This document shows, piece by piece, positions 1 through 64,000 of a stretch of DNA of 64,000 nucleotides. Position 1 is the first letter of the stretch; every line of letters begins with the position of its first letter. The notes below the pieces were generated by a model, which saw only the letters and a list, made by a program, of their open reading frames with translations, was not told the DNA's origin and did not search any database. Position numbers and translations under genes: made by a program. The DNA comes from Streptomyces sp. Tue6028. Its GTDB lineage: Bacteria > Actinomycetota > Actinomycetes > Streptomycetales > Streptomycetaceae. The stretch lies in NCBI RefSeq assembly GCF_002300165.1, contig NZ_MLCE01000005.1:124001-188000 (forward strand), written 5' to 3'.

Positions 1-80
1 GGCGAACGCGGTGACGGGCGCCCGGAGTGCGCCGGGAATTGTGGTTGACGGCGCGGCCGCGGCACCGGTTTCCTGCTGCG

Positions 81-521
81 GTGTCCACTCTTCGCATCGA
101 GCAGCCGAACGACGACGCCCGTCTGGAGGACTGGCGGCACGTCCACAACGTGATCGTGCCGGCCGCCGCCATGTCCCTGGACGACGCGCGGGAGCGTGCC
201 CGGCGGTACCGCCTCGAAGTCGCCTACCTCGGTGACGTCCTGGTGGGGTGCACGACCGTGCGCCCGCCCACCGACGACCCCGCCACGGCCACGGTCATCG
301 CCCGTGTGCTCGCCGAGCACCGCGGTCGTGGCTTCGGCGAGGAGCTCTACTCACGCGGCCTCCAGGAGGCGCGCGGGCTGGGCGCCGAGGTGATCGAGAC
401 GGTCGTGCTCGCGGCCAACGACGACGGCCTCCGCTTCGCCCTGAAGCACGGTTTCGTCGAGGTGGAGCGCTATGTGCTGCCCGGCGAGAGTGCCGAGTGG
501 ATCGATCTGCGACTGGCCTGA
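81..521 (+). CDS. GNAT family N-acetyltransferase
   Basis: Probable GCN5-related acetyltransferase of about 146 residues that would transfer acetyl from acetyl-CoA to an amine; the substrate is unknown. The acetyl-CoA loop appears as EHRGRGFGEELYSRGL, followed by the family's beta5 segment (IETVVLAANDDGLRFALKHGF). GTG at 81 was chosen because the conserved fold begins right after it (STLRIEQPN); an in-frame ATG at 27 would add 18 residues with no family likeness. No clear ribosome binding site is visible before either start. It converges on the hydrolase gene 37 nt downstream. The family call is firm, the start moderate. Confidence 0.8.
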   Translation: MSTLRIEQPNDDARLEDWRHVHNVIVPAAAMSLDDARERARRYRLEVAYLGDVLVGCTTVRPPTDDPATATVIARVLAEHRGRGFGEELYSRGLQEARGLGAEVIETVVLAANDDGLRFALKHGFVEVERYVLPGESAEWIDLRLA

Positions 522-558
522 CGGGTCCCGGAGGGCGGCCCGGCGGACGCCGGGCGCG

Positions 559-1407
559 TCACCGGCCCCGGGCGAGGAACGCCGCGACGGTTCCGCTGAA
601 GCCGCGCGGGTCGTCGAGCCACGGATAGTGGCCCGCGCCCGGGCGCACGCTCAACTCGGCCCGCGGGAAGAGGTCCGCGACGGTCGCGGCGACGCGCGGG
701 AGGGGACCGCTGTCGAGTTCTCCCGCCACGAGCAGGACCCGCGCGTCCCAGGCGGCGAGGGCGGCCCGGGTCTCGGCGGGACGGAAGGCGCCGGGTGCCG
801 CGTACAGCTCCGCGGCCTCCTCGTTGGTCTCCTCGACCTCGGTCGCGGCATGCGCCCGGGCGGTCGCGTCCCAGCTCCCGTAGAAGAAGGGCGTGGCGGC
901 GTCCCAGTCGGCGTCGCTCGCGGTGCCGGCCCAGATCCGTTCGTAGGCGGGGTGCCCGGCCTCGAACCACGGTTCGGCCTTGCGCAGCGCGGCCGCCTCC
1001 AGGCGGTGTTCCACGGTGAAGTCGACGCCGAGGGCGCGCGCCCGCCCGGCGACCAGCGTCAGGGTGCGGACGCGTCCGGGATGTCCGGCGGCGTACTGGA
1101 GGGCCAGGTCGCCGCCCGCGGAGTGCGCGAGCAGATCCACCCGGTCCAGGCCGAGATGCGCGCGGAGCGCCTCGACGTCGTCGGCCTGCCGGTCGCAGCG
1201 GTACGTCGCCGGATCGGCGGGGGTTCCGGAGTCGCCGGTTCCGCGCAGGTCGAGCAGGATCAGCCGGCGGTGCCGCGACAGTCCTCCGAGGTCCCCCAGG
1301 TAGGAGGAGGCCCGCATCGGGCCGCCGGGCAGGCAGAGCAGCGGTTCGCCCTCGCCCAGGACGCGGTAGGCGAGGCGGGTTCCGTCGGGAGCGGTGAAGG
1401 CCGGCAT
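559..1407 (-). CDS. alpha/beta hydrolase (proline iminopeptidase-like)
   Basis: A 282-residue alpha/beta hydrolase, probably cytoplasmic. Near the N terminus it has the oxyanion segment LCLPGGPMR. The nucleophile elbow reads LAHSAGGD, so Ser is the nucleophile, and the C-terminal catalytic His sits in PGAGHYPWLDDP. The GTGDSGTP segment resembles the proline iminopeptidase / haloalkane hydrolase branch (DLRGTGDSG). The substrate cannot be told from sequence. ATG at 1407 begins MPAFTAPDGTRLAY, the usual first strand of the fold. It is transcribed away from the PPK2 gene, with a small tandem repeat between them. Confidence 0.85.
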   Translation of the reverse strand: MPAFTAPDGTRLAYRVLGEGEPLLCLPGGPMRASSYLGDLGGLSRHRRLILLDLRGTGDSGTPADPATYRCDRQADDVEALRAHLGLDRVDLLAHSAGGDLALQYAAGHPGRVRTLTLVAGRARALGVDFTVEHRLEAAALRKAEPWFEAGHPAYERIWAGTASDADWDAATPFFYGSWDATARAHAATEVEETNEEAAELYAAPGAFRPAETRAALAAWDARVLLVAGELDSGPLPRVAATVADLFPRAELSVRPGAGHYPWLDDPRGFSGTVAAFLARGR

Positions 1408-1463
1408 GCCGCCATCCTCGTGAGCGAGCGCCCTCCGCGGCAATCCGTTTCCCGCGCAAGGCC

Positions 1464-1523
1464 GTTCATTCCCGCGGACGACCGCGCACGGCCGTGCATT
1501 GCCGCGGACCACCGCGCACGCCC
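1464..1523. repeat. 30-bp tandem repeat, two copies
   Basis: Two adjacent 30-bp units (1464-1493 and 1494-1523) differ at only a few positions and share the core CCGCGGACNACCGCGCACG. They lie in the divergent gap between the hydrolase and PPK2 genes. This is one of several tandem repeats of about 30 bp in the window. Confidence 0.8.
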
Positions 1524-1590
1524 TTCGCGTCGGGTTCTCCCGCCGTACGCCTGCGGTTGCTTCCATCGGAGGGACGAAGGTGAGGGCGGG

Positions 1591-2475
1591 ATGACGGAAC
1601 TGCTGACAGGCATGCGAGTCGACTACACCGACCACGACGACCCCGTACTGATCCGGCCGGACGGCAGCCCGGTGGACACCTGGCGGGAGAACTATCCGTA
1701 CCCGCAGCGCATGGAGCGCAAGGAGTACGAGTGGCACAAGCGGCTCCAGCAGATCGAGTTGCTGAAGCTGCAGAGCTGGATCAAGGAGACCGGCCGTCGG
1801 CTCGTCGTCGTCTTCGAGGGGCGGGACGCGGCCGGCAAGGGCGGCACGATCAAACGGTTCACCGAGCATCTCAATCCGCGCGGGGCGCGGGTGGTGGCCC
1901 TGGAGAAGCCGACCGAACGCGAGCGCGGTCAGTGGTACTTCCAGCGGTACGTGGAACACCTGCCGACCGCGGGCGAGATCGTGATGTTCGACCGGTCCTG
2001 GTACAACCGGGCCGGCGTGGAGCGGGTGATGGGCTTCTGCACGGACGACGAGTACCGACGCTTCATGCGGCAGGCACCCGCCTTCGAGCGGATGCTCGTC
2101 GACGACGGGGTGGACCTGGTGAAGTTCTGGTTCTCCGTCTCGCAGAGCGAACAGCGCACGCGGTTCACGATCCGCCAGGTCGACCCGGTACGGCAGTGGA
2201 AGCTCAGCCCCATGGACCTGGCCTCCCTCGACCGCTGGGACGACTACACGGCCGCCAAGGTCGCCATGTTCCGCGAGACGGACACTGCGCAAGCGCCCTG
2301 GACCGTGGTCAAGAGCAATGACAAGAAGCGGGCCCGCGTGGAGGCGATGCGCAGCGTCCTGGCGCGCTTCGACTACGCCGACAAGGACGAGGAGGTCGTC
2401 GGCAGCCCGGACCCGAGCATCGTGGGCGCGGCGGCGAACCTGCTGGAGGCGGGCGAGGACGACACCGGACACTGA
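1591..2475 (+). CDS. ppk2: polyphosphate kinase 2 (PPK2)
   Basis: PPK2 transfers phosphate between polyphosphate and nucleotides (NDP or NMP to the next phosphorylation state), so it links polyphosphate stores with nucleotide pools in the cytoplasm. The 294-residue protein has the Walker A loop GRDAAGKGGT at about 77-86 and the Walker B segment FDRSWYNR at about 133-140. The lid region follows (ERVMGFCTDDEYRRF), and SVSQSEQRTRF is typical of the single-domain PPK2 class. ATG at 1591 follows the purine-rich GAGGGCGGG and gives the standard length. Whether it prefers ADP, GDP or AMP is not readable here. Confidence 0.93.
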   Translation: MTELLTGMRVDYTDHDDPVLIRPDGSPVDTWRENYPYPQRMERKEYEWHKRLQQIELLKLQSWIKETGRRLVVVFEGRDAAGKGGTIKRFTEHLNPRGARVVALEKPTERERGQWYFQRYVEHLPTAGEIVMFDRSWYNRAGVERVMGFCTDDEYRRFMRQAPAFERMLVDDGVDLVKFWFSVSQSEQRTRFTIRQVDPVRQWKLSPMDLASLDRWDDYTAAKVAMFRETDTAQAPWTVVKSNDKKRARVEAMRSVLARFDYADKDEEVVGSPDPSIVGAAANLLEAGEDDTGH

Positions 2476-2515
2476 ACTCCGGCACCGGACCGGGCCGAGT
2501 CGGGGTGGGGTGGGG

Positions 2516-2545
2516 CGGGCCGGGCCGGGCCGGGCCGGGCCGGGC
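2516..2545. repeat. CGGGC pentamer microsatellite
   Basis: Six perfect copies of CGGGC in a row, immediately 3' of the PPK2 gene and preceded by a G-rich stretch (GGGGTGGGGTGGGG). It is likely to be slippage-prone and may form G-quadruplex structure on the + strand. Confidence 0.85.
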
Positions 2546-2588
2546 TGCGGGACGAGGCCCTGCCCCGCGGCCGCACGACGAGAGGCCG

Positions 2589-2948
2589 TCAGTCGTGCGG
2601 CGGACGGTCGCTGATGCGGTGGTCGGCCAGGTTCAGGGCCTCGTCGACCACCCGGCGCAGATGACCGTCACCGAGCGAGTAGATCACCCGGCGCCCTTCC
2701 TTCCGGGTGTTCACGAGTCCGGCGAGCCGGAGGCGGGCCAGATGCTGGCTCACGGCCGGTCGGGCGGCCCCGCACGCGTCCGTGAGCGTCGTGACGTCGG
2801 CCTCGCCGCCGGTCAGTGCGTGCAGCAACGCGAGGCGCGTGCGGTCGCCGAGGAGTGCCAGCAGCTCGGCGGCGAGAGCGAACTGTCCCTCGCCGGGGGT
2901 ACGCGGGTGCGCATCATGCGCAGGTGACAGGTGCATGCGTGCGCTCAT
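2589..2948 (-). CDS. ArsR/SmtB family transcriptional repressor
   Basis: A 119-residue winged-helix repressor, probably metal-responsive because it is divergent from a cation diffusion facilitator. The recognition helix region reads DACGAARPAVSQHLARLRLAGLV, followed by the wing (RKEGRRVIYSLGDGHL). The C-terminal helix carries NLADHRISDRPPHD, whose Asp/His residues could be alpha5-type metal ligands. ATG at 2948 lies 6 nt after a CATTAT hexamer, which suggests a leaderless message; GTG at 2954 and ATG at 2936 are alternatives. The likely role is repression of its own gene and the efflux gene, with release by Zn, Ni or Co; the metal is not determined. Confidence 0.85.
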   Translation of the reverse strand: MSARMHLSPAHDAHPRTPGEGQFALAAELLALLGDRTRLALLHALTGGEADVTTLTDACGAARPAVSQHLARLRLAGLVNTRKEGRRVIYSLGDGHLRRVVDEALNLADHRISDRPPHD

Positions 2949-2960
2949 ACGCACATAATG
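2908..2960. promoter_or_regulatory. ArsR-CDF divergent promoter with operator-like palindromes
   Basis: Two back-to-back -10-like elements overlap almost completely: CATAAT on + (2954-2959) and CATTAT on - (2955-2960). The palindrome GTGCG-N6-CGCAC (2939-2954) touches both. A second palindrome, TGCGCAT-C-ATGCGCA (2908-2922), lies just inside the arsR reading frame. One repressor dimer here could block both directions. No good -35 is visible for either side. Confidence 0.6.
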
Positions 2961-3010
2961 GCCTCATGGACGCCGACACGTCCACTCCCGCACACCGGAA
3001 GGGGACTCCC

Positions 3011-4177
3011 GTGAGCGACCACCGCTACTCGGACGAGGACCACGATCACGGCCACGGCCGTGTGCACGACCACGAGCACGGTCACGGCCACCTCCACGAC
3101 CGCGCGCACAGCCACGCCCGCTCCCCCGCGCCCGGCTCCTCCCCCAGCGCCGGGCACGGGCAGGGCCACGACCACGGGCACCGCCACGCGCACACTCCGG
3201 GGAGCCGTCTGCGGCACCTGATCACGCCGCACTCGCACGCGACCGCCGACAAGGTCGACTCCGCACTGGAGTCGTCGGCGCGGGGCATGCGCGCGCTCTG
3301 GGTGTCGCTCGTGGTCCTGGGCGCAACGGCCCTGGCCCAGGCGGTCGTCGTCGTGATGTCGGGGTCGGTGGCACTGCTCGGCGACACCGCGCACAACGCG
3401 GCGGACGCCCTGACGGCCGTGCCGCTGGGGATCGCCTTCGTCCTGGGCCGCCGTGCCGCGACGCGGCGCTTCACGTACGGCTACGGGCGGGCGGAGGACC
3501 TCGCGGGCATCGCGATCGTGCTGACGATCACGGCGTCCGCGGCCTTCGCCGCCTGGACGGCGATCGACCGGCTGCTCGACCCGCAGCCCGTGCGGCACGT
3601 CCCGGTCGTCGCGGCGGCAGCCGTGATCGGCTTCCTCGGCAACGAGTGGGTCGCCCGCCACCGTATCCGCGTGGGCCGAGAGATCGGCTCCGCCGCCCTG
3701 GTCGCGGACGGGCTGCACGCGCGGACGGACGGCTTCACCTCGCTCGCCGTGCTGGTGGGTGCGGGGGGCGCGGCACTCGGCCTGCAACTGGCCGATCCAC
3801 TGGTCGGGTTGGCGATCACCGCGGCGATCCTGGTGGTACTGCGCGATGCCGCCCGGGAGGTGTTCCGGCGGCTGATGGACGCCGTGGACCCGGAGTTGGT
3901 GGACCGCGCCGAGCGGGCGCTGCGCGAGGTGCCGGGCGTGCACGGGGTCGGTGAGCTGCGGCTGCGCTGGATCGGGCACCGGCTGCGCGCCGAGGTCGCG
4001 GTGGTCGTCGACGGCGAGGCGAGTGTCCGCGAGGCCCACCGCATCGCGGTCGAGGCCGAACACGCCCTGCTGCACGCGGTGCCGAGACTCACCGCCGCGC
4101 TGGTGCACGCCGACCCGGCGACCGCGCCCGGGGAGACGGACCCGCACCTGGCGCTGGCGCACCACGCGGCGGCCTGA
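3011..4177 (+). CDS. CDF family cation efflux transporter, His-rich N terminus
   Basis: Cation diffusion facilitator (CzcD/ZitB-like) that exports divalent metal across the membrane by proton antiport. The first 80 or so residues are crowded with His-Asp pairs (HDHEHGHGHLHDRAHSHA), a probable metal-collecting arm. About six membrane segments follow; TM2 carries ALLGDTAHNAADAL (here HNAAD at the usual HxxxD metal site), and TM5 carries ALVADGLHARTDGFTSL. The C-terminal cytoplasmic domain includes VPGVHGVGELRLRWIG. GTG at 3011 has an excellent Shine-Dalgarno (GGAAGGGGA); an in-frame ATG at 2966, 6 nt after CATAAT, would give a leaderless 403-residue form. It is divergent from its probable ArsR regulator. 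Confidence 0.9.
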   Translation: MSDHRYSDEDHDHGHGRVHDHEHGHGHLHDRAHSHARSPAPGSSPSAGHGQGHDHGHRHAHTPGSRLRHLITPHSHATADKVDSALESSARGMRALWVSLVVLGATALAQAVVVVMSGSVALLGDTAHNAADALTAVPLGIAFVLGRRAATRRFTYGYGRAEDLAGIAIVLTITASAAFAAWTAIDRLLDPQPVRHVPVVAAAAVIGFLGNEWVARHRIRVGREIGSAALVADGLHARTDGFTSLAVLVGAGGAALGLQLADPLVGLAITAAILVVLRDAAREVFRRLMDAVDPELVDRAERALREVPGVHGVGELRLRWIGHRLRAEVAVVVDGEASVREAHRIAVEAEHALLHAVPRLTAALVHADPATAPGETDPHLALAHHAAA

Positions 4178-4243
4178 CCGCCGCGCGCTCGACGGCCGGG
4201 CGCCCTCGCGGGCACGGGCCCGGACGCCTCGCCGAACCGCGGG

Positions 4244-4801
4244 TCAGGTGACTCCGAGCCCCTCCAGCACCACCGCGTTCGGCAGCTCGGCGAACATCTT
4301 GCCCGGCACCAGCAGCTTGCCCCGCCGCCGCCCGCTGCCGACCAGCACATAGGGCAGTTCGACGACGGCCGAGTCCACGAGCAGCGGCCAGTCGGCGGGG
4401 AGCCCCAGCGGCGTGATGCCGCCGTACTCCATGCCGGTCTCCCCGGTCGCCGTGTCCATCGGCGCGAACGAGGCCTTGCGGGAACCGAGTTGACGCCGCA
4501 CGACTCCGTTCACGTCGACGCGGGTGGCGGAGAGGACGACGCACGCGGCGAGCGTGGTCTCGCCGCCCCGCTTGCCCGCGACGACCACGCAGTTGGCGGA
4601 CTGGTCGAGCAGCTCCGCTCCGTAGTGCTCGACGAACGTGGCGGTGTCGGCCCAGTCGGGCTCGGTGTCGACGTAGACGATCTGGTCGGCCGGGGTGCCG
4701 CCCCGCCACTCGCGTACGGCGTCGGCGACCGGCCGGGTCAGTTCGTCGAGGCAGTCGGGGGCGGGCGTGGCGGTGTCGAAGCGTCCGATGGGTGCGCGCA
4801 T
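4244..4801 (-). CDS. YbaK/EbsC (aminoacyl-tRNA deacylase-like) protein
   Basis: A 185-residue protein of the YbaK/ProX editing fold, which hydrolyses mischarged aminoacyl-tRNAs in trans. Family signatures are ANCVVVAGKRGG, the conserved Lys-bearing RKASFAPMD, and the GMEYGGITPLGLP loop near the C terminus. It is somewhat longer than single-domain YbaK, with an N-terminal helix region. The start ATG is 6 nt after TAGCGT on the minus strand (complement 4808-4813), so the message is probably leaderless. It lies downstream of the XRE-cupin gene on the same strand, separated by a 33-bp repeat array. The exact amino-acid specificity is unknown. Confidence 0.85.
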   Translation of the reverse strand: MRAPIGRFDTATPAPDCLDELTRPVADAVREWRGGTPADQIVYVDTEPDWADTATFVEHYGAELLDQSANCVVVAGKRGGETTLAACVVLSATRVDVNGVVRRQLGSRKASFAPMDTATGETGMEYGGITPLGLPADWPLLVDSAVVELPYVLVGSGRRRGKLLVPGKMFAELPNAVVLEGLGVT

Positions 4802-4837
4802 GACGGCACGCTAACAGCCGTGCCGGCGGGGTCGGCC

Positions 4838-4996
4838 GGACGTCTCGGCACGCGAACGGCACGGCCCGCGGGACGCCTCGGTGCGCGAGGAGCAGGACCC
4901 ACGGGACGCCTCGATGCACCAGGAACACGGCCCGCAGGACGCCTCGACGCACGAGGAACAGGACCCGCGCGACGCCTCAGTGCACGAGGGGGACGG
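4838..4996. repeat. 33-bp tandem repeat array, about five units
   Basis: Units at 4838-4870, 4871-4903, 4904-4936, 4937-4969 and a partial 4970-4996, each beginning with a variant of GGACGCCTCG. Period is exactly 33 bp (11 codons). The last unit overlaps the final codons and the stop of the XRE-cupin gene: TCA at 4977 is the gene's stop in that unit, while the neighbouring units have TCG or TCA-like variants without a stop. The array looks like duplication outward from the gene's 3' end. Confidence 0.88.
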
Positions 4997-5549
4997 ACAC
5001 CGCCATGACCATTTCGACCGGCACGTCACCGTCGTTGCCGTACCGGTGCGGGGTGTTGGCCTCGAAGGACGCGCTGGCGCCGGCGGGGACGAGATGCTCG
5101 ACCCCGTCGACGGTGAGGGTCAGTTCGCCCTCGGTGACGTGGACGAGTTCGACCGTGCCCGTCGGGTGCGGGTCCGAGGGGCTGCCCTCGCCCGGCATCA
5201 GCCGCCAGTCCCACATCTCCAGCGGACCGGGGGCCTCGGTGCCCGCGAGGAGCCGGTTGTAGCTGCCCGCTTCGGTGTGCCACAGCCGCACGGCCTGCTC
5301 GGCGGGGACGATACGGACCTTCGGCCCCTGCTCGTAGTCGAGCAGGGTCGTGATGCTGACACCGAGGGCGTCGCCGATCTTGACGACGGTGCCCAGGCTG
5401 GGGTTGGTCCTGGCCTGCTCGATCTGGATGAGCATGCCGCGGCTGACCCCGGCGCGTGCGGCGAGCGCATCCAGGGTGAAGCCGCGCTCGGTGCGCCAGC
5501 GCTTCACGTTGCGCCCCAGCGACTGGGTCAGCAGGTCGAGGTCCGACAC
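4977..5549 (-). CDS. XRE-family regulator with C-terminal cupin domain
   Basis: A 190-residue regulator with an N-terminal helix-turn-helix (LDALAARAGVSRGMLIQIEQ) and a C-terminal cupin barrel that may bind a small ligand (DPHPTGTVELVHVTEGELTL, then NTPHRYGN). This architecture usually represses neighbouring catabolic or export genes and responds to a metabolite held by the cupin. GTG at 5549 follows GGACGG; a TTG at 5582 would extend it by 11 residues. It is divergent from an EamA transporter, its likely target. Its stop codon lies inside the last unit of a 33-bp tandem repeat. Confidence 0.87.
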   Translation of the reverse strand: MSDLDLLTQSLGRNVKRWRTERGFTLDALAARAGVSRGMLIQIEQARTNPSLGTVVKIGDALGVSITTLLDYEQGPKVRIVPAEQAVRLWHTEAGSYNRLLAGTEAPGPLEMWDWRLMPGEGSPSDPHPTGTVELVHVTEGELTLTVDGVEHLVPAGASASFEANTPHRYGNDGDVPVEMVMAVSVPLVH

Positions 5550-5576
5550 ATTCCGTCCAATATTCTGGATGACAGA

Positions 5577-5624
5577 GTTCAATCAGGTGAACTATTGTGT
5601 GGTGCACCCGATCGTTCACCGAAC
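5577..5624. promoter_or_regulatory. operator-like palindromes between XRE-cupin and EamA genes
   Basis: GTTCA-N6-TGAAC at 5577-5592 and the related GTTC-ACC-GAAC at 5614-5624 share the half-site GTTC, with GGTGCACC (5601-5608) between them. They sit in the divergent gap and are the best candidate binding sites for the XRE-cupin protein. The gap is locally AT-richer than its surroundings. Confidence 0.5.
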
Positions 5625-5642
5625 TGTACTGCGAGGGGCCCG

Positions 5643-6509
5643 ATGACGGCACTGCCAGCATTCTTCGCCCTGGCGACCAGCCTCATGTGGGGCCTGGCCG
5701 ACTTCGGCGGAGGGCTGCTCACCCGTCGCATGCCGGCCCTCACGGTGGTCGTCGTCTCCCAGTCGATCGCCGCCGTGGTCCTGGGGGCGATCGTCGTGGC
5801 CACCGGCGGCTGGAGCGCGTCCGGACCGCAGCTGTGGTTCGCGTTCGCCGCGGGCCTGGTCGGCCCGGTCGCGCTGCTCTCCTTCTACAAGGCCCTCGCC
5901 CTGGGCCCGATGGGCGTGGTCTCCCCGCTCGGTTCCCTCGCCGTGGCCGTCCCGATCACCGTGGGACTCGTCCTCGGGGAGCGTCCCGGGCCGATCCAGT
6001 TCGCGGGGATCGCGATCGCCGTCGCGGGCGTGATCCTCGCGGGCGGACCCCAGTTGCGGGGCGCTCCCGTGCAGCGGCAGGCGATCCTGCTCTCGCTGCT
6101 CGCGGCGCTCGGCTTCGGCACGGTCTTCGCCCTGATCGCGGAGGCGTCGTCGTCGGTCACCGGACTCTTCCTCGCCCTCTTCGTGCAGCGCGTGACCAAT
6201 GTGGCCGCGGGCGGCGCGGCGCTGCTCGCCACCGTCGGGCGCGGCGCCCGGGCGCTCCCCGAGGGCGGCTTCCCCTGGCCTTCCCTGCCCGCGCTCGCCT
6301 TCGTCGGACTCGCCGACGTCGCGGCCAACGGCACGTACTCCGTCGCCGCCCAGCACGGCCCGGTCACCGTGGTCGCCGTCCTCGCCTCGCTGTACCCGGT
6401 GGTCACGGCACTGGCGGCGCGCGGCTTCCTCAGCGAACGGCTCCGCGGAGTGCAGGCCGCGGGCGCCGGCCTCGCCCTCGTCGGCACCGTGCTTCTGGCG
6501 ACGGGCTGA
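5643..6509 (+). CDS. EamA/DMT superfamily exporter
   Basis: A 288-residue membrane protein with about ten hydrophobic segments arranged as two EamA repeats, for example MTALPAFFALATSLMWGLAD at the N terminus and PLGSLAVAVPITVGLVLGERP closing the first repeat. Family members export amino acids, nucleobases or other small metabolites; the substrate is unknown. ATG at 5643 follows GCGAGGGGCCC. The divergent XRE-cupin gene probably regulates it, and a ligand bound by that cupin would be the natural guess for the exported compound. Confidence 0.85.
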   Translation: MTALPAFFALATSLMWGLADFGGGLLTRRMPALTVVVVSQSIAAVVLGAIVVATGGWSASGPQLWFAFAAGLVGPVALLSFYKALALGPMGVVSPLGSLAVAVPITVGLVLGERPGPIQFAGIAIAVAGVILAGGPQLRGAPVQRQAILLSLLAALGFGTVFALIAEASSSVTGLFLALFVQRVTNVAAGGAALLATVGRGARALPEGGFPWPSLPALAFVGLADVAANGTYSVAAQHGPVTVVAVLASLYPVVTALAARGFLSERLRGVQAAGAGLALVGTVLLATG

Positions 6510-6562
6510 CTCCGCGTCCGACACGAAGCGCGGAAGGCCGAGGCCGCACGGCCGGCACCCGT

Positions 6563-7360
6563 TCAGGACTCCGCGCGCACGTCCCCGGTGGCGTCCTCGG
6601 CGTCGAGGTCGAGTTCCGCGAGCCGGGCCGCGGCCTCTTCGTCGAGCCCGGAGAGTGCCAGCAGCTGCTCCGGGGTCACGCCGTCGGGAATCGGCACGGG
6701 CGCCGGGGTCCGCAACGGCGGCTGCCAGCCGGCCACCGGGTCCCAGCGCCGCACGACGCGCGCCGGAGCGCCCGCCACCACGGCGTGGTCCGGCACCTGA
6801 CCGCGCACCACTGCACCGGCCGCCACCACGACGTTCCGCCCGATGCGGGCGCCCGGCAGGATCACCGCGCCGGTCCCGATCCAGCACCCGGGCCCGATCT
6901 CCACGGGTTCCATCCGCGGCCACTGCTTGCCGATCGGCTCGTGCGGATCGTCGTACGAGTGGTTGGTGGAGGTGACGTACACGTACGGTCCGAAGTAGCA
7001 GTCGCTGCCGATCGTCACCGTCGTGTCGGCGATGACGTGGCTGCCGCGACCCAGGACGACACCGTCGCCGATGCGCAGGATGGGGTCGGGTCCGAGGTCC
7101 AGGTCGGGCATCAACCCGGCGGTCAGCGTGACCTGTTCGGCGACGATGCAGTGCGAGCCGAGATGGATCCAGGGTTCGCCGAAGACCGTGCCGAGCGGGA
7201 ACGCGAGTCTGGTACCTGTTCCCATCGACCCGAAGCGGAAGCGCCCCGGGCGCTCGGCCGAGACGGCTCCCGTGCGCTGCACCCAAGCCCAGCCCGCGTG
7301 GACGGCGCGCTGAGCCAGGCGCCGCCGCCATGATGAGAACGTGTTCTTGCTCTTGGGCAC
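6563..7360 (-). CDS. left-handed beta-helix acyltransferase (hexapeptide repeat)
   Basis: A 265-residue protein with hexapeptide repeats (LRIGDGVVLGRGSHVIADTT, VEIGPGCWIGTGAVILPGAR). The catalytic-His loop STNHSYDDPHEPIGKQ is typical of maltose/galactoside-type acetyltransferases, so it probably O-acetylates a sugar or cell-surface component. The N-terminal 45 residues and the acidic C-terminal tail (LDEEAAARLAELDLDAED) are extra to the helix domain. GTG at 7360 lies 6 nt after TACGGT on the minus strand, consistent with a leaderless message. It is divergent from the gamma-carbonic-anhydrase-like gene, another beta-helix protein. Confidence 0.85.
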   Translation of the reverse strand: MPKSKNTFSSWRRRLAQRAVHAGWAWVQRTGAVSAERPGRFRFGSMGTGTRLAFPLGTVFGEPWIHLGSHCIVAEQVTLTAGLMPDLDLGPDPILRIGDGVVLGRGSHVIADTTVTIGSDCYFGPYVYVTSTNHSYDDPHEPIGKQWPRMEPVEIGPGCWIGTGAVILPGARIGRNVVVAAGAVVRGQVPDHAVVAGAPARVVRRWDPVAGWQPPLRTPAPVPIPDGVTPEQLLALSGLDEEAAARLAELDLDAEDATGDVRAES

Positions 7361-7488
7361 CCGCTCACCGTACTCAGCGCGAGCTGCGCCGATGAGCTCG
7401 TGCGGCTGTGATCTTCACCCCACCGGAGCAGCAGGCGATGGCATACGGTGCCGGTGTACCGACGCGACGAGAAGACGGTGGGGCGGCG

Positions 7489-8022
7489 ATGACGCAGCAG
7501 GCGTTGATCATGGGGATCGGCGGCAAGGACCCGCAGGTGGACCAGGAGGCCTTCGCGGCACCCACCTCCGTGATCATCGGGGACGTCACCCTGCACGCGG
7601 GTGCGAGCGCCTGGTACGGCGCGGTGCTGCGCGCCGACTGCGGTCCCATCGTCATCGGCGCCGACAGCAACGTGCAGGACAACTGCAGCCTTCACGTGGA
7701 CCAGGGCTTCCCCATCACGATCGGCGAGCGGGTCTCCGTCGGGCACAACGCGGTGGTACACGGCGCCACCGTCGAGGACGACTGCCTCATCGGCATGGGC
7801 GCCACGGTGCTGAACGGCGCGGTGATCGGCGCCGGTTCGCTGGTGGCCGCGCAGGCGCTGGTCCCGCAGGGGATGCAGGTGCCCCCGGGCTCCCTCGTCG
7901 CGGGCGTGCCCGCCAAGGTGAAGCGGCAGCTGACCGCCGAGGAGCGCGAGGGCATCTCGCTGAACGGCACGCTGTACGTCGAGCTGGCGAAGGCCCACCG
8001 GGCCGCGCACGAGGAGAACTGA
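7489..8022 (+). CDS. gamma-carbonic anhydrase family protein
   Basis: A 177-residue left-handed beta-helix protein of the gamma-carbonic anhydrase / YrdA group. The three Zn-ligand histidines are present: H69 (NCSLHVD), H86 and H91 (VGHNAVVHG), with the family's 5-residue spacing between the last two. The acidic loop of archaeal Cam is missing, as in YrdA/CaiE forms whose activity is often weak or unknown. ATG at 7489 follows GGTGGGG; in-frame upstream codons back to 7408 look like leader sequence. Probably cytoplasmic and trimeric (family knowledge). Confidence 0.88.
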   Translation: MTQQALIMGIGGKDPQVDQEAFAAPTSVIIGDVTLHAGASAWYGAVLRADCGPIVIGADSNVQDNCSLHVDQGFPITIGERVSVGHNAVVHGATVEDDCLIGMGATVLNGAVIGAGSLVAAQALVPQGMQVPPGSLVAGVPAKVKRQLTAEEREGISLNGTLYVELAKAHRAAHEEN

Positions 8023-8160
8023 GCCCCGCCCCTCAGCTCAGCCCGGTCTCCCGGTCGCCCGGTCGCTGTCGCCGTTGACGACGGTGCGGCCGAAGCGGCG
8101 CGGCACGGGAGGGCCGGGTGCGCCCGAAGACGACCAGGGCTCGGACGCCCGCCGTCCGGT

Positions 8161-8817
8161 TCAGTCGCCGGCGGGCGCCGCGACCGGCTCCACGCCGGCC
8201 TCGGCCCGCTCGGCCGACGCCCGCTTCGCCTTGCGCTTGACGATCAGCATCGAGGCGAGGCCGACGAGCACCGCCGCGACGAGACCCAGCCACGAGAAGC
8301 GCTTCAGCCAGGACTCCGCGACGACACCGACGTAGTAGATGACCGCGGTGGTGCCGCCCGCCCAGACGATGCCGCCGAGCACGTTGGCGATCAGGAACTT
8401 CCAGTACGGCATCCGCAGCACGCCCGCGAGCGGGCCGGCGAAGATCCTCAGCAGGGCGATGAACCGGCCGAAGAAGACGGCCCACATGCCCCACTTCTGG
8501 AAGGAGCGCTCGGCCGTGGCGACGTGCCCCTCACTGAAGTGCCGGGGGAACTTGGCGCCGAGCCAGGCCAGCAGCGGACGCCCGCCCTTGCGGCCGATGG
8601 CGTATCCGATGGAGTCGCCGACGATGGCGCCCAGGCTGGCGCAGGCACCCAGGACGACCGGGTTGATGCCCTCGTGCTGGGAGGAGAGCAGTGCCGCCGA
8701 GACCAGGATGATCTCGCCGGGCAACGGGATGCCCAGACTCTCCAAGCCGATGACCAGGCCCACGAGCGCATAGATGCTGACCGCGGGCACCGTCTCGAGC
8801 CAGTCCTGGACGTGCAA
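8161..8817 (-). CDS. DedA family membrane protein
   Basis: A 218-residue DedA protein, a family implicated in undecaprenyl-phosphate or phospholipid flipping and membrane homeostasis. Signatures include ESLGIPLPGEIILVSAALL, the re-entrant GDSIGYAIGRKGG, and FFGRFIALLRIFAGPLAGVL carrying the key Arg residues; the C terminus is basic. TTG at 8817 was chosen because GGGAGG precedes it and MHVQDWLET matches the usual N terminus; GTG at 8838 is an alternative. It is divergent from the SRPBCC-ArsR operon. uppP and a TVP38 gene elsewhere in the window touch on the same lipid-carrier theme, but are not linked to it. Confidence 0.88.
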   Translation of the reverse strand: MHVQDWLETVPAVSIYALVGLVIGLESLGIPLPGEIILVSAALLSSQHEGINPVVLGACASLGAIVGDSIGYAIGRKGGRPLLAWLGAKFPRHFSEGHVATAERSFQKWGMWAVFFGRFIALLRIFAGPLAGVLRMPYWKFLIANVLGGIVWAGGTTAVIYYVGVVAESWLKRFSWLGLVAAVLVGLASMLIVKRKAKRASAERAEAGVEPVAAPAGD

Positions 8818-8979
8818 CGCCGGTACCTCCCGTTTCACTGTGCCTGGTCCGGGCACATGCGCCGCACATGATCACCCGGGGTGCACTTCCCCCTGAGTAC
8901 ACGCCGGAAGCCTACCTGGTCGGTCTCGCCCGACGGAGGCCCCGAGGGTGCCGCGGAGCTCACACCTGACCCCCATCGA

Positions 8980-9039
8980 GCAACCAAAGGTTGCACATCA
9001 CGGAGGAGCGCTCTAGAGTGATACGCAACTAAAGGTTGC
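8980..9039 (+). promoter_or_regulatory. twin ArsR-type operators and promoter of the SRPBCC-ArsR operon
   Basis: Two nearly identical 15-bp palindromes, GCAACCAAAGGTTGC (8980-8994) and GCAACTAAAGGTTGC (9025-9039), have centres 45 bp apart. The second overlaps the expected transcription start, just after the -10-like TAGAGT (9014-9019). They are the best candidates for autoregulation by the ArsR-type protein encoded two genes in. Confidence 0.75.
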
Positions 9040-9056
9040 ACATGGAGGTCGGTGGG

Positions 9057-9521
9057 ATGGAGTACGGCAGCATCGAGCGGGAGATCTACGTCGAGGCCAC
9101 GCCCGAGGTGGTCTACGAGGTGGTCAGCAGGCCCGAGCACCTGCGGGAGTGGTGGCCGGACGAGGCGGAGTTCGAACCGGTTCCCGGCGGCACCGGAGTC
9201 ATCACGTTCGGCGACGCGGCCACCCCCGAGGCGACGGCCGTGCCGCTCACGGTGGTGGAGGCCGACCCGCCGCGGCGGTTCTCCTTCCGGTGGGTGTACG
9301 ACGAGGGCGTGACCGCGTCGGCGTCCAACTCCCTCCTGGTCACCTTCGACCTGGTCCCGTCCGGCGCGGGCACGCTGCTGCACCTCACCGAGGCCGGGTT
9401 CCGCGAGAAGGGCTGGGAGGCGGCCGTCCTCGAGGAGCAGTACCTCGACCACGTGTCCGGATGGGATCACTTCCTGCCGCGCCTCGTCTCCTACGTCTCC
9501 CGGCTGGTGTCGGCGTCATGA
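9057..9521 (+). CDS. SRPBCC (AHSA1-like) protein
   Basis: A 154-residue START/Bet v1-fold protein of the AHSA1 subgroup, which forms a ligand-binding cavity. The signature runs from REIYVEATPEVVYEVVSRPE through LREWWPDEAEF to the C-terminal GWEAAVLEEQYLDHVSGWDH. It binds an unknown hydrophobic ligand. ATG at 9057 follows GGAGGTCGGTGGG and is the best start. Its stop overlaps the arsR ATG (ATGA, 9518-9521), so the two are translationally coupled, a common pairing in actinobacteria. Confidence 0.85.
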   Translation: MEYGSIEREIYVEATPEVVYEVVSRPEHLREWWPDEAEFEPVPGGTGVITFGDAATPEATAVPLTVVEADPPRRFSFRWVYDEGVTASASNSLLVTFDLVPSGAGTLLHLTEAGFREKGWEAAVLEEQYLDHVSGWDHFLPRLVSYVSRLVSAS

Positions 9522-9856
9522 GCGTCACCGTCGACGACGACCTCTGGTCGGCGGTCGGGGACCCCATACGACGCCGGATGCTCGACCTGTTGCTGAGCGG
9601 CGGCGGTGGTACCGCCACCACGTTGAGCGAGCGGCTGCCGGTCACGCGGCAGGCGGTGGCCAAACACCTCGGCGTGCTCGACCGGGTCGGTCTGGTCCAT
9701 GTCACGCCGTCCGGACGCGAGCGTCTTTATCAGGTCGACGAGGCCCAACTCGCCCGTGCCGTGGCGCAGTTGTCGTCGGTCGGAGCCGCGTGGGACGCCC
9801 GGCTCCAGCGCATCAAGCGGATCGCCGAAGCGATCCAGCGCAGCAAGGACAGCTGA
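9518..9856 (+). CDS. ArsR-type winged-helix repressor
   Basis: A 112-residue HTH protein (WSAVGDPIRRRMLDLLL, then LPVTRQAVAKHLGVLDRVGLV and the wing SGRERLYQVDEAQL). It has no obvious Cys/His metal-ligand cluster, so it may belong to the non-metal ArsR branch that travels with SRPBCC proteins. It is translationally coupled to the upstream SRPBCC gene and precedes another. It probably binds the two GCAAC-N5-GTTGC palindromes ahead of the operon and controls all three genes. Confidence 0.87.
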   Translation: MSVTVDDDLWSAVGDPIRRRMLDLLLSGGGGTATTLSERLPVTRQAVAKHLGVLDRVGLVHVTPSGRERLYQVDEAQLARAVAQLSSVGAAWDARLQRIKRIAEAIQRSKDS

Positions 9857-9903
9857 CCGACCGCGCCCGCGCACGGGCGCCCCCATACGAAAGAGGTATC
9901 GAG

Positions 9904-10344
9904 ATGGTGGACATCCTGCACAGGATCGGCGCCACGGCGTCGCCCGACGACGTCTACGCGGCCCTGACCACGATCGACGGGCTGTCGAAGTGGTGGACCG
10001 AGGACACGGAAGGCGACAGCGAGGTCGGGGGCGTCGTCCGGTTCCGCTTCGCGCCCGGCGGGTTCGACATGAAGGTCCTGGAGGCCCAGCCCGCCGAGCG
10101 CGTGCTCTGGGAGGTCGTCGACGGCCCCGAGGAGTGGATCGGCACGCAGATCACGTTCGAGCTCAAGCAGGAGGACGGCTTCACGATCGTGCTGTTCCGG
10201 CACGAGGGCTGGAAGGAGCCGGTGGAGTTCATGCACCACTGCAGCACCAAGTGGGCGACCTTCCTGATGAGTCTCAAGAAGCTGGTCGAGACCGGCAAGG
10301 GTGATCCCGCGCCGCACGACGTCATGATCAGCAACTGGCACTAG
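9904..10344 (+). CDS. SRPBCC domain protein
   Basis: A 146-residue SRPBCC protein (IGATASPDDVYAALTTIDGL, SKWWTEDTEGDSEVGG, and the C-terminal FMHHCSTKWATFLMSLKKLV). It is a distinct paralogue of the first operon gene rather than a recent copy. ATG at 9904 follows GAAAGAGG. It lies 47 nt after the arsR stop and is probably the last gene of the operon; a strong bidirectional hairpin follows at 10387. Confidence 0.86.
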   Translation: MVDILHRIGATASPDDVYAALTTIDGLSKWWTEDTEGDSEVGGVVRFRFAPGGFDMKVLEAQPAERVLWEVVDGPEEWIGTQITFELKQEDGFTIVLFRHEGWKEPVEFMHHCSTKWATFLMSLKKLVETGKGDPAPHDVMISNWH

Positions 10345-10386
10345 CACCCGTCGGTCGGCCGTAGGCCCAGGGACCTTCGCCGGCAC

Positions 10387-10432
10387 GGCGAGGGCCCCGG
10401 CCGGGGCGTACGTCCCGGCCGGGGCCCTTGCC
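10387..10432. terminator. bidirectional terminator hairpin
   Basis: Left arm 10387-10405 and right arm 10414-10432 pair over 19 positions with one G-U, with the 8-nt loop GCGTACGT. It lies between two convergent genes. There is no U-tract, as is normal for Streptomyces terminators. Confidence 0.85.
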
Positions 10433-10442
10433 AAAAGGCGGC

Positions 10443-10895
10443 TCAGCCGTTCGGACGCAGCGTCCAGACGACCGTCATCTCACCGGTGACGGCTCCGTCA
10501 GCGCGCTGGATGGCGATGGCGACCGGGAACTCGGGACGCCGGCCGGCGTCGAGTTCGGCGACGACGTCGGCGGCGGGCCGGCCCAGGGTCGCGGTGGCCG
10601 TGACGGGCCCCATCGCGAGCTTCTTGTAGGCGATCTCGGCGCTCACCGCGAGCGGCACGGCGCGCGAGAGCTGGTCCCCGAACGCGGCGAGGACGATCGC
10701 TCCGCTCGCCGACTCCCCCAGCGTGAACATCGCTCCGGCGTGCGGCCCGCCCACGTGGTTGTGGAAGTCGCTCTGGTCCGGCAGCGCCACCACGGCCTTG
10801 TCCGGGCCGGTCTCCACGAACTCGAGGTTCAGGGTCCGGGCCATCGGCACGGTGGCGGCGAGCATCTCGCCGATCGTCATCTGGTCTGCGCTCAT
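10443..10895 (-). CDS. hotdog-fold thioesterase-like protein (PaaI/DUF4442 type)
   Basis: A 150-residue hotdog-fold protein that probably hydrolyses or binds acyl-CoA thioesters. The signature DFHNHVGGPHAGAMFTLGES matches the PaaI/DUF4442 active-site region, followed by the hotdog strand AEIAYKKLAMGPVTATATLG. Start ATG at 10895 sits 6 nt after TAACAT (minus strand, complement 10902-10907), so it is probably leaderless. It is divergent from the first membrane-anchored paralogue gene. Confidence 0.82.
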   Translation of the reverse strand: MSADQMTIGEMLAATVPMARTLNLEFVETGPDKAVVALPDQSDFHNHVGGPHAGAMFTLGESASGAIVLAAFGDQLSRAVPLAVSAEIAYKKLAMGPVTATATLGRPAADVVAELDAGRRPEFPVAIAIQRADGAVTGEMTVVWTLRPNG

Positions 10896-10951
10896 ACCGG
10901 CATGTTACCCGTGAGTAGCAACCCTTGGCCAGCGCGCGCCGATCACCGCCG

Positions 10952-10965
10952 TATCGTTACGCCCC
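10952..10965 (+). promoter_or_regulatory. leaderless promoter, first paralogue
   Basis: TATCGT (10952-10957) lies 8 nt before the ATG at 10966. The sequence from here into the coding region is almost identical to that at the second paralogue, so the promoter seems to have been duplicated with the gene. Confidence 0.6.
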
Positions 10966-12000
10966 ATGTGGCCAGGAGAGCAGCCGCCCGCGGGCGGACA
11001 GAATCCCCAACAGCCCACCGGGGGCGGACAGTCGAACCCGCAGCCGTACGCCGGAGCGGGAGGAACGGGCCCCCTGCCGGACGCCGGAGCCGGGCAGCCG
11101 AACCCGTACCAACAGCCGGGGTACCAGCAGCCCAATCCCTATCACCAGGCACCGGCCCCCTGGAACGCCCCGACGGTCACCGCGGACTCCGCGACACCGC
11201 CCGCGGGCCGCGGCGACGGCAGGCGGACGAAGGTCGTCGCCCTGGTCTCGGCCGCGGCGGTCGTCATCGGCGCCGGAGTGACCGGCTTCGTCCTGCTCGG
11301 ACCGGGCAAGGACGACGGGGCGGGACCCGAGCCGACCGGGTCGCCGTCCGCGCCGTCGAGCCCGGCGAGCGATCCGCGGGGCACCGAGGGCGCCGAGAAG
11401 CCGACCGTGGCCGGCTGGAAGACCGTGGTGAACCCCAAGCGCGGCATCGCCTTCGACGTCCCCCCGCAGTGGGGACTGAAGTCGACGGGCTGGGTCACCT
11501 ACGTCTCCGAGGACGACGACCCCCGGGACGAGCCCCTCGCCGCCGTCGCGGCCCCCGCGCTCCTGAAGGAGAAGTGGTGCGGCTCCGACGACGACAAGGA
11601 CGGAACCGAGGACTACACGATGCTCGCGGGCGCCGGAACCAAGCGGAACAACGGGGCGAGGAGCCCCGAGGCGGCGGCCCGCGACGACGCCGCGGCATGG
11701 GTCTACGGCGCCTACACCCAGCCCGACAAGGACCTGGTGACGTCCGGCGCCGTGGAGCCGTACACGACGAAGTCCGGCATCAAGGGCAGTCTGGCCACGG
11801 CATCGTCGTCGGGTGTGGAGAAATCGAAAAAGTGCGCCGGCGACGGGAAGGCGACCGTCTTCTCCTTCAAGGACCCCTCGAACGACATCGTTTCGTGGGA
11901 GTTCTTCGGGGCGAAGGGGGTGTCCGAGGAGGTCTCGGACACGACGGTGCGGAAAATCGTCTCCACCGTACGGCTCTACGACGTCCCCCCGGCGTCCTGA
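10966..12000 (+). CDS. Pro/Gln-rich single-pass membrane protein (paralogue A)
   Basis: A 344-residue protein: a Pro/Gln/Gly-rich cytoplasmic N terminus (MWPGEQPPAGGQNPQQP, NPYQQPGYQQPNPY), one membrane segment (VVALVSAAAVVIGAGVTGFV, near residue 90), a low-complexity linker, and an extracytoplasmic domain of about 190 residues starting VAGWKTVVNPKRGIAFDVP. Two conserved Cys (EKWCGSDDDKDG and KKCAGDGK) could form a disulfide. The function is unknown; such layouts occur in Streptomyces surface proteins. The next gene is a clear paralogue sharing promoter and domain order. The start follows a leaderless-type TATCGT. Confidence 0.8.
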   Translation: MWPGEQPPAGGQNPQQPTGGGQSNPQPYAGAGGTGPLPDAGAGQPNPYQQPGYQQPNPYHQAPAPWNAPTVTADSATPPAGRGDGRRTKVVALVSAAAVVIGAGVTGFVLLGPGKDDGAGPEPTGSPSAPSSPASDPRGTEGAEKPTVAGWKTVVNPKRGIAFDVPPQWGLKSTGWVTYVSEDDDPRDEPLAAVAAPALLKEKWCGSDDDKDGTEDYTMLAGAGTKRNNGARSPEAAARDDAAAWVYGAYTQPDKDLVTSGAVEPYTTKSGIKGSLATASSSGVEKSKKCAGDGKATVFSFKDPSNDIVSWEFFGAKGVSEEVSDTTVRKIVSTVRLYDVPPAS

Positions 12001-12072
12001 CTCGTTGCCCGAGTCACTGATCCGGTACACGTCTGACGAAACGCGGTGACCCAAACGTGTCACGGGCGGCAC

Positions 12073-12086
12073 TAGGGTTACTGCCC
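12073..12086 (+). promoter_or_regulatory. leaderless promoter, second paralogue
   Basis: TAGGGT (12073-12078) lies 8 nt before the ATG at 12087, the same spacing as in the first paralogue. Confidence 0.62.
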
Positions 12087-13115
12087 ATGTGGCCAGGACA
12101 GCAGCCGCCCGGGGGCGAGCAGAACCCGCAGGACCAGAACCCGTACCAGCAGCCGGGGTACCAGCAGCCGAATCCGTACCAGCAGCCCGGCTACCAGCAG
12201 CCCGGGTACCAGCAGCCCAACCAGTACGGGCAGCCGCAGTGGGGTTCCCCGTCGGAGCCTCCCGGCGCGCCTCAGCCGGCGGGGGGCAGCGGCGGCGGTG
12301 GCGGCGGCAACAAGACGAAGATCACGGCGATCGTCGCGGCCTCGGCCGTGGTGATCGCGGCCGGAGTCACCGGCTTCCTGGTCCTGGGCGGCGGCAACGA
12401 CGACGACAAGGCGGGCGGCAAGCCGTCCAAGTCGCCCAAGAAGTCCGCCTCCACGTCGGCGAGCCCCAGCGGCGACGACAACCCGCGCGGCGGCGACGAG
12501 GAGAAGGCGACCATCGCGGGCTGGAAGGTCGTCGTGAACCCCAAGTGGGGCACCGCGTTCGACGTCCCGGCGGACTGGGAGGTCAAGACTCCCGGCACCT
12601 TCATCGGCTTCGAGGACGACAAGAAGGGTGACGGCTCGGCGCTGATCGGCATGTCCGCACCCGCGTTCCTCAAGGAGAAGTGGTGCACGTCCGACGACGA
12701 CAAGGACGGGTACAAGAGCGACACCGCGCTGGCCGCGGCGGGCACCAAGGGCCAGAGCGGCGCCAAGAACACCGACGACGTCGCGCGCAACGACTCGGCG
12801 TGGTGGGTCTTCGGCGGCTACACCGACCAGAAGAGCGCCTCGAAGAAGCTGCTCACCATCGGCAAGCCGAAGGCGTACACGACGACGTCGGGTGTCGAGG
12901 GCAGCGTCGCGACCACGTACTCGTCCGGTGTGCCCAAGAAGGGCAAGTGCGACTCCAACGGCAAGGCGACCACCTTCGCCTTCAAGAACTCGGCGGGCGA
13001 CTTCGTGTCCTGGACCTTCTACGGTGCCAAGGGTGTGAGCGAAGAGGTGTCGGACGCGACCGTGCAGAAGATCCTCAGCACGGTACGACTGCACGGTGAC
13101 CCCACGGGGTCCTGA
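12087..13115 (+). CDS. Pro/Gln-rich single-pass membrane protein (paralogue B)
   Basis: A 342-residue paralogue of the preceding gene. The N terminus has about five near-repeats of the PYQQPGYQQPN type, followed by a Gly-rich stretch, one membrane segment (ITAIVAASAVVIAAGVTGFL) and the same extracytoplasmic domain (TIAGWKVVVNPKWGTAFDVP, SAPAFLKEKWCTSDDDKDG, FYGAKGVSEEVSDATVQKIL). The linker is Lys/Ser-rich here but Pro/Ser-rich in A. The two genes are 86 nt apart. The repetitive CAG/CCG coding region is a possible slippage site. Function unknown. Confidence 0.8.
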   Translation: MWPGQQPPGGEQNPQDQNPYQQPGYQQPNPYQQPGYQQPGYQQPNQYGQPQWGSPSEPPGAPQPAGGSGGGGGGNKTKITAIVAASAVVIAAGVTGFLVLGGGNDDDKAGGKPSKSPKKSASTSASPSGDDNPRGGDEEKATIAGWKVVVNPKWGTAFDVPADWEVKTPGTFIGFEDDKKGDGSALIGMSAPAFLKEKWCTSDDDKDGYKSDTALAAAGTKGQSGAKNTDDVARNDSAWWVFGGYTDQKSASKKLLTIGKPKAYTTTSGVEGSVATTYSSGVPKKGKCDSNGKATTFAFKNSAGDFVSWTFYGAKGVSEEVSDATVQKILSTVRLHGDPTGS

Positions 13116-13314
13116 ACCCCGAGGGACGGTCCGAGCCCGCCGAACCGCCGCGACCGTCCTTGAGCGACCGTCCCGAGGCGGCGGCTGCGACAGCCGTCCG
13201 AGCACGGGGCGTCCGCCCCGCCCGAGTCCGCATTCCCGCGTCCTCCCTGGCCGCCGCGCACCCGCGCGGCGGCCGGGCGGCGACCCGGCGATGTCCGACA
13301 GCGGCCTAATCGGT

Positions 13315-13344
13315 TTGGCAAGCAGTGGCTCCTGCGGCGATAGT
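13315..13344 (+). promoter_or_regulatory. promoter of the MFS gene
   Basis: TTGGCA (13315-13320), an 18-nt spacer and GATAGT (13339-13344); the chosen GTG start follows 6 nt later, so the message is probably leaderless. Confidence 0.65.
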
Positions 13345-13350
13345 CAGCCG

Positions 13351-14754
13351 GTGAACACTGCCGCCGACTCCCCGCGCCACCTGCGCCGTCCCTCCTGGGC
13401 GGGCCGGAACTACACCCTCCTGACCGCCGCCGCGGTCGTCACCAACCTGGGCAGCCAGGGCGCGCTGATCGCCGCGGCCTTCGCGGTTCTCGAATCGGGC
13501 GGCGACGGCGGCGACGTGGGCCTCGTGGCGGCGGCCCGGACCCTGCCGCTGGTGCTCTTCCTGCTGATCGGCGGTGCGGTCGCGGACCGGCTGCCGCGGC
13601 ATCGGGTGATGGTCGCGGCCAACGCCCTCAACTGCGTGTCCCAGGCCGTGTTCGCCGCCCTGGTGATCAGCGGTGACGCGCGGCTGTGGCACATGATGCT
13701 GCTGTCCGCACTCGGCGGCACCGGGCAGGCGTTCTTCAACCCCGCGGCGGAGGGCATGCTGATGTCCTCGGTCGCCGGGGAGCAGGCGAGCCGCGCCTTC
13801 GCGATGTTCCGGATGGCGATGCAGGGCGCGGGGCTGGGCGGCGCGGCCCTCGGCGGCGCGCTGGTGGCCGTCCTCGGGCCGGGCTGGGTGCTCGCCGTGG
13901 ACGCGCTGGCGTTCGCGCTCGCCGGTGCGCTGCGCTCGTTCCTCGACGTCAGTCACATTCCGCCGCGCGAGCCCGGCGGCGGGCTGCTCGCCGATCTCCG
14001 CGACGGCTGGCACGAGTTCGTCGGCCGGCCCTGGCTGTGGACGATCGTCGCGCAGTTCTCCGTGGTCGTCGCGGTCGTCGGCGCCGCGGACGCCGTGTAC
14101 GGACCGCTGGTCGCCCAGGACAGCCTCGGCGGTCCGGGTCCGTGGGGCCTGGCCCTCGGCGCGTTCGGCGCCGGGACCGTCGGCGGTGCGCTGCTCATGA
14201 CCCGCTGGAAACCCCGTCGGCTGCTGCTCGCGGGCACCCTCTGCGTCTTCCCGCTGGCCCTTCCCGCCGCCGCGCTCGCGGTCCCCGTGCCGGTGGGCCC
14301 GCTGTGCGCGGTGATGTTCGCCAGCGGTCTGGCCATCGAGGTGTTCGGTGTGTCCTGGATGACCGCGCTGCACCAGGAGATCCCCGAGGACAAGCTCTCG
14401 CGCGTCTCCGCGTACGACTGGTTCGGGTCGATCGCCATGGTCCCGCTGGCCACGGCGCTGGCGGGCCCCGTGGAACAGGCCGTCGGGCGCACGACCGCCC
14501 TGTGGGGCTGCTCCGCGCTGGTCGTGCTGGTCACGGCGGCGGTGCTGTGTGTGTCCGACGTGCGGAACCTGACGCGGCGGACGAAGGAGCTGGCGCACGG
14601 CGCACCCGGGCGCGGGGCCGACGCGACCCCCGGTGAGGCGGCCGTGGCGGACGGCCTGACCAGGGCCGCGGCCGTGGCCGGCGGTTCCCCCACGGCGACG
14701 GCCGGCGCGGCCGGGTCAGCCGATGCCGAACGCTCCGGCGGGCGGCTCGGGTGA
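13351..14754 (+). CDS. MFS transporter (drug efflux type)
   Basis: A 467-residue major facilitator with twelve predicted membrane segments. The loop 2-3 motif reads GGAVADRLPRHRVMV, and MLLSALGGTGQAFFNPAAEG belongs to the MFS_3 / macrolide-efflux-like branch. It would export a small molecule by proton antiport. The C-terminal tail of about 55 residues is Ala/Gly-rich and poorly conserved. GTG at 13351 was chosen because a good promoter ends 6 nt earlier; ATG at 13291 would start inside that promoter. Its last 39 nt overlap the convergent spermidine-synthase-like gene. Confidence 0.85.
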   Translation: MNTAADSPRHLRRPSWAGRNYTLLTAAAVVTNLGSQGALIAAAFAVLESGGDGGDVGLVAAARTLPLVLFLLIGGAVADRLPRHRVMVAANALNCVSQAVFAALVISGDARLWHMMLLSALGGTGQAFFNPAAEGMLMSSVAGEQASRAFAMFRMAMQGAGLGGAALGGALVAVLGPGWVLAVDALAFALAGALRSFLDVSHIPPREPGGGLLADLRDGWHEFVGRPWLWTIVAQFSVVVAVVGAADAVYGPLVAQDSLGGPGPWGLALGAFGAGTVGGALLMTRWKPRRLLLAGTLCVFPLALPAAALAVPVPVGPLCAVMFASGLAIEVFGVSWMTALHQEIPEDKLSRVSAYDWFGSIAMVPLATALAGPVEQAVGRTTALWGCSALVVLVTAAVLCVSDVRNLTRRTKELAHGAPGRGADATPGEAAVADGLTRAAAVAGGSPTATAGAAGSADAERSGGRLG

Positions 14755-15561
14755 GGCGACCGCGTCCTCGTCACAAACGGGTTCCGCGGCGCCGGTGAAC
14801 TCCCGCAGCGCGGGGCCGTGTTCCACCCGCGCGGGGAAGGCGTCGGCGGCCGTCCGCCGGGCGAGGGCGGCCGTGTCGAGGGGGCGGTGGGAGGCCACGA
14901 GCACGGCGTTGCCGAAGCGGCGGCCGCGCAGTACGCCGGGTTCGGCGATGAGGGCCAGCTCCTCGAACACCGCGGAGAACGTGGCGAGCTGGGAGCGCAG
15001 GAAGTCGAAGGGCGCGGCGTCGGCGAGGTTGGCCAGATAGACACCGTCGGCGCGCAGCACCCGCTCGGCGGCGCGCGCGTACGCCAGCGTGGTCAGGTGC
15101 GCCGGTACGCGTGAGCCGCCGAAGACGTCCGCGATCAGGATGTCCGCGGAGTCGGGCGCCGCCGCTTCGAGCCAGGCCCGGGCGTCGGCGCCGTGCAGGG
15201 CGACATCGACGTCCTCGGGCACCGGCAGGTACTCGCCGACCAGGGAGAGCAGTGCGCGGTCGGCGTCCACCACGTCCTGCCGGGAACCGGGCCTTGTCGC
15301 GGCGACGTAGCGGGGCAGGGTGAGCGCCCCGCCGCCGAGGTGCAGGACGTCCAGCGCCCGGCCCGGCGCCGCCACCGTGTCCAGCACATGCCCGAGTCGG
15401 CGCGTGTACTCGAACTCCAGGTGTGTCGGCTCGTCGAGATCGACGTACGACTGCGGTGCGCCGTCCACCGTCAGCAGCCATGCCCGTTCCCGGTCGACGT
15501 CGGGCATCAGCTTCGCGGTGCCGTGATCCACGGCGCGCGTCACGGGTATCGGCTCGTCCAC
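14716..15561 (-). CDS. spermidine synthase-like / SAM-fold protein
   Basis: A 281-residue protein with the aminopropyltransferase/methyltransferase Rossmann fold: VLHLGGGALTLPRYVAATRP matches the SpeE nucleotide-binding turn, followed by VVDADRALLSLV and ILIADVFGGSRVPAHLTT. The acidic catalytic motif of true polyamine synthases appears altered (ADVFGGS), so the activity may differ; many actinobacterial copies are annotated only as fused-MFS/spermidine-synthase-like. GTG at 15561 lies 6 nt after CACAAT (complement 15568-15573), again leaderless-like. It overlaps the MFS gene tail-to-tail by 39 nt. Confidence 0.8.
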   Translation of the reverse strand: MDEPIPVTRAVDHGTAKLMPDVDRERAWLLTVDGAPQSYVDLDEPTHLEFEYTRRLGHVLDTVAAPGRALDVLHLGGGALTLPRYVAATRPGSRQDVVDADRALLSLVGEYLPVPEDVDVALHGADARAWLEAAAPDSADILIADVFGGSRVPAHLTTLAYARAAERVLRADGVYLANLADAAPFDFLRSQLATFSAVFEELALIAEPGVLRGRRFGNAVLVASHRPLDTAALARRTAADAFPARVEHGPALREFTGAAEPVCDEDAVASPEPPAGAFGIG

Positions 15562-15667
15562 GCGTCCATTGTGCCGTGGCGGCCGGGGGCGCAGGGCACG
15601 CGCCCGTGGCAGGGCGCGGCATTCGGTCCGGCGCATCGTGTGCCGGGACGTCCGGGAGCCGCTCGGC

Positions 15668-16510
15668 TCAGGCCCGCCAGACCTCGGCGATCCGCGCCGC
15701 GTGCGCCGGGGCCTGCGCGCGTCCGGCCTCGGCCGCTGCTGCTCTGGCCGCGGGGTCCAGGGGGTTGCGTCCGAAGGACCGCCGCGCGGTGGCGCTCGGG
15801 GAGACGACCGCGACCTGTGCGCCGTCCTCGGTCAGCCTGCGGCCCTGTTCGGCGGCGGAGATCAGGGGGCCGCCGCCCGTCGCGATCGGGGCGAGCACGA
15901 CGACGCGGCCGTAGCCGGCGGCGAGGTGGGCGTTGGCCGGTGAGTGGGTGCCGCCGTCCATCCAGCGCCGACCGTCGACGGTGACCGGCGGCCACGCCCC
16001 GGGCACCGCGCAGCTCGCGGCCATGGCGTCCGCGAGCGGCACTCCGCTGTCCTTGTCGAAGACGCGCAGCTCGCCGGTCGCCGTGTCGACGGCGGGCATC
16101 CGCAGCGCCCGCTCGGGCCAGTCGTGCGAGACGAGCCGGCTCTCGATGGCGGAGCGCCGGGTCGCCTCGTCGGCGGTGCTCGCCGCGAGCGCCGTCCTGC
16201 CGATCTTCCGGCCGTACTCCTCGGGGGTGCGGGAGGTGAGCGTCGCCCAGGCGTACCGCAGGTAGGCGCTCGCGGGCAGGCGTGCCGCGATCTCACCGCT
16301 CTGGGGGCCCAGTTGGCGCCGGTACAGCTCCAGCGGGGTGAGTGCTCCGGAGGCCAGCTGGGCGCCGACGGACGCGCCCGCCGACGTACCGATCACCACG
16401 TCGGCGTCGCTCAGGTCGACGCCTTGCTCCGCGAGGCCGTGGAGCAGTCCGGCGAGCCAGCCGATTCCCCCGCTGCCCCCGCCGCCGAGCACAAGTGCCT
16501 TGTCCGCCAC
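15668..16510 (-). CDS. patatin-like phospholipase
   Basis: A 280-residue patatin-fold lipid acyl hydrolase with a Ser-Asp dyad. It shows the oxyanion loop GGGGSGGIGW near the N terminus, the nucleophile elbow GTSAG (S43), and DGG with D185. No membrane anchor or signal peptide is visible, so it is probably cytoplasmic or peripherally associated. GTG at 16510 follows GGGGGAGAAG. It lies downstream of tuf3 on the same strand but is separated from it by a strong hairpin, so it is probably transcribed on its own. Confidence 0.88.
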   Translation of the reverse strand: MADKALVLGGGGSGGIGWLAGLLHGLAEQGVDLSDADVVIGTSAGASVGAQLASGALTPLELYRRQLGPQSGEIAARLPASAYLRYAWATLTSRTPEEYGRKIGRTALAASTADEATRRSAIESRLVSHDWPERALRMPAVDTATGELRVFDKDSGVPLADAMAASCAVPGAWPPVTVDGRRWMDGGTHSPANAHLAAGYGRVVVLAPIATGGGPLISAAEQGRRLTEDGAQVAVVSPSATARRSFGRNPLDPAARAAAAEAGRAQAPAHAARIAEVWRA

Positions 16511-16587
16511 GGTGCTTCTCCCCCTCGACGACACTGCCACGACACTGTCCGCGATCAGTCTCGCGCACGGCACCGACAGCGCGACGA

Positions 16588-16623
16588 GCGGGTGTCCGCC
16601 CCCTCTCAGGGGCGGACACCCGC
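16588..16623 (-). terminator. tuf3 terminator
   Basis: A perfect 15-bp stem (16588-16602 with 16609-16623) with the loop CTCTCA, just downstream of the EF-Tu gene and upstream of the patatin gene. Confidence 0.88.
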
Positions 16624-16637
16624 CGTCCCGACGGCGG

Positions 16638-17807
16638 TCAGCCGACCGACGTCACCGTGCCGGCGCCGACCGTCCGGCCGCCCTCGCGGATCGCGAAGCC
16701 GAGCCCGGGCTCCAGCGGCACGTCGCGGCCGAGCTCCACCGTCATGGTGACGGTGTCCCCGGGCCGGGCCACCGCCGTCGCGCCGAGGTCGACGTCGCCG
16801 ACCACGTCCGCCGTGCGGATGTAGAACTGCGGCCGGTACCCGGTGGAGACAGGGGTCGTGCGCCCGCCCTCGCGTGCCGACAGCACGTACACCTGCGCCG
16901 TGAAGCGGCGACTGGGTACGACGCTGCCGGGCGCGGCGACGATGTGCCCGCGCCGGACCGCGTCGCGGGGCACCCCACGCAGCAGCAGCGCGACGTTGTC
17001 GCCGGCCTGGGCCTCCTCCATGGGCTTGCCGAAGGTCTCCAGGCCGGTGACCACCGTGTCCACCGCCGCGCCGAGCACTTCGACACGGTCTCCGACACGG
17101 ATGGTGCCGCGCTCCACGGCACCGGTGACGACCGTGCCGCGGCCGGTGATGGTGAGCACGTTCTCGACCGGCAGCAGGAACGGCGCGTCGAGGTACCGCT
17201 CGGGCATCGGCACATAGGTGTCCACCGCATCGAGCAGGGCGTCGATCGCCGCCGTCCACCGCGGGTCCCCCTCCAGGGCCTTGAGGCCGGAGACCCGTAC
17301 CACGGGTACGGAGTCGCCCCCGTAGCCGTGTGCGGAGAGCAGCTCGCGGACCTCCAGCTCCACCAGGTCGGTGAGCTCCTCGTCGCCCGCGTCGGCCTTG
17401 TTGAGGGCGACGACGATGTGGTCGACGCCCACCTGACGGGCGAGCAGCACGTGCTCGGCGGTCTGCGGCATGATCCCGTCCAGCGCGGAGACGACGAGGA
17501 TCGCCCCGTCGAGCTGGGCCGCGCCCGTGACCATGTTCTTGACGTAGTCGGCGTGGCCCGGCATGTCCACGTGGGCGTAGTGCCGGGTGTCGGTCTCGTA
17601 CTCGACGTGCGCGATGTTGATGGTGATGCCGCGCGCGGCCTCCTCCGGCGCCCGGTCGATCCGGTCGAACGGTACGAAGGTGCCGGACCCGCGCTCGGCG
17701 AGCACCTTGGTGATGGCGGCGGTCAGGGTGGTCTTGCCGTGGTCGACGTGCCCCATGGTGCCGATGTTCAGGTGCGGTTTGGTGCGCACGTAAGCCGTCT
17801 TGGGCAT
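16638..17807 (-). CDS. tuf3: elongation factor Tu, divergent paralogue (EF-Tu3)
   Basis: A complete 389-residue EF-Tu delivering aminoacyl-tRNA to the ribosome. G1 is GHVDHGKT (19-26), switch I RGITIN (59-64), G3 DMPGH (81-85) and G4 NKAD (136-139). It differs from the housekeeping protein: DMPGH replaces the usual DCPGH, there is a shorter C-terminal region and many unusual substitutions. It is not in a str operon with rpsL, rpsG and fusA; its neighbours are unrelated and it has its own terminator. This matches the Streptomyces tuf3 gene, which is reported to be growth-phase and stringent-response regulated. ATG at 17807 follows GAGG. Confidence 0.9.
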
Positions 17808-17936
17808 GGCTGTACCTCGAAGCCTCTTCAGTGTCAGCGGAACTGAGTGATGGCCCCGGCGCGAACGGCCGGGACGGGGACCCCAAGGACGCGCCGACCC
17901 TCCCCCTGCGGGGTCCGCCGGACGATCCGGGAAGGG

Positions 17937-18038
17937 TCAGCTTCGGGCGCCGTCTACGGCTGCCACGACGATCGGGACGGCAGCCTTCGGCGCATCCGCC
18001 ACTGCGGATGCTGCGAGAAGGAAGGCGTACCGGAACAT
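17937..18038 (-). CDS. possible 33-residue hydrophobic peptide upstream of tuf3
   Basis: A small open frame begins MFRYAFLLAASAVADAPKAA and ends at TGA (17937). It is strongly hydrophobic with a GGAG 11 nt before the ATG. About 27% of third positions are A or T, clearly lower GC3 than real genes nearby, which argues against coding. It fills part of the 317-nt gap between tuf3 and the alkD-like gene. It may instead be untranslated leader of tuf3. Confidence 0.3.
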   Translation of the reverse strand: MFRYAFLLAASAVADAPKAAVPIVVAAVDGARS

Positions 18039-18124
18039 GGGGAGATCATCTCCGACGCGTCCGTCCGCGTCGAATGGTTTTCGGTGCCGAGGCGGCGGGT
18101 GGTGCGGCTGGTGCCCCGGGGTTT

Positions 18125-18859
18125 TCAGGGGCCGATGTTCTTGAGCGCCTCGCGCACGGACAGCGGAGCGAGACTGCCGCGCTCGCGGGCGACGAAGTCC
18201 CGTACCGCCCCGGGGTCCGTCTTCGCGTACTCGCGCAGACTCCAGCCGATCGCCTTGCGGATGAAGAAGTCGGGGTGCCCGGCCCGGCGGGCGCAGTACG
18301 AGAAGAGCCGCGCGGTGTCGGTGTCCTCCTTGTAGCGCAGTTGGTGGAGCAGCGCCGTGCGCGCGACCCACAGGTCGTCGTCCTCGATCCAGGCGTCCAT
18401 GTCGGCCTTCAGCTCCGGGTCGGCGGCCACCAGCCCGCCCACCACGTGCGCGGCGAGCGCGTCGACGGTGTCCCACCACGGGACGGTGCTGACCAGGTGG
18501 CGGGCCACCGGCAGGAATCCCGACGACAGCCGCTTCACGTGGCGGCGCAGGAAGTCGACGGCGAAGTAGTGGTATTCGCGCTCCGGCAGCTCCCAGCAGC
18601 GCAGGGCGAGCGCGGTGCAGTCCGCTTCGTCGGGGCGCGCCGTGCCCGCCAGGACGGTCCGCGACAGGGCGCGGCGGCCGGGCGTCGTCAGACCGAGGAA
18701 GGGGGCGACGTCCTTCATGTACGCGCGCATCGACGCGGCCCGGTCGGGGTCGGCCGCCGCGGAGTAGCCCGCGATGAGGCGCGGCAGTACGGCGTCCGCG
18801 AAAGCGCTGCTCGGCGCCGCGAACCGTGCACCTGACGTTCCGGAAGCTGTGACGCCCAT
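18125..18859 (-). CDS. DNA alkylation repair protein (AlkD-like, HEAT repeat)
   Basis: A 244-residue all-helical HEAT-like repeat protein of the AlkC/AlkD group, which excises alkylated bases such as N3- and N7-methylpurines. Characteristic segments are AYMKDVAPFLGLTTPGRRAL, EREYHYFAVDFLRRHVKRL, and the WWDTVDALAAHVVGGL active-site region with its Asp. ATG at 18859 sits 7 nt after TATGGT, so it is probably leaderless; an upstream ATG (18874) is less likely. It is divergent from the TVP38 gene. The family call is strong. Confidence 0.88.
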   Translation of the reverse strand: MGVTASGTSGARFAAPSSAFADAVLPRLIAGYSAAADPDRAASMRAYMKDVAPFLGLTTPGRRALSRTVLAGTARPDEADCTALALRCWELPEREYHYFAVDFLRRHVKRLSSGFLPVARHLVSTVPWWDTVDALAAHVVGGLVAADPELKADMDAWIEDDDLWVARTALLHQLRYKEDTDTARLFSYCARRAGHPDFFIRKAIGWSLREYAKTDPGAVRDFVARERGSLAPLSVREALKNIGP

Positions 18860-18908
18860 GAGACGAACCATACGGCGATCACACACATACGTCGGTTAGT
18901 GTCACCGG

Positions 18909-19709
18909 ATGCTCGATGCCACCACCCGCTCTGGGGGCACCGCCACGGCCACTCCCCGGGCCGCCGCTACGGAGCTCGCCCTCACCACTGAATCCACCGC
19001 CGCCGCGCCCGCGGCACTGATCGCCGGGCGCACCCGGCTGGCCGCCCGGTGCGGCAGAGTGCTGCTGTCGCCCTGGTCGCGCTTCTCGCTGCTCGTGGCG
19101 CTGCTCGCGGCGGCCGCGTCGACCGTTCTGCTGTTCGAACCACAGCGCCTGCTGGCCGACGGCTGGCCACCTCACCTCGGGGGCGCGGCGGCAGCCGCCG
19201 CGTTCGCCGTGGCGTACGGGCTGTGCACGGTCGCCTTCGTGCCCCGTCCGCTGCTCAATCTCGCGGCGGGCGCCCTCTTCGGCTCCCAACTGGGCCTGGG
19301 CACCTCGCTCGCGGGCACGGTCCTGGGTGCCGGGGTCGCCTTCGGGCTGGGCCGGGTGCTCGGGCAGGACGCGCTGCGTCCGCTGCTGCGCGGCCGTTGG
19401 CTGAAGGCCGCGGACGGTCAGCTCAGCAGACACGGGTTCCGCTCGATGATGGTGGCCCGGCTGTTCCCCGGGGTGCCGTTCTGGGCCGCCAACTACTGCG
19501 CGGCCGTCTCCCGCATGGGCTGGATGCCCTTCCTCCTCGCCACCGCGCTCGGTTCGATCCCGAACACGGCCGCCTACGCCGTCGCCGGCGCGCGGGCCTC
19601 GACGCCGACGTCGCCCGCGTTCCTGATCGCCATGGGCTGCATCGCGGTGCCGGGTCTCGTGGGCGCGGTGGTGGCGTGGCGCAAGCGGCACCATCTGCGC
19701 GCCACCTGA
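18909..19709 (+). CDS. TVP38/TMEM64 family (DedA-superfamily) membrane protein
   Basis: A 266-residue membrane protein with a long Ala/Thr-rich N terminus and the SNARE-associated/VTT core: VPRPLLNLAAGALFGSQLGL, then GTVLGAGVAFGLGRVLGQDA and HGFRSMMVARLFPGVPFWAANYCAAVS. Family members are linked to lipid scrambling or transport of lipid-linked carriers. ATG at 18909 lies 6 nt after TAGTGT, a leaderless arrangement. It is divergent from the AlkD-like gene with a gap of only 49 nt. Confidence 0.84.
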   Translation: MLDATTRSGGTATATPRAAATELALTTESTAAAPAALIAGRTRLAARCGRVLLSPWSRFSLLVALLAAAASTVLLFEPQRLLADGWPPHLGGAAAAAAFAVAYGLCTVAFVPRPLLNLAAGALFGSQLGLGTSLAGTVLGAGVAFGLGRVLGQDALRPLLRGRWLKAADGQLSRHGFRSMMVARLFPGVPFWAANYCAAVSRMGWMPFLLATALGSIPNTAAYAVAGARASTPTSPAFLIAMGCIAVPGLVGAVVAWRKRHHLRAT

Positions 19710-19790
19710 CCGCACGGCCGTACGCGGGCGCAGGCGGCCCCCGCACGTGGGTCGCGTCCGCCCGCGCGGCGGCCGGGGCCATAACTGCCC

Positions 19791-19806
19791 CTGCCGCTTA
19801 CGGCAG
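19791..19806. terminator. short hairpin after TVP38 gene
   Basis: CTGCCG-CTTA-CGGCAG, a perfect 6-bp stem 82 nt after the stop. It is weak by itself, so the terminator call is tentative. Confidence 0.4.
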
Positions 19807-19814
19807 CGGGCCGT

Positions 19815-20071
19815 GACGGCTCGCGCCCCATGCGCGGAAGCCGGCTTCGGCGGTCCGCGCCGTCCACGGAAACCGGCCTCGGCAGCTCGCGCCGCGCGAG
19901 AAAACCGACCGGGCAGTCCGCGCCCTCCGCGGAAACCCGCCTCGGCAGCTCGCGCCGCGCGAGAAAACTGACCGGGCAGTCCGCGCCGTCCACGGAAACC
20001 GGGCTCGGCAGTCCGCGCCGCGTACGAAACCCGACCGCGGCAGTCCGCGCCGTCCGCGGAAACCCGCCGGG
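19815..20071. repeat. 32-bp tandem repeat array, eight units
   Basis: Contiguous units at 19815 (35 bp), 19850, 19882, 19913, 19945, 19976, 20008 and 20040 (31-32 bp each), all close to GCAGTCCGCGCCGTCC followed by CGGAAACC. Two sub-types alternate: one with CCGTCCNCGGAAACC, the other with CCGCGCGAGAAAAC. There are no spacers. The array fills the gap right up to the 3' end of the thiolase gene. Confidence 0.9.
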
Positions 20072-20076
20072 GCTTG

Positions 20077-21246
<1,170 letters not shown>

Positions 21247-21298
21247 GTTCGATCTCCAGACTCACTCAGTTCGTTTTCCAAACCCGCTAAGTGACTCA

Positions 21299-21342
21299 AG
21301 AGTAGCTTAGTGGGTTGGATAATCCAACCCACCCGGTAGACT
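21299..21342. promoter_or_regulatory. shared HxlR/thiolase promoter-operator
   Basis: A perfect palindrome GTGGGTTGGAT-A-ATCCAACCCAC (21310-21332) supplies both -35 elements. On +: TTGGAT (21315-21320), 16 nt, TAGACT (21337-21342), then ATG 6 nt later. On -: TTGGAT (complement 21322-21327), 17 nt, TACTCT (complement 21299-21304). A protein bound at the palindrome must block both promoters. Confidence 0.82.
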
Positions 21343-21348
21343 GATGGC

Positions 21349-21810
21349 ATGAAGGACGCACGCCCCTGCTCGATCGCCGACACCCTGGCCCTGGTCGGCG
21401 AGAAGTACTCCCTGCTCGTCCTGCGCGAGGTGTCACTGGGCGCCCGGCGGTTCGACCAGCTGGTCCGCAACATCGGCGCCCCGCGCGACGTGCTGACGGC
21501 ACGCCTCAAGCGCCTCGTCGACGCCGGCGTACTGGAGAAGGTCGAGTACAGCGACCGCCCCAAGCGCTATGAGTACCGGCCCACGTCGTCCGGCCTGGAG
21601 CTGGTACCGGTCCTGATGACGCTGATGGCCTGGGGCGACCGCCATCTGCACGCGGACGGCGACCGTCCCATGGTGATCGAGCACATCTGCGGCCACGAAC
21701 TGGTCCCGCAGATCGTGTGCGCCGAGTGCCGCGAGGATGTGCACCAGCACGACCTGACGGCCCACCCGCAGGCACCCGGCTGGACGGTGACGGGCCCCGC
21801 GGTGGCCTAG
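21349..21810 (+). CDS. HxlR/MarR-like transcriptional regulator
   Basis: A 153-residue regulator. The N-terminal winged helix matches HxlR (CSIADTLALVGEKYSLLVLR, FDQLVRNIGAPRDVLTARLK, then the wing RPKRYEYRPTSSG). A C-terminal extension contains CGHELVPQIVCAECREDVHQH, a Cys/His cluster (C-x11-C-x2-C) that could bind metal; this is seen in a subset of HxlR proteins. The ATG is 6 nt after TAGACT, so it is probably leaderless. It is divergent from the thiolase gene and is its likely repressor. Confidence 0.88.
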   Translation: MKDARPCSIADTLALVGEKYSLLVLREVSLGARRFDQLVRNIGAPRDVLTARLKRLVDAGVLEKVEYSDRPKRYEYRPTSSGLELVPVLMTLMAWGDRHLHADGDRPMVIEHICGHELVPQIVCAECREDVHQHDLTAHPQAPGWTVTGPAVA

Positions 21811-21976
21811 GTTCCACCCATGCTTCGCGGAGCCGCAGGGGCCGTGGGGCAGTGGGCGCCCGCCCGGCCGCTCCGGCGTGTCCGGGCAGCCCACGACCGG
21901 CGCGCCTGGGGGGCGTTTGGACCAGGTCGGATCGCGTCGCGGACCCGCGCTGATCCAGACGAACTCCCCTGGTTTT

Positions 21977-22702
21977 CTAGGCGTTCCCCTTGTAGACGTC
22001 GAGCCGCCCGCACATGCCGAACCGGCCGTGCGCGGACGGCTGTTCGGCCCGGACGGCGGCGTCGGCGAGGTGCGACGCGTCGCCGCGCTCCAGCCGGTCG
22101 AGCTGGTCCCCCGTGACCGCGGCCGCCGCCTCGGCACCTCGCCGCCACCGCTCGCGCCACTCCGCGAGGCGGGGCCGCACCAGCCGCGCCGCGGCCCGGT
22201 GGAACGCGGCGAGCGGCTCGGGCCCGTCCGCGTCGCGCAGCGCCCGGTAGCCGTCGAGGGCCAGGTCCCGCCGGGCGCGGGCGAACCGGGCCTGCTCCTC
22301 CTCCGACGCGTCCACCGGGATCACCGTGGCCGCCGCGTACGTCTCGGGATCGGTCAGGTGCTCCGGGGGCAGCGTGAGGACCGCGTCGCCCGCCTCCGGC
22401 AGTCCGCTGTTCTGCATGAGGACCGTGATGCGCAGGTCGTCCTCGTTGACCAGCCGGTGGATCGTGCCGGGAGTGAACCAGGCGACGGTCCCGGGTGCGA
22501 GCGGCGTGACCTCGTACCCGGAGGTGGTGAGCGTCTGCACCGCCCCCCGCCCTCCGGTGACGACGTACGCCTCCGAACACGTCAGGTGCACATGGGGAGT
22601 TCCCCCGCGAACGCCGTCGGCGGTGGGCCAGTCGTACACGCGGAGGTGCGAGACGGCGACGGCTCCGGGCAGCCCGGCGAAACCGGCGGTCGCGGCGCTC
22701 AC
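21977..22702 (-). CDS. cupin domain protein
   Basis: A 241-residue protein with a cupin barrel in the N-terminal half (GTPHVHLTCSEAYVVTGGRG, then VAWFTPGTIHRLVNEDDLRI), whose His/Glu residues would bind a metal. The C-terminal half is helical and Arg/Ala-rich (ARFARARRDLALDGYRALRD), of unknown role. GTG at 22702 overlaps the stop of the PmoA-like gene (GTGA), making this the third gene of a coupled operon. It may be a sugar isomerase or a sensor in the pathway; the specific function is unknown. Confidence 0.8.
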   Translation of the reverse strand: MSAATAGFAGLPGAVAVSHLRVYDWPTADGVRGGTPHVHLTCSEAYVVTGGRGAVQTLTTSGYEVTPLAPGTVAWFTPGTIHRLVNEDDLRITVLMQNSGLPEAGDAVLTLPPEHLTDPETYAAATVIPVDASEEEQARFARARRDLALDGYRALRDADGPEPLAAFHRAAARLVRPRLAEWRERWRRGAEAAAAVTGDQLDRLERGDASHLADAAVRAEQPSAHGRFGMCGRLDVYKGNA

Positions 22703-23640
22703 CAGGGGTGCTCTTCCAGGTACTTGGCCACCTCGGCGGCCCCCCGGACACCGTCCGCCACCACCACCCGGTAGCGCCGGGTGAGGGTGTCCCCGGGCGC
22801 GAGCTCCAGTTCGTCGAAGAAGGCGATCGAGGGGGCGACGGCGGCGAAGGGCTCGTTGCGGACGAACCAGTGGGCCGGATGCCCGCCACGGGCCCCGGCG
22901 TGATCGTTCTCCGGGGCGTGCGCGAAGACGAGCGTGGCGTGCCCGTCGGCACCGTCGTGCTCCCCCGAGTACGCGATCCAGGGCGCCTGCCGCCCCATCA
23001 GCGCGGGCCCTTCGGCCTCGGGTCCGACGACCCGCCCGCCGCGGAAGGCGCGCGGCCCGCGCCAGAACAGGCCGGTGTAGCCCGCCATCTCCCGCCCCGC
23101 GGTGGTCGGACTGCCGAAGCGCAGCGGCTCGGTGCGGCGGTTGGTGACCGCGGTGGTCCAGGTCAGGGCCCAGGAGCCCGCCTCCGGGTCGATGTCGTGC
23201 ACCTCTATGCGCCGCTCCTCCTCGGCCCACAGCTCGCCGTCGTACGGATGCCAGGTGAGGCGCTCCGCGATCACCGCGCGGCCCCCGCCCGAAGCCACCT
23301 CGTCGAACGCGACGTGCGCCATCGACCCGACGCGCTCCGGGAGTTCGCGATAGCCCTGCCCGTGGACGTACGTGTTGCCGCCCCACAGGTTCTGGCCGGA
23401 GAGGTGCGAGGCCGTCATCTGCAGGCCCTTGTGCCAGCGGTGGTCGTTGGGCCGGTAGTCCGTGACGACGTCGCCGGACAGCGTCCGGAGCGGATGCAGG
23501 TACGGCTTCGGGGCCTCCCAGGCGGCCTCGGGCCGGTAGACGTAACTCAGCAGCTCGACACCCGTGGTGGCGTCACTGATCGTGATGCGGTCGCCGTGCG
23601 CATGGACGACGCGCGGGCCGTCGGCCGGTACTCCGGTCAT
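22699..23640 (-). CDS. PmoA-related protein (DUF6807)
   Basis: A 313-residue protein of the group annotated as PmoA-like or DUF6807, common in actinobacterial carbohydrate operons. Signatures are SYVYRPEAAWEAPKPYLHPL, the His-rich DYRPNDHRWHKGLQMT, and FGSPTTAGREMAGYTGLFWR. It is not a methane-oxidation subunit: there are no membrane segments, and the name comes from a distant family label. It is coupled on both sides: its ATG overlaps the Gfo/Idh stop, and its stop overlaps the cupin start. Confidence 0.82.
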   Translation of the reverse strand: MTGVPADGPRVVHAHGDRITISDATTGVELLSYVYRPEAAWEAPKPYLHPLRTLSGDVVTDYRPNDHRWHKGLQMTASHLSGQNLWGGNTYVHGQGYRELPERVGSMAHVAFDEVASGGGRAVIAERLTWHPYDGELWAEEERRIEVHDIDPEAGSWALTWTTAVTNRRTEPLRFGSPTTAGREMAGYTGLFWRGPRAFRGGRVVGPEAEGPALMGRQAPWIAYSGEHDGADGHATLVFAHAPENDHAGARGGHPAHWFVRNEPFAAVAPSIAFFDELELAPGDTLTRRYRVVVADGVRGAAEVAKYLEEHPW

Positions 23641-24908
23641 GCCGACACCTCCTGTCCCGCGCCGGGTGCGGTCTCCCCTGTCGTCCCGCCTGTTCCGGAC
23701 GGATCCGGCGCCTCGCGCGGGCCCGACGCCGCGTGCGCGCCGGGCGCGGCCGGCGCCCAGCCCGGCGCACCACCGTGCAGGGCCGTGTAGTACGGGTCGC
23801 CCGGGCCGATCTCCCCGGCCCGGACGGTCGTGTCCGTGAACGCGGACTTGTACAGCGCGCTGATCAGTTCCAGGCTGGTCCGCCCGTCGGCACCGCTGCT
23901 GCGCGGCCGTTCACCGGCGCGCATGCTCGCGATCAGGTCCCGCAACTGCGCGAGGTGCGAGCTGGGCACGTCCTCACCGAAGTCCCGCCAGCCGGCGGCC
24001 TCCGCGTCCGGCACGTCCGGCGCCGGCGTGATGCGCCAGTCGTCGTTCCGGTGTCCGTACAGGTGGGTGAGCTCCACGGTGGCGCGTTCGCAGTCGACAC
24101 GGATGCGGCTCACCTCGTCCGGACTCAGCACGCTGTTCACGACGGTGGCCAGCGCGCCGCTCGCGAAGCGCACGAGGGCGGTCGAGACGTCCTCGGTCTC
24201 GATGTCGTGCACCAGACGCCCGGCCATGGCGCGCACCTCGCTCCACGGCCCCAGCAGATCGAGCAGCAGATCCATCTGGTGGATGCCGTGCCCCATCGCG
24301 GGCCCGCCGCCCTCCGTCGCCCAGCGTCCGCGCCAGGGCACGGCGTAGTAGTCGGCGTTGCGGTACCAGGTGGTCTGGCAGTGCGCGACGAGGGGACGCC
24401 CGAGGGCGCCCCCGGAGATCAGCCGCCTCACGTGCCGGGCGCCGGATCCGAACCGGTGCTGGAAGACGATCGAGGCGTACGGGCCTTGGTCCCCGCCCTC
24501 CGCCGCCTCGACGGCGTCGAAGTCGGCGAGCGTGGGGACGGGCGGCTTCTCGCACCACACCCAGGCACCCGCGCGCAGCGCCGCGACGGTCTGCTGACGG
24601 TGCAGGGTCGGCGGGGTGCAGACGGCGACCAGGTCGGGTCGCTGTTCCTCCAGCATCCGGTCCAGATCGGTGTAGGCGTGCGGGATCCCCGCCGTGGCGC
24701 AGAAGTCCCGCACGGCCTCCTCGGCTATGTCGACCGCGGCGACGATTTCCGTCTCGCCCTCCTCGGCGAGCCGGGCGAGCGCGGGGTGGTGGCTCCCGCG
24801 CGCGATGGCGCCCGCGCCGACGACGGCCGCCCTGATGCGGCGGCCCGCGAAGGGGGCGACCGCCGGGCGGCCCGGCAAGGTCTCGGTTGCGATGCTGGGT
24901 GTGGGCAT
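23637..24908 (-). CDS. Gfo/Idh/MocA family oxidoreductase
   Basis: A 423-residue NAD(P)-dependent oxidoreductase. Its Rossmann fold starts with RAAVVGAGAIARGSHHPAL and continues with the family motif CEKPPVPTLADF (the usual EKP). Catalytic-domain residues include GHGIHQMDLLLDLLGPWSEV, with the conserved His. The C-terminal tail of about 45 residues is Pro/Ala/Gly-rich. ATG at 24908 starts MPTPSIATE. It is first in the coupled Gfo-PmoA-cupin operon, which probably oxidises an unusual sugar or cyclitol. Two LacI-type sites lie upstream. Confidence 0.88.
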   Translation of the reverse strand: MPTPSIATETLPGRPAVAPFAGRRIRAAVVGAGAIARGSHHPALARLAEEGETEIVAAVDIAEEAVRDFCATAGIPHAYTDLDRMLEEQRPDLVAVCTPPTLHRQQTVAALRAGAWVWCEKPPVPTLADFDAVEAAEGGDQGPYASIVFQHRFGSGARHVRRLISGGALGRPLVAHCQTTWYRNADYYAVPWRGRWATEGGGPAMGHGIHQMDLLLDLLGPWSEVRAMAGRLVHDIETEDVSTALVRFASGALATVVNSVLSPDEVSRIRVDCERATVELTHLYGHRNDDWRITPAPDVPDAEAAGWRDFGEDVPSSHLAQLRDLIASMRAGERPRSSGADGRTSLELISALYKSAFTDTTVRAGEIGPGDPYYTALHGGAPGWAPAAPGAHAASGPREAPDPSGTGGTTGETAPGAGQEVSA

Positions 24909-24944
24909 GGACCTGATCAGCACTCCATCGGACGCGACACCGGA

Positions 24945-24999
24945 CGTTGGCCAACGCTTGTCGGCACCGGGTGGAGCCAGGCCGGAGCAAGCGCTTTCC
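24945..24999 (-). promoter_or_regulatory. LacI-type operator candidates upstream of the Gfo/PmoA/cupin operon
   Basis: A perfect 12-bp palindrome CGTTGGCCAACG (24945-24956) and GCAAGCGCTTTCC (24987-24999), which contains the AAGCGCTT core typical of LacI/GalR operators. They sit in a 333-nt gap with no gene (24909-25241), 37 and 79 nt upstream of the operon start. No LacI gene is in the window. No clear -35/-10 was found. Confidence 0.55.
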
Positions 25000-25241
25000 C
25001 TCGTGCCGCAACGTATGCGGCGTCGCAGCGGCCGGTCAACACCTCGACCGAGCACCGGACAAGCCCCGCACAGCCGCGGCCAACGCCCGCCGACGGCCCC
25101 TCTCGCCCGCCGCTGCGAAGCCCCTGTGGCCGACCTGTCACCCGCGGGCGCTACGCTGCCCTCATCGCCCGTGATCACCACACAAGCGTCACGGCGCGCC
25201 CATCGCCCCTTCCACGATCAGCACTTGGACCACGTAACTTC

Positions 25242-26117
25242 ATGTCTTGGTTTGAATCCCTCATCCTCGGACTCGTCCAGGGGCTGACCGAGTTCCTTCC
25301 CGTCTCCTCCAGCGCGCATCTGCGGCTCACGGCGGCCTTCGCCGGCTGGAAGGACCCGGGCGCGGCGTTCACCGCGATCACCCAGCTCGGCACGGAAGCG
25401 GCGGTGCTGATCTACTTCCGCAAGGACGTCGGCCGCATCCTGTCGGCCTGGTTCCGCTCGCTCACGAACAAGGCGATGCGCCGGGACCACGACGCCCAGA
25501 TGGGCTGGCTTGTGATCGTCGGCTCGATCCCGATCGGCGTGCTCGGCGTGACGCTGAAGGACCAGATCGAGGGACCGTTCCGTGATCTCCGCGTCACCGC
25601 CACGATGTTGATCGTGATGGGTGTGGTCATAGGCATCGCCGACCGGCTCGCCGCACGCGACGAGACGGGCGGCAGGCACCGGGCGGCCAAGCAGCGCAAG
25701 ACACTTCAGGACCTGAACGCCAAGGACGGGCTCCTGTACGGCGTCTGCCAGGCGATGGCCCTGGTCCCCGGCGTCTCCCGGTCCGGCGCGACCATCAGCG
25801 GCGGCCTGTTCATGGGCTACACCCGTGAGGCGGCGGCCCGTTACTCCTTCCTCCTGGCGATGCCGGCCGTGCTCGCCTCCGGCACCTTCGAGCTCAAGGA
25901 CGCCACCGAGGGCGGTCATGTCTCCTGGGGCCCGACGATCTTCGCGACGATCATCGCCTTCACCGTCGGCTACGCCGTCATCGCCTGGTTCATGAAGTTC
26001 ATCTCGCACAAGAGCTTCATGCCGTTCGTCTGGTACCGGATCGCGCTCGGCATCGTCATCATCGCGCTGGTGACGACGGGCGCGCTGAGCCCGCACGCGG
26101 CCGAGTCCGCGGGCTGA
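25242..26117 (+). CDS. uppP: undecaprenyl-diphosphatase
   Basis: A 291-residue integral membrane protein (BacA/UppP) that converts undecaprenyl diphosphate to the monophosphate carrier used in cell-wall synthesis; overexpression of the family confers bacitracin resistance. Catalytic motifs are GLTEFLPVSSSAH (E17 and the Ser-rich segment) and PGVSRSGAT (176-184). About eight membrane segments are present. ATG at 25242 gives the canonical N terminus MSWFESLILGLVQG; no strong Shine-Dalgarno is present. It stands alone between the sugar operon and a small gene. Confidence 0.95.
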   Translation: MSWFESLILGLVQGLTEFLPVSSSAHLRLTAAFAGWKDPGAAFTAITQLGTEAAVLIYFRKDVGRILSAWFRSLTNKAMRRDHDAQMGWLVIVGSIPIGVLGVTLKDQIEGPFRDLRVTATMLIVMGVVIGIADRLAARDETGGRHRAAKQRKTLQDLNAKDGLLYGVCQAMALVPGVSRSGATISGGLFMGYTREAAARYSFLLAMPAVLASGTFELKDATEGGHVSWGPTIFATIIAFTVGYAVIAWFMKFISHKSFMPFVWYRIALGIVIIALVTTGALSPHAAESAG

Positions 26118-26278
26118 GCCGACGGCCCGCCGCGCAGCCGGGACGCTGTCCCGTGGGTGACGACGTACGGTTCACCGCCCCGCGGCACGGCTCCCGACCG
26201 TCGGTCGTGACGAAGCGCATACGGGATGCGTAGCGGTCCGGTAGCGCAGTGTCAGTCCTTGCCCCTAGGCTTGTGCGC

Positions 26279-26458
26279 ATGTCCCCCGATTCCACACCCT
26301 CTGGTTCCGTGCGGTCTGCGGCCGCGTTAAACGAGCAGATCCGCGCCCTGTGGACCCGCGCCGGCGGCTCCCTGTCCGCCCAGGAGCGCGCGGAGTACGA
26401 GCTGCTCGTCGTGCGGTGGGCGGAGGCGATCCGGGGCGAGGTCGTCGAAGCCGCCTGA
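26279..26458 (+). CDS. 59-residue conserved small protein with a TTA codon
   Basis: A small acidic helical protein (ALNEQIRALWTRAGGSLSAQ followed by ERAEYELLVVRWAEAIRGEV) resembling small hypothetical proteins common in Streptomyces. Codon 17 is TTA (26327-26329), decoded only by the bldA tRNA, so translation is probably limited to developmental phases. It is the only in-frame TTA I noticed among the genes of the window. The ATG is 7 nt after TAGGCT (26266-26271), so it is likely leaderless. Function unknown; the helices could mediate protein-protein contact. Confidence 0.78.
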   Translation: MSPDSTPSGSVRSAAALNEQIRALWTRAGGSLSAQERAEYELLVVRWAEAIRGEVVEAA

Positions 26459-26740
26459 CCGGCCCGGGTACAGCCGGCCGCACACCGCCCGCGGAGCCCT
26501 GGACGCGACCGGGGCACTCTCCCGGAGCCCACGCTCCATGAGGCCCTCCGAGGGCCGCCCGCCCGAGGCATCCTCCGAAGACCGCCCGTCCCGACGCCGC
26601 TCGTGGGATCCGGGCAGGCAGCCTCGGCTCACCGTCCCGTCCGGGACCCTGGTGGCCCGGAACCCGGCGGCCCAGCACCCTCTGACCGGCCGATCGGCGC
26701 CGGCCGGACCGCATCCCTCGGGTCGGCAGCCCCGCGCCCG

Positions 26741-27481
26741 TCACCGTCCTCCGGACACCCGGAGCACCGCCCCTGTCGTGTACGACGCCTCGGGGGACAT
26801 CAACCACGCGATGGCGGCGGCGATTTCGTCGGCCTCGCCCACCCGGCGCAGCGGGATCGACGAGGCGGCCCGCTCGGCGCGGCCGGGGTCTCCCATCGTC
26901 GCGTGCATCTCCGTGTCGATCATCCCGGGCGCGACCGCGTTGACGCGGATGCCGTCGGGGCCCAGCTCCTTGGCCAGCCCCGTCGTCAGCGCGTCGACGG
27001 CAGCCTTGGTGGCCGCGTAGTGCACGAACTCTCCGGGGCTGCCCAACGTGGCCGCGGCCGAGGACACGTTGACGATGACACCGCTCCCCCAGGCGGCCAT
27101 CGAGCGGGCGGCGCGGCGCGAACAGAGCAGCGTGCCCAGCAGGTTGACCTCCACCACCCTGCGCAGATCGACGGGGTCGGCGTCCGCGAGTCTGCCCAGC
27201 GGACCGGTCACCCCGGCGTTGTTCACCAGGCCCGTGACCGGGCCGAGCCGCTCCGCAGCCGTCTCGAAGAGCCGGTCCACGTCGTCCGCGTCGGACGTGT
27301 CCACGCGGACGGTCACACAACGCGCTCCGGCCGCGCGAACGGCGGTCGCGGTCCACTCGGCGGCCTCGCCGTCACTGACGTACCCCACCACCACGTCGTG
27401 CCCGTCCGCCGCGAGGCGCCTGCACGTGGCGGCTCCGATCCCCCGACTGCCACCCGTGACGATCGTGACCGGACGTGTCAT
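26741..27481 (-). CDS. short-chain dehydrogenase/reductase
   Basis: A 246-residue classical SDR with the NAD(P) motif TGGSRGIG, NNAG, and the catalytic Tyr-Lys pair in HYAATKAAVDALT. The C terminus (SYTTGAVLRVSGGR) is typical of FabG-like reductases. ATG at 27481 follows GAGGAGG. It is divergent from the SnoaL-like gene. It cannot be assigned to a pathway; it may be a stand-alone ketoreductase. The downstream gap to 26459 (282 nt) holds no recognisable element. Confidence 0.87.
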   Translation of the reverse strand: MTRPVTIVTGGSRGIGAATCRRLAADGHDVVVGYVSDGEAAEWTATAVRAAGARCVTVRVDTSDADDVDRLFETAAERLGPVTGLVNNAGVTGPLGRLADADPVDLRRVVEVNLLGTLLCSRRAARSMAAWGSGVIVNVSSAAATLGSPGEFVHYAATKAAVDALTTGLAKELGPDGIRVNAVAPGMIDTEMHATMGDPGRAERAASSIPLRRVGEADEIAAAIAWLMSPEASYTTGAVLRVSGGR

Positions 27482-27684
27482 AAGAGCCTCCTCGCGCCGG
27501 GAATCGGTCACCTTCGACCGCATGTGGATCACCTACGATCCCAGACGGGCGGACGCCCCTGCCGGGCAGGGAGCGTCCCGGCGCCGGGGCGAGCGGCTCT
27601 CTCCGGCGGGCTCCGGCCCCACCGGCCGCGGCAAGGGGCCACCGCGCGGCCTCGAAGCGGCCACCGAATGTCGCCGCACGCCCC

Positions 27685-27713
27685 TTGGCGTGGCACGCCC
27701 CGTGGCCAACACT
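27685..27713 (+). promoter_or_regulatory. promoter of the SnoaL-like gene
   Basis: TTGGCG (27685-27690), 17 nt, AACACT (27708-27713), with the ATG starting 6 nt later; leaderless-type. Confidence 0.6.
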
Positions 27714-27719
27714 GAGCCG

Positions 27720-28214
27720 ATGACGCAGCGTGTGGAGCTCGCCACCGTGATGGACAGGCTCGCCGTGGACGGACTCGTCACCGAGTACGCCGTGGCCGTG
27801 GACGACGGCGACTGGGAGGCGTACCGAGGGTTGTTCACGGCGGACGGGCGCGCGGACTACCGCTCGGCCGGCGGCATCGAGGGAGACGCCGCGCACATCG
27901 CGGAGTGGCTGGCCCGGAGCATGCAGTTGTTCCCCATGCGCCAGCACCTGATCGTGAACCGCCGGGTTCGGTTCGGGATCCTCGATCAGGACACCGGCGA
28001 CACGGCCCGGGTGCAGGCGGACTACATCAATCCCATGCGGTTCGCGACGCCGGACGGCGCCTCGCCGGGACCGGACGGTGGTTCCACCGCGCCCGATTTC
28101 GTGTGCGGCGGCCGGTACGCCTTCGGTCTGGTGCGTACGGACGACGGCTGGCGGCTGCGGGAGGTGGTCGTCCAGGAGAAGTGGCGGCGCACCCCGGCGC
28201 CGGCGTCCACGTGA
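27720..28214 (+). CDS. SnoaL-like / NTF2-fold protein
   Basis: A 164-residue NTF2-like protein with the SnoaL/ring-hydroxylating-dioxygenase-beta topology: DRLAVDGLVTEYAVAVDDGD, YRGLFTADGRADYR, MQLFPMRQHLIVNRRVRF. It is a small alpha+beta barrel with a hydrophobic pocket, commonly an isomerase or cyclase or simply a binding protein. It is divergent from the SDR gene, a pairing also found in aromatic or polyketide catabolism, but there is no cluster here. Repeats begin within its stop codon. Confidence 0.8.
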   Translation: MTQRVELATVMDRLAVDGLVTEYAVAVDDGDWEAYRGLFTADGRADYRSAGGIEGDAAHIAEWLARSMQLFPMRQHLIVNRRVRFGILDQDTGDTARVQADYINPMRFATPDGASPGPDGGSTAPDFVCGGRYAFGLVRTDDGWRLREVVVQEKWRRTPAPAST

Positions 28215-28342
28215 ACCCCTGAGGTCCACCCGTGGCCTCCCGGGCCCCGGCTCCCACGGGCCGCTGAGCTCCTGACGGCACCGGCGGCCTCCGGAGTCCC
28301 TGACGTCCACCGCGGCTTCCCGAACCCCTGAGGTCACCGCAG
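28213..28342. repeat. tandem repeats of about 29 bp, four imperfect copies
   Basis: Copies at 28213-28242, 28266-28293, 28294-28322 and a partial 28323-28342, each close to CCCTGANGTCCACCGCGGC; one copy carries 23 nt of unrelated sequence before it. The first copy begins inside the TGA of the SnoaL-like gene. The array lies upstream of lnt. Confidence 0.75.
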
Positions 28343-28425
28343 GAACGCGCCCCGTCCGAGGCCCTCTGTCGGAGATCGCCGAGGGCGCGCACACTGGAAG
28401 GACCACCTGGGGAGGGAGGCGCTGT

Positions 28426-30021
28426 ATGCAGAGGCCGGACGGTCGGCCCGGTCGGCTCGGGCTGTGGCTCGGCTCTCCATGGCGGCGCGGGGTCCTCGCC
28501 GCACTGGCGGGCGCCCTGCCCGTGTTCGCCTTCCCCACACCGTCCTGGTGGTGGTTCGCATACGTCGCCCTGGTGCCCTGGATCCTGCTGGTCCGCTCGG
28601 CACCGACCGGAAAACGGGCCGCGTACGACGGCTGGCTCGGTGGGCTCGGCTTCATGCTGGCCGTGCATCACTGGTTGCTGCCCAGCCTGCACGTGTTCAC
28701 GGTGCTGATAGCGGCGCTGCTCGGGCTCTTGTGGGCCCCCTGGGGCTGGCTCGTGCGGCGGTTCCTGGCGGGGGCACCCTCCGCGGGCCATGTCGCCGCC
28801 GCGCTGATCGTGCTGCCCTCGGGCTGGCTGATGGTCGAACTCGCCCGCTCCTGGCAGGGATTGGGCGGCCCATGGGGTCTGCTCGGGTCGAGCCAGTGGG
28901 AAGTGGCGCCCGCGCTGCGGCTCGCCTCGGTCGGCGGTGTGTGGCTGCTCAGCTTCCTGGTGGTGGCGGTCAACGTCGCCGTCGCCGTCCTGATCGCGGT
29001 GCGCCGGTCCCGTGTGCCCGCCGTGGCCGGGCTGGTGGCGACCGCGGCCGTGACGTCGGCGGCGTGGGTGTGGTCACCGCGCCCGGACGTCGACGGCCGG
29101 GTCAGGATCGCCGTCGTGCAGCCGGGCGTCGTGGACGGCATCGGGAGCGGAACCGCGCGGTTCGCGCGCGAGGAGGCCCTCACCCGCACGCTCGCCGGGA
29201 AGGACGTCGACCTCGTCGTATGGGGCGAGAGCAGCGTGGGCTTCGACCTGGCGGACCGTCCCGACCTCGCGGACCGGATCGCCGCGCTGTCCCGGCTGAC
29301 GGGCGCCGACATCCTGGTCAACGTCGACGCCCGTCGTTCCGACCGTCCGGGCATCTACAAGAGCTCGGTCCTGGTGGGCCCGCAGGGTCCGACCGGTGAC
29401 CGCTACGACAAGATGCGGCTCGTCCCCTTCGGCGAGTACGTGCCCGCGCGTTCCCTGCTCGGCTGGGCGACCTCGGTGGGCAAGGCGGCGGGCGAGGACC
29501 GCCGGCGCGGCAGCGAGCAGGTGGTGATGAACGTGGGGCACGGGCTGCGCGTCGGCCCGATGGTCTGCTTCGAGTCCGCGTTCCCCGACATGAGCCGGCA
29601 CCTCGCCCAGGACGGCGCCGGGGTACTCCTCGCACAGTCGTCGACGTCGACCTTCCAGCACAGCTGGGCGCCCGAGCAGCATGCCTCGCTCGCCGCGCTG
29701 CGGGCCGCCGAGACGGGACGCCCGATGGTGCACGCGACCCTGACCGGCGTCTCAGCGGTCTACGGGCCGAGCGGCGAGCGCATCGGCTCCTGGCTCGGCA
29801 CGGGTTCGCACGCGGCGACGGTGTACGAGGTCCCGCTGGCCCGCGGGGTCACGCCGTACGTCCGGTTCGGCGACTGGCCGGTGTACGCGGCCCTGCTGGT
29901 GCTGGCGGCGCTGTGCGCGACGGAGGGCGTCCGCGCGCTCAGGCTGCGGCGGTCCGTTCCTCGACCTCACGTACCACCCGCTCGCACAGTTCGTGGGTGG
30001 CCAGCGCGTCACGGGCGCTGA
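28426..30021 (+). CDS. lnt: apolipoprotein N-acyltransferase
   Basis: A 531-residue enzyme adding the third acyl chain to the N-terminal Cys of lipoproteins. Six to seven membrane segments occupy the N-terminal half. The nitrilase-fold half has E268 (WGESS), K329 (YDKMRLVPFGEYVP) and C381 (VCFESAFP), the complete catalytic triad. The C-terminal tail after the last membrane helix is Arg/Pro-rich. ATG at 28426 follows GGGGAGGGAGG. It overlaps the convergent Gfo/Idh gene by 83 nt. Actinobacteria often have two Lnt-like proteins, so this may be one of a pair. Confidence 0.92.
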   Translation: MQRPDGRPGRLGLWLGSPWRRGVLAALAGALPVFAFPTPSWWWFAYVALVPWILLVRSAPTGKRAAYDGWLGGLGFMLAVHHWLLPSLHVFTVLIAALLGLLWAPWGWLVRRFLAGAPSAGHVAAALIVLPSGWLMVELARSWQGLGGPWGLLGSSQWEVAPALRLASVGGVWLLSFLVVAVNVAVAVLIAVRRSRVPAVAGLVATAAVTSAAWVWSPRPDVDGRVRIAVVQPGVVDGIGSGTARFAREEALTRTLAGKDVDLVVWGESSVGFDLADRPDLADRIAALSRLTGADILVNVDARRSDRPGIYKSSVLVGPQGPTGDRYDKMRLVPFGEYVPARSLLGWATSVGKAAGEDRRRGSEQVVMNVGHGLRVGPMVCFESAFPDMSRHLAQDGAGVLLAQSSTSTFQHSWAPEQHASLAALRAAETGRPMVHATLTGVSAVYGPSGERIGSWLGTGSHAATVYEVPLARGVTPYVRFGDWPVYAALLVLAALCATEGVRALRLRRSVPRPHVPPARTVRGWPARHGR

Positions 30022-30850
30022 GCACCTTGCCCGCGCGTACGGCGTCGAGGAAGGCGAGGACCACCTGCTCGATGCCGCGCTGCCGGGCCACGGGGACCCA
30101 GTCCCCGCGCCGCCGCACGGTGGGCTGGCCCTTGTGGTCGACCACCTCGGCGAGGTTGACCACCTGACGCTTGGTGTCCTGGCCCGAGACCTCGAGGATC
30201 TCCTCGTTCGATCCGCTGAGGCGGTTCATCACGCCCAGGGCGGTGAATCCGTCGCCGGCGAGTTGCAGCACGACGTGGTGCAGCAGTCCGTCCGCGACCC
30301 GGGCCCGCACGGTGACGTCGTCGACCGGCCCCGGCGCCAGGAACCGCAGGGTGTCCACGACGTGGATGAAGTCGTCGAGGACCATCGTGCGCGGCTCCTC
30401 GGGCAGTCCTATGCGGTTCTTCTGCATCAGGATCAGCTCCCGCGGGTGGTCGGCGCACTGCGCGTACCCGGGTGCGTAGCGCCGGTTGAAGCCGACGGCG
30501 AGGCTGACGTTCCGCTCCTCCGCCAGCCGGACCAGCCGCTCCGAGTCGGCGAGCCGGTACGCGAGGGGCTTGTCGACGTACGTCGGTACGCCGGCCTCCA
30601 GGAGTCGCGTGACGATCTCCGGGTGCGCGACGGTGGCCGCGTGCACGAACGCCGCGTCGAGGCCCTGTGCCAGCAGGTCCGCCAGGTCGGTGTGGCGCTG
30701 CTTCTGCGGCAGGTGCAGGCCGTCGGCCACCCGGTGGAGCGTCTCGGGCGTGCGCGTGTGCAGGTGCAGTTCGATCCCCGGCTGCGCTCCGAGCACCGGC
30801 AGGTAGGCCTTCTGCGCGATGTCGCCGAGTCCGATGCAGCCGACCTTCAC
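29939..30850 (-). CDS. Gfo/Idh/MocA family oxidoreductase (second)
   Basis: A 303-residue dehydrogenase-fold protein: Rossmann motif VGCIGLGDIAQKAYLPVLGA, then VPTYVDKPLAYRLADSERLV where the usual EKP is VDKP. It has the MocA-type C-terminal domain (NLAEVVDHKGQPTVRRRGDW). It is only distantly similar to the 23.6-kb paralogue. GTG at 30850 follows GGAGAGCTCA. It begins 17 nt after the stop of the FAD monooxygenase gene on the same strand, so the two form an operon. Its 3' end overlaps lnt by 83 nt. Confidence 0.85.
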   Translation of the reverse strand: MKVGCIGLGDIAQKAYLPVLGAQPGIELHLHTRTPETLHRVADGLHLPQKQRHTDLADLLAQGLDAAFVHAATVAHPEIVTRLLEAGVPTYVDKPLAYRLADSERLVRLAEERNVSLAVGFNRRYAPGYAQCADHPRELILMQKNRIGLPEEPRTMVLDDFIHVVDTLRFLAPGPVDDVTVRARVADGLLHHVVLQLAGDGFTALGVMNRLSGSNEEILEVSGQDTKRQVVNLAEVVDHKGQPTVRRRGDWVPVARQRGIEQVVLAFLDAVRAGKVLSARDALATHELCERVVREVEERTAAA

Positions 30851-30866
30851 TGAGCTCTCCTCGCGT

Positions 30867-32213
30867 TCAGGTGCCGGCTCCGGTGACCGGCTCGGGCCCG
30901 GCCGGACGGATGGCCGGCGCGGCCTCGACGGAAGCATACGGCGGCTGCGGCGGTCGCCAGTCGGCGATGCCGTCGAAGCCCCGCAGCAGGAGCGCGGGCC
31001 CGGCCTTGGACAGCGCGGCGAGACCCGCGTTGCGTACGGCGATGCCGGCGCGGCTGGTCATCATGTCGATCCGTGCCACCTGGACGGCCTTGCGGGCGAT
31101 GGCGGCGGTGCGCGGCGCCCGGACCGCGGAGTACGCGGCGAGGTCGACGGCGTCCGGGCGGGCGTGATGGGCGAGGACGATCGCGTCCTCGATGGCCTGG
31201 TTGCCGCCCTGCCCGAGGGTCGGCGGCATCGCGTGCGCGGCGTCGCCGAGGAGGACCGTCCGGCCGCGGTGGAAGGCCGGCAGCGGTTCGGCGATGTGGT
31301 GGACGTCGTGACGCAGCACGTGCGCGGGATCGGCGGCGGCGATCAGGGCGGGGATCGGGTGGTGCCAGTCGCCGAACCGGCGCAGGAGTTCCTGCCTCTC
31401 GTCGTCGGCGGCGCGCTGCCCGGCGGGGGCGAGAGCGGCGCCGTACGCGTAGATCCTGCCGTCCTTGAGCGGTTGGGTGCCCCAGATGCGGCCCCTCCCC
31501 CAGGTCTCGTGGGCGTCGAAGGCCTGGCGCGGTGCCGGGCTCACGATCCGCCAGGTGGTGAAGCCTGAGTAGACGGGACCGGGATGCGCGGGGAAGAGCA
31601 CCTGCCGCACACCGGAGTGGATGCCGTCGGCGCCGACGACCAGTTCGGCCTCCAGGCCGCCGTCCGCGCCGGCGACCAGGGCGGGGCGTGCGGTGTCGCC
31701 CGGGTCGGCGAGCCTCGCCTCGGCAGCCGTCCGGACGGTGCCCTCGGGGAGCCGGGCGACGAGCCGTGCGACGAGTTCGGCGCGGTGCACGACCACGAGT
31801 GGGCCGCCGAAGCGCTCGGCGAGGGCGGAGGCGCTGGTGCGGGACACCCAGCGCCCTTGCGGGGTGCGCATTCCGCCGTCGCCCTGCCAGGCGGCGAGTC
31901 CCCTGATCTCGTCCCCCATGCCGATCACGTCGAGCGCGCGAAGCGCGTTGGGTGCCAGGGAGATGCCCGCGCCGACCGGCGTGAGCGAGCGGGAGCGCTC
32001 CAGGACGGTGACCTGCCAGCCGCGCAGGCGCAGGGCCACGGCCGCGGTGAGGCCGCCGATGCCGCCTCCGACGACGACGGCGCGGGGCAGGCCGAGCGGT
32101 TCCGCCGTGGCGGCCCTTGTGGCGGCCCGGGCGTCGGTGGACCGCGCCACGGTTCGTGCCGCTTCCGTTCCCGCCGACACCGGCCGAGCCGGAACCTCGG
32201 GCACCTCGGGCAT
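30867..32213 (-). CDS. FAD-dependent monooxygenase
   Basis: A 448-residue class A flavin monooxygenase (salicylate hydroxylase/TetX-like). It has an Ala-rich N-terminal extension of about 45 residues. GGGIGGLTAAVALRLRGW is the ADP-binding Rossmann motif, GADGIHSGVRQ the middle DG motif, and LGDAAHAMPPTLGQGGNQAI the GD motif with the family's conserved Pro-rich turn. The substrate is unknown. ATG at 32213 follows CAGGAGGAG. It is the first gene of an operon with the Gfo/Idh gene and divergent from a TetR gene that probably represses it. Confidence 0.9.
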   Translation of the reverse strand: MPEVPEVPARPVSAGTEAARTVARSTDARAATRAATAEPLGLPRAVVVGGGIGGLTAAVALRLRGWQVTVLERSRSLTPVGAGISLAPNALRALDVIGMGDEIRGLAAWQGDGGMRTPQGRWVSRTSASALAERFGGPLVVVHRAELVARLVARLPEGTVRTAAEARLADPGDTARPALVAGADGGLEAELVVGADGIHSGVRQVLFPAHPGPVYSGFTTWRIVSPAPRQAFDAHETWGRGRIWGTQPLKDGRIYAYGAALAPAGQRAADDERQELLRRFGDWHHPIPALIAAADPAHVLRHDVHHIAEPLPAFHRGRTVLLGDAAHAMPPTLGQGGNQAIEDAIVLAHHARPDAVDLAAYSAVRAPRTAAIARKAVQVARIDMMTSRAGIAVRNAGLAALSKAGPALLLRGFDGIADWRPPQPPYASVEAAPAIRPAGPEPVTGAGT

Positions 32214-32271
32214 GGCTCCTCCTGGCCCTCAGGGGTCACCACCCGACTGCGATGACCGCGTACACCAGGCC

Positions 32272-32332
32272 ACTACACCTGTAGTTAGCCGACGTCTCGA
32301 CCGTACTACAGATGTAGTGATCCCGATAGGTT
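32272..32332. promoter_or_regulatory. two TetR operators and tetR promoter
   Basis: Palindromes ACTACA-CC-TGTAGT (32272-32285) and ACTACA-GA-TGTAGT (32305-32318) have centres 33 bp apart. TAGGTT (32327-32332) sits 6 nt before the tetR ATG. The second palindrome covers the tetR -35 region, and both lie in the monooxygenase promoter. Confidence 0.78.
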
Positions 32333-32338
32333 GGTCCC

Positions 32339-32929
32339 ATGCCCGTACGCAACACCGGCGCCGGTCGCGCCGAACTGATCGCCGACACCGCGCTGGGCCT
32401 GCTCGCCGAGCGCGGGATGCGCGGTCTGACCCACCGAGCGGTCGACGAGGCCGCCGGGCTCCCCCAGGGCTCGACCTCGAACCAGGCACGCACCCGGCTG
32501 GCCCTGCTGGAGGCCGCCGTACGGCGGCTCGCCGAGCGTGAGGCGCAGGTGCTCACGCCCGACGAGATGCCGGACCCGCGCGGCGGGCCCGATGCCCTGG
32601 CCGACGGACTCGCTCTGGCCCTGCACCGCTATCTGACCCGCCATCGTCACCTGCTCGTCGCCCGCTACGAGCTGGCGCTGGAGGCAACCCGGCGCCCCGA
32701 GCTGCGGGAGTTCTTCGACGCGGCGGGGCGGCGCTTCCGGGATCCGCTGACCGCGCTGGTCACGGCCGCCGGGTCGAGCGCCCCGGACCGGCATGTGCTG
32801 TCCCTGGTCGCCTGGTGCGACGGGATGATGTTCTCGTGCGTGGCCGGCTCGTTCCACGACGCGGTGCCGGGGATCGAGGAGCTGCGGGCGAGCTTCCGCG
32901 AGCTGTTGAGGGGAATGCTGGCACCCTGA
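32339..32929 (+). CDS. TetR family transcriptional regulator
   Basis: A 196-residue TetR repressor with the N-terminal HTH (AELIADTALGLLAERGMRG, LTHRAVDEAAGLPQGSTSNQ) and an all-helical ligand-binding core (WCDGMMFSCVAGSFHDAVPG). It is probably leaderless. It is divergent from the FAD monooxygenase/Gfo operon and is its likely repressor, with the two ACTACA-TGTAGT sites as targets. The ligand is presumably the monooxygenase substrate. Confidence 0.9.
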   Translation: MPVRNTGAGRAELIADTALGLLAERGMRGLTHRAVDEAAGLPQGSTSNQARTRLALLEAAVRRLAEREAQVLTPDEMPDPRGGPDALADGLALALHRYLTRHRHLLVARYELALEATRRPELREFFDAAGRRFRDPLTALVTAAGSSAPDRHVLSLVAWCDGMMFSCVAGSFHDAVPGIEELRASFRELLRGMLAP

Positions 32930-33071
32930 TCCCGGGCCGCCCGGCGAACCGTGCGCGGGCGGTCGGTTTTCCGGCGTCCGCGCCCATCGGAGGAACGGAA
33001 GGCTCACCCATGTGGGGCAACCTGCGCTTGTCCGCTCCCCAAATCCGCCGGGACACAGCAGAGTTGCGCGA

Positions 33072-33533
33072 GTGCATCGAACGACGACCACCGCAACGCT
33101 CCTGGTCGCCGCGGCTGTCACCGCCCTCTCGGGCTGTGTGACGGTCCAGCGGCCGCCCTCCCCAGGCCCGCCGCCCGCGCCGCCCCGGCCCGCCGCGCCG
33201 CGTCCGGACGGAAAGGGCGAACCGCAGATCGTGCAGGCACCCGCGAAGGAGGCGCTGGAGCTCATCGGGCCGTCCCGGAAGCCTTCGAAGCGTGCCCCGG
33301 CACCGCACCGGACCACTCCCCCGCCGGCCGCCACGACACCGGCGGCTCCGCCGCACCGCGACCGGCCGGCCCCGCGGCCCGCGCCGCACCGGTCCGACAC
33401 GCACCCCGTCGAGCCGTCCGTCCCGACCGGCCTGCCACGAGGCTCGGACGTGTGCGCCCTGGGCAGGAAGTACGGCGGCTGGAAGGCGGACAGCCCGGAG
33501 GCGATCATCTGCAAGAAGGCGTACGGCCCCTGA
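33072..33533 (+). CDS. Pro-rich lipoprotein
   Basis: A 153-residue putative lipoprotein. The signal ends with the lipobox ALSGC near residue 22; a long Pro/Ala/Arg-rich spacer (PPSPGPPPAPPRPAAPRPDG) follows, and a short C-terminal module (SDVCALGRKYGGWKADSPE, ending ICKKAYGP) has two Cys. That module resembles ones found in several Streptomyces cell-wall proteins. GTG at 33072 places the signal at the N terminus; no strong Shine-Dalgarno. A hairpin follows at 33549. Unknown function. Confidence 0.72.
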   Translation: MHRTTTTATLLVAAAVTALSGCVTVQRPPSPGPPPAPPRPAAPRPDGKGEPQIVQAPAKEALELIGPSRKPSKRAPAPHRTTPPPAATTPAAPPHRDRPAPRPAPHRSDTHPVEPSVPTGLPRGSDVCALGRKYGGWKADSPEAIICKKAYGP

Positions 33534-33548
33534 GGGATTCCGGTCGGT

Positions 33549-33576
33549 GCCGTGCCCGTCCCGAGGCGGGCACGGC
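33549..33576. terminator. terminator of the lipoprotein gene
   Basis: GCCGTGCCCG (33549-33558) pairs perfectly with CGGGCACGGC (33567-33576); loop of 8 nt. It lies between convergent genes. Confidence 0.8.
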
Positions 33577-33659
33577 TTCATCGGTCCCCGTGGACAGGCC
33601 GGCCCGGTCGGAGGCCGTGCGCGTCCCCCGGACACACCCGGAGCGGGGTCGGTGCGTTA

Positions 33660-34217
33660 CTAGGGGCATCTTCTCGGCGGTCCCAGCGTCTCGCCTCCCG
33701 GACCGCCGAGACGGTCGGGGAGGCTGTCCCCGTCCGGGATCCCGTCGTGGGCGAGTCTCGTCTCCAGGCGGGCGATCGCCGCGCGGATCCCGTCGCCGTA
33801 GCTGTCGTCGCCGAGGGCGCCGACCGCGCCGCGTGCTCTGCGCAGGTGGCTGCGCGCGACCTCGCCGTGACCGAGTTTCACATAGTCGGCGGCGAGGTTC
33901 AGGTGGAGGGACGGGTAGAAGGCGCGGACAGCGAGCGAGTGGTGATGCTCCGCGAGGCGCCCGTCGCTCAGTTCCTCGGCCGCCGACAACGCGCGCAGGT
34001 CCCAGGCGAGTTCGTCCGAGGGGTCGTCCTGGGTGTCGGCCATGTAGTGCGCCAGCGTGCAGCGGTGCAGCGGGTCGCCGTCCTCGCCGATCTCCGCCCA
34101 CAGGTCCAGGAAGCGGCCCCGAGCCTCCTCGCGGTCCCCGCCGTGGTGCAGCATGACGACCTGTCCGATCCGGGTCATCATGGCGTCCGGCGCCGCCTGC
34201 TCCTGTTGCTCCGCCAC
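33660..34217 (-). CDS. TPR-like hypothetical protein
   Basis: A 185-residue soluble helical protein. Segments such as ARGRFLDLWAEIGEDGDPLHR, LAHYMADTQDDPSDELAWDL and LHLNLAADYVKLGHGEVAR look like tetratricopeptide helices, so it may be a binding or regulatory scaffold. GTG at 34217 was chosen because GGAGG lies shortly upstream; an earlier in-frame start (34265) would add 16 residues. It has no transmembrane segment. Not assigned to a named family. Confidence 0.7.
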   Translation of the reverse strand: MAEQQEQAAPDAMMTRIGQVVMLHHGGDREEARGRFLDLWAEIGEDGDPLHRCTLAHYMADTQDDPSDELAWDLRALSAAEELSDGRLAEHHHSLAVRAFYPSLHLNLAADYVKLGHGEVARSHLRRARGAVGALGDDSYGDGIRAAIARLETRLAHDGIPDGDSLPDRLGGPGGETLGPPRRCP

Positions 34218-34355
34218 CGCGTCCTCCAGGCTCGTCGCTGTCCCTACGACGCTAGCCGGAGCCACTGTCGATCGGGCTCAGGCGCCCCCGTACGCCGCTG
34301 GGCCAGGCCGGTGACGGGCTGGGATGCGGACCCCCGGACGAGGCCGTCGGAGGAC

Positions 34356-34399
34356 GGCGACGACCGACCCCGGTCACGGCGACGGCCGACCCCGGTCCG
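34356..34399. repeat. 22-bp tandem repeat, two copies
   Basis: Two 22-bp copies (34356-34377, 34378-34399) with three differences, core GGCGACGNCCGACCCCGGTC, in the gap between the TPR-like gene and ung. Confidence 0.7.
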
Positions 34400-34424
34400 G
34401 AGGGGGCCGGCCGCAGGTCCCCCG

Positions 34425-35108
34425 TCAGCCCAGGTCGGGAATCCGCCAGTCGATCGGCTCGTGCCCCTGACGGGCCACCGCCTCGTTGATCTGCGTGAAC
34501 GGGCGCGAGCCGAAGAACTTCTTCGCGGACAGCGGCGAGGGGTGCGCCCCCTTCACCACCACGTGCCGCTCCTCGTCGATCAGCGGGAGCTTCTTCTGCG
34601 CGTAGTTGCCCCACAGCACGAAGACGGCCGGGTCGGGCCGGTCGGCCACGGCGCGGATCACCGCGTCGGTGAACTTCTCCCAGCCCTTGCCCTTGTGCGA
34701 GTTGGCCTCGCCGGAGCGCACGGTCAGCACCGCGTTCAGCAGCAGCACTCCCTGCTGGGCCCACGGCATCAGATAGCCGTTGTCGGGGATCGGGGCGCCC
34801 AGTTCCTCCTTCATCTCCTTGTAGATGTTCCGGAGGGAGGGCGGGGTCTTCACACCCGGGCGGACCGAGAAGCACAGGCCGTGCCCCTGGCCCTCGCCGT
34901 GGTAAGGGTCCTGGCCGAGCACGAGGACCTTCACCCGCTCGTACGGTGTCGCGTCCAGCGCCGCGAAGACCTCCTCACGCGGAGGGTAGACAGGACCCTT
35001 GGCGCGCTCCTCCTCGACGAACTCCGTGAGTTCCTTGAAGTAGGGCTGCTGCAGCTCCTCGCCCAGGACGCCGCGCCAGGACTCGGGCAGCATGGCGATA
35101 TCGGTCAC
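34425..35108 (-). CDS. ung: uracil-DNA glycosylase
   Basis: A 227-residue family-1 uracil-DNA glycosylase that removes uracil from DNA to start base-excision repair. Motif A is GQDPYHGEGQGHGL (65-70 with the catalytic D67), the uracil-specificity Phe is in LCFSV, and the Leu-intercalation loop HPSPLS is at 189-194. GTG at 35108 follows GGAGG. Single gene, complete; the family call is certain. The downstream 243-nt gap contains only short repeats. Confidence 0.96.
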   Translation of the reverse strand: MTDIAMLPESWRGVLGEELQQPYFKELTEFVEEERAKGPVYPPREEVFAALDATPYERVKVLVLGQDPYHGEGQGHGLCFSVRPGVKTPPSLRNIYKEMKEELGAPIPDNGYLMPWAQQGVLLLNAVLTVRSGEANSHKGKGWEKFTDAVIRAVADRPDPAVFVLWGNYAQKKLPLIDEERHVVVKGAHPSPLSAKKFFGSRPFTQINEAVARQGHEPIDWRIPDLG

Positions 35109-35300
35109 GTCAACTTCCTCCGATGTGCGGTCACTTCCAGACCACAGAACCTACCGTCGCCCACTGACAATCGGCTCCGGGCCCCGCTCCCCCGCCGGGC
35201 GGACGGGACCGACGGGACGGGTGGCGTGACCGGCCCACGGGAATCGGCCTCCCGCCCGCGGCCTCCCGCTCACGGGCTCTCCCACCGTGAGCCCCGCCCC

Positions 35301-35338
35301 GCGAGCTCTCGCACCGCGGGCCCTCGCACCGCGAACGG
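35301..35338. repeat. 15-bp tandem repeat
   Basis: GCGAGCTCTCGCACC (35301-35315), GCGGGCCCTCGCACC (35316-35330) and a partial GCGAACGG. It abuts the 3' end of the substrate-binding lipoprotein gene, and the unit is half the usual 30-bp size. Confidence 0.7.
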
Positions 35339-35351
35339 AGACCGGCTCTCC

Positions 35352-36935
35352 CTACCAGCTCGTCTTGCGGTGCAGTTCCCACATCGTCATGATCGTCGAC
35401 GGGTCCAGGGCACGCTCACCGCCCGAGATGTCCTCGCTCGCGGCCACGTACTGCTTGCCCTGCCACAGCGGCAGCAGCCGGGCGTCGTCGACGAGGATCT
35501 GCTGCGCCTCCTCGAACTCCTTCACCACGGCGGCGCGGTCGCTCTGCCGACGGGAATCGGGCAGCAGCTGGTTGGTGATCCGCGGCGACGGATAGGGCGT
35601 ACCGAGCGCGTTCTGCGTGCCGACGAAGGGCGCGATGAAGTTCTCGGCGTCCGGGAAGTCGGGGAACCAGCCGCGCCCGAAGACCGGGTACTCGCCCTTG
35701 CGGTAGCCCGCCTCGTACGTCTTCCAGGGGCGGCTCTTGAGGGTGATGCTGAACAGCCCGGAGCCGTCGAGCTGGGCCTTCAGCTCCCGGAACTCCGGTG
35801 CGGTCTCGGAGCCGTAGCGGTCGGTCGTGTACCAGAGGGTCAGCGGCACCCGCTGGGTGATGCCCGCGTCCTTGAGGATCTTCTGCGCCTTGGTCCTGCT
35901 GGGGTTCCCGTAGCTGTCGAAGAAGCCCGTGGAGTGCCCGATCAGGCCGGCCGGGACCATGGAGTACAGGGGGTCGACGGTGTCCTTGTAGACCTTGTGC
36001 GCGATGGCGGGCCGGTCGACGACCTGGGCGACGGCCTTGCGGACGGCGAGCTTCTTCGCCCACGGGTCCTTCGGGTTGAAGACCAGGTAGCTGATCTCGG
36101 TGCCCGCGCCCTCGATGAGCTGGATGCCGTGCTGGGAGTCGCGGCTCTGGAGCTGGACGATGTCCGAGGAGGCGAGTCCTCGGTAGGTCACGTCGATCTT
36201 CTTGTCCCGCAGGGCCTCGACCATCTGGGACGAGTCCTGGAAGTAGCGGATGGTGACCGAGTCGTTCTTGCGGTCGGCGAAGCCGTCGTAGTGGTCGTTC
36301 CTGACGAGTTCGGCCTTCTTGCCCTCTTCGTAGGACTGGAGGGTGTACGGCCCGGACCCGAAGACCTTGCCGTCCTTGCGCAGGGCGTCGGCGGGGTAGT
36401 CGTCGGGGTCGACGATCGACATGGCGGGCGTGGCCAGCACGAACGGGAAGGTGGCGTCGGACTTCTTGAGGTGGAAGACGACCTCGCGGTCGCTCAGGGC
36501 CTGGACCCGGCCCAGGTTCCCGAGCAGGCCCGCCGGACCGCCGGGGACGTCGATGGTCCTGATCCGTTCGATGGAGTGCTTGACGGCGTGCGCGTCGAGC
36601 GGGTCACCGTCCGAGAACTTCATGTTCGGACGGAGCTCGCAGCGGTACGTCCGCTTGGAGGCGTCCGTGAATCCGCAGCTCTTCGCCGCGTCGGGCTGGG
36701 GCGTCACCGCGCCGTTCGGGTAACTGAGCAGCGTCTGGTAGATGTTGCGGAACAGCTCCCAGGAGCCGTCCCAGGAGGCGGCCGGGTCCAGTGTGCTCGG
36801 AGCGCTGGTGGTGCCCACCACGATCGGACCTTTGTCGTCGGACGATCCCGAGGAGAGAACGCCACACCCGGCCACCAGGGTTATGGACGTGATCGCCGCC
36901 AGCTGCCGCCGCAGACGTAGGTTCCGGTTGAACAC
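35352..36935 (-). CDS. peptide-type ABC transporter substrate-binding lipoprotein
   Basis: A 527-residue SBP_bac_5 (oligopeptide/DppA-like) protein. The signal ends in the lipobox LVAGC (C24). The domain runs from VVGTTSAPSTLDPAASWDGS to FSDGDPLDAHAVKHSIERIR and FGSGPYTLQSYEEG. It binds peptides or nickel-like solutes outside the membrane. GTG at 36935 has AGGAG 7 nt upstream; an earlier GTG (36941) is too close to that site. No permease or ATPase gene adjoins it, so it is an orphan component or works with genes elsewhere. Confidence 0.9.
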   Translation of the reverse strand: MFNRNLRLRRQLAAITSITLVAGCGVLSSGSSDDKGPIVVGTTSAPSTLDPAASWDGSWELFRNIYQTLLSYPNGAVTPQPDAAKSCGFTDASKRTYRCELRPNMKFSDGDPLDAHAVKHSIERIRTIDVPGGPAGLLGNLGRVQALSDREVVFHLKKSDATFPFVLATPAMSIVDPDDYPADALRKDGKVFGSGPYTLQSYEEGKKAELVRNDHYDGFADRKNDSVTIRYFQDSSQMVEALRDKKIDVTYRGLASSDIVQLQSRDSQHGIQLIEGAGTEISYLVFNPKDPWAKKLAVRKAVAQVVDRPAIAHKVYKDTVDPLYSMVPAGLIGHSTGFFDSYGNPSRTKAQKILKDAGITQRVPLTLWYTTDRYGSETAPEFRELKAQLDGSGLFSITLKSRPWKTYEAGYRKGEYPVFGRGWFPDFPDAENFIAPFVGTQNALGTPYPSPRITNQLLPDSRRQSDRAAVVKEFEEAQQILVDDARLLPLWQGKQYVAASEDISGGERALDPSTIMTMWELHRKTSW

Positions 36936-37297
36936 GCGCACACTCCTCGATCTGCCGTACCAAGGGTCGGCAGACCATACCGCAGCGCCCCGCCCGTGGA
37001 ACATGTTCACGGCAGGGCACTTGATCAGCATGAATGTGACTACGTTGTCAGGATTCTGTGATGCCGCGGGCGGTCCGGATATCGAACGCGGCACCTCTCG
37101 ACAACGTCGGTGTTTTTGTCAACTCCCCACAAGATGCGGAGCGCTGCGGTCCGGCACGGAGCTCACGCTCCGGGTCCACCGGCGGGCCCGGAACGTGCCT
37201 CTCGCTGGAGCGATGCGGCGCTCCGCGGAACCGACGTCGGGTTCCGCGGAGCGGGGTGTCCGCTGCGCCGGGCGTCACTCGACCCCGGCGCCCGTCG
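36936..37297. other. 362-nt gap: upstream region of the SBP gene
   Basis: No gene is supported here. The segment at 37000-37140 is AT-richer than its surroundings. It contains the palindrome GAACATGTTC (36999-37008), about 65 nt upstream of the SBP start, and a TTGACA (minus strand, near 37118-37123). The palindrome could be an operator or part of the promoter; this is inference. Confidence 0.4.
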
Positions 37298-38059
37298 TCA
37301 CTCGACGCCGGCGTTGAGGAAGATGCCGCCGTCGACGACCAGCGTCTGCCCGGTGACCCAGTCCGACTGCTGCGAGGTGAGGAACGCGGCGGCGCCCCCG
37401 ATGTCGGAGGGCACCCCGAGCCGGCCGAGCGGGTAGGCCGCGGCGGCCTCGGCCTCACGGCCCTCGTACAGGGCGGCGGCGAACTTGGTCTTGACCACGG
37501 CGGGCGCGATGGCGTTGACCCGCACCTTGGGCGCGAACTCGTGCGCGAGCTGCACCGTCAGGTTGATCATGGCGGCCTTGCTGACGCCGTAGGCGCCGAT
37601 GAACGGGGAGGGGGCGAGGCCGGCGACCGAGGCGATGTTCACGATCGCCCCGCCGTTCTCGCTCTGCCAGGCCTTCCAGGTCTGCTGCGCGAAGCCCAGC
37701 GCCGAGATCACGTTGGTCTCGAAGACCTTGCGCGCCACATTGAGGTCGAGCTCGGCCATCGGCCCGAAGACCGGGTTCGTACCGGCGTTGTTGACCAGGT
37801 AGTCCACGCGGCCGAAGGCCTCCATCGTGCGCTCGACGGCGAGGGCCTGGTGCGCCTCGTCGTGGGCCTTTCCGGCGACGCCGATGACGCGGTCGGAGCC
37901 GAGTGCCTCGACGGCCTCCTTCAGGGCCTCCTCGTTGCGGCCGGTGATGCAGACCCGGTCACCGCGGGCGACCAGGGCCTCCGCGACGCCGTAGCCGATG
38001 CCGCGGCTCGCGCCCGTGATCAGCGCGACCTTGCCCGAGAGTTCGGGAAGAGTAGTCAT
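37298..38059 (-). CDS. SDR oxidoreductase
   Basis: A 253-residue SDR with TGASRGIGYG, NNAGTNPVFG and the catalytic Tyr-Lys in YGVSKAAMINLT. It ends TGQTLVVDGGIFLNAGVE. It follows the FabG-like gene by 17 nt on the same strand, so the two are co-transcribed. ATG at 38059 follows AAGGAC. The two SDRs differ in sequence; this one has the FabG-like overall fold but no assigned substrate. Confidence 0.9.
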   Translation of the reverse strand: MTTLPELSGKVALITGASRGIGYGVAEALVARGDRVCITGRNEEALKEAVEALGSDRVIGVAGKAHDEAHQALAVERTMEAFGRVDYLVNNAGTNPVFGPMAELDLNVARKVFETNVISALGFAQQTWKAWQSENGGAIVNIASVAGLAPSPFIGAYGVSKAAMINLTVQLAHEFAPKVRVNAIAPAVVKTKFAAALYEGREAEAAAAYPLGRLGVPSDIGGAAAFLTSQQSDWVTGQTLVVDGGIFLNAGVE

Positions 38060-38076
38060 GTCCTTTTCCCCCGGCC

Positions 38077-38838
38077 TCAGTTGAGCGGTCCGCCGGCCAC
38101 GTACAGCACCTGGCCGGAGACGAATCCGGCGGCCTCGCCGGTGAAGAAGGCGATGGCGTTGGCGATGTCGTCGGGGTTGCCGACGCGCTGCACGGGGATC
38201 TGGGTGGCGGCGGCGGCCTGGAAGTCCTCGAAGCCCATGCCGACACGGGCGGCGGTGGCGGCGGTCATGTCGGTGACGATGAAGCCGGGCGCGACGGCGT
38301 TCGCGGTGACGCCGAACTTGCCGAGCTCGATGGCGAGGGTCTTGGTGAAGCCCTGGAGACCGGCCTTGGCGGCGGAGTAGTTGACCTGGCCGCGGTTGCC
38401 CAGGGCCGAGGACGAGGAGAGGTTCACGATCCGGCCGAACTTCGCGTCGACCATGTGCTTCTGGCAGGCCTTGGCCATCAGGAAGGCGCCGCGCAGGTGC
38501 ACGTTCATGACCGTGTCCCAGTCGGTGGCGCTCATCTTGAACAGCAGGTTGTCGCGGAGCACGCCCGCGTTGTTGACGAGGATGGTCGGCGCGCCGAGCT
38601 CCTCGGCGATGCGCGCGACGGCGGCCTCGACCTGAGCCTCGTCGGAGACGTCGCAGCCCACCGCGATGGCCTTGCCACCGGCGGCGGTGATCTTCTCCAC
38701 GGTGTCCTTGCACGCGGCCTCGTCGAGGTCGATCACCGCGACGGCACGGCCCTCGGCGGCCAGTCGTACGGCGGTGGCGGCACCGATGCCGCGCGCGGCA
38801 CCGGTGACTACGGCGACCCGCTGCTCAGTGGTGGACAT
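38077..38838 (-). CDS. 3-oxoacyl-ACP reductase-like SDR (FabG type)
   Basis: A 253-residue SDR: TGAARGIGAATAVRL at the N terminus, NNAGVLRDNLLFKMSATDWD matching FabG (LxRDxLLxxMxxxxW), and the catalytic Tyr-Lys in YSAAKAGLQG. It reduces beta-ketoacyl-ACP or -CoA with NADPH. ATG at 38838, 17 nt upstream of the next SDR in the same operon. Streptomyces has several fabG-like genes outside the fab cluster, so this is probably an auxiliary reductase. Confidence 0.9.
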   Translation of the reverse strand: MSTTEQRVAVVTGAARGIGAATAVRLAAEGRAVAVIDLDEAACKDTVEKITAAGGKAIAVGCDVSDEAQVEAAVARIAEELGAPTILVNNAGVLRDNLLFKMSATDWDTVMNVHLRGAFLMAKACQKHMVDAKFGRIVNLSSSSALGNRGQVNYSAAKAGLQGFTKTLAIELGKFGVTANAVAPGFIVTDMTAATAARVGMGFEDFQAAAATQIPVQRVGNPDDIANAIAFFTGEAAGFVSGQVLYVAGGPLN

Positions 38839-39041
38839 TGCTGGTTCTCCTCGCCCTTGGAAAGCCTGTCGGAAAGCCCGTCCCGGCAACCTTGGCATCT
38901 TCTCGGCGCCTCGGCGGTGCGGAATGGGCCTGCGGCTCACGGTACGCCCCTCGGGTGAGCGACCGCTTAGTACCTTCAGCAGACGTGACGCTAGAAGCCC
39001 TGGCACTCGGTGTCAACGGCACACCGCGCGCATGTGATCCA

Positions 39042-39425
39042 TTACCTGACCAGCAGCTGGAGCAACCGCTCCGTCTCGGCCTCCGGATCGGTGGTCAGGC
39101 CGGTGTGCACGGGGCCCGGCTGCACGACTGTCGAGCGCGGCGCGATGAGCCACCGAAAGCGCCGCCCGGCATCGTCCCGTGCCGCCTGACCTGCCGCTTT
39201 CCCTCCCGCACAGACACCCTCGACGGCCCGCAGAGCAGCGCGCACGCCCGCCACGTCCGCCTCCGGGTCGAGCGCCCGCAGCTTGGACTCGTCCAGATGC
39301 GTCCGAACGGCGACGAAGGACTTGGCACGGCAGTACACCAGTACCCCCGCGTTGAAGCACTCGCCGCGTTCGACCCGCGGCACCACGCGCAGCAGCGCGT
39401 ACTCGAAGACGTCCCGCTCGCTCAC
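39042..39425 (-). CDS. DUF3037 protein
   Basis: A 127-residue DUF3037 protein (YALLRVVPRVERGECFNAGV, AKSFVAVRTHLDESKLRALD, DDAGRRFRWLIAPRSTVVQP). GTG at 39425 overlaps the stop of the HipA-like kinase gene (GTGA, 4 nt), so the two are translationally coupled. The DUF3037/HipA-like pairing is common in bacteria but has no established function. It has no known catalytic motif; it could be the kinase's target, partner or neutraliser. Confidence 0.85.
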   Translation of the reverse strand: MSERDVFEYALLRVVPRVERGECFNAGVLVYCRAKSFVAVRTHLDESKLRALDPEADVAGVRAALRAVEGVCAGGKAAGQAARDDAGRRFRWLIAPRSTVVQPGPVHTGLTTDPEAETERLLQLLVR

Positions 39426-40204
39426 GCGTCCCCCTTGCCGGCGCCGATGGCCTCGATGCCCTTGATCCGCTCGTGGATGACCGCGGCCCGTGCCAGAAGC
39501 GGCTGCGCGTAGGCGTGCCGCAGCGCGTCGGCCGAGTCGAAGCCCGGCTCGTCGGCCAGCCACGCGTCCGGGATCTCGGCGGTCACCTCGGCGAGCAGCT
39601 CCTGCGTGACCAGCGGTGCCAGTTCCGCCGCGGCCGAGGCGAGGTCCGGCCCGAAGGGCGCGAGCGCGTGCTCGGAGACGTCGTACGGCTTGGCCGCGGA
39701 CGTCTGGGCGCCGGGCCAGTGGTGGTGCCAGATCATGGTCGCGCCGTGGTCGATGAGCCACAGGTCTCCGCGCCACATCAGCATGTTGGGGTTGCGCCAC
39801 GAGCGGTCGACGTTGTTGACCAGCGCGTCGAACCAGACGATCCGCCCGGCCTCCTCGGCGCTCACGTCGAAGGCGAGCGAGTCGAAGCCGATCGCGCCGG
39901 AGAGGAAGTCCATCCCGAGGTTCAGCCCGCCGCTGGACTTCAGCAGCCCCTGGACCTCCTGGTCCGGTTCGCCGAGTCCCATGACCGGGTCGAGGCCGAT
40001 CGTCACCAGGCCCGGCACCCTGAATCCGAGCCGGCGGGCGAGTTCACCGCAGACGACCTCGGCGACGAGCGTCTTGCGTCCCTGCCCGGCACCGGTGAAC
40101 TTCATGACGTACGTCCCCAGGTCGTCGGCCTCGACGAGCCCCGGCAACGAGCCGCCCTCACGCAAGGGCGTGATGTAGCGGGTCGCGATGACTTCCTTGA
40201 GCAT
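39422..40204 (-). CDS. HipA-like kinase domain protein
   Basis: A 260-residue Ser/Thr kinase-like protein of the HipA/PI3K-type group. K35 in TYVMKFTG would bind ATP. NNVDRSWRNPN (130-140) matches the catalytic loop with D133 and N138; D152 (IDHG) is the metal-binding Asp. It lacks the HipA N-terminal subdomain and no HipB-type HTH gene is adjacent. ATG at 40204 is 6 nt after TAACCT (minus), so it is leaderless-like. The downstream DUF3037 gene overlaps it by 4 nt. Whether it is a toxin, a defence effector or a housekeeping kinase is unknown. Confidence 0.82.
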   Translation of the reverse strand: MLKEVIATRYITPLREGGSLPGLVEADDLGTYVMKFTGAGQGRKTLVAEVVCGELARRLGFRVPGLVTIGLDPVMGLGEPDQEVQGLLKSSGGLNLGMDFLSGAIGFDSLAFDVSAEEAGRIVWFDALVNNVDRSWRNPNMLMWRGDLWLIDHGATMIWHHHWPGAQTSAAKPYDVSEHALAPFGPDLASAAAELAPLVTQELLAEVTAEIPDAWLADEPGFDSADALRHAYAQPLLARAAVIHERIKGIEAIGAGKGDA

Positions 40205-40441
40205 CGCCCCAGGTTACTGGGGTGGACGGAGGGCGAGGACGCGACCCGTGGGTGTCCGCCGCGCCCGGCGGCCGAGGGTCCGGCGGTCCGCGCCGGCCGG
40301 GCCGCCGTCTGTCGGCCCGCTGTCGATCCTGTCGGCGCGCTGTCGATCCGGTCAAGAAGTCGCCAACCCCCTGAACAGGGCACACGCCCGAACCGTACTT
40401 GTCTACGGATCACCATCACGTCCGTTGAAGGGAAAGTCGGC

Positions 40442-40915
40442 ATGACCAGCGAATCGCTTCACCCCGTCCCGGCACCGGCCCGGCGCACCGTCGTGGCGGC
40501 GGTCGGCGCGGCGGGGCTCGCCGTCGCGCTGACCGCGTGCGGGGACGACAAGAAGTCGTCCGGTTCCAGCGAGGTGAACGGAGGCGGCTCGGGCGGCGGC
40601 GACAACGCGGCGGCCGGAAACGCCGGTGGCACGGTGCTCGCCAAGACCAGCGACATCCCGGAGGGCGGCGGCAAGGTCTTCGCGGACCAGGGCGTCGTCG
40701 TGACCCAGCCGACGGCGGGCACGTTCAAGGCGTTCTCGTCCAAGTGCACGCACCAGGGCTGTGCCGTGAAGGGCATAGCGAACGGCGTCATCAACTGCCC
40801 CTGCCACGGCAGCCAGTTCTCCGCCGCCGACGGCAGCGTGAAGAAGGGGCCCGCGACGACCGCCCTGGCCGCCGCGACGATCACCGTCGAGGGCGACTCC
40901 ATCAAGCTCGCCTGA
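40442..40915 (+). CDS. Rieske [2Fe-2S] lipoprotein
   Basis: A 157-residue exported protein with an RR motif near the N terminus (APARRTVVAA) and a lipobox LTAC (C33), so it may be a Tat-exported lipoprotein. A Gly/Ser linker leads to a Rieske domain: C102 and H104 (CTHQGC), C119 and H122 (CPCHGSQF), plus C107/C121 for the structural disulfide. It would carry electrons at the outer membrane face. It is not linked to cytochrome bc genes. ATG at 40442 follows GAAGGGAAAG. Confidence 0.9.
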   Translation: MTSESLHPVPAPARRTVVAAVGAAGLAVALTACGDDKKSSGSSEVNGGGSGGGDNAAAGNAGGTVLAKTSDIPEGGGKVFADQGVVVTQPTAGTFKAFSSKCTHQGCAVKGIANGVINCPCHGSQFSAADGSVKKGPATTALAAATITVEGDSIKLA

Positions 40916-40933
40916 GCCCCCTGGGCCGCGGCC

Positions 40934-41572
40934 TCAACGGCGCGGACGCTTGAAGCAGGCCAGCACGTCGTCGGTCGTCGCGATGGTGGCGACGAGGGCG
41001 AGCGTGTTGCGGATCATCGCGGGGGTGTAGTCGGAGGGCACCCCCGCGATGGCGTCCGCCGGCACGACGGCGGTGTAGCCGAGGTTCACGGCGTCGAACA
41101 CGGCGTTCGGGATGGCCACATTGGCCGAGACGCCGGTCACCACGAGGGTGCGGCAGCCCAGGTTGCGCAGCAGCGGGTCCACGTCGGTGCCCGCGAGGGG
41201 GGACAGTCCGTGCAGGCGGCGTACGACGAGGTCCTCCTCGGCGACCACGATCGGCGACGCGATGCGGACGGCCGTCGTGCCGGTGAGCTGCTGGACGGGC
41301 AGCCGGGCAGCGGCGCGGAAGAGACGGGCATTGTGGTTGGCGCCCCGGCCGTCCGGGCGCCGTTCGGCCACGGCGTGGACGACCTGCATTCCGCTCTCGT
41401 GGGCCGCGGCCACCAGCCGGGCCACGTTGACGAGCGCCCCCGACGACCGTGCCTCCTTGGCGAGTTCGGGCAGTGCGCTGTCCTGGCCCACGACACCCTG
41501 CTGGCACTCGACGGTGAGCAGCACCGTGGTGGCGGGGTCGAGGAGTTCACTGAGCTGTTCGTGCGACGGCAT
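40934..41572 (-). CDS. isochorismatase-fold protein, catalytic residues replaced
   Basis: A 212-residue cysteine-hydrolase-fold protein. Three key positions of the family appear altered: the Asp of the VDMQ strand is Glu (LLTVECQQG), the Lys is Arg (VVRRLHGLSPLAGTDVDPLL), and the nucleophilic Cys of GVxTNVCV is Ala (VTGVSANVAIPNAV). If the alignment by eye is right, it is probably not an active hydrolase. ATG at 41572 follows GGGGGAG. It converges on the Rieske gene with only 18 nt between stops. Confidence 0.82.
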   Translation of the reverse strand: MPSHEQLSELLDPATTVLLTVECQQGVVGQDSALPELAKEARSSGALVNVARLVAAAHESGMQVVHAVAERRPDGRGANHNARLFRAAARLPVQQLTGTTAVRIASPIVVAEEDLVVRRLHGLSPLAGTDVDPLLRNLGCRTLVVTGVSANVAIPNAVFDAVNLGYTAVVPADAIAGVPSDYTPAMIRNTLALVATIATTDDVLACFKRPRR

Positions 41573-41649
41573 GGCTCCCCCTGGTCGTCGAGGTCGGGGC
41601 GGGCGAGCGTAACGACCATTGCGTGGGGACGGAAGACGGCCCATGCTTT

Positions 41650-41666
41650 TCTGACGTGATGTCAGA
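41650..41666. promoter_or_regulatory. operator-like palindrome upstream of the split-barrel gene
   Basis: TCTGAC-GTGAT-GTCAGA (41650-41666), 51 nt before the ATG at 41717. A related half-palindrome occurs upstream of the SRPBCC gene at 50157. Regulator unknown. Confidence 0.5.
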
Positions 41667-41716
41667 GGATCTCTGTCGGCAGCGAAGCGGGCCGACGCGG
41701 AAGAAGAGGAGACCGC

Positions 41717-42184
41717 ATGGCCGTCACTCAGCGCAGGGGCCGGAAGATCATGATGACCCCCGGCGAACTGGACGAGTTCCTCACCACCGAACGGACCTGC
41801 CGGGTCGCGACCGTGTCGAAGGACGGCGCGCCGCATGTCAGCGCCCTCTGGTTCGCCTGGGACGGCACATCCCTGTGGCTGTACTCGGTGGTGCGCAGCA
41901 AGCGGTGGGCGGAGCTGCGCCGCGACCCCCGGGTGGCCGTGGTGATCGACTCCGGTGAGCAGTACGGGGAGCTGCGCGGGGTCGAGTTGTCCGGCACGGT
42001 GGAGTTCGTGGGCGAGATACCCCGCGTCGGGGACCTGTGCGCCGAACTCGACGTCCCGGAGACGCTGTTCGCCCGCAAGAACTTCGGCCTGGAGGAGATG
42101 CCGCACGACGGCAGGCACGCGTGGATGCGGCTGACTCCGGAGGCCATCGCCTCATGGGACTTCCGCAAACTCCCCCTGCTCTAG
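41717..42184 (+). CDS. PPOX-class F420/FMN-dependent oxidoreductase
   Basis: A 155-residue split beta-barrel protein: LDEFLTTERTCRVATVSKDG, PHVSALWFAWDGTSLWLYSV and DPRVAVVIDSGEQYGELRGV. The fold and sequence place it near F420- or FMN-binding pyridoxamine-oxidase-like enzymes of actinobacteria, which reduce small quinones or biliverdin. ATG at 41717 follows AGAGGAGA. The palindrome ahead of it suggests TetR-type control. Its exact cofactor is uncertain. Confidence 0.82.
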   Translation: MAVTQRRGRKIMMTPGELDEFLTTERTCRVATVSKDGAPHVSALWFAWDGTSLWLYSVVRSKRWAELRRDPRVAVVIDSGEQYGELRGVELSGTVEFVGEIPRVGDLCAELDVPETLFARKNFGLEEMPHDGRHAWMRLTPEAIASWDFRKLPLL

Positions 42185-42230
42185 ACGGTGTCCGCCGGCC
42201 GGCCCTCCCGACGGCGCCGAACGGGCCGTC

Positions 42231-42251
42231 CGCCCCAGGGTTCTTGGGGCG
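42231..42251. terminator. terminator between convergent genes
   Basis: CGCCCCA-GGGTTCT-TGGGGCG, a perfect 7-bp stem, 47 nt after the split-barrel gene stop. A second, looser GC-rich region follows to 42412. Confidence 0.65.
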
Positions 42252-42412
42252 CCCACCAGGGAGCGGCGACCGGTCTCAGGGTCCCGGGTCGCCCTCTCGC
42301 GCGGGGCGCCCCGGCCCGTCGCCCCAGGGTCCTCGCCCCGTCGCTCAGAGGTGATGCCGCGGCGCGGCGGGCGGACCGCTGCGCCGACCGGCCACGGCCC
42401 CGCCCGCGGGGC

Positions 42413-43315
42413 TCACTTGACGGCCTCCCCCGCTCCGCGCAGCGCTCGGACCGCCGCCCTGATCGACGGCCGGCGGTCGGCGTCGGCCCGCCACACGACG
42501 TACACGTGCCGGCGTACGCGCCGCCGCACGGGCACCGTGACCACGCCCTCGGGCATCGGGTGCCGCCCGAGCAGCGGCGCCACACAGACGCCGAGCCCCG
42601 CGGCGACCATGGCCAGTTGCGTGTGCGTCTCGGCCGCACGATGGCCGATGTGCGGCTCGACGCCCTTGGAGCGGAGCGTGAACATCAGCCACTCGTGGCA
42701 GAACTCGCCTTCGTTCCACGTGATCCACTCGTCCTCGGCGAAGTCGGCGAGGTCCACCTCCGCGCGGTCCGCGAGCCGGTGCCCGAGCGGCATCGCCACG
42801 TCGGCGGGGTCGTCCAGGATCGACGCCTTGACGAGGCCGTCCGGCAGCGGCATCGGCTTGTTGTACCAGTCGAGCACGACGGCCAGATCGAGGTCGCCGC
42901 GGATCACTCCGGCCACCCCGGCCTCCGGCTCCAGCTCGCAGGAGCGCACCCGGAGCCCCGGGTGGTCCGCGCGGAGCGTGGCGAGCGCGGCGGGGAACAG
43001 CCCGCGTGCGGCGGTGGGGAACGCCGAGAGCCGCAGCTCGCCCACGACCTGACCGCGCTGCGCCTCCAGGTCCGACTGCGCCAGCTCCACCTGGGACAGG
43101 ATGCGGGCGGCGTGGTCGGCGAGCAGCCGGCCGGCGTCGGTGAGGCGGATTCCGCGGCCGTTCTTCGCGAGCAGTTGCTGCCCCACCTCGCGCTCCAGCT
43201 TCGACATCTGCTGGGAGACGGCCGACGTCGTGACGTGCAGCCCCTCGGCCGCTCCGCTCACCGAGCCGTGCCGGGCGAGGGCGTCGAGGGTGCGAAGGCG
43301 CTCCAGGTTCAACAT
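42413..43315 (-). CDS. LysR family transcriptional regulator
   Basis: A 300-residue LysR-type regulator. The N-terminal winged helix includes HGSVSGAAEGLHVTTSAVSQ; the C-terminal effector-binding domain includes FPTAARGLFPAALATLRADH and AAETHTQLAMVAAGLGVCVA. It probably activates the divergent EamA exporter gene in response to a ligand. ATG at 43315 is 7 nt after TAGTAT (complement 43323-43328), leaderless-like. The intergenic region has a LysR-type palindrome. Confidence 0.92.
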   Translation of the reverse strand: MLNLERLRTLDALARHGSVSGAAEGLHVTTSAVSQQMSKLEREVGQQLLAKNGRGIRLTDAGRLLADHAARILSQVELAQSDLEAQRGQVVGELRLSAFPTAARGLFPAALATLRADHPGLRVRSCELEPEAGVAGVIRGDLDLAVVLDWYNKPMPLPDGLVKASILDDPADVAMPLGHRLADRAEVDLADFAEDEWITWNEGEFCHEWLMFTLRSKGVEPHIGHRAAETHTQLAMVAAGLGVCVAPLLGRHPMPEGVVTVPVRRRVRRHVYVVWRADADRRPSIRAAVRALRGAGEAVK

Positions 43316-43322
43316 GTAAGCA

Positions 43323-43352
43323 ATACTACGAGATACCGCTCCGAAAATCTCG
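43323..43352. promoter_or_regulatory. LysR-EamA divergent promoter with inverted repeat
   Basis: CGAGAT (43329-43334) and ATCTCG (43347-43352) form an inverted repeat with a 12-nt spacer, close to the lysR -10 (ATACTA, 43323-43328). This is a plausible LysR recognition site. Confidence 0.55.
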
Positions 43353-43390
43353 CTTGTGCTAAGAGATCGTCATACCCCATGGTGGTGTGC

Positions 43391-44326
43391 ATGAGCACCG
43401 TCACCAGCGCCCGCGCCCTCTCCCCCGCCGCGGCCGGGCCCCGTCGCCGCGCCGCCCTCGACTGGCGGGTGCGCTTCGGCGTTCTCGCCCTGATCTGGGG
43501 CTTCAGCTTCCTGTTGATCAAAGTGGGCACGGAGGCGTACGCGCCGTTCCAGGTCACCTTCGGGCGGCTGCTGTTCGGCACGGCGGTGCTCGCCGCGGCG
43601 ATGGCGGTGAAGCGTGAGCGGCTGCCGCGCGGGGTGCGGACCTGGGGGCACCTGGCGGTCGCGGCCCTCCTGCTGAACGCGCTGCCGTTCTCGCTCTTCG
43701 CCTATGCGGAACTGACCGTCCCGTCCACGCTCGCGGGCATCTGCAACGCGACCTCGCCGCTGTGGGGCATGGCCCTGTCGCTGGTCGCCCTCTCGGAGGA
43801 CCGGCCGACGCGGAGCAGGGTGGCCGGGCTCGGCATCGGCTTCATCGGCGTCCTGACGGTCCTCGGCGTCTGGCAGGGCTTCCACGGCCTGGACGCCACG
43901 GGCACGGCGATGGCCCTGCTGGCCTCCCTGAGCTATCCGGTCGGCTGGATCTACGTCCGCCGCACGCTGGCCGGCACCGGCCACTCCCACCTGTCGATGA
44001 CAGGCGCCCAGCTCCTCCTGGCCACCGCCCAACTGGCCGTCGTGACGCCGCTGTTCACCACCCTCCCGAGCCACTTCCCGGTCGTCCCGCTGCTCGCCGT
44101 CGTCGCCCTGGGAGCCCTCGGCACGGGCCTGGCCATGCTCGTCCAGTACGGCATCGTCGCCGAGGTCGGCCCGACGACCGCGCAGATGGTCACCTACTTC
44201 ATCCCGGTGATAGCCACCGCGGCGGGCGTCGCGATCCTCGGCGAATCGCTGTCCTGGTCGACTCCGGTCGGCGCCGTGGTCGTCCTCGCGGGCGCGGCGC
44301 TCACCCAGGCCAAGCCGCGCCCCTGA
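43391..44326 (+). CDS. EamA/DMT exporter
   Basis: A 311-residue protein with about ten membrane segments in two EamA repeats (FGVLALIWGFSFLLIKVGTE, PSTLAGICNATSPLWGMALS and the second repeat PVGWIYVRRTLAGTGHSHL). It exports an unknown metabolite. ATG at 43391 was chosen; an in-frame ATG at 43379 adds four residues. The divergent LysR protein is its likely activator. It is one of four EamA-type exporters in the window, three of which have an adjacent or nearby regulator. Confidence 0.86.
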   Translation: MSTVTSARALSPAAAGPRRRAALDWRVRFGVLALIWGFSFLLIKVGTEAYAPFQVTFGRLLFGTAVLAAAMAVKRERLPRGVRTWGHLAVAALLLNALPFSLFAYAELTVPSTLAGICNATSPLWGMALSLVALSEDRPTRSRVAGLGIGFIGVLTVLGVWQGFHGLDATGTAMALLASLSYPVGWIYVRRTLAGTGHSHLSMTGAQLLLATAQLAVVTPLFTTLPSHFPVVPLLAVVALGALGTGLAMLVQYGIVAEVGPTTAQMVTYFIPVIATAAGVAILGESLSWSTPVGAVVVLAGAALTQAKPRP

Positions 44327-44386
44327 TCGGCCGGCGGGGCCGGCGGCACCGGCCGGGGCGGCGTCGGCGGCCCGGCCGACATCGCG

Positions 44387-45718
44387 TCACACGTAGCGGC
44401 GGGCCGGTGCGGGGCCGACCGCGGACGCGACCGCATCGGCAAGCGGCTCCATGTCGTCCGGAGTCAGCGTCGACACGGTGATCCGGATGCCGGGCGGCGC
44501 GCCCATCCGGAAGCGGGCGCCGGGTGCGACCGCCCAGCCGGCGTGCAGCAGCCGCGCGACCGCCCCGGTCTCGTCCGGCACGGGGATCCACACGTTCATC
44601 CCGCTGCGCCCGTACGCCTCCACGCCGCGTTCCCCGAGGGCGTCGATCAGCGCGTCCCGCCGCCGCCCGTACTCCGCCGCCACGCCCGCCGCGTCCACGG
44701 CGCCGGAGGTCCACAGATGGACGACGGCCTTCTGGAGCAGACGGCTCACCCAGCCCGGCCCGAGCCGCTGGCGCCCGTGCACCCGGTCGACGGTGACGGG
44801 GTCGCCCGTGAGGACCGCGAGGCGCAGGTCCGGGCCGTACGCCTTGGCGACGGAACGGACGAAGGCCCAGCTGTGCGTCACGCCCGCGAGGGGACGAAGC
44901 GGCTGGTCCACGATGCGGTGCCCGTGGTCGTCCTCGATGAGCAGGATCTGCGGATGCTCCTCCAGAACGGCGCGCAAGGCGCGCGCCCGCGCGGCACTCA
45001 CCGCGGCTCCGGTCGGGTTCTGCGCCCGGTCCGTGACGATCAGGGCGCGCGCTCCGGCCTCCAGAGCGCGGCGCACGTCGTCGGGGAGCGGCCCCTCGTC
45101 GTCGACGCCGACGCCGACCGTGCGCAGTCCGAGCGCCGGTGCGAGGTCGAGCAGGCTGCCCCAGCCCGGGTCCTCGACGGCCACGGTGTCCCCGGGCTTG
45201 AGATGGGCCGTCAGCACACGCTCGATGGCGTCGAGCGATCCGGAGGTGACGACGACGGGTCCGCCGGGGACGCCGTCCTCGTCCAGGTCGGCGCGGGCGA
45301 TCCGCTCCAGCTCCGGTTCGACGGCGTCCTCCCCGTACCTCACGGGCTCACGGTCCGTCCGCCCGGCCGCCACGGCGAACGCCTCGGCGAGACCGGGCAG
45401 CAGTGCGGGGTCGGGGTTGCCGTCCGCCACGTCCCGTACGCCGTCCGGCACCTCGACCCGGATGTGCTCACGGCCCGTGGTGGCCGGCTTGGGCCGGACC
45501 CTGCTGCCGCGGCGGCCCGCGGTCTCGATGACCCCGCGTTCGCGCAGCGTCCGATAGGCGGCCGCGACGGTGTTCGGGTTCACTCCGAGCTGTTCCGCCA
45601 ACTCCCGCATCGGCGGCAGCAGTTGACCGGGTTCGAGGTCTCCGGAGCCGACCGCGCTCTCGACGCCGGCGGCAATCTCGGCTGCACGGCGCCCTGTGAT
45701 CCGATACTCTCCTAGCAC
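44387..45718 (-). CDS. MocR-type GntR regulator with aminotransferase-like domain
   Basis: A 443-residue MocR regulator. The N-terminal GntR HTH reads LLPPMRELAEQLGVNPNTVA; the rest is a PLP-binding, fold-type-I aminotransferase domain with NPTG (234-237) and the PLP Lys K292 (SVAKAYGPDLR). Such proteins use PLP as effector to control vitamin B6 or amine genes. GTG at 45718 lies 7 nt after CATAAT with a -35 TTGCGT 17 nt upstream, so it is leaderless. It is divergent from the pyridoxamine-oxidase-like gene, which may be its target. Confidence 0.92.
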   Translation of the reverse strand: MLGEYRITGRRAAEIAAGVESAVGSGDLEPGQLLPPMRELAEQLGVNPNTVAAAYRTLRERGVIETAGRRGSRVRPKPATTGREHIRVEVPDGVRDVADGNPDPALLPGLAEAFAVAAGRTDREPVRYGEDAVEPELERIARADLDEDGVPGGPVVVTSGSLDAIERVLTAHLKPGDTVAVEDPGWGSLLDLAPALGLRTVGVGVDDEGPLPDDVRRALEAGARALIVTDRAQNPTGAAVSAARARALRAVLEEHPQILLIEDDHGHRIVDQPLRPLAGVTHSWAFVRSVAKAYGPDLRLAVLTGDPVTVDRVHGRQRLGPGWVSRLLQKAVVHLWTSGAVDAAGVAAEYGRRRDALIDALGERGVEAYGRSGMNVWIPVPDETGAVARLLHAGWAVAPGARFRMGAPPGIRITVSTLTPDDMEPLADAVASAVGPAPARRYV

Positions 45719-45725
45719 AAAGCAA

Positions 45726-45754
45726 ATTATGCACTAGTGCAATGGAGTACGCAA
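45726..45754. promoter_or_regulatory. MocR promoter and palindrome
   Basis: On the minus strand: -35 TTGCGT (complement 45749-45754), 17 nt, -10 CATAAT (complement 45726-45731). The perfect 12-bp palindrome TGCACTAGTGCA (45730-45741) sits in the spacer, so a protein bound there would block the promoter. Confidence 0.7.
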
Positions 45755-46443
45755 TGTCGGAGACGAGCACCCAGCCAGGGACGCCGCGGGCCACCTCCTA
45801 CACCCCGACCGAACGCACCGTCCCCACCCGCTCCAAGGAACGCGCGGCGTACGACCGCGAGCTCGTGCACGCGATACTCGACGAGGGGTACGTCTGCCAT
45901 CTCGGCTTCGTGCGCGACGGCGCCCCCGTCGTCCTGCCCACGCTCTACGGCCGTGTCGGCGACCGCCTCTATGTGCACGGCTCGACGGGATCGCGCCCGC
46001 TGCGCATGACGGGCCAGGCCGACCCGGGCCTTCCGGTCTGTCTGACGGTCACCCATGTCGACGGGCTGGTCCTGGCCCGCTCGGCCTTCCACCACTCGAT
46101 CAACTACCGCTCGGTGGTGGTGCACGGCATCGCCCACCAGGTGACCGACCCGGACGAGAAGCGTGCGGCTCTGGACGCCCTGGTGGACCACGTCGTCCCC
46201 GGTCGCTCGCTCGACTCGCGCCCCGCCAACGGCAAGGAACTCGCGGCCACCGCGGTGATCCGGCTGGACCTCGACGAGGTGTCCGCGAAGCTGCGCACCG
46301 GCGGCCCGAACGACGAGCCCGAGGACCTCTCGCTCCCCCACTGGACCGGAGTGCTCCCGCTGGCCAAGGGGTTCGACGCCCCGGTACCGGCCGACGACCT
46401 GGCCCCCGGCATCGGCCTTCCGGACTACCTCGCCGCCTTGTGA
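45754..46443 (+). CDS. pyridoxamine 5'-phosphate oxidase-related flavoprotein
   Basis: A 229-residue FMN split-barrel protein (RELVHAILDEGYVCHLGFVR, VVLPTLYGRVGDRLYVHGST, AFHHSINYRSVVVHGIAHQV). It resembles the flavin-nucleotide-binding branch of the PPOX group rather than PdxH itself. ATG at 45754 follows GGAG. The divergent MocR regulator suggests a link with B6 metabolism; its direct substrate is unknown. A strong terminator follows. Confidence 0.83.
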   Translation: MSETSTQPGTPRATSYTPTERTVPTRSKERAAYDRELVHAILDEGYVCHLGFVRDGAPVVLPTLYGRVGDRLYVHGSTGSRPLRMTGQADPGLPVCLTVTHVDGLVLARSAFHHSINYRSVVVHGIAHQVTDPDEKRAALDALVDHVVPGRSLDSRPANGKELAATAVIRLDLDEVSAKLRTGGPNDEPEDLSLPHWTGVLPLAKGFDAPVPADDLAPGIGLPDYLAAL

Positions 46444-46476
46444 GACCGCCGGGGCTCACCACCGCCCAGGGGGTGG

Positions 46477-46515
46477 GGTGACGGGTGACAGCCCGGCGGG
46501 CACGCACCCGTCACC
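46477..46515. terminator. bidirectional terminator
   Basis: GGTGACGGGTG (46477-46487) pairs perfectly with CACCCGTCACC (46505-46515); the 17-nt loop contains a smaller GCCC/GGGC stem. It lies between the PPOX and EamA genes, which converge. Confidence 0.85.
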
Positions 46516-46593
46516 GCGCAGGAGCGCCGGCCCTCGACCGGACGAGGTCCGACGAGCGCCGAACCCTCCTCGGGCGCCCGGCGCCGGGCGCCG

Positions 46594-47733
46594 TCAGGCC
46601 GTCGGCCCACCGTCGACGGCACCGGTGCCGGACGCGGCCGGGGTGGCGTCGGCGGCGGACCCGGCCGTGACCGCCCCGTCGCCGGACCCGGCCGTGACGG
46701 AGTCCGGGCACGCCACGGCATCGGCCGTGGCCTCGTCGGATCCGGCGGCGACCGATCGGTCGTCGGACCGGGCGGCGGCAGGCCCGTCGTCGGGCCTGCG
46801 CCGGCCGGTCGCCGCGGCGCGCGTCTCCGCGACCGCGAGACCGGTGACCGACCCCAGCATCAGCAAGGTGCCCACCAGCGTCGCCGTCGTGAGCCGCTCG
46901 CCGAGCAGTCCGACCGCGAGCACCGCCGCGCTCACCGGCTCCAGCAGCATGATCACGGACACGGTCGCCGAACGGACCACGGCCGCGCCCGCGAAGAACA
47001 GGGCGTAGGCCAGCGCCGTGGGGATGGCCGCGATGTACCCCAGCAGCGCCAGTACGTGCAGCGGCTGGGCGGCGTGCGGGACCAGTCCCTCGGCCAGTCC
47101 GAGCGGCAGCAGGCAGGCCGCGGTGACGGCGAACGTCCACACCGTGGTACCGGCTCCGTCGGCGCGGCCGTCGCGCCCCCACCACCGGGTGAGCAGCGTC
47201 ATCACGGAGTACCCGGCCGCGGACAGCACCGCCAGCGCGACACCCCAGGGGCGCACCGTCGCGCCCCCGCCGCCCAGCACCAGCACCCCGAGCCCGGTGA
47301 GCGCCCCGACGACGGCGGCGATCCCGCCGCGTCCGAGCCGCTCCCCCATGGTCAGGCGCGCGCCGAGCGCGATGAGCACCGGACCGGCCCCCAGGGTGAC
47401 GACGGTCGCCACGGCGAGGCCGGTCGCCTCGACCGCGGCGAAGTAGGCGGTCTGGAAGACGGCGAGCCCCAGGCCGGTGGTCCCGATGCGCAGGGCCTTG
47501 CTGCGCAGCGGCTCCCGCACGGCGGGCCGGACCCGCCGACGCGACCGCACGCGCGCGGCGAGCAGCAGTACGAGCCCGCCCGCGCAGCGCCAGAAGGAGA
47601 GGGCGATCGGCCCCATGTCACTGGCCCGGTAGACCAGTGACGCGGCCGCGCCCGCGGTGCCCCAGGCGGCACCGGCGACGATCAGATAGAGGAGGCCTCG
47701 CCCGATGGGCAGGCCGGAAGCAGTGTGCGACAC
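46594..47733 (-). CDS. EamA/DMT exporter with long C-terminal tail
   Basis: A 379-residue protein. Ten membrane segments in the first 300 residues ([32 protein letters not shown]-type second segment; [20 protein letters not shown]). The last 75 residues are a hydrophilic, Ala/Gly/Asp-rich, low-complexity tail ([16 protein letters not shown]-like) without known domain, possibly intrinsically disordered. GTG at 47733 follows GGAGAGAA. It lies next to another EamA gene on the same strand, but with a repeat-rich 343-nt gap. Substrate unknown. Confidence 0.82.
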
Positions 47734-48076
47734 GTGTTCTCTCCGCAGATTCACAGAAGTTCGGGAAGGGACCACGTCGCAGCCGGCGCACGGGACACCG
47801 GGCACGGGCGCGCGTCACGGAGCACAGGGCTCGAGGACGCGCGACACGGCGCACGGGACACGGGGCACGGGGCACAGGGCTCATCACGAAACTCGGGACA
47901 CGAGACTCAGTGGAGGGCTCGGGACGCGAGGCTCGGAGCACCGGCTACGAAAGGTCCTCGGACTTCTTCCGCGGGCAGCACCGTCCCGCCCAGCACGTGG
48001 CCGGGCGTGGATCCGGAAGGGCCCGCCTCAGGCGGCCGGGGGCGGGAGAACGAGCGTCAAAGGCATGACCTGCACT
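47734..48076. repeat. repeat-rich gap between two EamA genes
   Basis: The 343-nt gap has no supported gene. From 47820 to 47945 it is made of short degenerate repeats of the type GGGACACGGGGCAC and GGGACACGAGACTC (7-mer and 14-mer variants of GGGCACG), giving a low-complexity stretch. It is probably non-coding and prone to length change. Confidence 0.6.
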
Positions 48077-49081
48077 TTAGGCGACCATTCCCGGAGTGGA
48101 CAACTCCCTCTCGGCGTCGCTCCCGCCACTGGCGACCGGCCCGTCCGAGGGCTTCGCGGGCGCCGACGACTGCGCGATGAACGCACCCAGCAGCACCACC
48201 GCACCGCCGACGATCTGCGGCGCCGAGAGGTGCTCCCCCAGCAGGACCCAGGCCAGGACGGTCGCGATCACCGCTTCGAGGCAGGCGACGACGCCCGCGA
48301 CCTGCGGGGAGAGCCTGCGCACGGAGAGCACTCCGGTGACGTACGCGACGACGGTCGCGATCAGCACGATCCAGCCGAGGAGCAGCGCGGCGAGCACGGA
48401 GGTCCCGTTCATGTCGGCGCTGCCGCCGAGCACGGACCAGTCCATGGTCCACGGACGCGCGACGGCGGTCAGTACGAGGGTGCCGACGAGGAGCCCGTAG
48501 GCGATCACGCCGAGCGGGTCCGGTGCCTCGTCCCCGGCGTCGCTGCCCTGGTCGGACAGGACGAAGTAGCCGACCTGGCAGCAGGCTGCCCCCAGTGCGA
48601 GCAGCAGCCCGAAGGCGTCGAAGCTCAGCCCCGACCAGACCTCGACCACGCAGGCGAGTCCGCCGACGGCGAGCACCACTCCGAGGGCCGCGGCCCGTGT
48701 CACGGGGCGACGCTGCACGAAGCGGACCCAGCCGAGCACGAGCGCGGGCGCCAGGTACTCGACGAGCAGTGCGACGCCGACCGGGATGCGGGAGATCGCC
48801 GCGAAGTAGCAGGCCTGCACACCGGCCACGCCGAGCAGCCCGAAGCCGGCGAGCAGCGCCGGGCGGCTCCGCAGGAGCGACCGGTGGCGCACCGCCACCG
48901 GCAGCATCACCAGTGCGGCGCCCGCGACCCGCAGCCACACCACATGGAGCGGGTCGAGACCCGCTTCGATCAGCGGCTTGGCCGCGACACCCGATCCGCC
49001 GAAGGCGACCGCCGACACGAGCGCGAGGCCGAGGCCGACGCTCTTCACACGGTTGCCCTGACTGCCCTGAGACGTATGCAC
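48077..49081 (-). CDS. EamA/DMT exporter
   Basis: A 334-residue protein with two EamA repeats (GLGLALVSAVAFGGSGVAAK, GLDPLHVVWLRVAGAALVM, RRPVTRAAALGVVLAVGGLA, and SPQVAGVVACLEAVIATVLA). GTG at 49081 is 6 nt after CATCAT with GTGACG 17 nt further upstream, so it is probably leaderless; GTG at 49048, preceded by AGGG, is the alternative. It may be an amino-acid or sugar exporter. The downstream gene (46594) is another EamA protein, separated by repeats. Confidence 0.82.
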   Translation of the reverse strand: MHTSQGSQGNRVKSVGLGLALVSAVAFGGSGVAAKPLIEAGLDPLHVVWLRVAGAALVMLPVAVRHRSLLRSRPALLAGFGLLGVAGVQACYFAAISRIPVGVALLVEYLAPALVLGWVRFVQRRPVTRAAALGVVLAVGGLACVVEVWSGLSFDAFGLLLALGAACCQVGYFVLSDQGSDAGDEAPDPLGVIAYGLLVGTLVLTAVARPWTMDWSVLGGSADMNGTSVLAALLLGWIVLIATVVAYVTGVLSVRRLSPQVAGVVACLEAVIATVLAWVLLGEHLSAPQIVGGAVVLLGAFIAQSSAPAKPSDGPVASGGSDAERELSTPGMVA

Positions 49082-49230
49082 CGCCACATGATGACAGGCG
49101 ATGACATGAGCGTCACCCCCGTTGACACCTGTCTCAACGGCTGGACTCCGGCCTGGTCCGCGGGAGGCCACGGGCACCAGCCCGACGGCTGCCGCGGACG
49201 CGAGGTCGACCCACAGCCGACCGCTCCGGT

Positions 49231-49779
49231 TCAGCGCCCGCCGTCGACCCGGCCCACCTGTCCCCTGCAGCCGGCCTCGACGCGCTCCAGCAGTGCGGGG
49301 GTGTCGACGCCCGCGCGTCCGAGGACCTCGACGGCCCGCGACTGAGGGTCGGCGACGAGCGTCGCGAGCAGGTCGAGACCGCGGGCCTGTTCGTCGCCGC
49401 GCAGCACGGCACGCTCGTATGCCAGTTCCATGGCCCCGGCCGCCACCGGGGACCAGCCCGCCTCGGTGACGACCGGTACGGCGCCGGAGTCCTCGACGGA
49501 ACTCTGCCAGCGCAGCCCGTAGCCGATGCTGCGCTGCACCAGGTAGCCGAGGAGCCGGGCGACCTGACCGGCGCCGTCGAAGGCGGCGCGCACCTCGGGA
49601 TCGGACTCCAGCAGCGAGTGCAGCAGATGCGCGGTGTCGATCTGCCGGTCCCCGTCCCGCAGCGCCCGCCTGCGCGCACCCGAGACCACCGAGGCCAGCT
49701 CGGCACTGAGCCCGGCATCGAGTTCTGTTCGGTTCGCGCCGCTCTCGGCGGCGGACTGCTGGGGAATTCGGGATGGCAC
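49231..49779 (-). CDS. Clp amino-terminal domain protein
   Basis: A 182-residue protein with two Clp-N-type repeats: ASVVSGARRRALRDGDRQIDTAHLLHSLLE and MELAYERAVLRGDEQARGLDLLATLVADP. It has no AAA+ module, so it is not a complete chaperone; it may bind adaptors or substrates. GTG at 49779 follows GGGGTAGGGG. A 22-residue frame with an excellent Shine-Dalgarno ends 14 nt upstream. Function unknown. Confidence 0.8.
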   Translation of the reverse strand: MPSRIPQQSAAESGANRTELDAGLSAELASVVSGARRRALRDGDRQIDTAHLLHSLLESDPEVRAAFDGAGQVARLLGYLVQRSIGYGLRWQSSVEDSGAVPVVTEAGWSPVAAGAMELAYERAVLRGDEQARGLDLLATLVADPQSRAVEVLGRAGVDTPALLERVEAGCRGQVGRVDGGR

Positions 49780-49792
49780 AACCCCTACCCCA

Positions 49793-49861
49793 TCAGCCTC
49801 CCGAGGCCGGGACATCCTCGGCGGGCAGCATCTTCGCGTCCGACACAGGTTGGGCATCCAT
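49793..49861 (-). CDS. possible 22-residue leader peptide upstream of the Clp-N gene
   Basis: An open frame starts at ATG 49861 (MDAQPVSDAKMLPAED) and ends at TGA 49793. It has a strong Shine-Dalgarno (AAGGAGG) about 11 nt upstream, better than that of the Clp-N gene itself, and the next gene starts 14 nt after its stop. It could be a leader or small protein, or a remnant of a longer start. It is too short for codon statistics. Confidence 0.45.
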   Translation of the reverse strand: MDAQPVSDAKMLPAEDVPASGG

Positions 49862-49914
49862 GGGGATGTTCTCCTCCTTGCGGATGACTTCGGGCCGATT
49901 TCCCCCTGGGGCGC

Positions 49915-49987
49915 GCGCCGCCTTGCGCTGCACCCCACCCGCGGCCGCGCCGCCTTGCGTTGCACCCCACCCGCGGCCGCGCCGCCT
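49915..49987. repeat. 32-bp tandem repeat
   Basis: Two perfect-length 32-bp units (49915-49946 and 49947-49978), differing at one position, plus the start of a third; core CGCCGCCTTGCG. It lies upstream of the small frame and Clp-N gene. Confidence 0.85.
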
Positions 49988-50056
49988 CGGCGCTCGCCCG
50001 AAGCACGGCGAGCGAGGCCGGCCCTGCCCGAGGGGGGCGGACCACCCTCCACAATT

Positions 50057-50103
50057 TCTGACAGTTCATCAGTATTGAATGTTCCGGGGCCTGCGGCTAC
50101 GTT
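50057..50103 (+). promoter_or_regulatory. promoter and operator-like element of the CoxG-like gene
   Basis: TTGAAT (50075-50080), 17 nt, TACGTT (50098-50103) form a good promoter. Just upstream, TCTGACAGTTCATCAG (50057-50072) resembles the TCTGAC-N5-GTCAGA palindrome at 41650. Confidence 0.6.
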
Positions 50104-50156
50104 CCGCGACACCGTAGCTGCGCCGGGCGCAGCGCCCGACACGAAGGGGTGGTCGC

Positions 50157-50585
50157 ATGGCCGAAGTCAGCGCGGAAGCACGCATCGAGGCGCCCGCCGA
50201 GAAGATCTGGGCCCAGCTCACGGACTGGCCCGCGTACGGCGAGTGGAACGCGACCCACACGAGCTTCCCCAAGGGCGGACCCGAGACCCTCGAAGTGGGC
50301 GGCACCTTCGAGGAGAACATGAAACTCATGGGCTTCCCCGCCGAGGTCACCTGGACCATCGACGCACTGGAGCCGGGGCACCTCCTGGCGATCCGCGGCA
50401 AGGGCCCGATGGCCGTGAACGTCGCGACGCGCTACACGCTCACCCCCGACGGCGGGGCGACGACGGTACGGATCGACGGGGAGTTCACCGGCGCCGCGGT
50501 CTCGCTCATGGCGGGCAAGCTCAAGGACTCGGCGACGGCCGCGCTGAACGAGTCGCTGCGCAAGCTCGGCGGCCTGGTCGCCTGA
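50157..50585 (+). CDS. SRPBCC (CoxG-like) protein
   Basis: A 142-residue SRPBCC protein of the CoxG/polyketide-cyclase-like subgroup: VSAEARIEAPAEKIWAQLTD, GEWNATHTSFPKGGPETLEV and EPGHLLAIRGKGPMAVNVAT. It binds a hydrophobic ligand or substrate and has no catalytic signature of its own. ATG at 50157 follows GAAGGGGTGG. A tandem repeat and a strong hairpin lie between it and the convergent PadR gene. Confidence 0.85.
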   Translation: MAEVSAEARIEAPAEKIWAQLTDWPAYGEWNATHTSFPKGGPETLEVGGTFEENMKLMGFPAEVTWTIDALEPGHLLAIRGKGPMAVNVATRYTLTPDGGATTVRIDGEFTGAAVSLMAGKLKDSATAALNESLRKLGGLVA

Positions 50586-50636
50586 GCCCCCGGGCGGCCC
50601 GGCTCGCTCGGACACGGCACACGACGACAGGCCCCC

Positions 50637-50730
50637 GCGAATTCGCGCCCCAGGCGCGGGCAGACGCGGACGGCGCCCCGCGGAATTCGCGCCCCCGGGC
50701 CCGGGCAGACACGGACGGCGCCCCGCGGAA
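50637..50730. repeat. 44-45-bp tandem repeat feeding into a terminator arm
   Basis: Two units of 44-45 bp (starting 50637 and 50681) are followed by a third partial unit at 50726 that runs into the hairpin. Each unit contains GACGGCGCCCCGCGGAA, the 5' arm of the terminator at 50711. Confidence 0.82.
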
Positions 50731-50754
50731 TCGCTTCCGCGGGGCGCCGTCCGT
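50711..50754. terminator. strong bidirectional terminator
   Basis: A perfect 20-bp stem (50711-50730 with 50735-50754) and the 4-nt loop TCGC, between the convergent SRPBCC and PadR genes. Its 5' arm is repeated in the upstream 44-45-bp units, so alternative pairings are possible. Confidence 0.9.
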
Positions 50755-50769
50755 CGTCACAGCGTGCCG

Positions 50770-51432
50770 TCAGTCCTCGTCGGCGAGGATCAGGTACAGC
50801 TTCTTGCGGGCTTCGTTGATGACCACCAGCGCCTTGTCGCGCTGGTCCTTGCTGCCGGTCTTCCAGACCTGGCCGAAGGCCTCCATGAGACCGAAGCCGG
50901 CCTGCCGGATCTCGTGCAGCGTCTCCCAGTCGACCCCGCGACCGGCCTCTTCCCACGGCGCGTCGGGTCCCTCGTCCGCCGCGGCGCGGCCGGACTCGGT
51001 GAGCGAGAACAGCTTCTTGCCGCCCTCGGCCGCACTGATGATCAGCCCCTCGTCCTCCAGCAGCTGGAGGGTCGGGTAGACCGAACCGGGGCTGGGCTTC
51101 CACGCCCCACCGCTGCGCTCGGCGATCTCCTGGATCATCTCGTAACCATGCATGGGCCGGTCCTTGAGCAGGGCCAGGATCGACGCGCGTACGTCGCCGC
51201 GCCGCGCCCTGCCGCGCGGTCCGCCCCGACCGCCGCGCCCGCCCCAGGGGCCCGGGCCGAAGCCCGGTCCGCCGAAGCCGAAGCCGGGGCCACCAGGACC
51301 GCCGGGACCACCCGGCCCGAAAGGCCCGAAGGCCCTGCGCCGCCCCTCGAAGCCGCCCCGACCCCGATGGCCGGGGCCGCCGTGGTGTCCATGTCCGTGT
51401 TCGTATCCGAAGTCTTCTCCACGGGAACGCAT
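50770..51432 (-). CDS. PadR family regulator with Gly/His-rich N terminus
   Basis: A 220-residue PadR protein. The first 75 residues are Gly/Pro/Phe-rich (GPFGPGGPGGPGGPGFGFGG), with His-rich GYEHGHGHHGGPGHRG. The HTH follows: ASILALLKDRPMHGYEMIQE, then GAWKPSPGSVYPTLQLLEDE, and the wing EGGKKLFSLTESG. The C terminus is helical. ATG at 51432 has GGAG at a suitable distance; GTG and ATG just upstream are less likely. The palindromes upstream are probably its own operator. The low-complexity N terminus may mediate assembly. Confidence 0.9.
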   Translation of the reverse strand: MRSRGEDFGYEHGHGHHGGPGHRGRGGFEGRRRAFGPFGPGGPGGPGGPGFGFGGPGFGPGPWGGRGGRGGPRGRARRGDVRASILALLKDRPMHGYEMIQEIAERSGGAWKPSPGSVYPTLQLLEDEGLIISAAEGGKKLFSLTESGRAAADEGPDAPWEEAGRGVDWETLHEIRQAGFGLMEAFGQVWKTGSKDQRDKALVVINEARKKLYLILADED

Positions 51433-51450
51433 CGTCATCACTCCATTCCA

Positions 51451-51485
51451 TCGTTGATCGATCGCGATACCTCAACGATATATCG
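51451..51485 (-). promoter_or_regulatory. PadR operator candidates
   Basis: TCGTTGA-N14-TCAACGA (51451-51478) and the perfect 10-bp palindrome CGATATATCG (51476-51485) lie just upstream of padR. They suit PadR autoregulation. Confidence 0.65.
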
Positions 51486-51570
51486 GAATAGTTCGGCTGA
51501 CAATCCTCCGGGTCCAGATCCTCGTGATTGGCCTTGTTCCGCCGCTCCGACCTGCGGCTAGCGTCGGGCC

Positions 51571-52380
51571 ATGCGGATTCGAATCGTCGACGCCTTCACC
51601 GACCGCCCCTTCGCCGGCAACCCGGCCGGGGTCGTCCTCCTCGACTCCTTCCCCGACGACACCTGGCTCCAGAACGTCGCTCTCGAGGTCAACCACGCCG
51701 AGACGGCGTTCGCCCACCGCCTGCCCGAGGGCGGCGAGGCCGACTGGGCGCTGCGCTGGTTCACGCCCGCCACCGAGGTCGCCATGTGCGGGCACGCGAC
51801 GCTGGCGACCGCGCACGTCCTGCACAGCACGGGCACGCACCGGGGCCCGGTGCGGTTCGCGACGCTCAGTGGCGTCCTCGTCGCGACACCGCAGGAGGAC
51901 GGTTCGATCACCTTGGACTTCCCGACCGCGCCGCTCACTCCGGTCGACGTCCCCGACGGCGTCGCCGAGGCACTGGGCGCCGAACCGCTCGCGGCCTGCG
52001 ACACCGGTCCGCAGGTCGGCGACCTGGTGGTCGAACTCGCCGACGAGAAGACGGTCCTGGGTCTCGCCCCCGACCACAAGGGCCTCTCCCGCCACTCCCG
52101 GCGCGGCATCATCGCGACCGCCCGCGCCGAGGACGCCTCCCGCGGCTACGACTTCGTCTCGCGCTGCTTCTTCCCGAACGTCGGCATCGACGAGGACCCG
52201 GTCACCGGCAGCGCCCACACGGCCCTCGCCCCGTACTGGTCCGAGCGCCTGGGCCGGCCCGACCTCACCGGACTCCAGGCCTCCCGCCGCTCCGGCCTCG
52301 TCCGCACCGGGCTGCGCGGCGACCGCACACTCCTGACCGGCCGCGCGGTCACGGTCATCGAGGGCCAGCTGCTGGCCTGA
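51571..52380 (+). CDS. PhzF family isomerase
   Basis: A 269-residue PhzF/DapF-fold protein. The catalytic Glu is E44 (EVNHAETAFAH), with AMCGHATLATAHVL and VGIDEDPVTGSAHTALAPYW as conserved signatures. PhzF enzymes isomerise small cyclic acids; the substrate of this one is unknown. ATG at 51571 is 6 nt after TAGCGT (51559-51564), leaderless-like. It is divergent from the PadR gene but separated from it by the palindromes above. Confidence 0.9.
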   Translation: MRIRIVDAFTDRPFAGNPAGVVLLDSFPDDTWLQNVALEVNHAETAFAHRLPEGGEADWALRWFTPATEVAMCGHATLATAHVLHSTGTHRGPVRFATLSGVLVATPQEDGSITLDFPTAPLTPVDVPDGVAEALGAEPLAACDTGPQVGDLVVELADEKTVLGLAPDHKGLSRHSRRGIIATARAEDASRGYDFVSRCFFPNVGIDEDPVTGSAHTALAPYWSERLGRPDLTGLQASRRSGLVRTGLRGDRTLLTGRAVTVIEGQLLA

Positions 52381-52532
52381 CGGCGCGGCTCACGGCACAG
52401 GCTCACGACACGGCGAGAAGGGGCGTACGGATCTGCCGTACGCCCCGCACCGCCGGCCACCGGGCACTTTCGCCCCGAGCACGTCGCAGCCGCAGGGGCG
52501 TCAGGCCTGCGCCCCGCACCGCCCGGCCGCGC

Positions 52533-53333
52533 TCACGCCGTCGGTAGCCACCCCACCTTCCCGGCCAGCAGCGCGTATCCGACGAAGGCGCCGATGTCGA
52601 GCAGCGAGTGGGCCACGACGAGCGGGCCGACCCGTCCCCAGCGCCGGTAGAGGTAGACGAAGACGACGCCCATCACCATGTTGCCGATGAACCCGCCGAT
52701 GCCCTGGTAGAGGTGGTACGAGCCGCGCAGCACCGCGCTCGCCACCAGCGCGGTCCCCGGCGTCCAGCCCAACTGCCCCAGCCTGCGCAGCAGATAGCCG
52801 ACGACGATGACCTCCTCCAGCACGGCGTTCTGCACGGCCGAAAGGATCAGCACCGGGTACTTCCACCACACGTCGGGCAGCGCCTCCGGCACCACCGTGA
52901 GGTTGAAGCCGAGCCCCCGGGCCGCCAGATAGAAGGCGATGCCCGTACTGCCGATCACCGCCGCGACGCCCGCCCCGCGGCCGAGGTCCGGCCACGGGCG
53001 CGTGCGGTCGAAGCCGATGACGCGCAGCCCCGTGCCCTCCCGCAGCAGGAAGTGCGCGACGAGCGCCACCGGCACCAGGGCCGACGCGATCCCGAAGAGC
53101 TGCCAGGCCAGATCGAGCCACGGCCGGCCCGGCGCGGCCGAGGCGTTGAGGGTGGCCGCCTGGTCCTTCAGACCCCCCGGTTTGGTGACTGATCCGACAA
53201 AGCTGATCAGCGCGGACACCCCGCTCGCACCGAGCGAAAGCCCCAGAACGAGCAGCGTCTCGTCCCGCAGAATCCGCCGTGTCAGCCCCTCCTTCGGAAA
53301 AGAATCGGCCACCGACCCCGCCTCCACCTGCAC
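52533..53333 (-). CDS. CPBP intramembrane metalloprotease
   Basis: A 266-residue membrane protein of the CPBP/Rce1 type: QNAVLEEVIVVGYLLRRLGQ with the Glu-Glu motif, SYHLYQGIGGFIGNMVMGVV with the His motif, and HSLLDIGAFVGYALLAGKVG as the third element. It has eight or so membrane segments. GTG at 53333 follows GGAGGCGGGA. The function in Streptomyces is unknown; some homologues are bacteriocin immunity or prenyl-protein proteases. Confidence 0.88.
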   Translation of the reverse strand: MQVEAGSVADSFPKEGLTRRILRDETLLVLGLSLGASGVSALISFVGSVTKPGGLKDQAATLNASAAPGRPWLDLAWQLFGIASALVPVALVAHFLLREGTGLRVIGFDRTRPWPDLGRGAGVAAVIGSTGIAFYLAARGLGFNLTVVPEALPDVWWKYPVLILSAVQNAVLEEVIVVGYLLRRLGQLGWTPGTALVASAVLRGSYHLYQGIGGFIGNMVMGVVFVYLYRRWGRVGPLVVAHSLLDIGAFVGYALLAGKVGWLPTA

Positions 53334-53518
53334 TCCCGCCTCCAGTTGAGTAATCCCGCCGCATCCCCATCTTGACCCCGCTAGGGTCTCGAAAGAAGTT
53401 ACGAAGATCGTGCGCGACAGGCCGTCCAGGGGACGGACACCGTACGGGGCGTACCTCCCCTCCCCCTGCCTTACGGCTGTTTCGCGGCTCCGGGCTCAAC
53501 AGGGAGGGCACCACCGTC

Positions 53519-55282
53519 ATGGGACGTCACAGCTTGCCCGACGAGTACGGGGCGGGTGCCGCCGACCCCCGCCCACGCGCGCGCCGCCGCAACGTGGCCA
53601 TCGCGACGGTGCTGGTCCTCACGGTCGCCGCGGGCACCGCCGCCGCGGTCCGTGGCGGCCTGCTCTCGTTCGGCGGATCCTGCCAGGACGACGCCGTACA
53701 CCTGGAGATGGCCGCCTCGCCGGACGTGGCGCCCGCCCTCCGGGCCGTCGCCGAGTACGCCCGCAAGAACGACATCACGTCCGACGGCCGCTGCCTCGAC
53801 GTCGGCGTGAGCGCGCGCGAGTCGTACAAGGTCACGGATGCGCTGCGGGCGGGCCGGAAGTCCGACGTCCAGGCATGGGTGCCGGACTCGGACGTGTGGG
53901 TGCGGCGCGTCGCCGCGGACAGCTCCGCGACCCAGGTGACCAACGCGGGCAACATCGCCTCCTCCCCGGTCGGCGTCGCCATGGTCCCGTCCGCGGCGAA
54001 GTCGCTGGGATGGCCCCGGAAGACGTACACCTGGACCGAGTTGACCGGGGCCGCGATGCAGGACGACCGGCTGAAACTGGGCGCGGCCGATCCGGCGCGC
54101 AGCGCGACGGGTCTGCTGGCGCTGACACAGCTCAGCAGTGCCGCGGCGGGTGCCGAGGGCGGCGACACCCAGGCGGCCGCCATGGCGAAGGCCCTCTCGC
54201 AGCGCACCTCGGACAGCGACAGCCAGGTCCTGGACACGCTCCCGCGTGACTCCTCGGGGACCGAACAGGGCAACCCGAAGCGCAATCAGGCGCTGATCCT
54301 GTCCGAACAGGCAGCGTTCGCGCACAACGCCGCGGCGGACGGCGGCGAGACGCTCGACCTCTTCTACCCCAAGGACGGGGCACCCCGGCTGGACTATCCG
54401 TTCGCCCTCGTCGACGAGCCGGAGCTGAGCACCGACGAGAGCCGTGCCGCCCTGCGGTTCATGACCCTGCTGGGCGAGCCGGAACCGCAGCGCATCCTCG
54501 CGAAGCACGGGTTCCGCACGGACACGGAGACCCCCTCCAACTCCCTGGTCAGCGGGGCCGGCGGCAGCCCCGAACAGCCGTACGCGCAGGCCTCGGCGGA
54601 ACCCGCGTCGGCGAAGGCGCTCCAAGAGGCTCTCGGCATGTGGACGATCACGGTGCAGAGCGCCCGGATCACGACCGTGGTCGACGCGTCCGCCTCCATG
54701 TCCGAGCCCGTGCCGGGGACCGACCAGTCCCGGATGGACGTCACCAAGGCCTCCCTGTTGCAGGCCCTCGCCACCTTCACCCCGGAGGACGAGATCGGAC
54801 TGTGGAAGTTCTCCACCCGTCTCGACGGCGACCGCGACTACCGCGTGCTCGTGCCGACGGAGCGGCTCGGCGACCGCAAGGGCGCCGACACCCAGCGGGA
54901 CCGGCTCTCGGCGGCCTTCAGCGCCCTCGAACCCGTCCCTGGCGGGGCGACCGGGCTCTACGACACCACGCTCGCCGCGTACAAGGCGGCCGTCTCCTCC
55001 TACGCGAAGGGGAAGTTCAACGCCCTGGTCCTCCTGACGGACGGCGTCAACCAGGACCCCGGGAGCATCTCGCGCTCCAGCCTGGTCGACCAGCTGCAAC
55101 GGCTCACCGACCCGCAGCGGCCGGTACCGCTGATCGCGATCGCGGTGGGCCCCGACGCCGACAGGCAGGAGATGGAGCAGATCGCCAACGCGACCGGCGG
55201 CTCGGGCCATCAGGTCGACGACCCGTCGCAGATCCACTCGGTGATCCTGAAGGCGATCGTGGCGGCGGGCAGCCGAAGCTGA
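53519..55282 (+). CDS. solute-binding and VWA domain fusion protein
   Basis: A 587-residue membrane-anchored protein. One membrane segment is near residue 30 (NVAIATVLVLTVAAGTAAAV). A bacterial solute-binding domain of about 340 residues (MAASPDVAPALRAVAEYARK, VTDALRAGRKSDVQAWVPDS) precedes a VWA domain with an intact MIDAS: D389 (VVDASASMSE) and D508 (LLTDGVNQD). It may bind a ligand or metal outside the cell and signal by the VWA domain. ATG at 53519 follows GGGAGGGCACC. The convergent glutamate-cysteine ligase gene starts 26 nt after its stop. Confidence 0.87.
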   Translation: MGRHSLPDEYGAGAADPRPRARRRNVAIATVLVLTVAAGTAAAVRGGLLSFGGSCQDDAVHLEMAASPDVAPALRAVAEYARKNDITSDGRCLDVGVSARESYKVTDALRAGRKSDVQAWVPDSDVWVRRVAADSSATQVTNAGNIASSPVGVAMVPSAAKSLGWPRKTYTWTELTGAAMQDDRLKLGAADPARSATGLLALTQLSSAAAGAEGGDTQAAAMAKALSQRTSDSDSQVLDTLPRDSSGTEQGNPKRNQALILSEQAAFAHNAAADGGETLDLFYPKDGAPRLDYPFALVDEPELSTDESRAALRFMTLLGEPEPQRILAKHGFRTDTETPSNSLVSGAGGSPEQPYAQASAEPASAKALQEALGMWTITVQSARITTVVDASASMSEPVPGTDQSRMDVTKASLLQALATFTPEDEIGLWKFSTRLDGDRDYRVLVPTERLGDRKGADTQRDRLSAAFSALEPVPGGATGLYDTTLAAYKAAVSSYAKGKFNALVLLTDGVNQDPGSISRSSLVDQLQRLTDPQRPVPLIAIAVGPDADRQEMEQIANATGGSGHQVDDPSQIHSVILKAIVAAGSRS

Positions 55283-55308
55283 CCCGCCCCCCTGAGCCGA
55301 CGGACCGA

Positions 55309-56826
55309 TCAGCCGAGCGGCACCGGTTCGGGCAGCCCGACCGGCCAGGCGTGCACCGGCTCGCCGAGATGCATCAGCTCGCCGTAGCGCCGTGTGGTCG
55401 CGGCCAGCGCGGCCTCCCGGCTGAGCCCCTTCTCCAGGGCTCGGTGGAAGGTGGCCGCCTGCCACGTCGCTCCGTTGGCGCGCAGCCGGCACCGGTCCTC
55501 GATCACGCCCAGGTAGAGGTCGCGGTCCGCGGGTTCGACACCCCAGGCGTCCAGCCCGGCGGCGGCCAGCGGCAGCAGCTCGTCCCGGACCAGGTTGACC
55601 ACGTCCACCTGGGTCGTCCCGCCGTACCGGCCCCGCCGCGGCCACTCCAGACGGGCGTCGATGCCGTGCCGGCAGGCGGCGTCGAAGTTCGCGGCCGCCG
55701 ACTCGAAGGACAACCGCGTCCACACGGGCCGCGACTCCTCGGCGAGCGCGCGGACGAGCCCGTAGTAGAAGGCCGCGTTGGCGATCACGTCGACGACGGT
55801 GGGGCCGGCGGGCAGGACCCGGTTCTCGACGCGCAGGTGGGGGACGCCGTCGGCGATGCCGTACACGGGCCTGTTCCAGCGGTACACCGTGCCGTTGTGC
55901 AGCACGAGTTCGGCGAGCTTGGGGGTGCCTCCGCCGTCCAGGACGGCCAGCGGGTCCTCGTCGTCGCAGATCGGCAGCAGTGGCGGGAAGAAGCGCAGGT
56001 TCTCCTCGAACAGCTCGTACGCCGAGGAGATCCACCGCTCGCCGAACCAGGTGCGCGGCCTGACCCCTTGAGCCTGCAACTCGGGCGGCCGGGTGTCCGT
56101 GGACTGCTGGAAGAGCGGGGGCCTCGACTCGCGCCACAGCTCGTGGCCGAACAGGAAGGGCGAGTTGGCCCCCACGGCGACCTGCGCGGCGGCCACCGCC
56201 TGCGCGGCGTTCCACACGTCCGCGAACCGGCCCGGGGTGACCTGGAGATGCAGTTGCACCGACGTGCAGGCGGCTTCGGGCGCGATGGAACGCGACCTGC
56301 ACACCAGACGCTCGATGCCGTCGATGTCCAGGGCGAAGTCCTCTCCCCGGGCGGCCACGATCTGATCGTTGAGCAGCGTGTAACGGTCGACGTCCGACAG
56401 ATTCGCAAGGACCAGGTGGCGCTGGCCGAGCGTCGGCAGAATTCCGATCATCACGATTCCGGCATCGACCTCGCCCGCTTTTCGGTGCGCGTACGCGAGT
56501 GAGGTGCGCAGCTCCTCGGCGAGCCGGTCGAATACCCGATCACCGAGCCGGTGTGGGGCTATGTTGACTTCCAGGTTGAACATGGCGAGTTCTGTTTGGA
56601 AATCGCGGCTCGCAATGCGATCGAGTACTTGCGCATTCATCATTCTGGGCATGCCGTCCGGTCCTGCGAGATTCAACTCGATCTCCAGGCCCATCAGATT
56701 CTTGGGGCGATCGAACCTCTTCTCCTCCAGCAGTCGCTCCAGCACCGTCAGACACTGGCGGAGCTTGTCGCGGTGGCGCTGGCGATCGGACAGGTCGAAC
56801 GGCCCTGCCACGACCTTCTCCCCCAT
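55309..56826 (-). CDS. glutamate-cysteine ligase family protein
   Basis: A 505-residue GCS2-type ligase-fold protein: RPKNLMGLEIELNLAGPDGM, FQTELAMFNLEVNIAPHRLG, CTSVQLHLQVTPGRFADVW and PHLRVENRVLPAGPTVVDVI. Relatives form gamma-glutamyl amide bonds; some take part in ergothioneine synthesis (EgtA-like), others have unknown substrates. ATG at 56826 has GGAGGG upstream. It converges on the VWA gene. The next 510 nt have no gene. Confidence 0.88.
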   Translation of the reverse strand: MGEKVVAGPFDLSDRQRHRDKLRQCLTVLERLLEEKRFDRPKNLMGLEIELNLAGPDGMPRMMNAQVLDRIASRDFQTELAMFNLEVNIAPHRLGDRVFDRLAEELRTSLAYAHRKAGEVDAGIVMIGILPTLGQRHLVLANLSDVDRYTLLNDQIVAARGEDFALDIDGIERLVCRSRSIAPEAACTSVQLHLQVTPGRFADVWNAAQAVAAAQVAVGANSPFLFGHELWRESRPPLFQQSTDTRPPELQAQGVRPRTWFGERWISSAYELFEENLRFFPPLLPICDDEDPLAVLDGGGTPKLAELVLHNGTVYRWNRPVYGIADGVPHLRVENRVLPAGPTVVDVIANAAFYYGLVRALAEESRPVWTRLSFESAAANFDAACRHGIDARLEWPRRGRYGGTTQVDVVNLVRDELLPLAAAGLDAWGVEPADRDLYLGVIEDRCRLRANGATWQAATFHRALEKGLSREAALAATTRRYGELMHLGEPVHAWPVGLPEPVPLG

Positions 56827-57337
56827 CGAAGTGTCCCTCCTCGGATGGGCGGCCGATGCTCCGGCCCCTGGCGTCCCGGGTCACGTGGGATGATGCCCCG
56901 GCATCGCCATTCATAACGCCCCCGGACGAGCCCACGGACCGCTACGCTGGAGTCAGGGCCCCGGGCACATTCACGAGGCATGCGGCAATGTGCAAGTTAC
57001 GGCCCGACATGATCTCGTGAAAAACGCCGACGAGAATCGGCCGACCGCTTCGGCGAAGCGTTCCGAGGTCATCGCGCCGCCCCCGCGCCGAATCGGGATG
57101 AACCTCCTCGTTTCATCGACCGAATAACGCCTTGTTCTTCATATTCGGGACGGCTAGACGAAACACCGTCTGAACACGTGTCGTATAAACTCCGCAAACG
57201 AGGCAGAGAATTGGCGCTCGCGGTCGTGGAACCTGTCGGCAGATCCAGACCCCACGCCCCTCTGACCCCGAGAGCTGACAGCGCCGTCCGCCCCCGCCCT
57301 CGTGCTGCCATGCCTGTCGAATGAGAGGCGACCCACC
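56827..57337. other. 510-nt gap between the ligase and a hypothetical gene
   Basis: No gene is supported. The middle (57120-57220) is AT-richer and includes TTGTTC (about 57131-57136), 17 nt, TAGACG, a plausible promoter for the downstream + gene, and ACACGTGT near 57175. The first 130 nt hold the ligase promoter region. Confidence 0.4.
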
Positions 57338-57922
57338 ATGCCGCTGCATGTCCCCCCGGCTCCCGCGCCCGCCCTTCGCACCGTCCTCACGGCACTCGGT
57401 TCCCCCACCGCAGTCCGCGAGGCCCGCACCCCGTCCCTGCGTCTGGCCCAGGGGCCCGTCACACCCGAACTCCCGCTGCCCGTCCACGTCCTGGACCGGA
57501 CCACACCCGAGGGCGCGCCGGCCACCCGGCTCGCCGGCTGGCGCTTCCTGATCCGCAGCGGCGATCGCGCGGTGGCCGCGGCCGACACCATGCTGACACC
57601 CGACGGCTGGGCGTTCTCCCGCTTCTTCGAGGGCCCGTACATCACCGCGACCGAACGCGCCGTACGTCAGGCCGAGTCCATGCAGCAGCCGTACCAGGCA
57701 CGCCTGCTGTCCGTGCCCGAGCTGTACATGCTCACGCTCTGGCTGCACGGCGACTGCACCGCGGACGCCGCCACCGGGCTCCCCGCCGCCACCGACCTCC
57801 TCGTCCCGCTGGCTCCGGCGCCGCCCGGCATCGCCGCACACCGTCCGCACAGCGTCGCCGAGCTGCTGCCGGTGCTCACCCACCGGCTCACTCCCGCACC
57901 GCTGCTCATCACACCCGCGTAG
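57338..57922 (+). CDS. conserved Streptomyces protein of unknown function
   Basis: A 194-residue soluble protein. The middle (ATRLAGWRFLIRSGDRAVAA, GWAFSRFFEGPYITATERAV) and the C-terminal half (LLSVPELYMLTLWLHGDCTA) look well conserved, as in small Streptomyces proteins; no domain is recognised. The N-terminal 60 residues are Pro-rich. ATG at 57338 follows GAGAGG. Function unknown. Confidence 0.72.
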   Translation: MPLHVPPAPAPALRTVLTALGSPTAVREARTPSLRLAQGPVTPELPLPVHVLDRTTPEGAPATRLAGWRFLIRSGDRAVAAADTMLTPDGWAFSRFFEGPYITATERAVRQAESMQQPYQARLLSVPELYMLTLWLHGDCTADAATGLPAATDLLVPLAPAPPGIAAHRPHSVAELLPVLTHRLTPAPLLITPA

Positions 57923-58363
57923 GACCGCGACCATCCGCCCGCACGGGCGGACACCCTCGTGAACCACGCACGACAGGCACCGGCTCCCGTGCCCCGCCGC
58001 CGCTCCGCCGGCCGCGGGGCACGCCGCTGCGCACCGCCCGTCCCGGACCGCCGCGCGAACGCGCTCGTCGGTGCTCCACAGCGCTCGTACGAGGCAGGAC
58101 ATGCCCTGCGCCCCGACCGGACTAGCCCTATTCGGCCACCCCGAACCACCCGAAGAGACAGTGCAGTTGGGATGAACCGTCCGCACGGGTGATGCGTCAT
58201 CAACCTGTAAGAAGCGGTGCCGCGAAATCCCTGCGGATTGACGTCCGTAGAGCAACACTGGTTCCAGACCACACACCAACGGGGGGCGGCCATGAACTCA
58301 TCGAGCCGCGGGACAGACACCACAGCCATCACTCACATCTCGACCCAGCGAAAGATCCCATCC
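57923..58363. other. 441-nt gap upstream of DUF5999
   Basis: No gene is supported. It contains the terminator 57934-57951 and a 5' region of DUF5999: a strong GGGGGGCGG 2 nt before an in-frame ATG (58292) could start translation there. The rest is GC-rich without clear promoter elements. Confidence 0.4.
57934..57951 (+). terminator. terminator of the hypothetical gene
   Basis: TCCGCCCG-CA-CGGGCGGA, a perfect 8-bp inverted repeat 12 nt after the stop; the loop would open to 4 nt. Confidence 0.7.
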
Positions 58364-58570
58364 ATGTGCCAGCACCAGCCACCGTGTCCGTCAGCCGAAT
58401 CAGCCGACCGGGAGTCCGCCCGTCTCGTGGCGCACCACCCGGAGCAGGGATGGAGCCTGCTGTGCAACGGCGTTCTGCTCTTCGAGGACACCGGTGAGCT
58501 CCTGCCCGACGGTCAGATCATCGCCCCGCACCGCCCGCTGGGCAGCGCACAGGTGATGACGGCCGCCTGA
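58364..58570 (+). CDS. DUF5999 family small protein
   Basis: A 68-residue protein found in most streptomycetes: CQHQPPCPSAESADRES followed by GWSLLCNGVLLFEDTGELLP and GQIIAPHRPLG. The N-terminal CxHxPPC could bind a metal. ATG at 58364 matches the usual family N terminus; an in-frame ATG at 58292 with a stronger Shine-Dalgarno would give a 92-residue form. Function unknown. Confidence 0.82.
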   Translation: MCQHQPPCPSAESADRESARLVAHHPEQGWSLLCNGVLLFEDTGELLPDGQIIAPHRPLGSAQVMTAA

Positions 58571-58609
58571 GGCAACCACGGGTCGCAGGCACGCGACCCG
58601 GACACACGA

Positions 58610-58646
58610 GGGGCCGGCCCGGAGACGTACTCTCCGAACCGGCCCC
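58610..58646. terminator. bidirectional terminator between DUF5999 and gcvP
   Basis: GGGGCCGG (58610-58617) pairs with CCGGCCCC (58639-58646), with an inner GGAGA/TCTCC stem. It is well placed for both convergent genes. Confidence 0.82.
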
Positions 58647-58700
58647 GACGCATGTCCGTGGGCGACTACTCCTCGTAGCCGCCCGCGTCCGCGGTGTCGA

Positions 58701-61586
<2,886 letters not shown>

Positions 61587-61659
61587 TGCGGAGGCCTCCT
61601 GGTCTGACGCGACCTTCGAGGGGCACCCCGGCACGGGTACCCCGACGGCCTCCCCCTCT

Positions 61660-61852
61660 GTCATCTCAACCTGAGAGCTTCACCGGCCCGTCCGACGTGC
61701 CGGTTTTCACCGTCGGTGAGAGCGGAAGCCGTCGGCGACCGCCCTGCTTTCCAGAGTGACCTCGTCCGTGCGGTACGTGAGCCTGAGAGATTCCGGGGAG
61801 GATTTGCTCCTTCGGCGCCTCCGATGAAGTCTGGAGGACTCTCCCGCACGGG
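61660..61852 (-). ncRNA. tandem glycine riboswitch (gcvT type)
   Basis: Two adjacent aptamers on the minus strand precede gcvP. Aptamer 1 (61768-61849) has the conserved GCGGGAGAGTCC, CGCCGAAGGAGCAAATCC and CTCTCAGG; its P1 arms are GTGCGG and CCGCAC. Aptamer 2 (about 61660-61767) has GGTCACTCTGGAAAGC, CCGGTGAAGCTCTCAGG and closes on TGAC. The expression platform ends at a GGAGGCC shortly before the ATG; GGAGGCCTCC is self-complementary, so translational or transcriptional control are both possible. Confidence 0.92.
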
Positions 61853-61969
61853 GTCAGCAGCCGCTGTCAGCCTACCAGCGAGGACACGACACGATCCTTC
61901 GAGTGGCCGCCTGCCTGAATCTGCTCTTTTGTAGTGCTTACGGATGAGTTGCGACCAAGTGGAGGGCCC

Positions 61970-62344
61970 GTGCAGACCGACATCGATCCGCGCAACCTGA
62001 TCGGCCGCAAGGCGTTCGACCGCAATGGCACCAAGATCGGCACGATCGACGAGGTGTACCTCGACGACGCGACCGGTGTACCGGAGTGGGCGGCCATACG
62101 CACAGGCCTCTTCAGCAGGGACGCTTTCGTGCCCCTTGAGCCCAGTGAACTCGTGGAAGGGGCCCTGCGCATCCCCTTCGACCGGGCTCTGATCAAGGAC
62201 GCTCCCGACTTCGGCGTGGGCCGGCACCTCTCGCCCGAGCAGGAGCTCCAGCTCTACCACCACTACGGACTCGACGTGGCGGCACCCTCCCCGCCTCCGC
62301 CGGACCGTGACTTCGGCAAGGTCGCGGGCTCGGACGAGCCCTGA
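61970..62344 (+). CDS. PRC-barrel domain protein
   Basis: A 124-residue protein with a PRC-barrel: NLIGRKAFDRNGTKIGTIDE, VYLDDATGVPEWAAIRTGLF and RDAFVPLEPSELVEGALRIP. Such domains occur in RimM-like or photosynthetic reaction-centre contexts and in small actinobacterial proteins of unknown role. The C terminus is Pro-rich. GTG at 61970 follows GGAGGG. It overlaps the convergent dinB by 82 nt. Confidence 0.83.
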   Translation: MQTDIDPRNLIGRKAFDRNGTKIGTIDEVYLDDATGVPEWAAIRTGLFSRDAFVPLEPSELVEGALRIPFDRALIKDAPDFGVGRHLSPEQELQLYHHYGLDVAAPSPPPPDRDFGKVAGSDEP

Positions 62345-63726
62345 CCCGGATGCTCCAACGCGTCCGGGGAGACCACCGGAACGACCAAGGGCAGCGGATC
62401 GGCCGGCTCCAGCTCGGGGTCGTCGGTCCGGAACGTCTTGACCCGCCCCGGCGCGGAGTAGGGCGTCTCGAACCGCACCGTGACCCGCCCCAGGCCGCTG
62501 CCCTGGACCCAGCCGTGCCCGTGCTCGGCATGCCACACGTCGTGCCCGGCGGGCCACCGGCGCTCGGCGGGCGCCTCCGGTGATGCCCCGGACTCGCGCG
62601 ACCCCTCGTCGGCGGGGTGCTCCTGGTCGGCGGGCTCCTCCGCCGCGGCATGGGCCTGCGCCTGCGCGAACAGGTCCTCCTGCGTGTAGTCGGCGAGCCC
62701 CGAGACTCCGACCCCCAGCAGCCGCACCCCGCCGGTCGTGTCCACGGCCTCCAGGAGCCGCGCGGCGGCCTCCCGCACGACCGCCGGATCGTCCGTGGGC
62801 CCCCGCAGCGTCTCGGACCGGGTGAGCGTCGAGAAGTCGTACCTGCGCACCTTCAGGACGATGGTCCGCCCCGACAGTCCCGCCCCGCGCAGCCGCTGCA
62901 CGCAGCGGTCGGCGAGCCGCTGCACCTCCAGACCGACTCGCATCCGGTCGTGGATGTCCACGTCATAGGTGTCCTCGACCGAGACGGACTTCGTCTCCCG
63001 CTCGGCGACCACGGGCCGCTCGTCGTGCGCCAGCGCCATCGCGTACAGCGCGTGTCCGTGCGCCTTCCCCAGCAGCCGTACGAGCTCGTCCTCGCCGGCC
63101 TCGGCGATCTCCTCGACCGTGGTGATCCCGGCCCGCCGCAGATGATCCCCGGTCGCGGGACCCACGCCGGGCAGCGTCCGCACCGACATCGGCCCCAGCA
63201 GCGCCCGCTCGGTGCCGGGCTCCATCAGGACCAGCCCGTCGGGCTTGGCCTGCTCCGAGGCGATCTTCGCGAGCATCTTGGACGCGGCGAGGCCCACCGA
63301 TCCCGTGAGTCCCGTGACGGCACGGATGTCCGCGCGCAGCTTCACCCCGGCGAGCCGTGCCGAGCCCTCGTCCCAGGCCGTGCCCCCCGCTTCCAGGTCC
63401 ACGAAGGCCTCGTCCAGGCTCAGCGGCTCCACCAGGGGCGACAGGGCCCGCAGCAGCGCCATCACCTGCTCGCTGACCTCCTTGTAGAGGCTGAAGCGGG
63501 GCACGAGATACGCGGCGTTCGGTGCGAGGCGGCGGGCCTGGGCCATGGGCATCGCCGAGTGGACACCGAAGACCCGGGCCTCGTACGACGCGGTGGCGAC
63601 GACTCCGCGCGGTCCGAGCCCGCCCACGACGACCGCTTTTCCGCGCAGGCTCGGCTTGGACGCCTGTTCCGCCGAGGCGAAGAAGGCATCCATGTCGAGA
63701 TGCAGGATCGTGGGCGCGGTTCTCAC
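62263..63726 (-). CDS. dinB: DNA polymerase IV
   Basis: A 487-residue Y-family polymerase for translesion synthesis. Catalytic carboxylates are D11 (LDMDAFFAS) and D105/E106 (SLDEAF); the little-finger domain follows. The C-terminal 120 residues are an extended tail (EPADQEHPADEG, then GHGWVQGSGLGRVTVRFETP) longer than in most DinB and lacking an obvious QLxLF beta-clamp motif except near DLFAQAQAH. GTG at 63726 gives the standard MRTAPTILHLDMDAFF. It overlaps the PRC-barrel gene by 82 nt. Confidence 0.93.
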   Translation of the reverse strand: MRTAPTILHLDMDAFFASAEQASKPSLRGKAVVVGGLGPRGVVATASYEARVFGVHSAMPMAQARRLAPNAAYLVPRFSLYKEVSEQVMALLRALSPLVEPLSLDEAFVDLEAGGTAWDEGSARLAGVKLRADIRAVTGLTGSVGLAASKMLAKIASEQAKPDGLVLMEPGTERALLGPMSVRTLPGVGPATGDHLRRAGITTVEEIAEAGEDELVRLLGKAHGHALYAMALAHDERPVVAERETKSVSVEDTYDVDIHDRMRVGLEVQRLADRCVQRLRGAGLSGRTIVLKVRRYDFSTLTRSETLRGPTDDPAVVREAAARLLEAVDTTGGVRLLGVGVSGLADYTQEDLFAQAQAHAAAEEPADQEHPADEGSRESGASPEAPAERRWPAGHDVWHAEHGHGWVQGSGLGRVTVRFETPYSAPGRVKTFRTDDPELEPADPLPLVVPVVSPDALEHPGQGSSEPATLPKSRSGGGGEGAATSSP

Positions 63727-63828
63727 ATGTCCGATGCTGCACCACGCCACTGACAATGCCCCTGCGCGGCCCGCCGCGCACGGGAGGGCCCGCGAAGCGG
63801 CACGCCCCTCGTGGGGACGCCCCGGGGG

Positions 63829-64000
63829 TCACACAGCCCGGTTGCGCCGCCGTGCCAGCTCGTCCGCCGGGTTGTGCCCGACGAGCGTCTCGCCGGTGTC
63901 CACACGCTCTCCGTGCAGCTGCGACAGGGCGCCCTCGACGTCCCGCCACACCACTCCCACGGCGATACCGAAGACCCCCTGGCCGCCCTGGAGCAGCGCG
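63829..64000 (-). CDS. unrecognised protein, truncated at the window edge
   Basis: The last 56 codons of a gene entering from the right, ending at TGA (63829). The visible sequence (GVFGIAVGVVWRDVEGALSQ, then HGERVDTGETLVGHNPADEL) has no family I can name. Codon use is typical of the window. The start and most of the gene lie outside. Confidence 0.6.
   Translation of the reverse strand, partial: ALLQGGQGVFGIAVGVVWRDVEGALSQLHGERVDTGETLVGHNPADELARRRNRAV

Follow-up and report, generated by a model that had tools for sequence, protein, structure and literature searches.

The gene of an HxlR/DUF24-family regulator and a divergently oriented thiolase gene are separated here by a 102-bp intergenic region that contains a long palindrome. 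This raises the question of whether one short site could control both genes, and of which protein would bind to it. A preliminary description had proposed that a single palindrome provides the -35 boxes of both promoters and that its occupation should repress the two genes at once. We examined this proposal in the window, as the whole analyzed stretch of 64 kb is called here, and in related loci. The features discussed are collected in Table 1.

The palindrome and the genes beside it

The palindrome (O1, GTGGGTTGGAT-A-ATCCAACCCAC) is real and perfect, with 11-nt arms that are 100% complementary and 1 nt between them. It is unique in the window, since no other perfect palindrome with 11-bp arms and a spacer of 0 or 1 was present in the 64 kb; the mean number in 30 whole-window shuffles was 0.17 per shuffled window. 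Dinucleotide shuffles of the 102-bp intergenic region equalled O1 in 1 of 20,000 cases. The window was also scanned with a matrix for which 60 distinct O1 sites were taken from loci with a 32-bp spacing (see below), leaving out the window and its group. O1 ranked first among 63,978 positions (34.6 bits vs. 9.1 bits for the second), and the second was a degenerate palindrome on the thiolase side (O2); these were the two top-scoring sites in the 64 kb, the third position reaching -5.2 bits. This matrix was relied on instead of a blind search for paired palindromes, which was noisy and chose a shifted register even in the window.

In the 7.96-Mb genome to which the window belongs, GGTTKGAWNWTCMAACC with at most 1 mismatch had no match besides O1. 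The looser RGTTKGANNNTCMAACY, also with at most 1 mismatch, occurred at three further places, each within a frame that has a Pfam match, one to DNA gyrase B (gyrB), one to a response regulator, and one to an NMT1-like protein. Since the loose pattern had no match outside coding frames in this genome beyond the local site, the switch looks local, and a wider regulon was rejected.

Profile matches well above the curated cut-offs identified the flanking genes as the HxlR (PF01638) and thiolase (TIGR01930) pair named in the preliminary description. The model of the HxlR monomer (mean pLDDT 91) displayed a winged-helix fold with residues 46-58 as the recognition helix, and matched structures 7kd3, 4a5n, 7bzg, 5hs7, and 4hqe; the predicted fold agrees with the DNA-bound relatives among them (7bzg and 4hqe). 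The top-ranked solved structures were PA1374 (4gcv) and PA1607 (2f2e) of Pseudomonas aeruginosa, with 136-144 columns aligned, and these proteins resemble it in sequence also. Cys7 was invariant in close (114/114, at least 66% identity) and distant relatives (35/35, 36-58% identity), and aligns with a cysteine of 4gcv, 2f2e, and 7kd3. By its position, it may be the electrophile-sensing cysteine of the family, a role assigned to the N-terminal cysteine in PMC7835342 and PMC8063818. The conserved cysteine is the only feature shared here with the class of thiol redox or electrophile sensors (YodB, HypR, QsrR). The product of the gene at 21349-21810 also carries a conserved C-terminal HxC...CxxC tail (residues 112-127), which could be a metal site: Cys114 was kept in 107/114 close and 27/35 distant relatives, Cys124 in 114/114 and 34/35, and Cys127 in 114/114 and 35/35, respectively, and His112 was invariant across an alignment of 27 rows.

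Table 1. Location of genes, predicted operators, and proposed promoter elements in the window.
Feature	Position	Strand	Remarks
Thiolase / acetyl-CoA C-acyltransferase gene, divergent	20077..21246	-	PF00108, PF02803; TIGR01930, 469.8 bits (cut-off 240.55)
Candidate weak third site O3	21243..21265	.	Overlaps thiolase start codon and ribosome-binding site
Predicted operator O2, degenerate palindrome, thiolase side	21265..21287	.	Core 21267-21285, centre 21276
Thiolase -10, TACTCT	21299..21304	-	Begins 17 bp from the centre of O1
Predicted operator O1, perfect 23-bp palindrome	21310..21332	.	19-bp core 21312-21330, centre 21321
Proposed HxlR -35, TTGGAT	21315..21320	+	Inside O1; spacing and conservation
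Proposed thiolase -35, TTGGAT	21322..21327	-	Inside O1
HxlR -10, TAGACT	21337..21342	+	6 nt before ATG 21349
HxlR/DUF24-family regulator gene, 153 aa	21349..21810	+	PF01638, 70.3 bits (curated cut-off 20.8)

Promoter geometry and second sites in the orthologous loci

Of 236 related loci in a scan of genome contigs, the 80 best were kept, all with Streptomyces titles; a thiolase match was present in 79 of these 80, the remaining one (L043) being truncated. A near full-length match with at least 59% identity occurred in 56 of 147 sampled genomes of the order (own genome included; counted from the listing). The test for a divergent neighbouring thiolase was passed by 111 loci (78 of the best 80; 28 of the 29 loci L084-L112; L115 and L127-L129; and the window). 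Nine with identical 170-base intergenic regions were merged, giving 102 loci, window included, all orthologues coming from one genus (Streptomyces) and not being independent. Loci left out were L001, L082, and L083 (own copies), L043 (missing upstream), L018 and L088 (thiolase match starting only at residue 95, >400 bp away), L113 (thiolase match at a distance of 911 bp), L114 and L126 (stretch without a thiolase match), and more distant loci. The conservation asked for in the preliminary description was found: the palindrome was kept together with the divergent pair in relatives.

Hexamers and spacers were read by eye, and distances from the -10 boxes to the operator centre were measured again separately. 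Re-reading bore out the presence of TTGGAT on both strands, with spacers of 16 and 17 nt: on the plus strand it is followed after 16 nt by TAGACT and, 6 nt later, by the ATG, and on the minus strand (21327-21322) after 17 nt by TACTCT (21304-21299). One palindrome thus stands in register with both -10 boxes in the window. The sigma-70 -35 consensus is TTGACA, to which TTGGAT fits poorly (3/6 positions). A scan of 21200-21450 on both strands with the strict sigma-70 consensus found no promoter, so that the -35 label is based on fixed spacing and conservation.

On the thiolase strand, the distance between an operator centre and the first base of a TANNNT hexamer was exactly 17 bp in 101/102 loci (the exception being L020), and any other distance between 10 and 25 bp occurred in at most 2 loci. 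The hexamer itself varied (TATGGT in 69 loci, TACTCT in 9, TACGGT in 8, TACCGT in 4, and others), indicating that the 17-bp spacing is not mere copying. On the HxlR strand, TANNNT preceded a start codon by 6-7 nt in 100/102 loci, as TAGACT in 77. At this distance transcription would be expected to start on or beside the start codon, and the HxlR mRNA is therefore probably leaderless; "unusually compact", as the layout had been called, is a fair term on this side.

A single palindrome common to both promoters was found in 64/102 loci (distance of the HxlR -10 from the centre, 15-17 bp in 63 and 18 bp in one). The two promoters lay on different operator copies in 22/102 (15-17 bp in 19 and 19 bp in three), and in 14/102 the HxlR -10 was 26-27 bp from the centre, too distant for a -35 borne by the operator. 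No HxlR -10 was found in two loci (L020 and L115). This pattern indicates that nearly all of the loci have the operator fused to the thiolase promoter and that most have it fused to the HxlR promoter. To describe a single palindrome as shared by the two promoters is accurate for the window and for most of the loci; it is not a rule, and the description missed O2 and with it the array. The interval proposed, 21299-21342, was correct as given and ended before this second operator.

The centre of O2 lies 45 bp from that of O1. Taking at least 15/19 letters of a loose consensus as a second site, one was present at 32 or 44-45 bp in 97/102 loci; on the thiolase side, the spacing was 32 bp in 80, 44-45 bp in 17 (window included), and otherwise in 5. 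In the tree, 15 of the 17 loci with the longer spacing cluster as one group, L009 and L128 falling outside it. The 45-bp spacing needs three changes on the tree, and may have a single origin. Because 45 bp corresponds to about 4.3 helical turns, cooperation between O1 and O2 on the same face of the DNA is doubtful in the window; it is possible at 32 bp. A third operator (O3) is weakly supported: this candidate ranked fourth in the window (-5.9 bits), and its offset (-22) scored above -10 in 4/17 loci of the 45-bp group, against one locus at offset -30 and none at 13 other offsets.

A predicted repressor acting on both genes

The reading that we consider likely is that the HxlR/DUF24 protein represses its own gene and, through the two-site array, the thiolase gene as well. 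From the sequence, geometry, conservation, and tracking of the core by the helix (see below), we infer binding, repression, dimer occupancy, and transcription starts in the following way. A homodimer of the winged-helix protein would bind O1 as its main operator, and this one dimer would lie across the -35 regions of the HxlR and thiolase promoters; assuming transcription from 7 nt past each -10 box, the O1 centre would fall near -28 at the HxlR promoter and near -29 at the thiolase promoter. The regulator would in this way repress its own gene, with its probably leaderless transcript, together with the thiolase gene, and a second dimer on O2, within the thiolase leader, would tighten repression of the latter. 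Modification of Cys7 by an electrophile or oxidant, or binding of a ligand, would release the dimer, the inducer being a guess. Thiolase would then be made, and newly made HxlR would restore repression. The geometry of one site at both promoters makes it plausible that both genes are switched off at once, and the conservation of O1 with the divergent pair in relatives favors the repressor; the degenerate O2 of the window and the poor fit of the -35 hexamers to sigma-70 speak against it, as do the loci described below in which no site or none of the core patterns was recognized.

Unequal control of the two promoters, with O2 dominant at the thiolase gene and O1 serving mainly for autoregulation, is unlikely. 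In its favor are the frequency of second sites at 32 or 44-45 bp, the 22 loci in which the promoters use different copies, and locus L126, whose fetched stretch shows O1 alone; what tells against it is the degeneracy of O2 in the window (9.1 vs. 34.6 bits). L126 (68% identity) offers a natural test of which site goes with which gene. O1 is kept there (AGGTTGGGAATCCCAACCC), no thiolase match and no O2 were seen in the fetched stretch, and the HxlR gene follows a frame resembling, by eye, the VTT-domain gene of the window.

There is a rather small chance that HxlR binds the array but activates the thiolase gene, with or without repressing its own. The fusion of operator and thiolase promoter in 101/102 loci would suit an activator, and so would the precedent of the family's namesake. 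The HxlR of Bacillus subtilis resembles the window's protein in family (PF01638), fold (7bzg), and a cysteine near the start of helix 1; unlike the repressor predicted here, it activates hxlAB and is described in PMC7835342 as an activator that senses formaldehyde through a Cys11-Lys13 crosslink. The positions expected here are those of blocking, since the O1 centre would fall near -29, on top of the -35, and O2 past the expected start. In addition, the sequence C7-S8-I9 has no lysine two residues past the cysteine and thus lacks the formaldehyde-sensing arrangement, provided that Cys7, equated with Cys11 by position and not by alignment, is its counterpart.

The probable binding protein and a possible recognition code

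Forty-six further HxlR loci were compared with shuffles (floor 1 in 201); a site was present at P < 0.01 in 19 and not in 27, L114 (60% identity; P = 0.10) being among the latter. Four of the 19 are thiolase loci (L115 and L127-L129), and others adjoin DUF1304 (L117) or MFS genes (L118, L124, and L131), so that the operator accompanies the regulator and not the thiolase; for L119 there was no match. Other HxlR genes, with 37-47% identity, had palindromes of the same frame with a different core.

When 85 loci were sorted (including the window, the thiolase loci L115 and L127-L129, and L201, an orthologue from the genome of L086 counted within the later batch of 40), the inner core tracked helix residues 45-47 in every one of the 32 assignable loci, and none of the four core patterns was found in the other 53. 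The assigned loci comprised PRD, PTD, or STD helices with a TTKGA core (13 loci, four of them, the window and L127-L129, with a thiolase), SRK with TTCC or TTCT (11 loci), ARN with a CATGATG-like core (5 loci), and PRA with TTCG (3 loci). In shuffled upstream regions these patterns occurred in at most 0.5% of loci. The later batch of 40 gave 8 matches, all on-class (5 SRK, 2 PRA, and 1 ARN), and is not a strict hold-out, the classes having been noticed in the first batch and the exact patterns set with the palindromes of both batches in view. Within it, none of the 4 D-type loci matched, L201 among them, and 1 of 13 ARN loci did.

This tracking is a correlation that backs HxlR as the binder and hints at a code. 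Since sites of the same frame flank HxlR genes beside non-thiolase genes, and since the core follows the helix, HxlR is likely the protein that binds the palindrome. We see even odds for the further proposal that actinobacterial HxlR proteins follow a readable code, in which an RGTT...AACY frame would be common, residues 45-47 would set the inner bases (PRD/PTD, TTKGA; SRK, TTCC/TTCT; PRA, TTCG; ARN, CATGATG-like), and paired sites at set spacings would be fused to promoters.

Several HxlR loci carry palindromes in pairs. Upstream of the SRK-helix genes L144, L148, L151, L152, L157, L159, L184, and L198, paired GGGTTCCCTGAGGGAACCC-like palindromes are separated by 42-47 bp, or in L159 by 28 bp. 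In the window's own genome, the paralogue L133 (C7:133274-133678) has two GTTCGTTCAYTGAAC palindromes 44 bp apart upstream, opposite an MFS gene, and the paralogue L134 (C25:344188-344475; 36% identity) has AGCTTGGAAAGTCCAACAA and TGCTTGGTTTTACCAAGTG upstream, 21 bp apart. The core upstream of L134 is similar to that of O1 (P = 0.015), and cross-talk with this paralogue is possible.

Thiolases are often under TetR-type control, so that a different regulator, such as a TetR-type fatty-acid regulator, might occupy the palindrome; we regard this as very unlikely, given the same-frame sites beside HxlR genes with non-thiolase neighbours and the assigned cores that follow the HxlR helix. A chance palindrome or an RNA hairpin or terminator has negligible probability and was rejected, for although a perfect repeat with 11-bp arms turns up somewhere in about 1 in 6 shuffled windows, the intergenic shuffles and the geometry conserved across loci oppose chance, the terminator scan was negative, and the palindrome lies upstream of both expected starts and so in neither RNA.

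Divergent autoregulated repressors of the HxlR/DUF24 family are known, as in the case of QorR. This actinobacterial DUF24 regulator of Corynebacterium glutamicum reportedly acts on the divergent gene qor2 and on itself from one intergenic site, its target being said to be a quinone oxidoreductase, unlike the thiolase of the window. The kind of system is therefore familiar, and the array together with the possible code is the interesting part. YodB of B. subtilis, a DUF24 regulator of azoR1, offers a further comparison; according to PMC8063818, it is a winged-helix dimer with a reactive N-terminal cysteine that prefers the palindrome TACT-N7-AGTA, its two HTH motifs being taken to bind consecutive major grooves. 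The window's protein is like it in its predicted winged-helix dimer, N-terminal cysteine, and predicted palindromic operator, and unlike it in having another core, a longer palindrome, a two-site array on divergent promoters, and the HxC...CxxC tail. Among the open-access papers listed in our searches, no title or abstract opening pointed to an operator map for a Streptomyces HxlR regulator or tied HxlR to a Streptomyces thiolase. HxlR/DUF24 genes are abundant in these bacteria, the matches numbering 1-17 per genome in the genus of the window and reaching 23 in a different family of this order (147 genomes). If the fixed geometry and the helix-tracking core hold true, HxlR targets would be readable from sequence.

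Other elements were observed on the thiolase side of the window. A tandem repeat (19833-20068) lies just downstream of the thiolase gene and can be described as a 63-bp unit in 3.5 copies with 87% matches, from 19849, or as 7.4 copies of 32 bp. An EF-Tu gene is located at 16638-17807 on the minus strand (PF00009, PF03144, and PF03143), and near it lie genes for DNA alkylation repair (18125-18886) and for the VTT-domain protein (18909-19709).
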